A stretch of 37,063 bases of DNA from Hadesarchaea archaeon (lineage in GTDB: Archaea > Hadarchaeota > Hadarchaeia > Hadarchaeales > JAGGTB01), in NCBI GenBank assembly GCA_021163965.1, contig JAGGTB010000053.1:1-37063 (forward strand). The letters are read 5' to 3'. This document shows, in pieces, positions 1-37,063 of this stretch. Made by a program: the position numbers and the translations under genes. Each line of letters begins with the position of its first letter. Position 1 is the first letter of the stretch. Under the pieces are notes generated by a model. It made no database searches. It was not told where the DNA came from and saw only the letters and a list, made by a program, of their open reading frames with translations.

Positions 1-55
1 GTTAAATTTAGTTAGATTTTTATTGTAAGAATTTGTTAACTTTTCCGGGATTTGG

Positions 56-790
56 GTGGAAAAACGGACGGATGAAAAACTCTACAGAATGAAAGAAGCG
101 TGCGCCATCCTCGGAGTTCATCCCAACACCATCAGATTGTGGGAGAAAAGGGGGAAAATCAGGATAGTGAGATCCCAAGGCGGACACAGAAGGATCCCGA
201 AAAGCGAAATAGAGCGCCTCCTGGGAACCAAATCCACCGCTTTCAGTCCCCCAAAGGCAGAAAAAAGCGCGGATTTTCCCGCTTTTCTAACTTACGTGTT
301 CTCCTATCACCCCGATGACTGGGAACTCGTGAGAAAAGCCATACTCATTAGGGACAATTACGCGTGTAGGAGGTGCGGAAGCGGGGAATCGGTAGACGTC
401 TACCGCAAGGAGGAGGCGGGACCCAACAGCCCGGAGAACCTGATCACCCTCTGCCGGAGATGTCGCGGCATTGAAAGGGGCCCCGAGAAGGTTAGGCGGG
501 AGCAAAAAGTTAGGCCGAAGCCTACCCCAAAGAAGCCGTCACCGCCGAAGGAACTCCCGCGACACGAAATCTTGGACAACCTTAAGCCGGAAGGACTGGC
601 GCAGCGCGCTGCTTTTGGAGATTTGCTCTCTGCGGCGGTCGTTCTCGAAAATTTCACCCCCGAGGATCTCGCATTTCGAGCTAGGTGCCCAGAAAATCTC
701 GCTAAGCTATTTTGCGAGAGGATGAGGGCCAATAACTACGTAATCAGCAAAAATGGCTCATTTAAGCTGAACGTGAGGCTGATTAGGTGA
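56..790 (+). CDS. MerR-type HTH plus HNH/zinc-ribbon nuclease-like protein
   Basis: GTG start. N-term 'YRMKEACAILGVHPNTIRLWEKRGKIRIVRSQGGHRRIPKSEIERLL' is a MerR/excisionase HTH; mid region 'RDNYACRRCGS...NSPENLITLCRRCRG' has an HNH-like layout with paired CxxC. Confidence 0.8.
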   Translation: MEKRTDEKLYRMKEACAILGVHPNTIRLWEKRGKIRIVRSQGGHRRIPKSEIERLLGTKSTAFSPPKAEKSADFPAFLTYVFSYHPDDWELVRKAILIRDNYACRRCGSGESVDVYRKEEAGPNSPENLITLCRRCRGIERGPEKVRREQKVRPKPTPKKPSPPKELPRHEILDNLKPEGLAQRAAFGDLLSAAVVLENFTPEDLAFRARCPENLAKLFCERMRANNYVISKNGSFKLNVRLIR

Positions 791-1665
791 CTTTGTTCGA
801 GGAGAAACTTGGACGCGACAGGCGCCTCGAGGACTACTTCCGGCGCTGGGGGCTGGAGGAAGACCCCTTCAGGCCCGAATTGTCCTCCGCTGAAGCCTTC
901 GCTCCCTTTCAAGAAGCTGACCTCCGCAAGCTCAAGTGCGCGCTTTCCGATGGGAAGGTCTGCGTCCTCACGGGGGGGCTAGGAACGGGGAAGACCACCG
1001 TCTGCGAATTCCTGATCTCATCCCTGAGGGAGGAGAGCCTTACCTCTCCCGATCCGTCGAAGCAAGTCGTCGGCGTGTTCATCCGAGGGGCGACGTGCAA
1101 GTCCGCCGACGAACTCCTCCGCTCCATAATCCTGGGGCTGGAGATGAACCCGGACAAAGACCGAGCAAGCCTGTTCGATATCCTGCACAGGTGGCCCCAG
1201 GAGCACAGAGAGCGTTTGGCGATAGTTATCGATGATGTCTCCGAGAGTGGAGCCGATATGCGCGAAATGGGGGAATTTCTCCGAGTTCTTGCCGATATCC
1301 CCGGAATTTCCCTTTTACTCAACGGGACTCCGGAGCAAATGGGGCGGTTCCTGAACGCCGTGCCGCCCCTGAAGGATAGGGTGCAGGTGACCGTGGAGCT
1401 GAAACCAATGGGGAGGGAGCAAATCGAGGAGCTGATTAGGCTTAGGCTCAGAAGCTCCGGTTGCGACGGGTGGAACGAAATCGTCACCGCGGACGGGTTG
1501 AAGGAGATCTACAAAATTTCTCGGGGGATTCCGAGGCGAGCCCTGAAAGCCGCGAGCAACGCCCTGTACCTCGCCGCGAGGCAGGACAAACCGATCGACG
1601 CGCACATAGCGAGAAGAGCCAACAGGCCACCACTTTTGAGACGTATCCTCCCTTTCCTCAAGTGA
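787..1665 (+). CDS. ExeA/GspA-like AAA ATPase
   Basis: Overlaps previous ORF by 4 nt. 'YFRRWGLEEDPF' N-term, Walker A 'GGLGTGKTT', Walker B 'LAIVIDDV'. Confidence 0.8.
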   Translation: MTLFEEKLGRDRRLEDYFRRWGLEEDPFRPELSSAEAFAPFQEADLRKLKCALSDGKVCVLTGGLGTGKTTVCEFLISSLREESLTSPDPSKQVVGVFIRGATCKSADELLRSIILGLEMNPDKDRASLFDILHRWPQEHRERLAIVIDDVSESGADMREMGEFLRVLADIPGISLLLNGTPEQMGRFLNAVPPLKDRVQVTVELKPMGREQIEELIRLRLRSSGCDGWNEIVTADGLKEIYKISRGIPRRALKAASNALYLAARQDKPIDAHIARRANRPPLLRRILPFLK

Positions 1666-1751
1666 TCCCACACCCACCAAGATATCTTTACTTGTTTCCA
1701 TAATTTGGAAACATTTAAAAACCGTTCAAAAATATTCGTATAGGTGGAAAA

Positions 1752-2198
1752 ATGGTAAAAAATCCGAATCCCGAAACGGGAAAAACGCAAAATCAAGGAG
1801 AAGAAGAGCTCCTTCACGCGGAAAAATGGATTAGTGAAAATTTATTTGCAAAAGCGTTGCTAAAACGATCGCATTTGAATGAAAAGACCCTCAAAGCTTT
1901 GTTATTTCACTCCTGGAGCGAGAACGCGACTTTTGAGGAAATCGCAAAGATGCTTCGCATGCAGCGCCCCGGAGCTTGGAAGCGCTGGCGAAGGGGATAC
2001 GACGCAATAGTGCGCTCCTTCTTCACAATAGAGTTAGCCATTTACGCTGGCGTCCTCGACGTCGAGACGGCGGAGTTCCTCGTAGACGATCTAGTGGACT
2101 ACATCGGACTGGCGCGCGGTAGGGAAGACCTCGACGAACTGCGGTCCCGCATCGAAAAAAGGATCGTGATGATGAAAAAGCGCGGCATTATTGACTAG
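1752..2198 (+). CDS. Hypothetical protein, possible HTH
   Basis: 148-aa ORF; 'ATFEEIAKMLRMQRPGAWKRWRRGYD' reads as a possible helix-turn-helix. Confidence 0.6.
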   Translation: MVKNPNPETGKTQNQGEEELLHAEKWISENLFAKALLKRSHLNEKTLKALLFHSWSENATFEEIAKMLRMQRPGAWKRWRRGYDAIVRSFFTIELAIYAGVLDVETAEFLVDDLVDYIGLARGREDLDELRSRIEKRIVMMKKRGIID

Positions 2199-2323
2199 CA
2201 AGGAAGATCCATACGCAGGCGCGCGCACGTGGAAGAAAGGCGAACAAATGCACATTGGCCCGGTCCATGCCCCGGGTTGGGCCTAACACCCCAAACCCCG
2301 AGCAGGACTAGAACGTTTTCTAT

Positions 2324-2337
2324 CGAAAGATATTTAT
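2324..2337 (+). promoter_or_regulatory. Archaeal BRE/TATA-like promoter of alba
   Basis: 'cgaaagatatttat', ~55 nt upstream of the alba ATG. Confidence 0.5.
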
Positions 2338-2391
2338 CCACTGGAAAATCAAGGAGGAACGTGCACCAAAAAACAAAGGAGGCAGAGATGC

Positions 2392-2724
2392 ATGGCTGAA
2401 GAGAAGGAGAAAGTTGTCGCAGAGAAAGCCCCCGAGAAACCGGCCGCGAAGAGTCAAGAAAACGTCGTCTTCATCGGAAACAAGCCGGTGATGAACTACG
2501 TCCTAGCAGTGATCACGCAGTTCAACGAGGGAGCCGATGAGGTCGTCCTAAAGGCCCGTGGAAGGGCGATCAGCAGAGCCGTGGACGCGGCCGAGATCGT
2601 TAGAAACCGGTTTCTCCAGGGGGTAGAAGTTAGGAACATACAGATAGGAACTGAGGAGGTAACCGGAGATAGCGGAACCTCCAACATCTCGACGATAGAG
2701 ATATCGCTCGGAAAGGGCAGTTAA
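2392..2724 (+). CDS. alba: DNA/RNA-binding protein Alba
   Basis: '[50 protein letters not shown]' is the Alba core. Confidence 0.94.
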
Positions 2725-2791
2725 GCGGCACAAAGCCCTTCCGACACCTTTTTTATTTTTGTTTTCCCATTCCTTCTTGGAGGAAGCTCAC

Positions 2792-3292
2792 ATGAAAATG
2801 CCGATATGCGACTCATGCCTGAGAGGAGGTCCCCTATGCCAGAAATGCGGCAAGAAACTTAAGGAAGGCAAAATATCGGAACTCGACGTGGAAGTCTCCC
2901 GAGCGCTATACGAACTCGCGAGGGAATACCGCGAACTTGAGGGTATAGAACTCGAGCGAGCGCTGAGAGAGAGGGGACTCACCGCCTTGGTCGTAAGGGG
3001 GAGCACTCGCATAGCGGATGAAAAAGATGAGATAATCCGGAAACTTGGAGAACGACTCAACACGAGAGTCAGGTTGGCCGAAAGCGGCGAGGAAATCCGC
3101 AAGCTGGCGCAGGACATTTTGGCTCCGGCCAGGGTCAACGGGGTTAACATTCTGTTCAAGAAAGGGGGAGGAGAGGAATACCGCGTGCGAATCAAGAGAA
3201 CCGACCTGATGCTCCTGCCCTCCGGAATCGACACATTGCAGAAGATTATGGGCGAAGTAACCAGTAAAGACATTAAGTTCGTCTTCGAGTAG
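2792..3292 (+). CDS. Zn-ribbon/KH-type archaeal protein (NusA-like family)
   Basis: Start trimmed to ATG at 2792; 'MKMPICDSCLRGGPLCQKCGKKLKEGKISELDVEVSRALYEL' N-term and KH-like C-term. Confidence 0.72.
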   Translation: MKMPICDSCLRGGPLCQKCGKKLKEGKISELDVEVSRALYELAREYRELEGIELERALRERGLTALVVRGSTRIADEKDEIIRKLGERLNTRVRLAESGEEIRKLAQDILAPARVNGVNILFKKGGGEEYRVRIKRTDLMLLPSGIDTLQKIMGEVTSKDIKFVFE

Positions 3293-3300
3293 GAATTTGT

Positions 3301-4617
3301 ATGCAACTCGACGACCTCGGCGAATGGCGGCGGACCCATCTCTCCTGCGAGGTCAAGGCCGAACTGGCAGGCGAGGAAGTCATCGTGATGGGAAATGTCA
3401 CAGACATCCGGGACTTGGGTGGAATTAAATTCTTCCTTTTGAGGGACATCGGGGGGACCGTGCAAATCACCGCGCCCAAGTCCAGCGTCAGTGCAAACGT
3501 CCTCGAAAAGATAGACTCCCTCACCAGAGAATCCGTCGTCGCAGTAAGGGGAAAAATCACCACGGCAAAGCAGGCCCCCAGAGGTGTAGAGATCGTGCCG
3601 CTGGAGATCAAGATACTAAACCTGGCCAAGACCCCCCTGCCGCTAGACCCCATGGGAAGGGTCAAAGCCGACTTGGATACGAGGCTCGACGCTCGCTCCT
3701 TGGACCTCCGCCGACCCAAGCCCGCGGCGATATTCAAGATCCGCCACCACGCGCTCCAGAGCGCGCGCGAGTTCTTGCTCTCAAGGGGATTTATGGAGGT
3801 CAACACGCCAAAGATCGTGGCATCCGCGACGGAGAGCGGAGCGGCTCTCTTCCCGATTTCCTACTTCGAGCGCGAGGCATTCCTGAGCCAAAGCCCTCAA
3901 CTTTACAAGGAAGTGCTCACGGGGTGCTTCGAGCGCGTTTTCGAGGTGGGACCGATTTTCCGCGCCGAAGAACACGATACCTCCCGCCACCTCAATGAGG
4001 CGATTTCGATCGACATCGAGATGGCGTTCGCGACTGCCGAGGATGTGATGTGCACCCTCGAGGACCTGATCGTGCGGGTATTCTCGGAAGTCAAGCGAAG
4101 ATGCGCCGAGGAGCTGAAAATCCTCGAGCATGAGCTGGAGGTCCCGAAGAAGCCCTTCCCCCGCCTGACATACGACGAGGCCCTCGAGGAACTGGAGAAA
4201 AGGGGCGTGAAAGTTCCTTGGGGGAAAGACCTCCCGACGCCAGCTGAACGAAAGCTGGGTGAGATAATCGGAGGAGCCTACTTTGTGATCGACTGGCCGA
4301 CGGAAATCAAACCGTTCTACATTCACCCGAAAAAAGAAAACCCGAAGTTGTGCGAGGCATTCGACCTGATGTTTGAGGGCCTGGAGCTGGCCTCGGGAGG
4401 CACGCGCATTCATCGGGAAGAGCTACTCGTAAAACAACTGAAGCAGAAGGGGCTCAATCCCAGGAACTTCGAATCTCACCTTAAGAACATGATAGCAGTT
4501 CCCCCTCACGCGGGTTGGGGACTCGGGCTGGACCGCTTAACGATGGCGCTCACGGGGGCCGACAACATCCGGGAGGTGGTTCTCTTTCCGCGGGATAGGA
4601 GAAGGCTCACGCCGTGA
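3301..4617 (+). CDS. aspS: Aspartyl-tRNA synthetase, archaeal type
   Basis: Class II motifs 'FEVGPIFRAEEHDTSRHLNE' and 'GWGLGLDRLTMALTG...REVVLFPRDRRRLTP'; N-terminal OB fold. Confidence 0.97.
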   Translation: MQLDDLGEWRRTHLSCEVKAELAGEEVIVMGNVTDIRDLGGIKFFLLRDIGGTVQITAPKSSVSANVLEKIDSLTRESVVAVRGKITTAKQAPRGVEIVPLEIKILNLAKTPLPLDPMGRVKADLDTRLDARSLDLRRPKPAAIFKIRHHALQSAREFLLSRGFMEVNTPKIVASATESGAALFPISYFEREAFLSQSPQLYKEVLTGCFERVFEVGPIFRAEEHDTSRHLNEAISIDIEMAFATAEDVMCTLEDLIVRVFSEVKRRCAEELKILEHELEVPKKPFPRLTYDEALEELEKRGVKVPWGKDLPTPAERKLGEIIGGAYFVIDWPTEIKPFYIHPKKENPKLCEAFDLMFEGLELASGGTRIHREELLVKQLKQKGLNPRNFESHLKNMIAVPPHAGWGLGLDRLTMALTGADNIREVVLFPRDRRRLTP

Positions 4618-4666
4618 ACCGCCCGAAACTTTAGTTAGAATCCAGGTGGAATTGCAACCGGAGCTG

Positions 4667-5854
4667 TTACAGGAGCCCTCTGAGCTTCCACAGCAACTTC
4701 GGATTCGCCTTCACCAGAACCTTGAGCATATCAGTCAAACTTATCCTATCAAACTTCACGCCTCGAAGCACCTCCGCCAGCTTGTCCAATTCCCCATCGG
4801 ATAGGCCCAGAAGTATCTCCTTAGCCTTGAGATACCTCGTCAACCTCTTTCCCATGGCCTCTTTCCAGCGCCTCTCGTATTCCTTTAACCTCTCCTTCGA
4901 GGTGTCCCCCTCTTCGACCGCCTTAGCTGCGACCTCTCCGGCGATCGTGCCAGCGCGCATAGCCGAGTCTATCCCTCCCCCAGTTAGGGGGTTGACCTGC
5001 CGGGCAGCATCCCCAACGACCATAAGGCTGTCCCCTACCGTCTCTTCAATGGGGCCGCAGACCGGGACCCCTCCGACATTCACCTCCACGATCTTCCCCT
5101 TCGAGAGCCCCGGCATCCGTGAGACGAAATCCCTGAGGTACTCGATCGGCCTCCTTTCGGCGCGACTTCCCAGAACTCCAAGTCCAACGTTTGCCAAATC
5201 GTCTCCTTTCGGGAAGACCCACGCATACCCCCCAGGGCTTATCCTACTTCCGAGGTAGAACTCCAGCATCGAGAGCGACTCGAAGTCCACGCCGACCATC
5301 TGGAACTGCGCACAGGTCTCTATATCGTCGAACCTCAGCGCGGTATTCAGCCCAGCCCACCTAGCCACGCGGGAACCTACCCCGTCAGCGGCGATGACGA
5401 CGTCCGCAGCGACCTCGAACTTCCCGTCCAGCCCGACTCCCCTTATTCCCCCGATCCTGCCGTTCTTGAAAACCAGCCCGTTAACGTAGGAGCCGATCAT
5501 CGCTTCAGCGCCGGCCTTTACCGCTCTCACCGCCAAAAACTTATCGAATACCTTTCGGTTGAGGACGTACCCCACCTTCCCAGTAACTTTTTTCTCCGAG
5601 ATGCGGATCTCTATCCCCGATGGAGAGACTATTTTGACAGCATTTGTGCGATTCACCGCCCATCTTCTGTCGGGTTTAATTCCGAGTTCGTTTAGGATAT
5701 CCTCCGCGATGGCTTCTCCGCATTGGACTGGGACCCCTAACTCCCGCCGCCGATCGACCATTAAAACTCTGGCGCCGTTTTTGGCCGCGGAATATGCCGC
5801 AGTCGAGCCAGCGGGACCCGCCCCCACCACCACTACGTCGTATTTATCTTCCAT
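4667..5854 (-). CDS. Geranylgeranyl reductase family protein
   Basis: 'YDVVVVGAGPAGSTAAYSAAKNGARVLMVDRR', 'GDAARQVNPLTGGGIDSAMRAG'. Start moved to ATG at 5854 because the upstream extension is the ferredoxin gene in another frame. Confidence 0.9.
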   Translation of the reverse strand: MEDKYDVVVVGAGPAGSTAAYSAAKNGARVLMVDRRRELGVPVQCGEAIAEDILNELGIKPDRRWAVNRTNAVKIVSPSGIEIRISEKKVTGKVGYVLNRKVFDKFLAVRAVKAGAEAMIGSYVNGLVFKNGRIGGIRGVGLDGKFEVAADVVIAADGVGSRVARWAGLNTALRFDDIETCAQFQMVGVDFESLSMLEFYLGSRISPGGYAWVFPKGDDLANVGLGVLGSRAERRPIEYLRDFVSRMPGLSKGKIVEVNVGGVPVCGPIEETVGDSLMVVGDAARQVNPLTGGGIDSAMRAGTIAGEVAAKAVEEGDTSKERLKEYERRWKEAMGKRLTRYLKAKEILLGLSDGELDKLAEVLRGVKFDRISLTDMLKVLVKANPKLLWKLRGLL

Positions 5855-6012
5855 CACTTTATCGCCCCGACCGGACAAATTTTCCGGCACGCGCCGCAAT
5901 CCGTGCATCGCTCATTGGGCCTCACGTAGCTGTCTGTGGCCTCTATCGCATCGACGGGGCAGATGCTTACGCAAGCGCCGCACCTCAGGCAGAGACTTGA
6001 GTCGACTTCCAT
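5854..6012 (-). CDS. 2x[4Fe-4S] ferredoxin, 52 aa
   Basis: Minus-strand translation MEVDSSLCLRCGACVSICPVDAIEATDSYVRPNERCTDCGACRKICPVGAIK*; two CxxCxxCxxxCP motifs. Below the ORF-track length cutoff. Stop overlaps GGR start (TGATG). Confidence 0.92.
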   Translation of the reverse strand: MEVDSSLCLRCGACVSICPVDAIEATDSYVRPNERCTDCGACRKICPVGAIK

Positions 6013-6135
6013 TCGAAGACCAATTAGTAGCTAATACCTACCCTTTAATATAAAATTGAGGAATTGTGGTGGTCTGTGCGATTGAAATTTTCCGGCTTTA
6101 AATGAGCTTCAATCAAAAACCATAGTGGGGGAGAG

Positions 6136-6474
6136 GTGAGACCCAAAGGCGGACTCGCGGTCTCAGATGTAATCCGATCGATGATGCGCTGCGGCTTTGA
6201 CCGGGACGAAATATACGACGTTCTAGTTGGGATAGGATTGCCCGGAGAACAGGTTCACCTCTTGATCGATCGTGTCTCCGCCGAACTAGAGGAAATGGAA
6301 CTTGAGCCAAGACCCTCTAAGTTGGAGAAAACCCTGCAGAAGACGCTGGAGGAAGCGCTGGCGAGAATAAAAATTGAACTGTTCGCGGAACTTGCTCCAG
6401 TCGTGCGGAAAATAAATGATATTGCAGAGATGCTCGAAAGTCTTGAGTCCCGGGAAACTAAGAAAAAAGCCTGA
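6136..6474 (+). CDS. Hypothetical protein, helical/coiled-coil
   Basis: 112-aa ORF with GTG start, no overlapping better ORF. Confidence 0.6.
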   Translation: MRPKGGLAVSDVIRSMMRCGFDRDEIYDVLVGIGLPGEQVHLLIDRVSAELEEMELEPRPSKLEKTLQKTLEEALARIKIELFAELAPVVRKINDIAEMLESLESRETKKKA

Positions 6475-6489
6475 GCTAAACCTTTGAAT

Positions 6490-8715
6490 TTACCCATGTT
6501 GTACGTGAAAAAGACTAAGGCTTACGACCACCAACCTGAAGTCGAACTTCTTCTCCGGAAGCTCACAACGATACGCCAAGGGCTTGTGAGCCGCCCGCAG
6601 GGGAGAATCCCCGTCCTCGGGCATCGGCCTGACGAGGGTTGGGTTCTCGTAGTCGAAGATCTCCTCGAGAGGATTATCCCTCAGCTCCAAGGTGACGTTC
6701 CACTGGGCCCAGTAGATAGTCGTCCCGATGAACCAGAGGTAAATGGGAGTCGGAAGGGATGGGGCGAATCGGCCGACGGGATCCTCACGCTCGTACCTGA
6801 TGTCGGCGACCTCGAACTCGTGAAAAACGGATATACCGGGATCTGACCTTATGGGCTCCGGAGGCGCCAGCTCGTAGGCCTGCTCGCGATCGAATGTGCT
6901 CGGAAGCACAAAACTCTGCTCCATGGCGTCGAGGAGGTCGCCATCAATATCCCATTTTGTGAGGTCGCCTTGAAGCGAATCAAAAGCTTCCGCGAGATCC
7001 TCCAACCTATCCAAATTCGTCAAGACTTCCTCTAAAACTAACTTGAGACCTCCAATTGTCGGCTCGCCCCCCTCAATCAAGTACCCTCGAACTGTTTTGG
7101 TAACCGGATCGGCATTTGGGTCCTTCCCAGGGTCAGGATATTCTACATAGGTCTCGAACCAGTTCGGTTCTGGACGCTCTAAAAGAGTTTCCAACTCGCT
7201 AGATACTCGGGAGAAGGTTGGCCGAAAGTTATCCTCAGCGTCGCCGATGAAATTTTCGAACTCCTCGATCGCCTTGTGAACTCGCTCGCGGGCATCCCCC
7301 AAGATCCTCTCAATCTCGCTAAGATTGTCCTCAGCGCTAGCAAGACGTTTCTCCAGTTCTCCCGGGAAAATCGAACTGATCTCCGAAGGCACGTGGAGCC
7401 CGGGCTCACAGGCGCACAACTCAAACTTGATGTCGTCCAAAGCACGCTCCACGCCAGAAAACGCGCGCAAAATCTGCTTAGCCAGAGCCCCATCGCCACT
7501 CGTGAAATTGTTGTAGAGCTGAGCCATCAGGGAGTCATCAGAGGCGATTTCCTCTAAGAGTTCCAGAACCTGCCGGAAATTTTCCTCTGCACGCTGCACG
7601 TGAAGCTTCCCTCCCTCCAAGCCAGATAGAACGCCCTCAAGACGCGACAGCGGGGTGGAATAAGCTAGTCTGAAATCCTCGCATAGTTCTCCGAACCTTT
7701 CCCTAACTCTCTCCACATTGGATTCCTCAACGAAGGAGAGGATGTCCTCCAACCCCCCATCGACTTTTACCCTCAAATCCCCCAGATCGAGGTCCACAAT
7801 GTCCTCCACCGCGGATTGTACTTCGGCAAGCTCGCGCTCGGCTCCCTCGAGTTCCTCCAGAACGTCTTCCACCCTCTTGGCCACCTCGCCGATGTGCGAT
7901 GTGTTCAAGGGGTTACCCACGACCACCGAGCTGTATCCCCAAGGAATTTGCTGCACGTCGCCGATTTCACATAGACTAAGAGCCGTGGCAAGATAGTCCG
8001 AAGATCCGAAGGTTGAAAGCTCCTGGGAGGCCCACGCGAGTTGGAACAACGCCTGGGACTTAAACTTGCTCAAAGTCACTTGTCTCCCCACTAGAGCTTC
8101 GGCATATGCCGCCATGTACTCCGCGTATTTCCACTTGTCCTCGATGCTATCCAAGTCTCCCGCGAACCCCTCCAAGAGATCCTCGAGTAAATAGTAACGA
8201 GAGTCAATTATTATCTCGAAGTTCTCATACGTCAACCTGAACCCCAGACTGTTATCCGGGGCGTTAGCCTCAATGACGCACCCGGGGATCGAGACGAGGG
8301 CAACGACGTAGCCGTTCTCCCAAGGGGAGATGTCCACGGATGCCGACTCCTGCCCCATTTCCAACCTTACATCGAGGCCGAAACTTCCGTTCCAAGGATC
8401 CAAGGAGGACAAAAACTCGTTGAGGTTTTTACTAGCTATCCTCTCAATCGCCAGCTCCCGGTCTTCCCTCCCCCGATAACCGCTCGCGTTCTTGCTCACC
8501 TTCCAAAGAGCATCGTAAACGGAGTAGCGCGCGGCCTGCCTGAGCGCACTCTGAACGCTCCCGGCCTCGCTCAAGAGCAAGCTCTCTACCATATCGTCCG
8601 CGCTCTCCATCTTGACCCTGTGCTCATCCCACGAGAAATGCTCGATGAGCGCCGCCGTTAAGATGATGAGAAAAACTCCAACGACCGTAAACGCCGCGTA
8701 TCCCCTCTCGTTCAT
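6490..8715 (-). CDS. Large single-TM-anchored coiled-coil protein, last gene of pilin-like operon
   Basis: 741 aa; N-term 'MNERGYAAFTVVGVFLIILTAALIEHF' TM, long extracytoplasmic helical region; ATGA overlap with upstream gene. Confidence 0.85.
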   Translation of the reverse strand: MNERGYAAFTVVGVFLIILTAALIEHFSWDEHRVKMESADDMVESLLLSEAGSVQSALRQAARYSVYDALWKVSKNASGYRGREDRELAIERIASKNLNEFLSSLDPWNGSFGLDVRLEMGQESASVDISPWENGYVVALVSIPGCVIEANAPDNSLGFRLTYENFEIIIDSRYYLLEDLLEGFAGDLDSIEDKWKYAEYMAAYAEALVGRQVTLSKFKSQALFQLAWASQELSTFGSSDYLATALSLCEIGDVQQIPWGYSSVVVGNPLNTSHIGEVAKRVEDVLEELEGAERELAEVQSAVEDIVDLDLGDLRVKVDGGLEDILSFVEESNVERVRERFGELCEDFRLAYSTPLSRLEGVLSGLEGGKLHVQRAEENFRQVLELLEEIASDDSLMAQLYNNFTSGDGALAKQILRAFSGVERALDDIKFELCACEPGLHVPSEISSIFPGELEKRLASAEDNLSEIERILGDARERVHKAIEEFENFIGDAEDNFRPTFSRVSSELETLLERPEPNWFETYVEYPDPGKDPNADPVTKTVRGYLIEGGEPTIGGLKLVLEEVLTNLDRLEDLAEAFDSLQGDLTKWDIDGDLLDAMEQSFVLPSTFDREQAYELAPPEPIRSDPGISVFHEFEVADIRYEREDPVGRFAPSLPTPIYLWFIGTTIYWAQWNVTLELRDNPLEEIFDYENPTLVRPMPEDGDSPLRAAHKPLAYRCELPEKKFDFRLVVVSLSLFHVQHG

Positions 8716-9335
8716 TTAGACCACAACTCCAAAGTCATCACGAGCACCAATCGAGACCTGGAAGCCTTGAGGTCCCACTCCCGAGCACCCGTGAGCACCG
8801 GTGGAAGGGGCCAAGAGACGCTCTCCGAACACAACTTCTCAGGCCCCCGATCGCTCTCGACCACGAGCTCGAAGTTGGTGACCTCCCCGGAGCGCTCTAC
8901 GGGGGCGATCTCCGCTACGAACCTGTAGCCAAATCTTCCCCCGACGAGCTCATCGAGTGCACGCTTTAGAAAATCCCGAACTTTCCCATCGAATTCGGGA
9001 TTAGAGCTGAGAATTGGCCCATTCCCCCTTGGCCCCGGCCGAGGGTTCAGGATAGCGTCCTCCGCGATGAGCTGAACAAAGGTCTTGCGTTTCAGAACGA
9101 ACTCAGACTTCCAGATGGTCTCAATGCTCGGGTGAAACGAAAACTCACCAATTTCCCCGACGGTCCCCCACTGAAGGGAAACTAAGGCTCTCCTAGCGAC
9201 GCTCGTAGCATAGCGTTGTGAGAGCCAGTCGGAGTCGTGGAAACTCATCGAAATCAGTGCGGAACTTCCGAGCGCCACCATAGAGGCAAACAAGAGCAGG
9301 TCTAGAGTTTGACCTACGCCCCCGTTTTCTTTCAT
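8712..9335 (-). CDS. Single-TM pilin/pseudopilin-like protein
   Basis: N-term 'GGVGQTLDLLLFASMVALGSSALISMSF' TM; operon context. Confidence 0.75.
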   Translation of the reverse strand: MKENGGVGQTLDLLLFASMVALGSSALISMSFHDSDWLSQRYATSVARRALVSLQWGTVGEIGEFSFHPSIETIWKSEFVLKRKTFVQLIAEDAILNPRPGPRGNGPILSSNPEFDGKVRDFLKRALDELVGGRFGYRFVAEIAPVERSGEVTNFELVVESDRGPEKLCSESVSWPLPPVLTGAREWDLKASRSRLVLVMTLELWSK

Positions 9336-9336
9336 T

Positions 9337-9774
9337 TTACTCCCTCCAGACCCATACCGTTAGATCACCTAACCCACGTACTTCTCCCTCATCCCCGACT
9401 ACGGCGGGTAGCTCAACAGAAAGCGGGTCATCAGCCGGCTCTGGGCCGTATGATAACAACGTTTTCCCATCAGACGACTTGACCTCAACCCTGAGGATCA
9501 TTCCCTCGTCGAACGGGGTTTCCGAAAACTTCTGCAACTCACATCCGAAATCATTACACGTTATTATGCCGATCTCATTTTTCTCTCCCCCGCATGTGGC
9601 ACCGTTCGTCAAGGCCTCCGCGACGCTCAGAGCAAAACCGAAATCCTCTTGGAACTTGACGCTCTCCCTATGGGCCTCGTACGAGTTTGCCAAAGTTAGG
9701 ATGAAGACGGACAACAAGGCAGTGGCAAAGACCACTGAGAGGAGATCCTCCCCCAGAGTTATTTGGGACATCAA
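9337..9774 (-). CDS. Single-TM pilin/pseudopilin-like protein
   Basis: N-term 'LGEDLLSVVFATALLSVFILTLANSYEA'; polar C-terminal domain with two cysteines. Confidence 0.75.
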   Translation of the reverse strand: MMSQITLGEDLLSVVFATALLSVFILTLANSYEAHRESVKFQEDFGFALSVAEALTNGATCGGEKNEIGIITCNDFGCELQKFSETPFDEGMILRVEVKSSDGKTLLSYGPEPADDPLSVELPAVVGDEGEVRGLGDLTVWVWRE

Positions 9775-10190
9775 AAGACCTCCATGTGAATTCGTCCGTC
9801 CCTCTTAGTGAGCCGGATTACCCTTGGGTTTTCGTGGGTGAACTCGAACTCTCCGCCGTTGACCTCCGTGGATAGAGTTGCAATCCTCTCGAGGTTCTCC
9901 CCACCGATCATCACTCGGACGAGCTGAGCGCCGCCGCGATTTCCAACGAAGTCGAGTTTAAACTCCCCGCTCACCCGCGGGAGTTCTCTCTCCACCCACG
10001 CTTCCCCCGGCAACCTGTCGATTTCCCTTAGCGCGTCGGTCACGCATTTGAGGACCGCCTTGAGTTCATCCGATCTGGCCGTGCGCTCGAAACTTCCCGT
10101 CATCGACAGAGTAGCGGTGATTATGCCACCGACCGCCAGCCAGACGCCAATCTTCCCCATCAAAAAATTAGCTAAACCTCCCTGATCCAC
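9771..10190 (-). CDS. Single-TM pilin/pseudopilin-like protein
   Basis: N-term 'FLMGKIGVWLAVGGIITATLSM'; 4-nt overlap with downstream gene. Confidence 0.75.
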   Translation of the reverse strand: MDQGGLANFLMGKIGVWLAVGGIITATLSMTGSFERTARSDELKAVLKCVTDALREIDRLPGEAWVERELPRVSGEFKLDFVGNRGGAQLVRVMIGGENLERIATLSTEVNGGEFEFTHENPRVIRLTKRDGRIHMEVF

Positions 10191-10621
10191 TACATCTCCT
10201 CCAGACGAAGGGATTCCACCAACGTCGCGTTGTCATCGAATCTATACGCCACAAGCGTTAGAGAGTAAGAGCCGCTACGAATTCTCTCCCCCTTCCCGTA
10301 ACCCGAGATCGGTAATGGTAGAACCTCACTTCTGCGGATCTCGCCTCCGACTTCCAACTGGACGAGCCTACCATCCACAAGTATTTCGCCGTTGGGGAGA
10401 TCCAAGCTGAAGTACCTCTTTGTTCCGATGCCCCCAGAACTCACCGCGTGCGCCTGCTCCACCAAAGTATTGAAGCTCTCGATCGCCCTTTGATCTTCGA
10501 GGAGTCCTTGCGTTCTGGTTAGCGCCTTGACGCCGAGACCTAACACCAGCACACCGAGCGCGACGCTCAGGATGATTACCACCGGTAGGGACCCCACTCC
10601 ACTCGTCTCTCGATTGGGCAA
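10190..10621 (-). CDS. Single-TM pilin/pseudopilin-like protein
   Basis: N-term 'VGSLPVVIILSVALGVLVLGLGVKAL'; overlaps downstream gene by 1 nt. Confidence 0.75.
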   Translation of the reverse strand: MPNRETSGVGSLPVVIILSVALGVLVLGLGVKALTRTQGLLEDQRAIESFNTLVEQAHAVSSGGIGTKRYFSLDLPNGEILVDGRLVQLEVGGEIRRSEVLPLPISGYGKGERIRSGSYSLTLVAYRFDDNATLVESLRLEEM

Positions 10622-10629
10622 TCCGACAC

Positions 10630-11016
10630 CTACTTAGAAACTACGACTTCTCCTTCCCAAGGGATGTACCCGGGACACGTCACTCGCACGCTCACGAGCA
10701 CGTAGGATTTGCCGCCCATCGGGATGCGGAACGTGTGGCTACCGTCGGACCTCCCGCTGATAGTGTCAGCCTTTGTTCCACCGGGGTACCTCACGATGAT
10801 GGTTGCCCCATCTAGTGGCTCCCCGCTCTGAGCGTCCTCCACCCTGACTTTCAGATAACCTTTGGAGGCGCGATCGAGTGAAACGTGCATATCCCGCATT
10901 GCTGTTCTCTCCGCCGTCCCGACGAACTGAGTCATTATACCCATCACCATGGCTCCTATGACCAACGCCATGACGAGCTTTATGGGAACCCCCGTCAGTT
11001 GTCCTTTGTCCTCCAT
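10630..11016 (-). CDS. Single-TM pilin-like protein with carboxypeptidase-regulatory-like beta domain
   Basis: N-term 'DKGQLTGVPIKLVMALVIGAMVMGIM'; C-term 'GEPLDGATIIVRYPGGTKADTISGRSDGSHTFRIP'. Confidence 0.78.
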   Translation of the reverse strand: MEDKGQLTGVPIKLVMALVIGAMVMGIMTQFVGTAERTAMRDMHVSLDRASKGYLKVRVEDAQSGEPLDGATIIVRYPGGTKADTISGRSDGSHTFRIPMGGKSYVLVSVRVTCPGYIPWEGEVVVSK

Positions 11017-11046
11017 CTTCCCCGCAGCCGCATTGGATGAAGAAGA

Positions 11047-11054
11047 TTTATAAA
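11047..11054 (-). promoter_or_regulatory. TATA box of pilin-like operon
   Basis: 'tttataaa' ~31 nt upstream of the 11016 start codon. Confidence 0.5.
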
Positions 11055-11076
11055 GGAGAAAAGGAAGTGAGCCGTC

Positions 11077-11335
11077 CTAAAATCCCGTAACATTTTGTAT
11101 CCACGGGAATTTTTCTGGCTCTGCGGATAGTCCCGTGGTGGCCTCGAACCCGCAGGCCTTACACCTGTAGCGTGCCCATCCGGCCCGTTATTAGCGGGCA
11201 CATCGCGGGCAAAACTTCAACTTGCGGTAGTTACACCTCAACCGCCGGCAATCCACGCCACATGTGTTACAAAAAGTTATCTTTTTGGTAGCAGTTGTAT
11301 CACTCCTTAGCTTCCATCCGATACTCGTGCCTCAC
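11077..11335 (-). pseudogene. Decayed small double-zinc-ribbon protein
   Basis: Minus-strand translation '...KKITFCNTCGVDCRRLRCNYRKLKFCPRCAR**RAGWARYRCKACGFEATTGLSAEPEKFPWIQNVTGF*': cysteine pairs either side of an in-frame TAATAA, and a frame break near the putative GTG start. Confidence 0.5.
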
Positions 11336-11361
11336 CCGATGACCGGGAGCCGGTTGCCACT

Positions 11362-11369
11362 TTTATAAA
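11362..11369 (+). promoter_or_regulatory. Palindromic TATA box, possibly bidirectional
   Basis: 'tttataaa' ~31 nt before ATG 11400 (+) and a suitable distance from GTG 11335 (-). Confidence 0.5.
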
Positions 11370-11399
11370 TGCTCGCCGACCAAATTGGTTAGGGCTTGA

Positions 11400-12608
11400 A
11401 TGGTAGAACACTACGACGTAATAGTTGTTGGAGGAGGACCAGCCGGTTTGTCGGCTGCTAGTGCCGCTGCTTCCAAGGGCGGCAAGGTTCTTTTGTTGGA
11501 ACTTCAAGCGCAAATAGGCGGGCAGACACAGTCCGTTGCATGGTTGCCAAAGGAAATAGTCAAAAGGGAACTCAAGCGCTCGATCGCCAGCGAGGTCGAG
11601 GAAGTCGTGCTTCACTCGCCGCATCGGAGAGTTGGAATAAGCGGGAGCTACGGCGTTATTGTCGACCGCAGGCTCTTCGATAAGCTCTTGGCGGTGCAAG
11701 CTGTTTCCTCGGGGGCGGAGATCTGGATAAGCTCCCCCGTAAAGGACCTGCTGAAGAACGATGGCACCGTCCGAGGGGTCTGCGCCGAGGCCGGATCTTG
11801 GTCCGAACGACTCGAGTGCGAGATTGTGATCGATGCAACGGGGATGAGCGGACGCTGGTCCGGCCTTTTCCTCCGCGAAATCCTCGGAAGGAAGTGGGAT
11901 AAGGAGCGTCTTGTTCTGAGCAATGAGTACCTGATGGCAAATGCTGAAACTGAAAAACGCGTGAGGCTATTTTTCTCCTCCTACTTCGCTCCGATGGGTT
12001 ACGCGTGGATATTTCCGTTCGGGAAATATCTCGCGATGATCGGCATAAGGGGGGTAAGAATTCATCCGGATGCCGCGCTGGACGAGTTCATAGGACGTCA
12101 AGAACTTCCGGGACTTGAGAAAGCCCTGCCCATAGCCGCCTTTCGAAGACAGTTGCCACTTGAGAACTGGATAAAACAAACGCACTCCGACGGGATCTTA
12201 GCAGTTGGTGGGGCCGCCGGACAGATTTATCCCGTTTCGGGCCATGGAATAAAGTATTCACTTAGATGTGGTGAAATCGCTGGGGAAGTAGCGGTGGAGG
12301 CCGTGAGCGAGGGTGATCCATCGAGCGAGTTCCTCGAGGAATACGACAGAAAGTGGCGAAGCGAATTTGGAAAGGAACTACAAATCGGGCGAATGCTTCA
12401 CTCATGGCTTCAAACCTCCCCAGATAAAAAAACAGACGCTCTTTTCAGCGCGATGACTAACGACATCGAACTACAGCGCGATTTCTTAGGAGTCTTCTTA
12501 CCATTTGAGCTCGAAAAGCACCTCAAGAGGTTCCTGTCAAATGACAAAGTGCAAAAAATTTTTGGCCAGAACAATACGGATAAAGCTCTTGTGACCTACT
12601 TTTCATAA
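11400..12608 (+). CDS. Geranylgeranyl-reductase-family FAD oxidoreductase
   Basis: 'YDVIVVGGGPAGLSAASAAASKGGKVLLLE' FAD motif; 'AVGGAAGQIYPVSGHGIKYSLRCG'. Confidence 0.85.
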   Translation: MVEHYDVIVVGGGPAGLSAASAAASKGGKVLLLELQAQIGGQTQSVAWLPKEIVKRELKRSIASEVEEVVLHSPHRRVGISGSYGVIVDRRLFDKLLAVQAVSSGAEIWISSPVKDLLKNDGTVRGVCAEAGSWSERLECEIVIDATGMSGRWSGLFLREILGRKWDKERLVLSNEYLMANAETEKRVRLFFSSYFAPMGYAWIFPFGKYLAMIGIRGVRIHPDAALDEFIGRQELPGLEKALPIAAFRRQLPLENWIKQTHSDGILAVGGAAGQIYPVSGHGIKYSLRCGEIAGEVAVEAVSEGDPSSEFLEEYDRKWRSEFGKELQIGRMLHSWLQTSPDKKTDALFSAMTNDIELQRDFLGVFLPFELEKHLKRFLSNDKVQKIFGQNNTDKALVTYFS

Positions 12609-12650
12609 AATCCTAAAGTCCATAGAAGACAATCAAAATTTGGTACTCAG

Positions 12651-13701
12651 ATGCGTTTCATAACCCTCGCCTCAGGCAAAGGTGGCGTCGGTAAAAGCAC
12701 GATAACTGCCAATTTCGGGATAGCGCTTTCACTAATGGGGCACCCCACTACTGTTGTAGATGCATGCCTAACCTCCCGACTTGGGGTTGTTCTGTGACCT
12801 CCTCCCCTCGCTTTCGCAAGGGGCTTCCACTTTTCCTTCGCGTTACGCCCTCATCGCCTCCGCTCGGGGCGCGTTTCGTGGAAGCTTTTCCCGCCTTACG
12901 CGGTACTCCAGGTTCCTGCTTCAGCGACCGGACTCGATCCCCGCTTGCCCGGAGGCAGAGGCGGGTTACGGAGGTCTCGATCTCCACAGGCGTGAATTCG
13001 GGGTGGCCCCTCCCTACTCGATTTGCATTTCGCCGAGCATTTTTATATCCCTTTCAGGGAGAGATACCCGTAAGTATTTCGCCTTTCATCCCCTCCCTCG
13101 CGGAAGGGGACTTCCCGGCGGTAGAGTTAAACTCGAAAAGGTCACCTACACGATCAACGACGTTCTAAACGGTCGTGCGTCTATCAAAGATGTCGTTTAC
13201 GAGGGGCCTGGAGGGGTGAGGGTAGTCCCGGCGTCAATAGCTCTCGATCGGATTCAAAACGTGAAGCCGGAGAACTTACCAGAGGTGATAAAGAACCAGC
13301 CCCAGGGAACCGAATTTGTACTAATAGATGCCCCCAACGGTCTCCGAAGTGAGACAGTTGCCGCCATTCGTGCGGGGAAGGAACTCCTACTGGTGACAAC
13401 TCCTGAGGTAACTGCGGTCTCGGACGCGATGAAAACCCGAATAGCCGCGGAGTTCCTCGGATTGAAACCCATCGGTATTGTGTTAAATCAGGTCCATGGA
13501 GATGAATATGAGATCAAAAAGTACGAAATCGAGGATCTCATGAACCTCAGAGTGTTGGCCGAAATACCATATGATAACAAGGCTAGGGGCGCTCTGAGGG
13601 AAGGGATTCCCCTACTAGAATTTGATCCAAAATCGAAGGCTTCAAAAGCCATAAAGAAGTTGGCAGAAAAAATCGTAGAAATTCGAAGGAGAAAAAAATG
13701 A
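12651..13701 (+). pseudogene. minD: MinD/ParA-family ATPase interrupted by a mobile element
   Basis: N-term 12651-12797 '[48 protein letters not shown]' (deviant Walker A); C-term from ~13129 'KLEKVTYTINDVLNGRASIKDVVYEGPGGVRVVPASIAL...FVLIDAPNGL...' in another frame. Confidence 0.88.
12794..13127 (-). mobile_element. IS200/IS605-derived MITE/PATE with decayed TnpB C-terminus
   Basis: Minus-strand remnant 'YKNARRNANRVGRGHPEFTPVEIETS...VRSLKQEPGVPRKAG...' resembles TnpB tail; similar imperfect hairpins near both ends (13090-13109, 12804-12823); terminal 55 nt recurs at 37009 (53/55 identical). Confidence 0.85.
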
Positions 13702-13997
13702 TAGAAGGCGTATTTTAAGCTCAGCCACCCCATCGGACACTCTTCCAACATTTATATATCTCAAGACTTGTTAAGAAATCCTTGGTGCTCCGGATTGAAG
13801 CGCCCCTTTAAGGCAAAAGGTTTGGAGAAAGAGAAAAACTTCGATAAGAAATTCCTTAAACGCATGATTGAGGAATGCGTTGAGGAATAGGGGCCCTTGT
13901 GCCCCATGTGCTTTGGGATCTCAGCGCCCAATCCAGCCCAGTTGGGCCATCCGGGATGGAAGATTCTTAGACCGGGAGCACGATCCCTATTATTAGT

Positions 13998-14486
13998 ATG
14001 AGATTCATTGCCGATGCGATGCTCGGAAAGCTCGCGCGCTGGCTCCGTCTAGCCGGACAAAACGTAACGTACATCGGTGACTATCGGGTCCCCGCCGAGA
14101 AACAGGATGAAATCCTCATCGAGTGGGCGAAAGATCGCAATCGAACCTTGCTAACATGCGACATCGGCCTACATCGGCGGGCAAAGCGCGCAGGAGTCCG
14201 GAGTGTGTATATCCGAGGAGCTGACGTGGCAGAACAGCTGGTCCAAGTCTCAAAACAATCGGGAAAGAAGATTCAAATCGATCCCCGAAGTTCTAGGTGC
14301 CCGATGTGCAATGGGAATCTAATACTCGTTGGCAAGGAGAGCGTCAGGGACGAAATTCCGGTCTCCGTCTTGAAGACCCACCGGGAGTTCTGGCGATGCA
14401 AGAGCTGTAACAAAGTGTATTGGCAAGGAAAACACTGGAAAACTATAATTGAAATGGCCGAGAGATGTGAAAAGATGAGAGGGTGA
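13998..14486 (+). CDS. Mut7-C/DUF82 PIN-like RNase domain protein with zinc ribbon
   Basis: 'MRFIADAMLGKLARWLRLAGQNVTYIGD...LLTCDIGL'; CPMC...CKSC. Confidence 0.93.
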   Translation: MRFIADAMLGKLARWLRLAGQNVTYIGDYRVPAEKQDEILIEWAKDRNRTLLTCDIGLHRRAKRAGVRSVYIRGADVAEQLVQVSKQSGKKIQIDPRSSRCPMCNGNLILVGKESVRDEIPVSVLKTHREFWRCKSCNKVYWQGKHWKTIIEMAERCEKMRG

Positions 14487-14490
14487 GTCC

Positions 14491-15147
14491 TTGCTGACGT
14501 CTCAGGAAGGCGAGCTACTCGTTAGACTCGCAAGAAAGGCCATCGAGACTTACCTGCAATCCGGCAAGAAAATCGAAGCGCCGGAGGTGCCTCAAAAGCT
14601 CAAGGAAAAACGTGGAGTCTTCGTAACTTTGACAAAAAATGGAGACCTCAGAGGTTGCATCGGCCATCCTCTTCCAACCATGCCGCTCGTCGATGCCGTC
14701 ATAGACGCGGCGATAAGCTCGGCCACAAGAGACCCCAGATTCCCGAACGTCGTCGAAGAAGAACTTTCGAAGTTAAAAATAGAAGTAAGCGTGCTGACCC
14801 TACCGGAAAAAATCGAAGTAGAAACTCCCCGCGACTATCCGAAACACGTAGAAATAGGAAAACATGGGCTCATAATAGAACTCGGCATCAACAAGGGTCT
14901 GTTGCTCCCACAAGTCCCTGTGGAGTGGAACTGGGATGCCGAGGAATTTCTATCTCACGCTTGTATGAAGGCTGGATTGATGCCAGACTGTTGGCTGCGA
15001 GAAGACGTCAAAATAAGTAGGTTTGAAGCACAAATTTTCTCCGAGGAGAGCCCCGGAGGGCGGGTGGTAGAGCGGGCCCTGCTTCAGGAGGAGCAAGAAA
15101 AGACTTATAAAAAGACGCGAAAACCTTGTAGCGGTGCAAACCCGTGA
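14491..15147 (+). CDS. AMMECR1 domain protein
   Basis: 'GVFVTLTKNGDLRGCIGHP...SATRDPRFPNV...LLLPQVPVEWNWDAEEFLSHACMKAGL'; TTG start. Confidence 0.95.
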   Translation: MLTSQEGELLVRLARKAIETYLQSGKKIEAPEVPQKLKEKRGVFVTLTKNGDLRGCIGHPLPTMPLVDAVIDAAISSATRDPRFPNVVEEELSKLKIEVSVLTLPEKIEVETPRDYPKHVEIGKHGLIIELGINKGLLLPQVPVEWNWDAEEFLSHACMKAGLMPDCWLREDVKISRFEAQIFSEESPGGRVVERALLQEEQEKTYKKTRKPCSGANP

Positions 15148-15398
15148 CAAAAGATGACTCCACTTTGGGTTTACAAGAACAATTAAGCTTGCTCTCCCAA
15201 AGACTGGACAAAGTTGAGTCGCGGCTAACGGCCTTGGAACAATCCTTGAGATCCACACCTAGAGCCAAGGAGTTACGTAGAAAAATTGAACCAATCCCCA
15301 AGATGTCCAAGAGCAAGAATGTGCCGAAACACAACTATCTCAGAAGAACCATAGCGGACGTGAAACGCAGATACAATGCGCAGAACTCCCTGCGCTAG
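15144..15398 (+). CDS. Small coiled-coil hypothetical protein
   Basis: 84 aa, 4-nt overlap with AMMECR1 gene; heptad-like 'LSLLSQRLDKVESRLTALEQSL'. Confidence 0.6.
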   Translation: MTKDDSTLGLQEQLSLLSQRLDKVESRLTALEQSLRSTPRAKELRRKIEPIPKMSKSKNVPKHNYLRRTIADVKRRYNAQNSLR

Positions 15399-15406
15399 GT
15401 GACTTC

Positions 15407-15964
15407 TTGCGCGAAAGAAGCTATCAGGCCACTTTCTGGTTGCTGATAGTGGGAAGTTGGACCACCGGTGTAATCTACGGACGTTGGATGGGTGGAGGGG
15501 GCCTCCTCGAGGACCTCGGTCAAGCCGTGAGCGTCCCCTCCAGTTTTGGGAGATGGTGGGAACCCCTCGTGTACTTCGTGCTGAGCGTTGTCGCCATATT
15601 CGTCCTCTCCCAGATCTTCTTTGGCGGGGGAGCCGTGATTTTCACGCTAGCCAGAGGCGTCCGCGATAACCTCCTCATCTCCGAACTTGAGACAACTCTT
15701 AGGACGTGGTCTTTTCTAAACATGGGGGCTGGTGAAATCTGCAAAGTCCTCCTGATAGCACTAATCTTCGCAGTGAATCTTCCGCTCTTCCTTTGGTCGG
15801 CGCACCTTGGGACTCAAAGATCTTTATATGTTCTCCATCGGTTGAAGGGCAAACCTGTGCCTCCGGAGTTAGGATCTAGGCCCTTCTCCAACTTCCTGTT
15901 AGTCCTCGCAGCTTCCATGATTGTTGGGCTGATAGCCACACTCATCTTCTCTTACGCAAAATAA
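15407..15964 (+). CDS. Multi-TM hypothetical membrane protein
   Basis: 185 aa with about four hydrophobic segments; TTG start. Confidence 0.65.
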   Translation: MRERSYQATFWLLIVGSWTTGVIYGRWMGGGGLLEDLGQAVSVPSSFGRWWEPLVYFVLSVVAIFVLSQIFFGGGAVIFTLARGVRDNLLISELETTLRTWSFLNMGAGEICKVLLIALIFAVNLPLFLWSAHLGTQRSLYVLHRLKGKPVPPELGSRPFSNFLLVLAASMIVGLIATLIFSYAK

Positions 15965-16142
15965 TTCACCCGCCCGAGCCAAAGACAAGAAAACGTGGCG
16001 CTCTCCCGAAAACATTTTACAATGGCTGAGGATTTGGAAAATACGTTCATCAGATAAATCGCTCAATTCCGGGCAAAAGAATTTATAGCATGAGTTATTA
16101 TCACATGAGGTAATTACCAGCAAATAAAAGAGCGTGAATGGT

Positions 16143-17264
16143 ATGGCGGAAAAAACAACCGTATCCGTGATCAAGTGCGATGTGGGCTCTCTGGCCGGAC
16201 ACCACGTGGTTCCAAAACCGTTGCTCGACATCGCGAGGAAGCGACTGCAAGAGGCCCAAGAAACAGGACTCATCAACAGCCACTTTGTGTTCAATGCTGG
16301 TGACGACCTAGAACTTCTGATGGTTCACCAGAAGGGAGAGGGCAATGAGGAAATCCACAAGCTGGCTTGGGACACGTTTCAAGAGGCAGCCGAGAAAGCC
16401 AAGGAACTCAAACTCTACGGCGCTGGTCAAGATATACTGAAAACGGCTTTTAGTGGGAACGTCAGAGGCATGGGGCCCGGAGTTGCTGAGATGGAATTCG
16501 AGGAGCGCGGATCCGACCCGGTCGTCGTCTTCGCTGCCGACAAAACTGAACCTGGCGCCTTTAACTACCCAATGTACAAGATATTCGCGGACCCGTTCAA
16601 CACCGCCGGATTGGTGATCGATCCCAGTATGACCGGAGGCTTCAAGTTCGAGGTCCTAGACGTCTACGAAAACAAGAAGGTCGTCATGAAGACCCCCGAG
16701 GAGTCTTACGAGCTGATAGCTCTGATCGGGAACCCCGGGCGCTATACGATCTCGCACGTGTGGCGCGCTGAGGATGGTGTGATATGCGCGGCGACCAGTA
16801 CAACCAGACTTTCGCTGATCGCTGGGAAGTACGTGGGGAAGGACGACCCGGTCTCAATAGTCAGGGCACAGCACGGCATGCCGGCACTCGGAGAAATACT
16901 GGCCCCCTTCATGCACAGTTACTTCGTCGAGGGCTGGATGCGTGGTAGCCACTGGGGGCCGCTGATGCCCGTGGGACTAAAGGATTCGAGGTGCGCCGTT
17001 TTCGATGGACCTCCAAGGATAGTGGCCCTCGGGATGCAGATTTGCAATGGAAAGATAGCATCCGACAAGGACGGAAACCCGTTGATAGCAGACTTGTTTG
17101 CAGATCCATCGTTCGACCTAGCCCGCCGCGAAGCCGTTGAGTACGCGGTGACCCTACGCAGGATGGGCGAATTCGAACCCGCCCGCTTGGGTCCCGAGTC
17201 CATGGAGTACACCACATTGCCCGAGGTCTTGGAGAAACTGAAGGGAAGATTTACAGAGGCCTAA
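16143..17264 (+). CDS. fbp: Archaeal fructose-1,6-bisphosphate aldolase/phosphatase
   Basis: 'TTVSVIKCDVGSLAGHHVVPKPLL', 'FNAGDDLELLMVHQKG', 'FADPFNTAGLVIDPSMTGGFKFEVLD'. Confidence 0.96.
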   Translation: MAEKTTVSVIKCDVGSLAGHHVVPKPLLDIARKRLQEAQETGLINSHFVFNAGDDLELLMVHQKGEGNEEIHKLAWDTFQEAAEKAKELKLYGAGQDILKTAFSGNVRGMGPGVAEMEFEERGSDPVVVFAADKTEPGAFNYPMYKIFADPFNTAGLVIDPSMTGGFKFEVLDVYENKKVVMKTPEESYELIALIGNPGRYTISHVWRAEDGVICAATSTTRLSLIAGKYVGKDDPVSIVRAQHGMPALGEILAPFMHSYFVEGWMRGSHWGPLMPVGLKDSRCAVFDGPPRIVALGMQICNGKIASDKDGNPLIADLFADPSFDLARREAVEYAVTLRRMGEFEPARLGPESMEYTTLPEVLEKLKGRFTEA

Positions 17265-17593
17265 AAGTGTGCCATAGTCGGCCCGAGCCGGCCACCGCAA
17301 GAGTAGCGTCGATAGGGATGTGGTCCACTAGCCTAGTCGGCGAATAGGTAACAGATACACATAAGACCTTACCTCCCTTTCTTTTAATTTTTTTATTTTC
17401 AAACAATTTTTACGTGGGGGCTTGACTGTGAAGTTGAACTCCCCAATCCTAGGTCCAGCTTCGAAGAAGCGCGGCCAAACATCAAGAATATCCCAAATTA
17501 GGATGAAAAGACTAACCAGTAGGAGTTTCACGAATGATCCTAGGCCCCACCTCCCGGAAGAGACAGCGGCGGTTCGACCTCCCGCTCGATAAT

Positions 17594-18073
17594 CTATTCC
17601 ACATCTTTTTTTGACATTCTAGGATAGGGATTAACTGATTGCCTTCTCCATGTGACACTTGTATTCGCAAGATAATTCCACATAGTAGCGCCGGCTATTC
17701 CGAATAGTGCGGAAACCATGTAGTAAATTCCGAATAACTCGGTCAGTGCCCCGAGTATCACAATATTAATAGCGAGCCCTCCCGCCGAGATGACATTGAA
17801 CTTAATCATACGGCTAGCGAGCATCTTGGCCGATCGGTCGGTCGCCCGGTCGCTGAAGGTCCAGAATTCATTGAGGATAAAATTAGTTAGAATCGAGCAC
17901 TCGATGCTGAACCCAGCTGATATCAAGTAGTAGATATTGAGGTATTCCGTAAGCACCCACAGGAGACCCAAGTTGACCCCAACACCGCTTGCGCCGACCA
18001 AACAAAACTTCACTAATCGTCTAATCTCGATTCTCTCATCGATCGCGCGATAAAGCTTCCCCAGAGGTCCCAA
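17594..18073 (-). CDS. GtrA-family membrane protein
   Basis: 'LVKFCLVGASGVGVNLGLLWVLTEYLNIYYLISAGFSIECSILTNFILNEFWTF'. Confidence 0.9.
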   Translation of the reverse strand: MGPLGKLYRAIDERIEIRRLVKFCLVGASGVGVNLGLLWVLTEYLNIYYLISAGFSIECSILTNFILNEFWTFSDRATDRSAKMLASRMIKFNVISAGGLAINIVILGALTELFGIYYMVSALFGIAGATMWNYLANTSVTWRRQSVNPYPRMSKKDVE

Positions 18074-18306
18074 TTAACACCCGCCCCAGTCTATAGCTTG
18101 CGTTCTCTATTATTCTTACGGGATCCGGGACCCCAAAGGGGTATTGAAAAATTCCAGAATCAAGTACCATCCCTATCACCGCCTTCACAGCCGCTCTAAT
18201 ACGGGTGCTGAGAGCGGAAGGGGTAGTTGTTAAGGCACCAAGACTATGCCGTTTGGTGCAAAGATAGATGAGGCAGAACGCTACAAATCCTATCAAGGTG
18301 CATTAG

Positions 18307-19008
18307 GTGAAAATCAGCGTGCTAGTCCCAACTTATAACGAGCGCGAAAATCTTCCGGAGCTTTTGAAGAGGATTTCGAAGGTATTTCGAGAGAAAAAAA
18401 TAGATGGAGAGGTCATAGTAATAGATGACAATTCTCCCGACGGAACTGGAGAACTCGCGGAAGAGCTACGAAAAAAGTACAGCTTTCTTAAAGTAATTCA
18501 CCGCCGCGCGAAGTTGGGCCTAGGATCGGCATACCTGGAGGGCTTCGGGCTTTCCAGCGGCCAGTTGATCTTCACTATGGACTCCGACCTCTCACACGAC
18601 CCCAAATACCTGCCCCGTTTCATAGAGGCAGCAAAGCGCGCCGATTTGGTAGTTGGGACGAGGTACATGAAGGGCGGAAAAACAATCGGCTGGGGAATCT
18701 ATCGCAGGCTTGTCAGCAGGGGCGCGAATTTCCTAGCAAAACTCGTAATTCGAGATGGGGTTAAGGACGTCACCTCGGGCTACAGGGCATACCATAGAAA
18801 GATCCTGGAGAGGATTCCCCTAGATAAAATCCAATCGAGCGGGTACGCGTTCCAACTTGAAATGATGTACGAAGTGAAAAGGAGAGGCTTCAAGATCAAG
18901 TCCGTCCCAATCACCTTTGTCGACAGAAAACGCGGGAAGTCGAAGCTGGGGATACGAGACATCCTCGGGTTCCTGAAGCTCGCGGTGAAGCTTGGTCTAA
19001 AGAGATAG
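18307..19008 (+). CDS. Dolichol-phosphate mannosyltransferase-like GT2
   Basis: 'ISVLVPTYNERENLPELL', 'VIDDNSPDGTGELAEEL', 'MDSDLSHDPKYLP', 'VTSGYRAY'; GTG start. Confidence 0.94.
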   Translation: MKISVLVPTYNERENLPELLKRISKVFREKKIDGEVIVIDDNSPDGTGELAEELRKKYSFLKVIHRRAKLGLGSAYLEGFGLSSGQLIFTMDSDLSHDPKYLPRFIEAAKRADLVVGTRYMKGGKTIGWGIYRRLVSRGANFLAKLVIRDGVKDVTSGYRAYHRKILERIPLDKIQSSGYAFQLEMMYEVKRRGFKIKSVPITFVDRKRGKSKLGIRDILGFLKLAVKLGLKR

Positions 19009-19014
19009 GAGAAA

Positions 19015-19758
19015 TTATCTCAAATTGTCGGCCCCTCTCCTTAACCGTTCAAGCGCTATATCTCTCATGAACCTAAATCTTGCTCCCTTCGATACCAAGT
19101 ACCCAAGCACCTCATCCAACCTTTTCGCCGCCTCCTCCCCGGTGGCAAATCTGCGGTCAAATGGAACCCCAGTCATCTCGACGAATTCCCACGGGTGGTA
19201 ATCCAACACCGTCAGCGGTAGCGCCGCCAGACATAAGCGTAACACCCGAGTGGAGATTCCCGGTGGCAAACGTAGGAGGCTAGAGGGCCAAGTATTTCGA
19301 ATCTCGACCAGTCCAAAATCCTTTGGATCCGGACCCAACTTGTAGTGAGCATTTGATGCATCGTAGATGTAACCCATTTGCCTGAGCGCGACAAACGTGG
19401 GGGCGCTGGGTCTAAACTTTGGAGCCCTGAACCCGAGGATTTTCCGCCCAGTTGTTTTGGCGAGGATCTCCGTTGCCAGCTTGATCTTTCTGAACTGCTC
19501 CTCGGCGCTTAACCTATTGAACATCTCATGCGCGTACCCGTGACACCCGACTTCATATCTGCGCGAAATCTTGCGGACGATTCTCGGAAACCTCTCAGCC
19601 GTTTGACCCGTTACGAAAAAAGTTGTGGGAATTCCGTGTTTCGAGAGCAAGTCCAAGAGAAGTGGCAATCCCTCTTCGACGCCTCGCCAAGTGTCCAGAC
19701 CCGTCGGAACATCGTGTTCGACGTCCACCGTGAAAGCGATGTCACCCATATCCCTCAC
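19015..19758 (-). CDS. Polysaccharide deacetylase family protein
   Basis: 'IAFTVDVEHDVP', 'LLSKHGIPTTFFVTGQTAERFP', 'YEVGCHGYAHE', 'LDYHPWEF'. Confidence 0.92.
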   Translation of the reverse strand: MRDMGDIAFTVDVEHDVPTGLDTWRGVEEGLPLLLDLLSKHGIPTTFFVTGQTAERFPRIVRKISRRYEVGCHGYAHEMFNRLSAEEQFRKIKLATEILAKTTGRKILGFRAPKFRPSAPTFVALRQMGYIYDASNAHYKLGPDPKDFGLVEIRNTWPSSLLRLPPGISTRVLRLCLAALPLTVLDYHPWEFVEMTGVPFDRRFATGEEAAKRLDEVLGYLVSKGARFRFMRDIALERLRRGADNLR

Positions 19759-20878
19759 ACACCTCCTTGTAGAGTTCCAAAGTCCTCTTGCTCGTTGCCT
19801 CTAAACTGAACCTGCATGCCCTTTTCATGCCATTCTTGCTGAGCCTCCTCGCAAGCCGCTTATCGGTGAGTATGCGCAGCATGCAATCGGCCATGTCGCT
19901 CGTGTCTCCGGGCTGAAACAGCAATCCGTTAAAACCGTCCTCTATGATCTCGGGCATCCCCCCTGCCCGGGGACATACCACTGGGGTGCCCACGGCCATA
20001 GCCTCCACCGCAGCGCGCCCGAAAGCCTCTACCGTTGAAGGTAAGATGAAAACATCTGCGGCGGCCATCAGTTCCGAGACCTTCTCCCTGGACAGGGGGC
20101 CGATCATGAATGCGGATCCATCCATCCCCAACTTTTTAATCTGGACCCGCAAATTCTCCTCCTCTGGGCCCCAGCCGGCCATGACTAGCTTGGCATCCGG
20201 GAGCGCCTCAAGAACTTTCGCAAAGGCTGCAACAAGATGACCAGGTCCCTTACGCTTAACTAAGCGGATCGCCGTCGCCACGAGAGGGCTCCCCCCTATC
20301 CCAAGCTCCTCCCGTAGCGATGTACCATCGACCCTTGAGTTGAATATCGACAGGTCTATGCCGTTCAGTATCACCGCAATCTTTTCGTCAGGTACCCCCA
20401 GAGCCCTACAAAACTTAGCAGATGCCTCGCTCACCGTTATAGTACGGTCTGCGCGTCGAAGCGTGAAAACCAAGGGTTGATAAATAAGCCTCCACATCCA
20501 CGACGATTTGTGAACCGAACGACACGTCACCACGCTGGGAATCCCACATTTCCTTGCAAAATACACCGAAGCAAGCGACATCGGAGAATACACGTCCTGA
20601 CCGTGGACGATGTCGAACCCCCCATACTTAATGCTGTAGTAGAGGTCGCGGAAAATTCGTGAAGAAACTCCCCGATTTATCCTGTTGATGACGAAACCGT
20701 TTAAGCGTATGACCCTGACACCGTTTATTTCTTCCTCCAGGGGCTTCCCCGGATACGCGTGGGTAAGCACAACCGGTTCTGCCCCGAGCTTGCTCAGACC
20801 TATGCTTATCTCCATCGCGGACGTCGGTGCTCCTCCGATCGCCGGATAAAACTCATCCGCAACTATTGCGACGCGCAT
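19742..20878 (-). CDS. GT4-type glycosyltransferase
   Basis: 'MRVAIVADEFYPAIGGAPTSAMEI', 'ADVFILPSTVEAFGRAAVEAMAVGTPVVCPRAGGMPEII'; start trimmed from 20905. Confidence 0.94.
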   Translation of the reverse strand: MRVAIVADEFYPAIGGAPTSAMEISIGLSKLGAEPVVLTHAYPGKPLEEEINGVRVIRLNGFVINRINRGVSSRIFRDLYYSIKYGGFDIVHGQDVYSPMSLASVYFARKCGIPSVVTCRSVHKSSWMWRLIYQPLVFTLRRADRTITVSEASAKFCRALGVPDEKIAVILNGIDLSIFNSRVDGTSLREELGIGGSPLVATAIRLVKRKGPGHLVAAFAKVLEALPDAKLVMAGWGPEEENLRVQIKKLGMDGSAFMIGPLSREKVSELMAAADVFILPSTVEAFGRAAVEAMAVGTPVVCPRAGGMPEIIEDGFNGLLFQPGDTSDMADCMLRILTDKRLARRLSKNGMKRACRFSLEATSKRTLELYKEVCEGYG

Positions 20879-20996
20879 ATAACCGTCCTGAACTAATGTG
20901 ATCAACCGGTTAAATGAATGACGGAGAAATCACCGCCCATGTTGTTGTTAGCTTTTTAATAAAGCGACGCCAATAATGAAAGCCGTGGGGCGACTT

Positions 20997-22001
20997 ATGA
21001 GTGCCTATAAGATCGCGATAACCGGCGGATCGGGTTTTGTCGGCTCATCATTAGCTGAGCATCTCAGCAACAAATTCGATATCCGGATCCTAGACAAAAC
21101 TCCGCCTTCGAGGAACCTTAGAGAGGGAATTGAATACCAGAAATGCGATATACGTGACCGCGACGCCGTTGAAAGAGGGCTGGCCGATGTCGATCTAGTG
21201 ATACACGCGGCGATAGTTCAAATCCCCCTGATAAATGAAAGGAAGAGGCTCGGGTACGAAGTGAACGTGCGGGGAACCCAAAACGTTTGCGAAGCGGTAA
21301 ATAGAAGCCCATCGGCAAAGGGGATGATCCTCACCGGATCGTGGCACCTCTTCGGGGAGCATGGCCTAAGTGGAGTGATAGACGAGGGATTTGGTTTTAG
21401 GCCAGACAAGGTCGAAGACAGGGCGCGCTTGTATACCTTTTCGAAGATAATTCAGGAGACAATAGTTAGATTTTACGACGAGATGTCCGAGAAGATCTAC
21501 GGGGTTGTCCGCTTGGGCACCGTCTTGGGTGAAGGGATGCCCGAGAAGACCGCCGCAAACCTGTTCATAACGAGGGGGCTGAAAGGGGAGCCTCTGACTC
21601 CATACAAACATAGCATGCACAGACCCATGCTCTACGTCGATATAGAGGATGTCTGCAGAGCTTTTGAGGTATACTCCGAAAAGATATTGAAAAATGAGAT
21701 TCCGGAAGAAGAAAACAGTCTCGCCCACGTGGTCAATCTCTGTTACCCCGAGCCAATCACGATACTCGAATTGGCAAATACAATCAGAGATACCATTGTG
21801 AAGCTCTCTGGGAATAAAATAGTCCCAAAAATAGAAATTGTGGATACTGGGGCGCTGGAGCTGTTCACGGTCGAAAATAAGCATTCCATAAGGGTCGATA
21901 TAAGAAGAGCTGCAGAATTGCTCGGGCTGAAAAAGATGAACCCCCCAAGGAAATCGGTAGAAAGGATAGTTAAGAAGAGGCTTTCAGAGGCTACCCTTTG
22001 A
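20997..22001 (+). CDS. NAD-dependent epimerase/dehydratase (extended SDR)
   Basis: 'KIAITGGSGFVGSSLAEHL', 'DVDLVIHAA', 'YTFSKIIQE'. Alternative start 20976. Confidence 0.92.
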   Translation: MSAYKIAITGGSGFVGSSLAEHLSNKFDIRILDKTPPSRNLREGIEYQKCDIRDRDAVERGLADVDLVIHAAIVQIPLINERKRLGYEVNVRGTQNVCEAVNRSPSAKGMILTGSWHLFGEHGLSGVIDEGFGFRPDKVEDRARLYTFSKIIQETIVRFYDEMSEKIYGVVRLGTVLGEGMPEKTAANLFITRGLKGEPLTPYKHSMHRPMLYVDIEDVCRAFEVYSEKILKNEIPEEENSLAHVVNLCYPEPITILELANTIRDTIVKLSGNKIVPKIEIVDTGALELFTVENKHSIRVDIRRAAELLGLKKMNPPRKSVERIVKKRLSEATL

Positions 22002-22622
22002 GAACTCCCTCGCCTTTATCTTGGATCTCCTCGCCCGAATCTCTCTTATCAATTCCGTGATTTTCTCACGGTTCCTGTAAGCTTTCCTTGCGACCAGCGT
22101 AACGGTGACTCCAACGGCTACGAAATATAGCCACCAAGGGCTGGGCAAAAACTGAATTATTCCTAGAGCCCCAAGCGTGAAAATAAGCCCGCCCGTGACG
22201 GCGCTCGGGGTGATCACTGCCCAGGCCACCCGTTTGTTTACATTCATGACATGTGCCGCCACAACGGCCCACATTGAACCTGTAAGTGCGGCCATCAACC
22301 CCAATCCCACGGTTGTCGAGGTCTCAGCCTTTTTTCCACTCAAGAAGGGCGCCCCATCGACGTCGACCTCGTAGCGCTCAAGCAATCTCTTAAACTTCAT
22401 CGCTATTAGGCCAATAATCCCGAACCAAATGATCACCAGAAGGGCATTTATCACAGCTATCGTCACTATCGTCTGCAAAGGGGAAAATCCGCACCCACTA
22501 GCGTAAGCGGTGCCACCGACGGAACCAAATGCCCAAGTTGACAGGAATATCCCAAGCAGGTCGAGTACCGTGGACCACATGCTGACCCTTACCCGAGTGT
22601 TCTTCTCAATTTTTATATTCAA
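21984..22622 (-). CDS. Multi-TM hypothetical membrane protein
   Basis: 212 aa, five or six hydrophobic segments; 3' end overlaps convergent epimerase gene. Confidence 0.7.
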   Translation of the reverse strand: MNIKIEKNTRVRVSMWSTVLDLLGIFLSTWAFGSVGGTAYASGCGFSPLQTIVTIAVINALLVIIWFGIIGLIAMKFKRLLERYEVDVDGAPFLSGKKAETSTTVGLGLMAALTGSMWAVVAAHVMNVNKRVAWAVITPSAVTGGLIFTLGALGIIQFLPSPWWLYFVAVGVTVTLVARKAYRNREKITELIREIRARRSKIKAREFSKGSL

Positions 22623-22650
22623 TTAGCTAAAAACATGCAGTGGGGGTGAA

Positions 22651-24054
22651 ATGGTCAAAGTGCTGTTCATTTACCCACCGATCAGTTTTGGAAAACGCGG
22701 CGCCCTTTCGGCCTATTGCCCGCCGCTTGGGATTCTCTACCTCGCAACGATATTGAAAGAACTCGGGCATGAGGTACACGTAATAGATGTTGAGGCAGAG
22801 GGGCTATCCCTCGCAGAACTCATACAGAGGGTGCGATCGATAAACCCTGAGGTAGTCGGCTTAACGTGTCTAACCTACACTCTCGATTCCTGCAGAAAAA
22901 TAATAAAGGAAGTCAAGAAAGTCACTAATGCCTACGTGGCCGTGGGTGGACCGCACGTTTCTGTCGTCCGGGAGAACTCCCTCCAGGAACTGGGGGCCGA
23001 CCTGTGCGTTATCGGAGAAGCGGAGGCAGTCATCGGAGAAATAGTGGAGAAGAAACCAAAAGGCGTGTTGTACGCGGAGGAAATCCAAGACATCGATAGT
23101 ATACCTTTTCCAGATCACGGGTTAATCCAGCACCTCAAGTACGGCGCCTTCTACGGCCTCAGGTTCGGAGAAAAAGTCACTGGGATCCTGACGACAAGGG
23201 GATGCAAATATGGATGCACGTACTGCAACCGCCCAAAGAAGCTGAGCTTCAGAGCGAGGTCTCCAGAGAACTTGCTCGAGGAACTTAAGGAACTTGACAG
23301 AATGGGTTTCGACACCATTTGGCTGGCCGACGATAACTTCACCAATGATCCAAAAAACGTGATCAAGCTGGCTAAACTCATAAAGCGGGAAAAGTTAAAG
23401 TTTCACTTTTACGGCCAAGCGAGAGTTGACGTCCCGAGTAGGGCTCTCTACAAGGCGATGCGGGAAATGGGTGTGATGGGTCTTAGCTACGGCGTGGAAT
23501 CCCTGAACCCGAAGATTATAAGATGGTACAATAAGACCCCGCATCCAGAAAAATGGCCACGATATGTCGAGAAGACCCTCAAACTGTGCGACGAATATAA
23601 GATAGTTTTCCTCGGAAGCCTGATCTTTGGGGCTCCCATGGAGACGAAGGAGGACATGGAATATTCGATAGAATTCTTGTATAAAAACGGGGCAGATATA
23701 ATAAACGGAAATATTCTGCTTTATCTCGTCGGCTCACCAATCTGGTACTGGGCGGTGCGCGAAGGAAAGATCAGACCAAACCAATATATGGTTTCGGCCC
23801 CGGAAGCGGGACTGACCCCGTACTCCCACGAGGAACTCCAAGATATGTGCATCTACTGCACCAACCTCTCAAAAGGAGAAGGATGGAAAAGGATATTCCG
23901 CAAGATGTTAGAGAGGCGCGAACTTGGGTTGATTTTTTCCTCAACCAGGCAATTCATAAAAAACTATCCACTCGTGAGAAAAGTGCGCAAGGAGGTTTTA
24001 CGTTACGGCTATGGGAAGGAAACGAACTTGCACATAAAAGCTGGAGCTCCCTAA
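22651..24054 (+). CDS. B12-binding-domain radical SAM protein
   Basis: 'PPISFGKRGALSAYCPPLGILYLATILKELGHEVHVIDVEA' B12-like domain; 'GCKYGCTYCNRP' radical SAM cysteines. Confidence 0.93.
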   Translation: MVKVLFIYPPISFGKRGALSAYCPPLGILYLATILKELGHEVHVIDVEAEGLSLAELIQRVRSINPEVVGLTCLTYTLDSCRKIIKEVKKVTNAYVAVGGPHVSVVRENSLQELGADLCVIGEAEAVIGEIVEKKPKGVLYAEEIQDIDSIPFPDHGLIQHLKYGAFYGLRFGEKVTGILTTRGCKYGCTYCNRPKKLSFRARSPENLLEELKELDRMGFDTIWLADDNFTNDPKNVIKLAKLIKREKLKFHFYGQARVDVPSRALYKAMREMGVMGLSYGVESLNPKIIRWYNKTPHPEKWPRYVEKTLKLCDEYKIVFLGSLIFGAPMETKEDMEYSIEFLYKNGADIINGNILLYLVGSPIWYWAVREGKIRPNQYMVSAPEAGLTPYSHEELQDMCIYCTNLSKGEGWKRIFRKMLERRELGLIFSSTRQFIKNYPLVRKVRKEVLRYGYGKETNLHIKAGAP

Positions 24055-24178
24055 GGATACCGCGAAACCAATAAGAACTAGGGAATTTGCTACAGTAACA
24101 GGTGGATTTATAGAAAGTCCCATGATCTGAAAGTATTGCTGAAAAATTAGAAACCATCGAAAATATGGTGATCCAAGC

Positions 24179-24373
24179 ATGAGGGAAAAACATAAGGGAG
24201 GGGAAGTTATCAGCGAAGAGCTGCTGGAAATACTGGCCTGCCCCGTCTGCAAAAAAGATGTAGAACTCAAGGGAAAGGAGCTTGTCTGCCGGGGATGCGG
24301 AAGACGCTACCCGATTGAAAACGGCATACCAAATATGTTGCCGGACGAACTTCGCTACAAGACGCGACCTTAA
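24179..24373 (+). CDS. Trm112-like zinc-binding protein
   Basis: 'ELLEILACPVCKKDVELKGKELVCRGCGRRYPIENGIPNMLPDE'. Confidence 0.9.
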   Translation: MREKHKGGEVISEELLEILACPVCKKDVELKGKELVCRGCGRRYPIENGIPNMLPDELRYKTRP

Positions 24374-24681
24374 AAACACTCTTAAACGGAAGAAGATGAC
24401 GGAAAAAGTTCCGGCAAAAGTCGTCATAGGCGTCCCCTTTTACCGAACTCCGAGGCGATCTCTCGTCCTTTTCCTTAGCCAAATTAACACAAATCCCCCC
24501 TGACATGTTCACCACGGGGCCCCTCACAAGACCGTATCGATAACGCTCTACACGCTGTGTTACGGGCCTGCTAGTGCTCAGAATCGATCAACTTCGTGAG
24601 CGTTCAGAACGCGTGAGGGGAGCGTTCATATTTTCGATCGTGGGGCTCATTGGGGTTCTTCAGGATACTCACTTTTTGGAT

Positions 24682-25122
24682 TTACTCCAGGACTCTTATG
24701 AAAATTTTGACCTTCGCCTCTGGATCCCTCAATTTCCTCACGAACTTCCGTGAAAGCTCCGCTGCAGATTTATCGGCGCCGATCATGAGGGTCCTCCCAC
24801 ACTTGTAGTCGCTTCTCCTAATGACCATATCCTTCTTATCAGAAAGCGAAAGCCCCTTGTCACCCCGTCCCAGAACTTTCTCCCTCATCCCCTCGACTTC
24901 AAGTACCACTTCTAACGGGGCACCGGCCCTAATCGATTCTTTGACGACTGCATCGAGATCTGCCACGGCTTTATCCGCCGCCACAGCCACAACACAATCT
25001 GCTGTGGGGCCTATTTCCTCCTCCCTAGTTATCATTAGAGTTGTCGGATGGGTAGCCGTTATCATCCTGTGTCCCTTAGCATTTACCGTCACTACCGCTT
25101 TTTTCCTCAAGCCCCCCACCAC
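24682..25122 (-). CDS. DUF371 family protein
   Basis: 'VNAKGHRMITATHPTTLMITREEEIGPTADCVVAVAADKAVADLDAVVKESIRAG'. Start trimmed to GTG at 25122; the upstream extension lies in PCMT. Confidence 0.85.
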   Translation of the reverse strand: MVGGLRKKAVVTVNAKGHRMITATHPTTLMITREEEIGPTADCVVAVAADKAVADLDAVVKESIRAGAPLEVVLEVEGMREKVLGRGDKGLSLSDKKDMVIRRSDYKCGRTLMIGADKSAAELSRKFVRKLRDPEAKVKIFIRVLE

Positions 25123-25156
25123 CTTAAGTTTTGAAACCCATCTGTTAATAGGGGAA

Positions 25157-25810
25157 ATGTTGGATAGCCAGCGGGAAGAATTGGTCAACCGTCTCATCGG
25201 CTGGGGATATCTCCGGACCCCTAGGATCATCGAGGCGTTTAGGAAGGTCCCTCGCCATGAGTTCGTGCCGGAAAATCTTAAAGATAGCGCGTACCTAGAC
25301 CAACCCCTGCCCATCGGACACGGACAAACTATCTCCGCTCCCAGTATGATCGCCATAATGCTTGAGGTCCTGCAACTGGAACCGGGACAGAGGGTTCTAG
25401 AGATAGGAGCGGGATCGGGATATAACGCCGCCCTACTCGCCGAGATCGTTGGGGAGGAAGGAGAGGTCTATACTATAGAAAGGCTGAAGGAACTCGCGGA
25501 CTTCGGGCGTAGGAACCTAGAAAAAACGGGTTATGGAGAAGTGAAGGTAATCCTCGGCGACGGGACCTTGGGATATGAGGAAAAAGCCCCTTGGGATCGT
25601 ATCCTCGTGACCGCCTGCGCTCCGAAGATACCCAAGCCTTTGATAGATCAACTAAAGATCGGGGGCAAGATCGCCATCCCCGTCGGACGCCACTATATGA
25701 TACAGACGCTAGTTTTAGCCGAGAAAACCGAGAGCGGAAAGATCAAAACTCAGAGACACGGGGGTTGCTCCTTCGTCCCGCTTGTCGGAAAATACGGATG
25801 GAAGGAGTAG
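25157..25810 (+). CDS. pcm: Protein-L-isoaspartate O-methyltransferase
   Basis: 'VPRHEFVPENLKDSAYLDQPLPIGHGQTISAPSMIAIMLE', 'VLEIGAGSGYNAALLAEIVG'; ATG 25157, ORF-track N-term is antisense to DUF371. Confidence 0.95.
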   Translation: MLDSQREELVNRLIGWGYLRTPRIIEAFRKVPRHEFVPENLKDSAYLDQPLPIGHGQTISAPSMIAIMLEVLQLEPGQRVLEIGAGSGYNAALLAEIVGEEGEVYTIERLKELADFGRRNLEKTGYGEVKVILGDGTLGYEEKAPWDRILVTACAPKIPKPLIDQLKIGGKIAIPVGRHYMIQTLVLAEKTESGKIKTQRHGGCSFVPLVGKYGWKE

Positions 25811-25846
25811 CGATAGAGGCGCCAAATTCGAAGGTTTTCAATTAGC

Positions 25847-26875
25847 TTATCCCAACCACTTCTCGAGGGATTCCTGCATGCGTGTCCTAGCTCCTTTAAA
25901 AAGCCTATCTATACCGGTCTGGACTCGAGACTCGGAGAAATCATGCTCTTCACACAAGAATTCCTTGATGCCATCTGGATCCGGATCGCTCCACTTAAGT
26001 TCGTAATCATTGGTCACGTTTGGGTTAAGAAATATTTTCTCAACTTCTAATGGATCGACATCGAACTCCCCCGCAACACCAGCTCGGATTATCTCCTCAA
26101 TCGAACCATGCTCCTTAACCAACTTAAGGGCCTTTTTCGGTCCTATCCCCTTCACCCCTCGGTTGTAGTCCGTGCCAACGAGTATCCCCACAGCTATTAG
26201 CCCTCGTCTATCAATTTCGAATTTCTTGAGCATTTCTTGGAGCTCTATGAATTCCGGGGTGATCTCCGCGTAAACGTCTTTGCCGGGCATCTTTCTTCTT
26301 CCCGTGATCGCCACGTTTCGAACGAGAACCGGAGCCCCGAAGAGCAAGCTGTCGAAGTCCTGGCTGGCCACCGCCCAAGCGTCCCCTAGTTGAACCAGCC
26401 TAGCTGCTTGAGCTTCGCCCTCACCCGGGGCTTGGATATACGCTACGCCCATACGCCTTAGCAGTTCCATCGCTTCGCCTGCCATTTCCTTAGTCAATCT
26501 CGCAGCGCGCTGGGCCTGCTTTCTCGCCTCGACGATGTCCCCCGCCTCCAGAGCCTCCTTATATGCCCTCTCAGCCTCAGCCCTAATGGTCCGACGTTCC
26601 TTCAGGGTTCGGCTTTTTAGCTTGGGGGGCTCGCCATCGAAGACAAAAACCGGCCAAATACCCAACCCAATCAAATTTGCTGTTCGGTAGAAGAGCCCGG
26701 AAAGATGAGAAGTCACGCGTCCCTTTGAATCCTTCAGCGGTTCACCGTCGCGTTGTCGTATGATAGAAAGAAACTGATAGAGGGTGTTCATGGCATCGAT
26801 TGCTATGACTTTACCGCGGAGTTCTTCGAGACTTATTTCTTTTCTTGGAACCACATCCCCCAGCTGAACGCCCAT
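25847..26875 (-). CDS. fen: Flap endonuclease 1
   Basis: 'MGVQLGDVVPRKEISLEELRGKVIAIDAMNTLYQFLS', 'VFDGEPPKLK', 'APGEGEAQAA', 'VGTDYNRGVKGIGPKKAL'. Confidence 0.97.
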   Translation of the reverse strand: MGVQLGDVVPRKEISLEELRGKVIAIDAMNTLYQFLSIIRQRDGEPLKDSKGRVTSHLSGLFYRTANLIGLGIWPVFVFDGEPPKLKSRTLKERRTIRAEAERAYKEALEAGDIVEARKQAQRAARLTKEMAGEAMELLRRMGVAYIQAPGEGEAQAARLVQLGDAWAVASQDFDSLLFGAPVLVRNVAITGRRKMPGKDVYAEITPEFIELQEMLKKFEIDRRGLIAVGILVGTDYNRGVKGIGPKKALKLVKEHGSIEEIIRAGVAGEFDVDPLEVEKIFLNPNVTNDYELKWSDPDPDGIKEFLCEEHDFSESRVQTGIDRLFKGARTRMQESLEKWLG

Positions 26876-26954
26876 CTAAATCTTAATAAAATTCCGCGAC
26901 CTTCGCTATAAGTTTTAAAGTTATCAAAGATAGAGCAAAAAAGAAAAGAGAATA

Positions 26955-27191
26955 TTAGGAGGTTTCTGCCATCTCTGACACTCTCTCCCCACTCGGCAAC
27001 CTGCGCACTATAGTCATCGGAATGGCTCCTTTCTCGAATTCCAAGAGAGCGATATCAATTGGATCTGTAACTCCCTCGGGTACCTTGATCAGGACGGGTG
27101 CTCCCATCTCTATTTGTAGAGCCCTTGCCCCTATGATACGAGCTTTCTCGAACCTTGTGTATTTCTTCGGGAAAATCCGTGGACCCCCTAT
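26955..27191 (-). CDS. rpoK: RNA polymerase subunit K (Rpo6)
   Basis: Minus-strand '(ILVGI)[77 protein letters not shown]'. No ATG/GTG/TTG in frame; candidate starts ATA (27191) or ATT (27203). Confidence 0.92.
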
Positions 27192-27196
27192 GCCGA

Positions 27197-28852
27197 CTAG
27201 AATTCGCTTTCCTCGCCTTCTTCCTTGCCTTCTTCTTTCTCTAGCTTCGCTGCAGAAATTACATCATCGATTCGAAGAATCATCTCCGCAACTTCACTTG
27301 CCGACTTAATAGCTTGGATTTTGACACGTAGCGGTTCTAGAACCCCCTCCTTAAGCGGATCCATGACCTTCCCTGTGAATACGTTGAGTCCCATTTTCCA
27401 ACCATCCTTCTTGTCGTGGGCCTCGCGAAGCTTAACTATGACATCGATGGGGTCAAGACCGGCGTTTTCCGCCAGAGTCCTTGGAATTATCTCCATCGCG
27501 TCCGCAAATGCCTCTATCGCTAGTTGCTCTCGACCTCCGACCTTCACCGCAAAGTTCCGGAGGTGCTTGGCTACTTCCATCTCTGGCGCTCCAGCACCTG
27601 GTACGAACTTCCCGTCCTCGATGGCAGCTGCAGCCACTGAAAGCCCATCCTGCACCGCCCTCTCGACCTCATCCACCACGTGCTCCGTCCCTCCGCGGAC
27701 CAGTATGCTCACCGCCTTCGGATCCTTGCACTTCTCGACGAACACCATCTCATCGCCGGCTATCTTGCGCTCCTCGACCAGTCCTGCCCGTCCTATGTCC
27801 TTTGGACTTAGGTCCTTGAGATTAGTAACGATATTGGCACCAGTTGCGCGAGACAGCTTCTCCATGTCCGACTCTTTTACCCTCCTAACCGCAAAGATCC
27901 CTTCTTTGGCGAGGAAATGCTGCGCGAGGTCATCGATCCCTTTCTGGCAGAAGAGAACGTTGGCTCCCGCATTCTTGATGGTATCCACCATTTCCTTGAG
28001 CATCCGCTCCTCCTCGCTTAAGAAGGCCTTCAGCTGTTGTGGATCGGTTATACGAATCTCTGCATCCGTTTCGGTCTCCTTGACCTCAAGGGCAGCGTTT
28101 ACCAGAGCTATCTTGGCGTTCTCCACGCGCCTTGGCATTCCAGGGTGAACGCGCTCTTTGTCGATGACTATTCCTTCTATCAGCTGCGAATCGGTGGAGC
28201 TACCACCCTCCTTCTTCTCGACTTTAACGTTATCCACGTCCGCTATCAGCTTGCCGTCTTCCTCCTCCAGAATCTTCTTCACAGCTTGGATGCATATTTT
28301 GGAAAGTTCTGGACCGTGCGCCTCCGGACCTTTACCACTCATCGAAGTCTCGACTATTTGGGTCAGAAGCCTCGTATCGTCCTTTGTAACCTTTAGCGCT
28401 ATTTTCTCCAAAATTTCCTGCGCCTTCCTCGCCGCTCTCTTGTACCCACGTGCTATGACGGTTGGGTGGATATCCTGATCTATGAGCTCCTCAGCGCGTT
28501 TCAGGAGTTCACCGCTCAGCACCACCGCAGTGGTCGTGCCGTCCCCGACCTCATCCTCTTGAGTCTTCGCTATCTCGACCATCATCTTGGCCGCTGGATG
28601 CTCAACGTCCATCTCATCGAGGATGGTCGCCCCGTCGTTGGTTATGACAACATCCCCGAGGTTATCGACCAACATCTTGTCCATGCCGCGTGGGCCGAGC
28701 GTGGTACGGACTGCCTCGCTGATAATCCTCGCAGCTAGGATATTTGTGCGCTGGGCATCCCGTCCAACGTATCTCTGGGTCTTCGCCGGCAGGACCAAAA
28801 TTGGCGTGCCTCCCATTTGAGCCGCTCCCATCTGAGCTGCCATTACTACCAC
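27197..28852 (-). CDS. Thermosome (group II chaperonin) subunit
   Basis: '[46 protein letters not shown]', '[13 protein letters not shown]'. Confidence 0.98.
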
Positions 28853-28869
28853 CTATACTTATTTTTACA

Positions 28870-28900
28870 ATTACAAAATTTCTCGAATTTAAGTTGTAAT
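28870..28900. promoter_or_regulatory. Inverted repeat ATTACAA-N17-TTGTAAT in the thermosome/carS divergent intergenic region
   Basis: Exact 7-bp inverted arms seen in sequence, between the thermosome start and the TATATAATT box at 28911. Confidence 0.4.
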
Positions 28901-28961
28901 AGCGTCCACCTATATAATTGTTTACCTCTTAAACCCCCCTTCGGGGAGACCCAAAGGATGA

Positions 28962-29477
28962 GTGAGGAACTTGACGAACGTGCTCCAACTCATAGGTAGT
29001 GCCCTCTGGTTCATCCTACCGGCGTACGTGGCCAACGCGACCCCTGTGTTGCTAGGCGGTGGCGTAGCGATCGACAGGGGGAGGCTCTTCTGGGATAAAC
29101 GTCCAATTTTCGGGAGCGGAAAAACCGTGCGAGGATTCGTCGCTGGAGTAATAGCCGGCTCTCTCGTAGGCGGACTACAAGGCATCCTCACGGGCCAACT
29201 CCACGCGCGCCTCCTGCTCGGCCTCACGCTCTCGATCGGAGCGTTACTCGGCGATCTCCTTGGAAGCTTTATCAAGCGTAGAGCTGGAATTCCAAGAGGA
29301 AGGGCCGCCCCAGGGCTCGACCAGCTCGGCTTCCTCGTGTTCGCACTGCTCTTCGCTCTCCCCGTTGAAGCGCCGAATTGGAGGATCGTTCTCATACTTT
29401 TTTTAATAACCCCCCCGATCCACTTGGGGACGAACTTTGCCGGATACAAGCTTGGTCTTAAGAACCGGCCTTACTGA
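28962..29477 (+). CDS. carS: CDP-archaeol synthase (DUF46)
   Basis: 'LPAYVANATPVLLGGG', 'DRGRLFWDKRPIFGSGKTVRGFVAG', 'GALLGDLLGSFIKRRAGIPRGRAAPGLDQL'. Confidence 0.95.
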   Translation: MRNLTNVLQLIGSALWFILPAYVANATPVLLGGGVAIDRGRLFWDKRPIFGSGKTVRGFVAGVIAGSLVGGLQGILTGQLHARLLLGLTLSIGALLGDLLGSFIKRRAGIPRGRAAPGLDQLGFLVFALLFALPVEAPNWRIVLILFLITPPIHLGTNFAGYKLGLKNRPY

Positions 29478-29532
29478 CGTGACTTGAGAAAGAACTTAAA
29501 CTCTGCCACCATATCCACCCTGAGGGGTAAAC

Positions 29533-29946
29533 GTGACGCCCGAGGAAGCACTGGAGGAAATAGAGAAGGTACTAGACGAGATCCGAGATCTCTCCCAGTC
29601 AGGAGTTCCTATCATTGTAGAAGGTGAAAAGGACGCTAAAGCGTTGCGGAAGCTTAACGTGAAAGGGGATATTCACAAAATTTCTGAGGATAAAAGAACC
29701 GCTCTAAACTTCTTAGAAAAACTCTCCACGTACAAAAGAGTCATGATTCTAACAGATTTCGACCGCGCGGGCAACGAGCTCGCGAGATTTTGCGCAAAGC
29801 ACCTGGAGAGCCTAAATACCGAAGCAATAGTCGAACCCCGTGACAAACTCAAAGCACTCGTGCGGAAGTTCGTCAAAGACATCGAAGGGCTTCCAAAATT
29901 CGTGCGGACAGTTCACGCGAGCCAACGCCCCGTCACTAGACGTTAG
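29533..29946 (+). CDS. Small Toprim-domain protein (UPF0292-like)
   Basis: 'VPIIVEGEKDAKALRKL', 'VMILTDFDRAGNELA'. Confidence 0.9.
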   Translation: MTPEEALEEIEKVLDEIRDLSQSGVPIIVEGEKDAKALRKLNVKGDIHKISEDKRTALNFLEKLSTYKRVMILTDFDRAGNELARFCAKHLESLNTEAIVEPRDKLKALVRKFVKDIEGLPKFVRTVHASQRPVTRR

Positions 29947-30582
29947 CTATTCCTCGTCTTTGACTTTGGAGAGAAACTTTTCCACCACGGTGGGCTTTAT
30001 CCCTATCTCTAGTAGTCTCCTTCGGATCTCCCCCAAATTCTTTCCTTTCCCCTTCAGCTTTAAGTAGATCTTTTTTGTAGATTCATAGATCTCATGAGGA
30101 AAACACACCCACGCGTCCGTCTCCCGTATGAAGTAATCCGGAATCACCACAGACCAAGGCTTGAAATATAGCGTGGCAATCCTAACTTCGGATGCTCGTC
30201 TCTCGAGGAGGTGCTCCTTCACCAGGCGCAGGCTCTTACCTGAGTCCGCTATATCGTCCACAAGGAGCACCTTCTTTCCCCCGATATCTACTTGGAGGGG
30301 CTGGGTTATCTGCGGTTTGGATTTGGTCTCATAGATTCCAACGTAGTACTCGACCCTAACGGTGGCGATCTCTGGAATCTCGAGGAGATCCGAGAGGAGT
30401 CTCGCCGGAATCCACCCGCCCCGAGCGACAGCCACTATCACATCCGGATCGTACCCACTCTCCATTATGCGATCCGCAAGTTTGATGCAAAGCTCGTGGA
30501 TCTCCTCCCAACTTGGGACTTCGTACTTCTCCGGTTTCTCAACGGAGGGTTTGGATCTCCTTTCCGTCTCCATCATGAACAC
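29947..30582 (-). CDS. Phosphoribosyltransferase family protein
   Basis: 'VIVAVARGGWIPARLLSDLL', 'KKVLLVDDIADSGKSL' PRPP loop. Confidence 0.93.
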   Translation of the reverse strand: MFMMETERRSKPSVEKPEKYEVPSWEEIHELCIKLADRIMESGYDPDVIVAVARGGWIPARLLSDLLEIPEIATVRVEYYVGIYETKSKPQITQPLQVDIGGKKVLLVDDIADSGKSLRLVKEHLLERRASEVRIATLYFKPWSVVIPDYFIRETDAWVCFPHEIYESTKKIYLKLKGKGKNLGEIRRRLLEIGIKPTVVEKFLSKVKDEE

Positions 30583-30658
30583 GCAAGTTTATTGATTTTC
30601 TTTAGAACCTTTTAACTTACCGCTGGAAAATGGGACTTAAAGTTCGGTTCATAAATAG

Positions 30659-31294
30659 TCACAGATAATCCAAGAGCATGCCGAAATCCTCGAAGTCTTC
30701 AATCACAACATCGGCAACTCTGGCTAGAACTTCGTCCTTACCAATCGCTACCCCCATTCCGACGTTCTTCAGGAGACCGATGTCATACTTGCTGTCTCCG
30801 ACGCCAACGCATTCGCCCATCCTTATTCCGAGCCTATCGGTGAGTCCTTTCAAGGCCTCGTGCTTCCGGCGGGGATCCACTCTGAAAATCCCCTCGCCAG
30901 TTAAATAACCTCGGCCGTCGGTTTCCAATCCATTAGCGAGGACGTACTCTATGCCAAGCCGATTCGCCACTTTCTGAGCTAGGATATCCACCCCGCCACT
31001 CACTATCGCGACCTGGTACCCTTTCTCGTGAAGTCCGCGAACGACTTCGGAAGCGTTTGGCGCCAGCTTGAAGTCTGAGAGGATTTCTTCAATTTGGGAA
31101 ATTCTCGGCCTCGGTTTCCAAAGTGAGATGTCGCGACGCATAAATTCCGGATAGTCTATCTCTCCCCTCTCCCATGCCTTGAGATTCTCGGCCGCTTTTT
31201 CCATGACTCTAAAGTGGTAATGGATGATCTCCCAACTGTTTGGCTCGACAACTAGGGTGCCATCCATATCAAATGCGACGAGCTTGTAATGCAT
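30659..31294 (-). CDS. HAD-family phosphatase, SerB-like
   Basis: 'LVAFDMDGTLV', 'VAIVSGGVDILAQ', 'GVGDSKYDIGLLKNVGMGVAIG'; start trimmed to 31294, upstream extension is antisense to the next gene. Confidence 0.93.
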   Translation of the reverse strand: MHYKLVAFDMDGTLVVEPNSWEIIHYHFRVMEKAAENLKAWERGEIDYPEFMRRDISLWKPRPRISQIEEILSDFKLAPNASEVVRGLHEKGYQVAIVSGGVDILAQKVANRLGIEYVLANGLETDGRGYLTGEGIFRVDPRRKHEALKGLTDRLGIRMGECVGVGDSKYDIGLLKNVGMGVAIGKDEVLARVADVVIEDFEDFGMLLDYL

Positions 31295-31346
31295 GTGACC
31301 CACAATTCCTTTATCTATTCGGGCTATAAACCACCGAGGGTGAAAA

Positions 31347-31802
31347 TTGAAGGAAATCCTTGTCATCCTGACCTCTCTCATTCCCAGCTTCGAGGCGAGA
31401 TACGCCATCCCGGTCGCCCTCGAATTGACGAACATCAACCTAGCAGCTCTTTTCACTATTTGCGTTGCGCTTAACATCGGCGTGATCCCGATAGTCTTCT
31501 TGGGACTCGACTGGCTTGCTCCGCCCTTCAGGAGGAAATTTAAATGGGTGGACTCCATCTTCAGATGGTTTTGGCGTAGGGGGCGCAACCGGAAGTGGGG
31601 ATTTCTCAGTCTTGTTGCATTCGTGGCCACGCCAATTCCCGGAACTGGCGCTTACACCGGTGTACTTATGGCATATCTCTTCGGTTTCGATAGGAAACTA
31701 TCCACCATCGCAATAGCAACGGGGGTGATAGTTAGCGCGACCCTGACTACACTCGCCACGCTCGGGATGATTTCACTCGTAAAGTCCTTCTACCCATGCT
31801 GA
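31347..31802 (+). CDS. Small multidrug export (COG2426)-like membrane protein
   Basis: 'LTSLIPSFEARYAIPVAL', 'FVATPIPGTGAYTGVLMAYLFG'; TTG start. Confidence 0.85.
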   Translation: MKEILVILTSLIPSFEARYAIPVALELTNINLAALFTICVALNIGVIPIVFLGLDWLAPPFRRKFKWVDSIFRWFWRRGRNRKWGFLSLVAFVATPIPGTGAYTGVLMAYLFGFDRKLSTIAIATGVIVSATLTTLATLGMISLVKSFYPC

Positions 31803-31948
31803 AGTGGTCCCAGCTGAAGAGGATTCTTGAGGCCCACACACTAACATCGAGGAGCAACCATGTTTAAGGTTCGACCGCGTCGGGGGACCAAAACCTGAAC
31901 TTCCTTGTCATCGATTTTGTAAAATCGCAGGGTTTTTATCCTATCGCG

Positions 31949-31958
31949 CTATAAATTT
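31949..31958 (+). promoter_or_regulatory. TATA box of dnaG
   Basis: 'ctataaattt', placing the expected TSS near 31978. Confidence 0.45.
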
Positions 31959-32054
31959 AACTTGCAAATCAAAATTAAGCCAGAATCACCATCAAGCTCA
32001 TCTGGCTTTTGTGTGTGAAATGTGGAAAGGTAAAAAATATCGAGAGTTGGTTAA

Positions 32055-33227
32055 TTGTCAAAAAGTAAAAGGGGGGTAGATATGAAAGAAGGTATAGAAA
32101 CTGCCAAGTACCTAATCAAGGCTTCTTTAGAAGTCAACGGGGTAGTTGAACGCCCGGATGTAGTTGGTGCAATCTTCGGACAGACAGAAGGACTACTGGG
32201 GAACTCCCTAGACTTACGAGAGCTCCAGAAGACTGGTCGAATAGGTCGAATCATCGTGAACGTGGAATCCGCTGGGGGCAAATCCAAAGGAGAGGTAATC
32301 GTGCCATCAAACCTCGATCGGACGAAAACGGCAATAATCGGCGCTACGCTAGAAACGATAGAGCGCATAGGCCCCTGCGAGGCCAAGATCCAGGTCAAAG
32401 AAATCCAAGATGTCAGAGAAGCCAAACGCAAATTCATCGTCAATCGTGCGAGGGAAATTCTTGAGAAACTCGAAGGAAAAGCACCAGATGTCGAAAAAAT
32501 CTCCAAATTAGTGAAGGAGTTCGGGCACGTCGAACGAATAGGGAGCTACGAGGGGCTACCAGCTGGCCCAGCGGTAAGGGATTCGGACGCGATAATAGTC
32601 GTCGAGGGACGCTCGGATGTGCTTAACCTATTGCGCCACGGCATCAGAAACACCATCGCCATCGAAGGAACCAATGTCCCAAAACCGATAGCAGAACTCT
32701 GTAAGGAAAAAACCGCGACTGCATTCCTAGACGGGGACCGCGGAGGGGACCTGATTCTGAAAGAACTCGTGCAAGTAGCAAAGGTGGACTACGTGGCACG
32801 AGCACCCCGCGGGAGAGAAGTCGAGAAACTGGAAAAAGATGAGATAATGAAGGCGCTCAGAAACAAAGTCCCTGTGGAACAAGCCATTGCCGAACTAGAA
32901 AAGAAAACTCGGAAACTCGGAGAAAAGGAGAAACTTAGGAAACTTGAAGCAATCGCGAGCAAAATCCTTGGCACGTCGAAAGCGCATCTCCTAGATAAGA
33001 ACTTGGAAATAGTGGAGGAAACCAAAGTCAGAGAACTTGTCGAGAGAGTTAAGCAAGCCAAAAACGTGAATGCCATAGTCTTCGATGGTGTGATCTCACA
33101 AAGAATAGCAGATCTTGCTGCCGAAAAGGGGGCAAAATACCTAGTTGGTGTACGAGAGAGGGTGGAGGAAAAACCACCCAAGGTCCAGATTATGACCATC
33201 GAGGAACTTCGAAAGCGTGCGCGATAG
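32055..33227 (+). CDS. dnaG: Archaeal DnaG primase-like protein
   Basis: 'TAKYLIKASLEVNGVVERPDVVGAIFGQTEGLLG', Toprim 'IIVVEGRSDVLNLLRHGI...AFLDGDRGGDLILKEL'. Confidence 0.97.
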   Translation: MSKSKRGVDMKEGIETAKYLIKASLEVNGVVERPDVVGAIFGQTEGLLGNSLDLRELQKTGRIGRIIVNVESAGGKSKGEVIVPSNLDRTKTAIIGATLETIERIGPCEAKIQVKEIQDVREAKRKFIVNRAREILEKLEGKAPDVEKISKLVKEFGHVERIGSYEGLPAGPAVRDSDAIIVVEGRSDVLNLLRHGIRNTIAIEGTNVPKPIAELCKEKTATAFLDGDRGGDLILKELVQVAKVDYVARAPRGREVEKLEKDEIMKALRNKVPVEQAIAELEKKTRKLGEKEKLRKLEAIASKILGTSKAHLLDKNLEIVEETKVRELVERVKQAKNVNAIVFDGVISQRIADLAAEKGAKYLVGVRERVEEKPPKVQIMTIEELRKRAR

Positions 33228-33253
33228 TCGCAACCGCTCGGGAGCCTTTGGCG

Positions 33254-33706
33254 CTAGAATCTGTAGACCATAACAATACCGGGCTCCCCGTCCGCATAGT
33301 AAGCGGGAATCATCTCACGTTGGACGAATCCCAACTTTAAATAAAATTTCTGCGCTGCCCTATTGCTGGCCCTGACCTCGAGCCTTACCTCCCTCGCACC
33401 CTTCTCCCTCAGACGATTTAGCGCACTAGTCATCAACATAGACCCAATCCCCCGTCGTCGGTAAAGCGGGTCAACACCTATTGCAAGTATGTGCCCGGTC
33501 CTCCACCATCGCATGACAGCTATTGCATACCCCACAATCTTTCCGTTGACCTCGGCTACGAGGAAACCATCTGGGTGTAAGCTGTAAAGGTGATTAAGGA
33601 GGCCTAGGGGATACGGATCTTTAAAACACTTGTACTCTATATCCAAGATCGCTTGCATCTCGTCTGGCCTCAAATCCCTCACTCGAACTATTTGCTGAGC
33701 CACCAT
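33254..33706 (-). CDS. rimI: GNAT N-acetyltransferase, RimI-like
   Basis: 'HILAIGVDPLYRRRGIGSMLMTSALNRLREKGAREVRLEVRASNRAAQKFYLKLGF'. Confidence 0.92.
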   Translation of the reverse strand: MVAQQIVRVRDLRPDEMQAILDIEYKCFKDPYPLGLLNHLYSLHPDGFLVAEVNGKIVGYAIAVMRWWRTGHILAIGVDPLYRRRGIGSMLMTSALNRLREKGAREVRLEVRASNRAAQKFYLKLGFVQREMIPAYYADGEPGIVMVYRF

Positions 33707-33746
33707 CTCCGCCCTTAGAAATTATTATCTTAAAGTTAAGATAAAA

Positions 33747-34172
33747 ATGGCGACAGAGAGGGAGAGCTTGAAAGTGACAAATCCGAAGACCCGTGGCGTG
33801 ATGTTCGAATATCGCGTCGGGCACTTCTTCGAGCGCTGGGGTTACTCGTGGGACCGCTCGGGGAGTTCTCTCGGGATCGACCTTAAGATCCTGAAGAACG
33901 GAAAACTTCGCTACCTTGTCAGTTGCAAGAAGACATCAAAACCTCGCCCAATTTACTTGACGCGCCATGAAGTGAAACGCCTCTCCATTGAGGCCTCGAG
34001 GAGGGGTGCCGAGGGACTCGTGTGCTTCGGCTTTCACCGCACCCCGATCTACGTCATCCCTGTAAAAGAGGTAGACAAGATCGAGAGCACGAGGCTATAC
34101 TATAAAATTAAACCCGGAGATGGAATCCTGCTATCCGAATTTTTAGAAGACAGGCTTGAAGTCAACATTTGA
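33747..34172 (+). CDS. PD-(D/E)XK nuclease-like, Hjc-type fold
   Basis: 'GVMFEYRVGHFFERWGYSWDRSGSSLGIDLKILKNGKLRYLVSCKKTSKP' resembles E...D...xxK Holliday-junction-resolvase-like layout. Confidence 0.7.
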   Translation: MATERESLKVTNPKTRGVMFEYRVGHFFERWGYSWDRSGSSLGIDLKILKNGKLRYLVSCKKTSKPRPIYLTRHEVKRLSIEASRRGAEGLVCFGFHRTPIYVIPVKEVDKIESTRLYYKIKPGDGILLSEFLEDRLEVNI

Positions 34173-34252
34173 GACTCAAGATCTAAATGGATCATCCTTT
34201 AACCTCAATATTTATTTGCGCGTGAAACCACTAACCATCGGAGGAAAAGAAA

Positions 34253-34546
34253 ATGTCAGTCCCATCGGAAATCGCTTGGCTGGTACCACTGGTGGTTCCT
34301 TTCATCGTCGGATTACTGATTGGAGCGATAATCAAGCGAACTGCGAAACTGCTCCTCGTTATCGTTGCGTTGATTGTAGTCCTAATCGGGGCTGGCGCTG
34401 TAAGTTGGAGCTACTCGGATTTGTATGATAAATCCCTCGAAGTCCTGCCAAAATTGTGGTCTGAAGCTCAAGGATTTATCGGCACCCTTCCTTATTCCAC
34501 CCCATCCTTCCTAGTTGGCCTTGGACTAGGATTGTGGAAGGGGTAG
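34253..34546 (+). CDS. Small membrane protein, hypothetical
   Basis: 97 aa with two strong TM segments. Confidence 0.6.
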   Translation: MSVPSEIAWLVPLVVPFIVGLLIGAIIKRTAKLLLVIVALIVVLIGAGAVSWSYSDLYDKSLEVLPKLWSEAQGFIGTLPYSTPSFLVGLGLGLWKG

Positions 34547-34626
34547 GAGGATCAAGTCAACCGCGCCTTAAACTACCCAAGCGGAGATGGTATATTCGAT
34601 CATCTCAAAGGTATTCATGGTCGAGC

Positions 34627-35427
34627 ATGGTTGCTACCCCCGTATACGGAACGCGCGCCTTAACGCTCGAACTTGAGAAGGAACGGGCACTCGTCGTCGC
34701 AGATTTGCACTTAGGTTTGGAAGAGGAACTGGCCACTAAAGGAATCAAACTGCCGAGCCAGATCCCCAAAATAAAAACCCGCCTTCTCCGCCTCATTCGA
34801 CGGAAAAAGCCAAATAAACTGATCCTGCTGGGAGATGTCAAACATAACATTCCCATTACGAGCTGGCAGGAGTGGAGAGATCTACCGGATTTTTTCAGCG
34901 AACTGACCAAGCACGTGCAAGTCGAGATCTTGCCCGGCAACCACGACGGCGACATCGAGGGACTTGTGCCACGCGATGTCATAATCCACGATCCCCGTGG
35001 CATAGTGATCGGGGGAGAGAAGAAAATAGGGCTCATGCACGGACACACTTGGCCGAAACCGGAACTACTCGGGGCCGATCTAATCATCACGGGGCACAAC
35101 CACCCAGCCATCGAATTTAGGGACGACCTCGGAGGTCGCGTGATTGAACCGGTCTGGATGTACTATAAAATCCTGCCGTCGAATCTCCCCAAGAGGTTGC
35201 AGAGCGCGGTTAAGGGAGAACCCCCGAGGTTTCTGGTTGTGCCAGCGTTCAACGAGCTAATAAGCGGTGCAGCTGTGAATCGCTCGATACCCCATGAACT
35301 CTTGGGTCCCATCTTCAAAAGTGGGTGCGCCGATCTTCCAAGAGCTGAAATTTACCTGCTTGATGGAACCTTCTTGGGAACTCTCGAGAATATCAAAAAG
35401 AAAAACAATCCCAGGTTTCTTCCCTAA
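34627..35427 (+). CDS. Metallophosphoesterase (ICC-like)
   Basis: 'ALVVADLHLGLEEEL', 'LILLGDVKHNI', 'EILPGNHDGD', 'GLMHGHTWP', 'IITGHNHP'. Start trimmed to ATG 34627. Confidence 0.93.
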   Translation: MVATPVYGTRALTLELEKERALVVADLHLGLEEELATKGIKLPSQIPKIKTRLLRLIRRKKPNKLILLGDVKHNIPITSWQEWRDLPDFFSELTKHVQVEILPGNHDGDIEGLVPRDVIIHDPRGIVIGGEKKIGLMHGHTWPKPELLGADLIITGHNHPAIEFRDDLGGRVIEPVWMYYKILPSNLPKRLQSAVKGEPPRFLVVPAFNELISGAAVNRSIPHELLGPIFKSGCADLPRAEIYLLDGTFLGTLENIKKKNNPRFLP

Positions 35428-35468
35428 AGTTTTATATGACCCTCGGCATTAAGAGGTGGAGGGTTACC

Positions 35469-36839
35469 TTGGCAGATGTTCTCATTATTGGAGCCGGCCC
35501 GGCTGGTATCTTCGCAGCTTATGAAATATCCGCTAAGTCCGACCTCTCCGTTCTGATAATCGATAAGGGGAAGGACATAAAGGACCGAATGTGTCCAGTC
35601 GCGAAAACAGGGAAGTGCATACGATGCAATCCGTGTGATGTCATGTGCGGGGTCGGGGGCGCTGGGGGGATGTCCGACGGAACTTTAAATCTCCGACACG
35701 ATGTGGGGGGCAACCTAGCAGAATTCACGAAGACCACCGCAGAGGCGACTAACCTCGTCAGGGAAGTGGACTCGATATTCCAAGAGCATGGGGCCCCTAA
35801 GGAAATCTACGGAAAAAACGACGCGGAAACGGAGAAGCTCGCTCGCAAAGCCGCTGCAGCGGGTGTAAAATTCATACCCATTACCCAGCGCCACATAGGC
35901 TCGGAGTATTTACCAGACGTCATCAGCTCGCTGAAGCGCGAACTTGAGTCGCGTGGGGTAAAATTCATGCTTCGCACGGAGGTTGAGAGGATTGAAAAGG
36001 ATTCGGTGATTGTGCATGGAAAGCGGCTGAAGGGGAAATTCATCCTCGCTGCGCCGGGAAGGGCCGGGGCGTTTTGGTTTGCGAAGCAGGCTCAGAGGCT
36101 CGGGATCAAATTTACTCACAGGGCCATCGATGTCGGAGTGCGAGTCGAAGTTCCGGCCGTCGTGATGGATCCGGTGATCAAAATAAGCCGTGACCCCAAG
36201 TTCCACATCATAACCAGGACCTTTGACGATTTCGTCAGAACCTTCTGCACGAACCATCGGGGATTCGTGGTCGAGGAGCAATACGATGACTTCTGCGGCG
36301 TGAACGGGCATGCGATGCGCACCAAGAGATCCGAGAATACGAACTTCGCCTTTCTCTCGCGCGTCGAACTCACTCAACCTGTAACCGATACCACGGCCTA
36401 TGGAAGATCTATCGCGCGTCTAGCAACGACCATTGGAGGAGGAAGACCGCTACTGCAACGGCTCGGGGACTTGCGCCATGGAAAACGATCTACCTGGGAG
36501 CGAATTGAGAGAGGTCACGTGCGACCAACCCTGCGGAGTGTTACCCCCGGAGACATCTCCATGGCCCTACCTGGCCGCGTGGTCACAAACATCAGGGAGG
36601 GCCTAGAGCAACTCGACGAAGTTATCCCGGGAGTTGCCTCGGATGCAACGCTCCTCTACGCCCCGGAGGTCAAGTTCTACGCAGCTAGGATCTACGTGGA
36701 CGAAAACATGGAGACAAACGTGCCTAACCTTTTCGCGGCTGGAGACGGTGCTGGTCTTTCACGCGACATCGTGAATTCCGCCGCAACGGGGATCCTAGCC
36801 GCTAGAGGGATAATGAGAAAAGCTGGGATCGGGATATGA
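35469..36839 (+). CDS. FAD-dependent oxidoreductase
   Basis: 'ADVLIIGAGPAGIFAAYEIS', 'CIRCNPCDVMCGVGGAGGMSDGTLNLR', 'LFAAGDGAGLSRDIVNSAATGILAARGI'; probable TTG start 35469. Confidence 0.9.
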   Translation: MADVLIIGAGPAGIFAAYEISAKSDLSVLIIDKGKDIKDRMCPVAKTGKCIRCNPCDVMCGVGGAGGMSDGTLNLRHDVGGNLAEFTKTTAEATNLVREVDSIFQEHGAPKEIYGKNDAETEKLARKAAAAGVKFIPITQRHIGSEYLPDVISSLKRELESRGVKFMLRTEVERIEKDSVIVHGKRLKGKFILAAPGRAGAFWFAKQAQRLGIKFTHRAIDVGVRVEVPAVVMDPVIKISRDPKFHIITRTFDDFVRTFCTNHRGFVVEEQYDDFCGVNGHAMRTKRSENTNFAFLSRVELTQPVTDTTAYGRSIARLATTIGGGRPLLQRLGDLRHGKRSTWERIERGHVRPTLRSVTPGDISMALPGRVVTNIREGLEQLDEVIPGVASDATLLYAPEVKFYAARIYVDENMETNVPNLFAAGDGAGLSRDIVNSAATGILAARGIMRKAGIGI

Positions 36840-37008
36840 CCTTTACACGTGAAACGGTCAAACCGTCGCAGGAGGAAACAGGACTGTTACTCCCGCGATA
36901 CTTATTCTTATCCTAGTCCTGACCTACAGCTACGAATAACTCCAAGCCTCAGCCACTTTCGGTCCAATTCCTAGCTATTCCTGATTTTCCCTAGCGCCTA
37001 GTGCTCTT

Positions 37009-37063
37009 GTGACCTCCTCCCCTCGCTCTCGCAAGGGGCTTCCACTTTTCCTTCGCGCTACGC
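37009..37063 (-). repeat. Second copy of the IS200/IS605-derived element right end, cut by the window edge
   Basis: 'gtgacctcctcccctcgctctcgcaaggggcttccacttttccttcgcgctacgc' differs from 12794-12848 at 2 of 55 positions. Confidence 0.9.

What the first reader, a model, noticed from the sequence alone, without database searches (positions are those of the whole stretch)
6490..11016. Six-gene pilin/pseudopilin-like operon with a 741-aa coiled-coil capstone and no ATPase in view
Seen: six consecutive minus-strand ORFs with 1-4 nt overlaps or gaps of less than 10 nt. Each has one hydrophobic N-terminal segment followed by a polar domain; a single TATA-like box sits upstream. Known: type IV filament systems use operons of minor pilins with conserved hydrophobic N-termini, and as I recall haloarchaea carry clusters of small DUFs next to pilus ATPase genes. 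Inference: these form a hetero-oligomeric surface filament tip or secretion-like assembly, with the 741-aa protein as the large extracellular subunit and motor/platform proteins encoded elsewhere.
Basis: partly seen in the sequence, partly recalled or inferred. Interest (0 to 1): 0.75.

Follow-up and report, generated by a model that had tools for sequence, protein, structure and literature searches.

The report
Archaeal type IV filament subunit operon
Six neighbouring genes in a deep-subsurface archaeon (Hadesarchaea) encode the subunits of a type IV pilus-like filament; their relatives in salt-loving archaea sit right next to the pilus motor genes, so this is a real, conserved, little-studied member of a known machine rather than a new kind of one.

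Summary
In detail: six tightly packed minus-strand genes (6490-11016), each with one N-terminal hydrophobic helix behind a class III (prepilin-type) leader, with a TATA box 30 nt upstream. The same order p1-p6 occurs in about 20 Hadesarchaea MAGs and in a genome outside the phylum (G129). Profile comparison matches p4, p5 and p6 to Pfam DUF7285, DUF7284 and DUF7286 (98-99% probability; off-diagonals for these three at most 5%; still at least 94% without the N-terminal helix). In all eight haloarchaeal loci read, that cluster lies downstream of a PilB-type ATPase, with the TadC platform gene between them wherever it could be called. The window's genome carries the orthologous ATPase+TadC pair on another contig (C20), and a second, divergent pair (C19) with its own pilins. 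p1 folds as N-terminal helix plus beta-sandwich, p6 as a long N-terminal helix with a coiled-coil middle. Closest described system: probably the cysteine-rich-ATPase euryarchaeal T4P (subclade 4F, Makarova 2016). Unproven: that p6 caps the tip, that p1 is the main subunit, and what the filament does. New member of a known kind.

The parts
10630..11016 (-). p1, 128 aa: class III leader (MEDKG|QL...), N-terminal helix, beta-sandwich domain; most conserved subunit, candidate core subunit
   Evidence: 48-62% identity across the order; helix + 7 strands; CarboxypepD_reg-like, below cut-off; 98.5% to p1 of G129
10190..10621 (-). p2, 143 aa: pilin-like small subunit (relatives: KG|VESLPVV...); no Pfam family
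   Evidence: 95.5% to p2 of G129; weaker, mostly helix-driven similarity to a pilin of the second system in the same genome
9771..10190 (-). p3, 139 aa: pilin-like small subunit; positional counterpart of haloarchaeal DUF7283, but no sequence homology shown
   Evidence: 3.4% to DUF7283, i.e. not significant
9337..9774 (-). p4, 145 aa: homologue of DUF7285 (PF23956)
   Evidence: 97.8%; 94.7% without the N-terminal helix; 78.6% against haloarchaea only
8712..9335 (-). p5, 207 aa: homologue of DUF7284 (PF23955)
   Evidence: (98.8%; 97.8% without the N-terminal helix)
6490..8715 (-). p6, 741 aa: large subunit, homologue of DUF7286 (PF23957): RG| leader, 70-residue N-terminal helix, beta-sheet, coiled-coil middle (272-512), conserved C-terminal beta domain
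   Evidence: invariant G5; 97.9%, p6 profile columns 4-248; 94.7% without helix
11046..11054 (-). TATA-like element TTTATAAAT, 30 nt upstream of the p1 start
6136..6474 (+). convergent 112-aa cytosolic coiled-coil-type protein, conserved next to the 3' end of p6 in about 16 Hadesarchaea genomes; partner or mere neighbour not resolved
   Evidence: not next to the operon in G129

Best explanation
The operon encodes the pilin-like subunits of an archaeal type IV filament. Each protein is inserted in the membrane, most by a class III leader that an A24 prepilin peptidase would trim (inferred), and the hydrophobic helices pack into a helical filament core. Assembly is powered in trans by the orthologue of the haloarchaeal DUF7286-linked PilB ATPase with its TadC platform, on contig C20. 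The small beta-sandwich protein p1 is the best candidate for the repeating core subunit, p2-p5 are minor subunits, and p6, a pilin-like stem carrying a coiled coil and a C-terminal beta domain, most likely sits at the exposed tip (p1 and p6 roles about 0.5 each). Shown: gene set, order, conservation, homology of p4/p5/p6 to a PilB-linked cluster, existence of the orthologous motor in the same genome. Inferred: leader cleavage, polymerisation, subunit roles, function.
For: Conserved order p1-p6 in about 20 Hadesarchaea MAGs and in G129 outside the phylum, p3 there by position only. p4/p5/p6 match DUF7285/7284/7286 in a diagonal profile-comparison matrix, repeated against haloarchaea alone at 79-82%. 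In eight of eight haloarchaeal loci a PilB-type ATPase lies upstream of this cluster on the same strand. The Hadesarchaeal ATPase groups with those ATPases in a tree (90/71 support), and both carry a cysteine-rich N-terminus. ATPase and operon co-occur: both in 20, operon only 2, ATPase only 1, neither 5 of 28 genomes (Fisher p = 0.001, phylogeny not corrected). The other ATPase/TadC pair in the window's genome has its own adjacent pilin genes. In G016 the ATPase, TadC, p1 and the start of p2 share one 9.9-kb contig. p1 folds as helix plus beta-sandwich.
Against: No experiment. No A24 prepilin peptidase was found in the window's own genome, although it is only 85.6% complete and 21 of 27 order genomes have a match. 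p4 and some p2/p3 homologues lack a canonical [KR]G cleavage motif. p3 has no detectable homologue outside the order, and p1/p2 none in haloarchaea. p6's fold search gave only generic helical bundles. Tree support joining the ATPases is moderate and haloarchaeal sequences have deviant composition.
Confidence: 0.82

Rival explanations
1. A short envelope-spanning pseudopilus (type II secretion- or competence-like piston) rather than a long surface pilus: one core subunit (p1) plus minor subunits and a large cap (p6), pushing a secreted protein outward or drawing DNA inward.
For: One conserved small protein, several minor ones and a large last subunit resemble the layout of T2SS (PulG + PulHIJK) and Com (ComGC + ComGD-GG) pilins described in PMC10191384. 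No PF07790-type major pilin is detectable in the window's genome or in the fairly complete operon-bearing genomes G002, G008 and G013. Single conserved copy in most genomes.
Against: No significant similarity to bacterial pseudopilins (gspI E = 0.19). No substrate gene is linked. Major pilins can be too divergent for PF07790.
Confidence: 0.35
2. p1-p6 are only minor or tip pilins that prime and decorate a filament whose major pilin is a stand-alone gene elsewhere (PilA-like, as proposed for subclade 4F).
For: Makarova 2016 (PMC4858521) proposes stand-alone major pilins for euryarchaeal systems; PF07790 pilins occur in 13 of 27 order genomes. p1 is unusually conserved for a major pilin.
Against: No PF07790 match in the window's genome or in several good genomes that have the operon and motor.
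Confidence: 0.4
3. A non-polymerising membrane-anchored surface complex that only shares pilin-like N-termini and never forms a filament.
For: Some subunits lack a clear cleavage motif; p6 is mostly non-pilin.
Against: Homologues are encoded beside PilB and usually TadC in haloarchaea, and operon and ATPase co-occur.
Confidence: 0.08
4. The operon is served by the second, divergent ATPase/TadC pair (contig C19) or shared between both motors.
For: Both pairs occur in many of the same genomes; Makarova argues that motors can share pilin sets. p2 resembles a pilin beside the second pair (89.6%, mostly the helix).
Against: The second pair has its own pilins in the window's genome, and the first is closer to the DUF7286-linked haloarchaeal ATPases.
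Confidence: 0.15

Closest known systems
Haloarchaeal DUF7311-PilB-TadC-DUF7283-DUF7285-DUF7284-DUF7286 locus (Pfam PF23993, PF23954-PF23957)
   Same: Homologous p4, p5, p6 in the same order; homologous ATPase with cysteine-rich N-terminus and homologous TadC
   Different: In Hadesarchaea motor and pilins are unlinked; p1 and p2 have no detected haloarchaeal counterpart; p3 shows no sequence similarity to DUF7283; p6 is shorter (about 500-740 vs about 960-1050 aa)
Euryarchaeal type IV pilus of ATPase subclade 4F (Makarova, Koonin and Albers 2016, PMC4858521)
   Same: Cysteine-rich N-terminal domain on the ATPase; pilins of euryarchaeal type; a coiled-coil cytosolic component in haloarchaea (possibly DUF7310)
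   Different: Assignment is by described features only; arCOG membership could not be tested here and Hadesarchaea are not discussed in the parts of that census I read
H. volcanii PilB4-type T4P (same paper)
   Same: ATPase/TadC associated with its own dedicated pilin set
   Different: PilB4 ATPase is described with Halobacteria-specific extra N- and C-terminal domains; whether it is the DUF7286-linked ATPase was not resolved
Bacterial T2SS pseudopilus / Com pilus subunit sets (PulGHIJK, ComGC-GG)
   Same: One small conserved subunit plus several minor ones and a large one encoded together; works-like analogy only
   Different: No sequence homology found; no secretin, no linked substrate

Membership tests
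Type IV filament (T4F) superfamily | Cognate PilB/VirB11-type assembly ATPase | tested here: met
   738-aa ATPase on contig C20, T2SSE E = 6e-20, grouping with ATPases linked to this pilin cluster in haloarchaea; cognate relation inferred
Type IV filament (T4F) superfamily | TadC/GspF-type platform protein | tested here: met
   586-aa protein with 8 predicted TM segments right after the ATPase, T2SSF E = 5.7e-10
Type IV filament (T4F) superfamily | Subunits with class III leader and N-terminal hydrophobic helix | tested here: met
   All six have the helix; [KR]G-type site clear in p1, p6 and most p2/p5 relatives, less clear in p3 and p4; cleavage itself not testable
Type IV filament (T4F) superfamily | A24 prepilin peptidase in the genome | tested here: inconclusive
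   Match in 21 of 27 order genomes (20 above the family cut-off), none in the 85.6% complete own genome
Type IV filament (T4F) superfamily | Assembled helical filament | not testable with these tools
   needs microscopy
DUF7283-DUF7286 haloarchaeal T4P cluster | Homologues of DUF7285, DUF7284, DUF7286 in this order | tested here: met
DUF7283-DUF7286 haloarchaeal T4P cluster | DUF7283 homologue | tested here: not met
   p3 is at the right position but scores 3.4% against DUF7283
DUF7283-DUF7286 haloarchaeal T4P cluster | Direct linkage to PilB/TadC | tested here: not met
   Unlinked in the window's genome and most Hadesarchaea; 5 kb apart in G016 only
Subclade 4F euryarchaeal T4P (Makarova 2016) | Cysteine-rich N-terminal domain on the ATPase | tested here: met
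   7 cysteines invariant in the first 155 residues; 4 in haloarchaeal, 7 or more in other homologues outside the phylum
Subclade 4F euryarchaeal T4P (Makarova 2016) | Position of the ATPase inside subclade 4F of the 356-protein tree | not tested
   reference sequences with those labels were not available

The most novel reading that the evidence does not exclude
Hadesarchaea, and by homology many Euryarchaea, use this six-subunit set as a self-sufficient archaeal pseudopilus: a short p1-based piston capped by the coiled-coil protein p6, doing secretion or DNA uptake without a PilA-type major pilin, i.e. a T2SS/Com-like machine of archaea.
Probability: 0.25. Interest if true: 0.65.

Novelty: new member of a known kind. 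Interest (0 to 1): 0.4.

Why it matters
It gives a function class to Pfam families of unknown function (DUF7284, DUF7285, DUF7286 and their neighbours) by tying them to one conserved filament subunit set that spans Hadesarchaea, other euryarchaeal lineages and haloarchaea. It makes the question testable in Haloferax volcanii, where DUF7286 is present (control genomes) and genetics is routine. It also indicates a type IV filament in Hadesarchaea, for which I found no dedicated pilus study in the searched literature.

Tried and rejected
Pfam and NCBIfam hits to apolipoprotein, holin, TBCA and SpiroCoCo in p6 were rejected as coiled-coil composition. A search of GTDB genomes with p6 alone found nothing; the alignment query worked. 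Weak p1 matches in very large proteins of other archaea are generic beta domains, not operon homologues. The PINc-KH ATPase on C34 was excluded as a pilus motor: per Makarova 2016 that family is not found in secretion contexts. My first impression that G002 has a single pilus ATPase was wrong: a second, divergent paralogue was missed by PF00437 and found with the alignment profile. The p6 fold search gave only helical-bundle matches, including pore-forming toxins with TM about 0.1; these carry no meaning. The idea that the convergent 112-aa gene is a structural component was not pursued further: it is conserved next to p6 in Hadesarchaea but not next to the operon in G129. ATPase/operon distance as evidence in Hadesarchaea was treated as weak (5 kb in G016, about 22 kb in G001).
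Full report
WHAT IS THERE. Each protein carries one hydrophobic segment at its N-terminus. Only one other of the 41 non-overlapping window ORFs of at least 90 aa has that property. A TATA element, TTTATAAAT, lies 30 nt upstream of the first start codon. The window is the whole of contig C3 of a 780-kb, 85.6% complete archaeal MAG, and no pilus ATPase match lies on it.

WHOSE GENOME. Relatives of p6 found in GTDB carry the titles Hadesarchaea, Candidatus Hadarchaeum and Hodarchaeaceae, with one 'uncultured archaeon', and the p6-bearing genomes belong to the same order as the window.

CONSERVATION. Iterative profile searches over the fetched loci found p1 in 15, p2 in 17, p3 in 16, p4 in 15, p5 in 17 and p6 in 19 ORFs, in the order p1-p2-p3-p4-p5-p6, with the small convergent gene 6136-6474 beside the p6 end in 17 loci. 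p1 is the most conserved (48-62% identity to the window copy). p6 is 25-35% identical to the window copy, with an invariant glycine at position 5 and conserved N- and C-terminal parts. The leader motif (RG|, KG|) is clear in p1 and p6 and in most p2 and p5 relatives, less so in p3 and p4.

OUTSIDE THE PHYLUM. In about 400 archaeal genomes, p1 had two strong matches outside the order (G371, G129). G129 has the same operon: p1, p2, p4, p5 and p6 by profile, with a 164-aa protein in the p3 position. A lone p6-like protein in G056 is a clear DUF7286 member (E 5.8e-37), and a DUF7286 search then found the family in 49 of 199 genomes of that phylum, with Haloferax volcanii and Methanosarcina acetivorans among the control genomes.

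LINK TO THE PILUS MOTOR. In the eight haloarchaeal loci read (L287-L292, L299, L300) a PilB-type ATPase lies upstream of DUF7286 on the same strand; the TadC gene between them was called in L287, L288, L290, L291 and L292 and was obscured by my ORF calling in the other, GC-rich loci. The genes of L292 in order are DUF7311, ATPase, TadC, DUF7283, DUF7285, DUF7284, DUF7286 (TadC by similarity to the window genome's TadC, the rest by Pfam). Profile-profile comparison of the six Hadesarchaeal families with these gave p4-DUF7285 97.8%, p5-DUF7284 98.8% and p6-DUF7286 97.9%. With the N-terminal helix removed these are 94.7, 97.8 and 94.7%. Off-diagonal comparisons for p4-p6 stayed at or below 5.2%. 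Against haloarchaeal sequences alone they are 78.6, 81.7 and 81.6%. p3 and DUF7283 are only positional counterparts.

THE MOTOR IN THIS GENOME. Contig C20 carries a 738-aa ATPase (T2SSE E 6e-20) followed by a 586-aa T2SSF protein with eight predicted TM segments. Seven N-terminal cysteines are invariant in its family. A maximum-likelihood tree puts this ATPase with the DUF7286-linked haloarchaeal ATPases (90/71), and apart from the other pilus-type ATPases of the same order (100/100); the program warned of long branches and compositional bias. A second, divergent ATPase/TadC pair on C19 has two pilin-like genes of its own next to it. Across 28 genomes of the order or phylum, operon and first ATPase co-occur in 20, operon alone 2, ATPase alone 1, neither 5 (Fisher p 0.001; 0.01 for the 19 genomes at least 85% complete, phylogeny uncorrected). 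In G016 the ATPase, TadC, p1 and the start of p2 share one 9.9-kb contig, same strand, p1 about 5 kb from TadC. One A24 prepilin peptidase is detected in 21 of 27 order genomes, none in this incomplete one.

STRUCTURE. p1: helix 12-37, then seven strands, pLDDT about 90 in the beta domain; best PDB fold match the Halobacterium archaellum filament, but at E 1.6e-3 and with FN3 domains close behind. p6: a 70-residue N-terminal helix, a six-strand sheet, a helical block, coiled coil 272-512 and a C-terminal beta domain; mean pLDDT 79.5, pTM 0.64. No informative global fold match.

HOW IT LIKELY WORKS. Shown: a conserved subunit set homologous to a PilB-linked cluster, and an orthologous motor in the same genome. 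Inferred: leader cleavage by an A24 peptidase, packing of the helices into a filament driven by ATPase and TadC, p1 as core subunit, p6 as exposed tip subunit. The comparison with T2SS/Com pilin sets (PMC10191384) is one of layout, not homology.

COMPARISON. Makarova et al. 2016 (PMC4858521) describe euryarchaeal type IV pili of subclade 4F whose ATPases often carry a variable cysteine-rich N-terminal domain, with a coiled-coil cytosolic protein in haloarchaea. That description fits best, but arCOG labels could not be tested. No paper in the searched library mentions DUF7283-DUF7288, and none of the nine papers pairing Hadesarchaea with pili appears, by title, to study them.

VERDICT. New member of a known kind, moderately interesting because it assigns several DUF families to one filament system.

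Noticed in passing
window 12651-13701 (insert about 12797-13115): A MinD/FleN-like ATPase gene next to the operon is split: its P-loop half ([17 protein letters not shown]...) and the rest (VKLEKVTYTINDVLNG...) are in different frames, separated by a roughly 300-nt element with 29 matches in the genome, also at a contig end, and an imperfect 24-nt direct repeat. Makarova 2016 expects a MinD-family ATPase for clade 2 pili.
   Followed up: partly
window 6136-6474 (+): Small cytosolic protein (SDVIRSMMRxGFxxDEIYDVLxGxGLPGE..., then coiled coil) kept convergent to p6 in nearly all Hadesarchaea with the operon; no Pfam family above cut-off.
   Followed up: partly
L243 4168-9216 (G000 contig C19): A second, strongly diverged ATPase/TadC pair with two pilin-like genes; the ATPase is missed by the PF00437 search but scores 271 bits against the first family's profile.
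   Followed up: partly
G014:C18 (L035, and p1 at 11791-12150): In G014 p1 lies about 18 kb from p2, with an in-frame TGA and unrelated genes (including a DNA C5-methyltransferase-like ORF) between, as if an element had been inserted inside the operon.
   Followed up: no
L293, L294, L298, L205, L206, L213: In several non-Hadesarchaeal genomes p6/DUF7286 is followed by a ~200-aa probably secreted protein (YYNG... motif) that Hadesarchaea lack; in family f30 (G056, G172, G259) the DUF7286 gene does not sit in one operon with the small-pilin genes.
   Followed up: no
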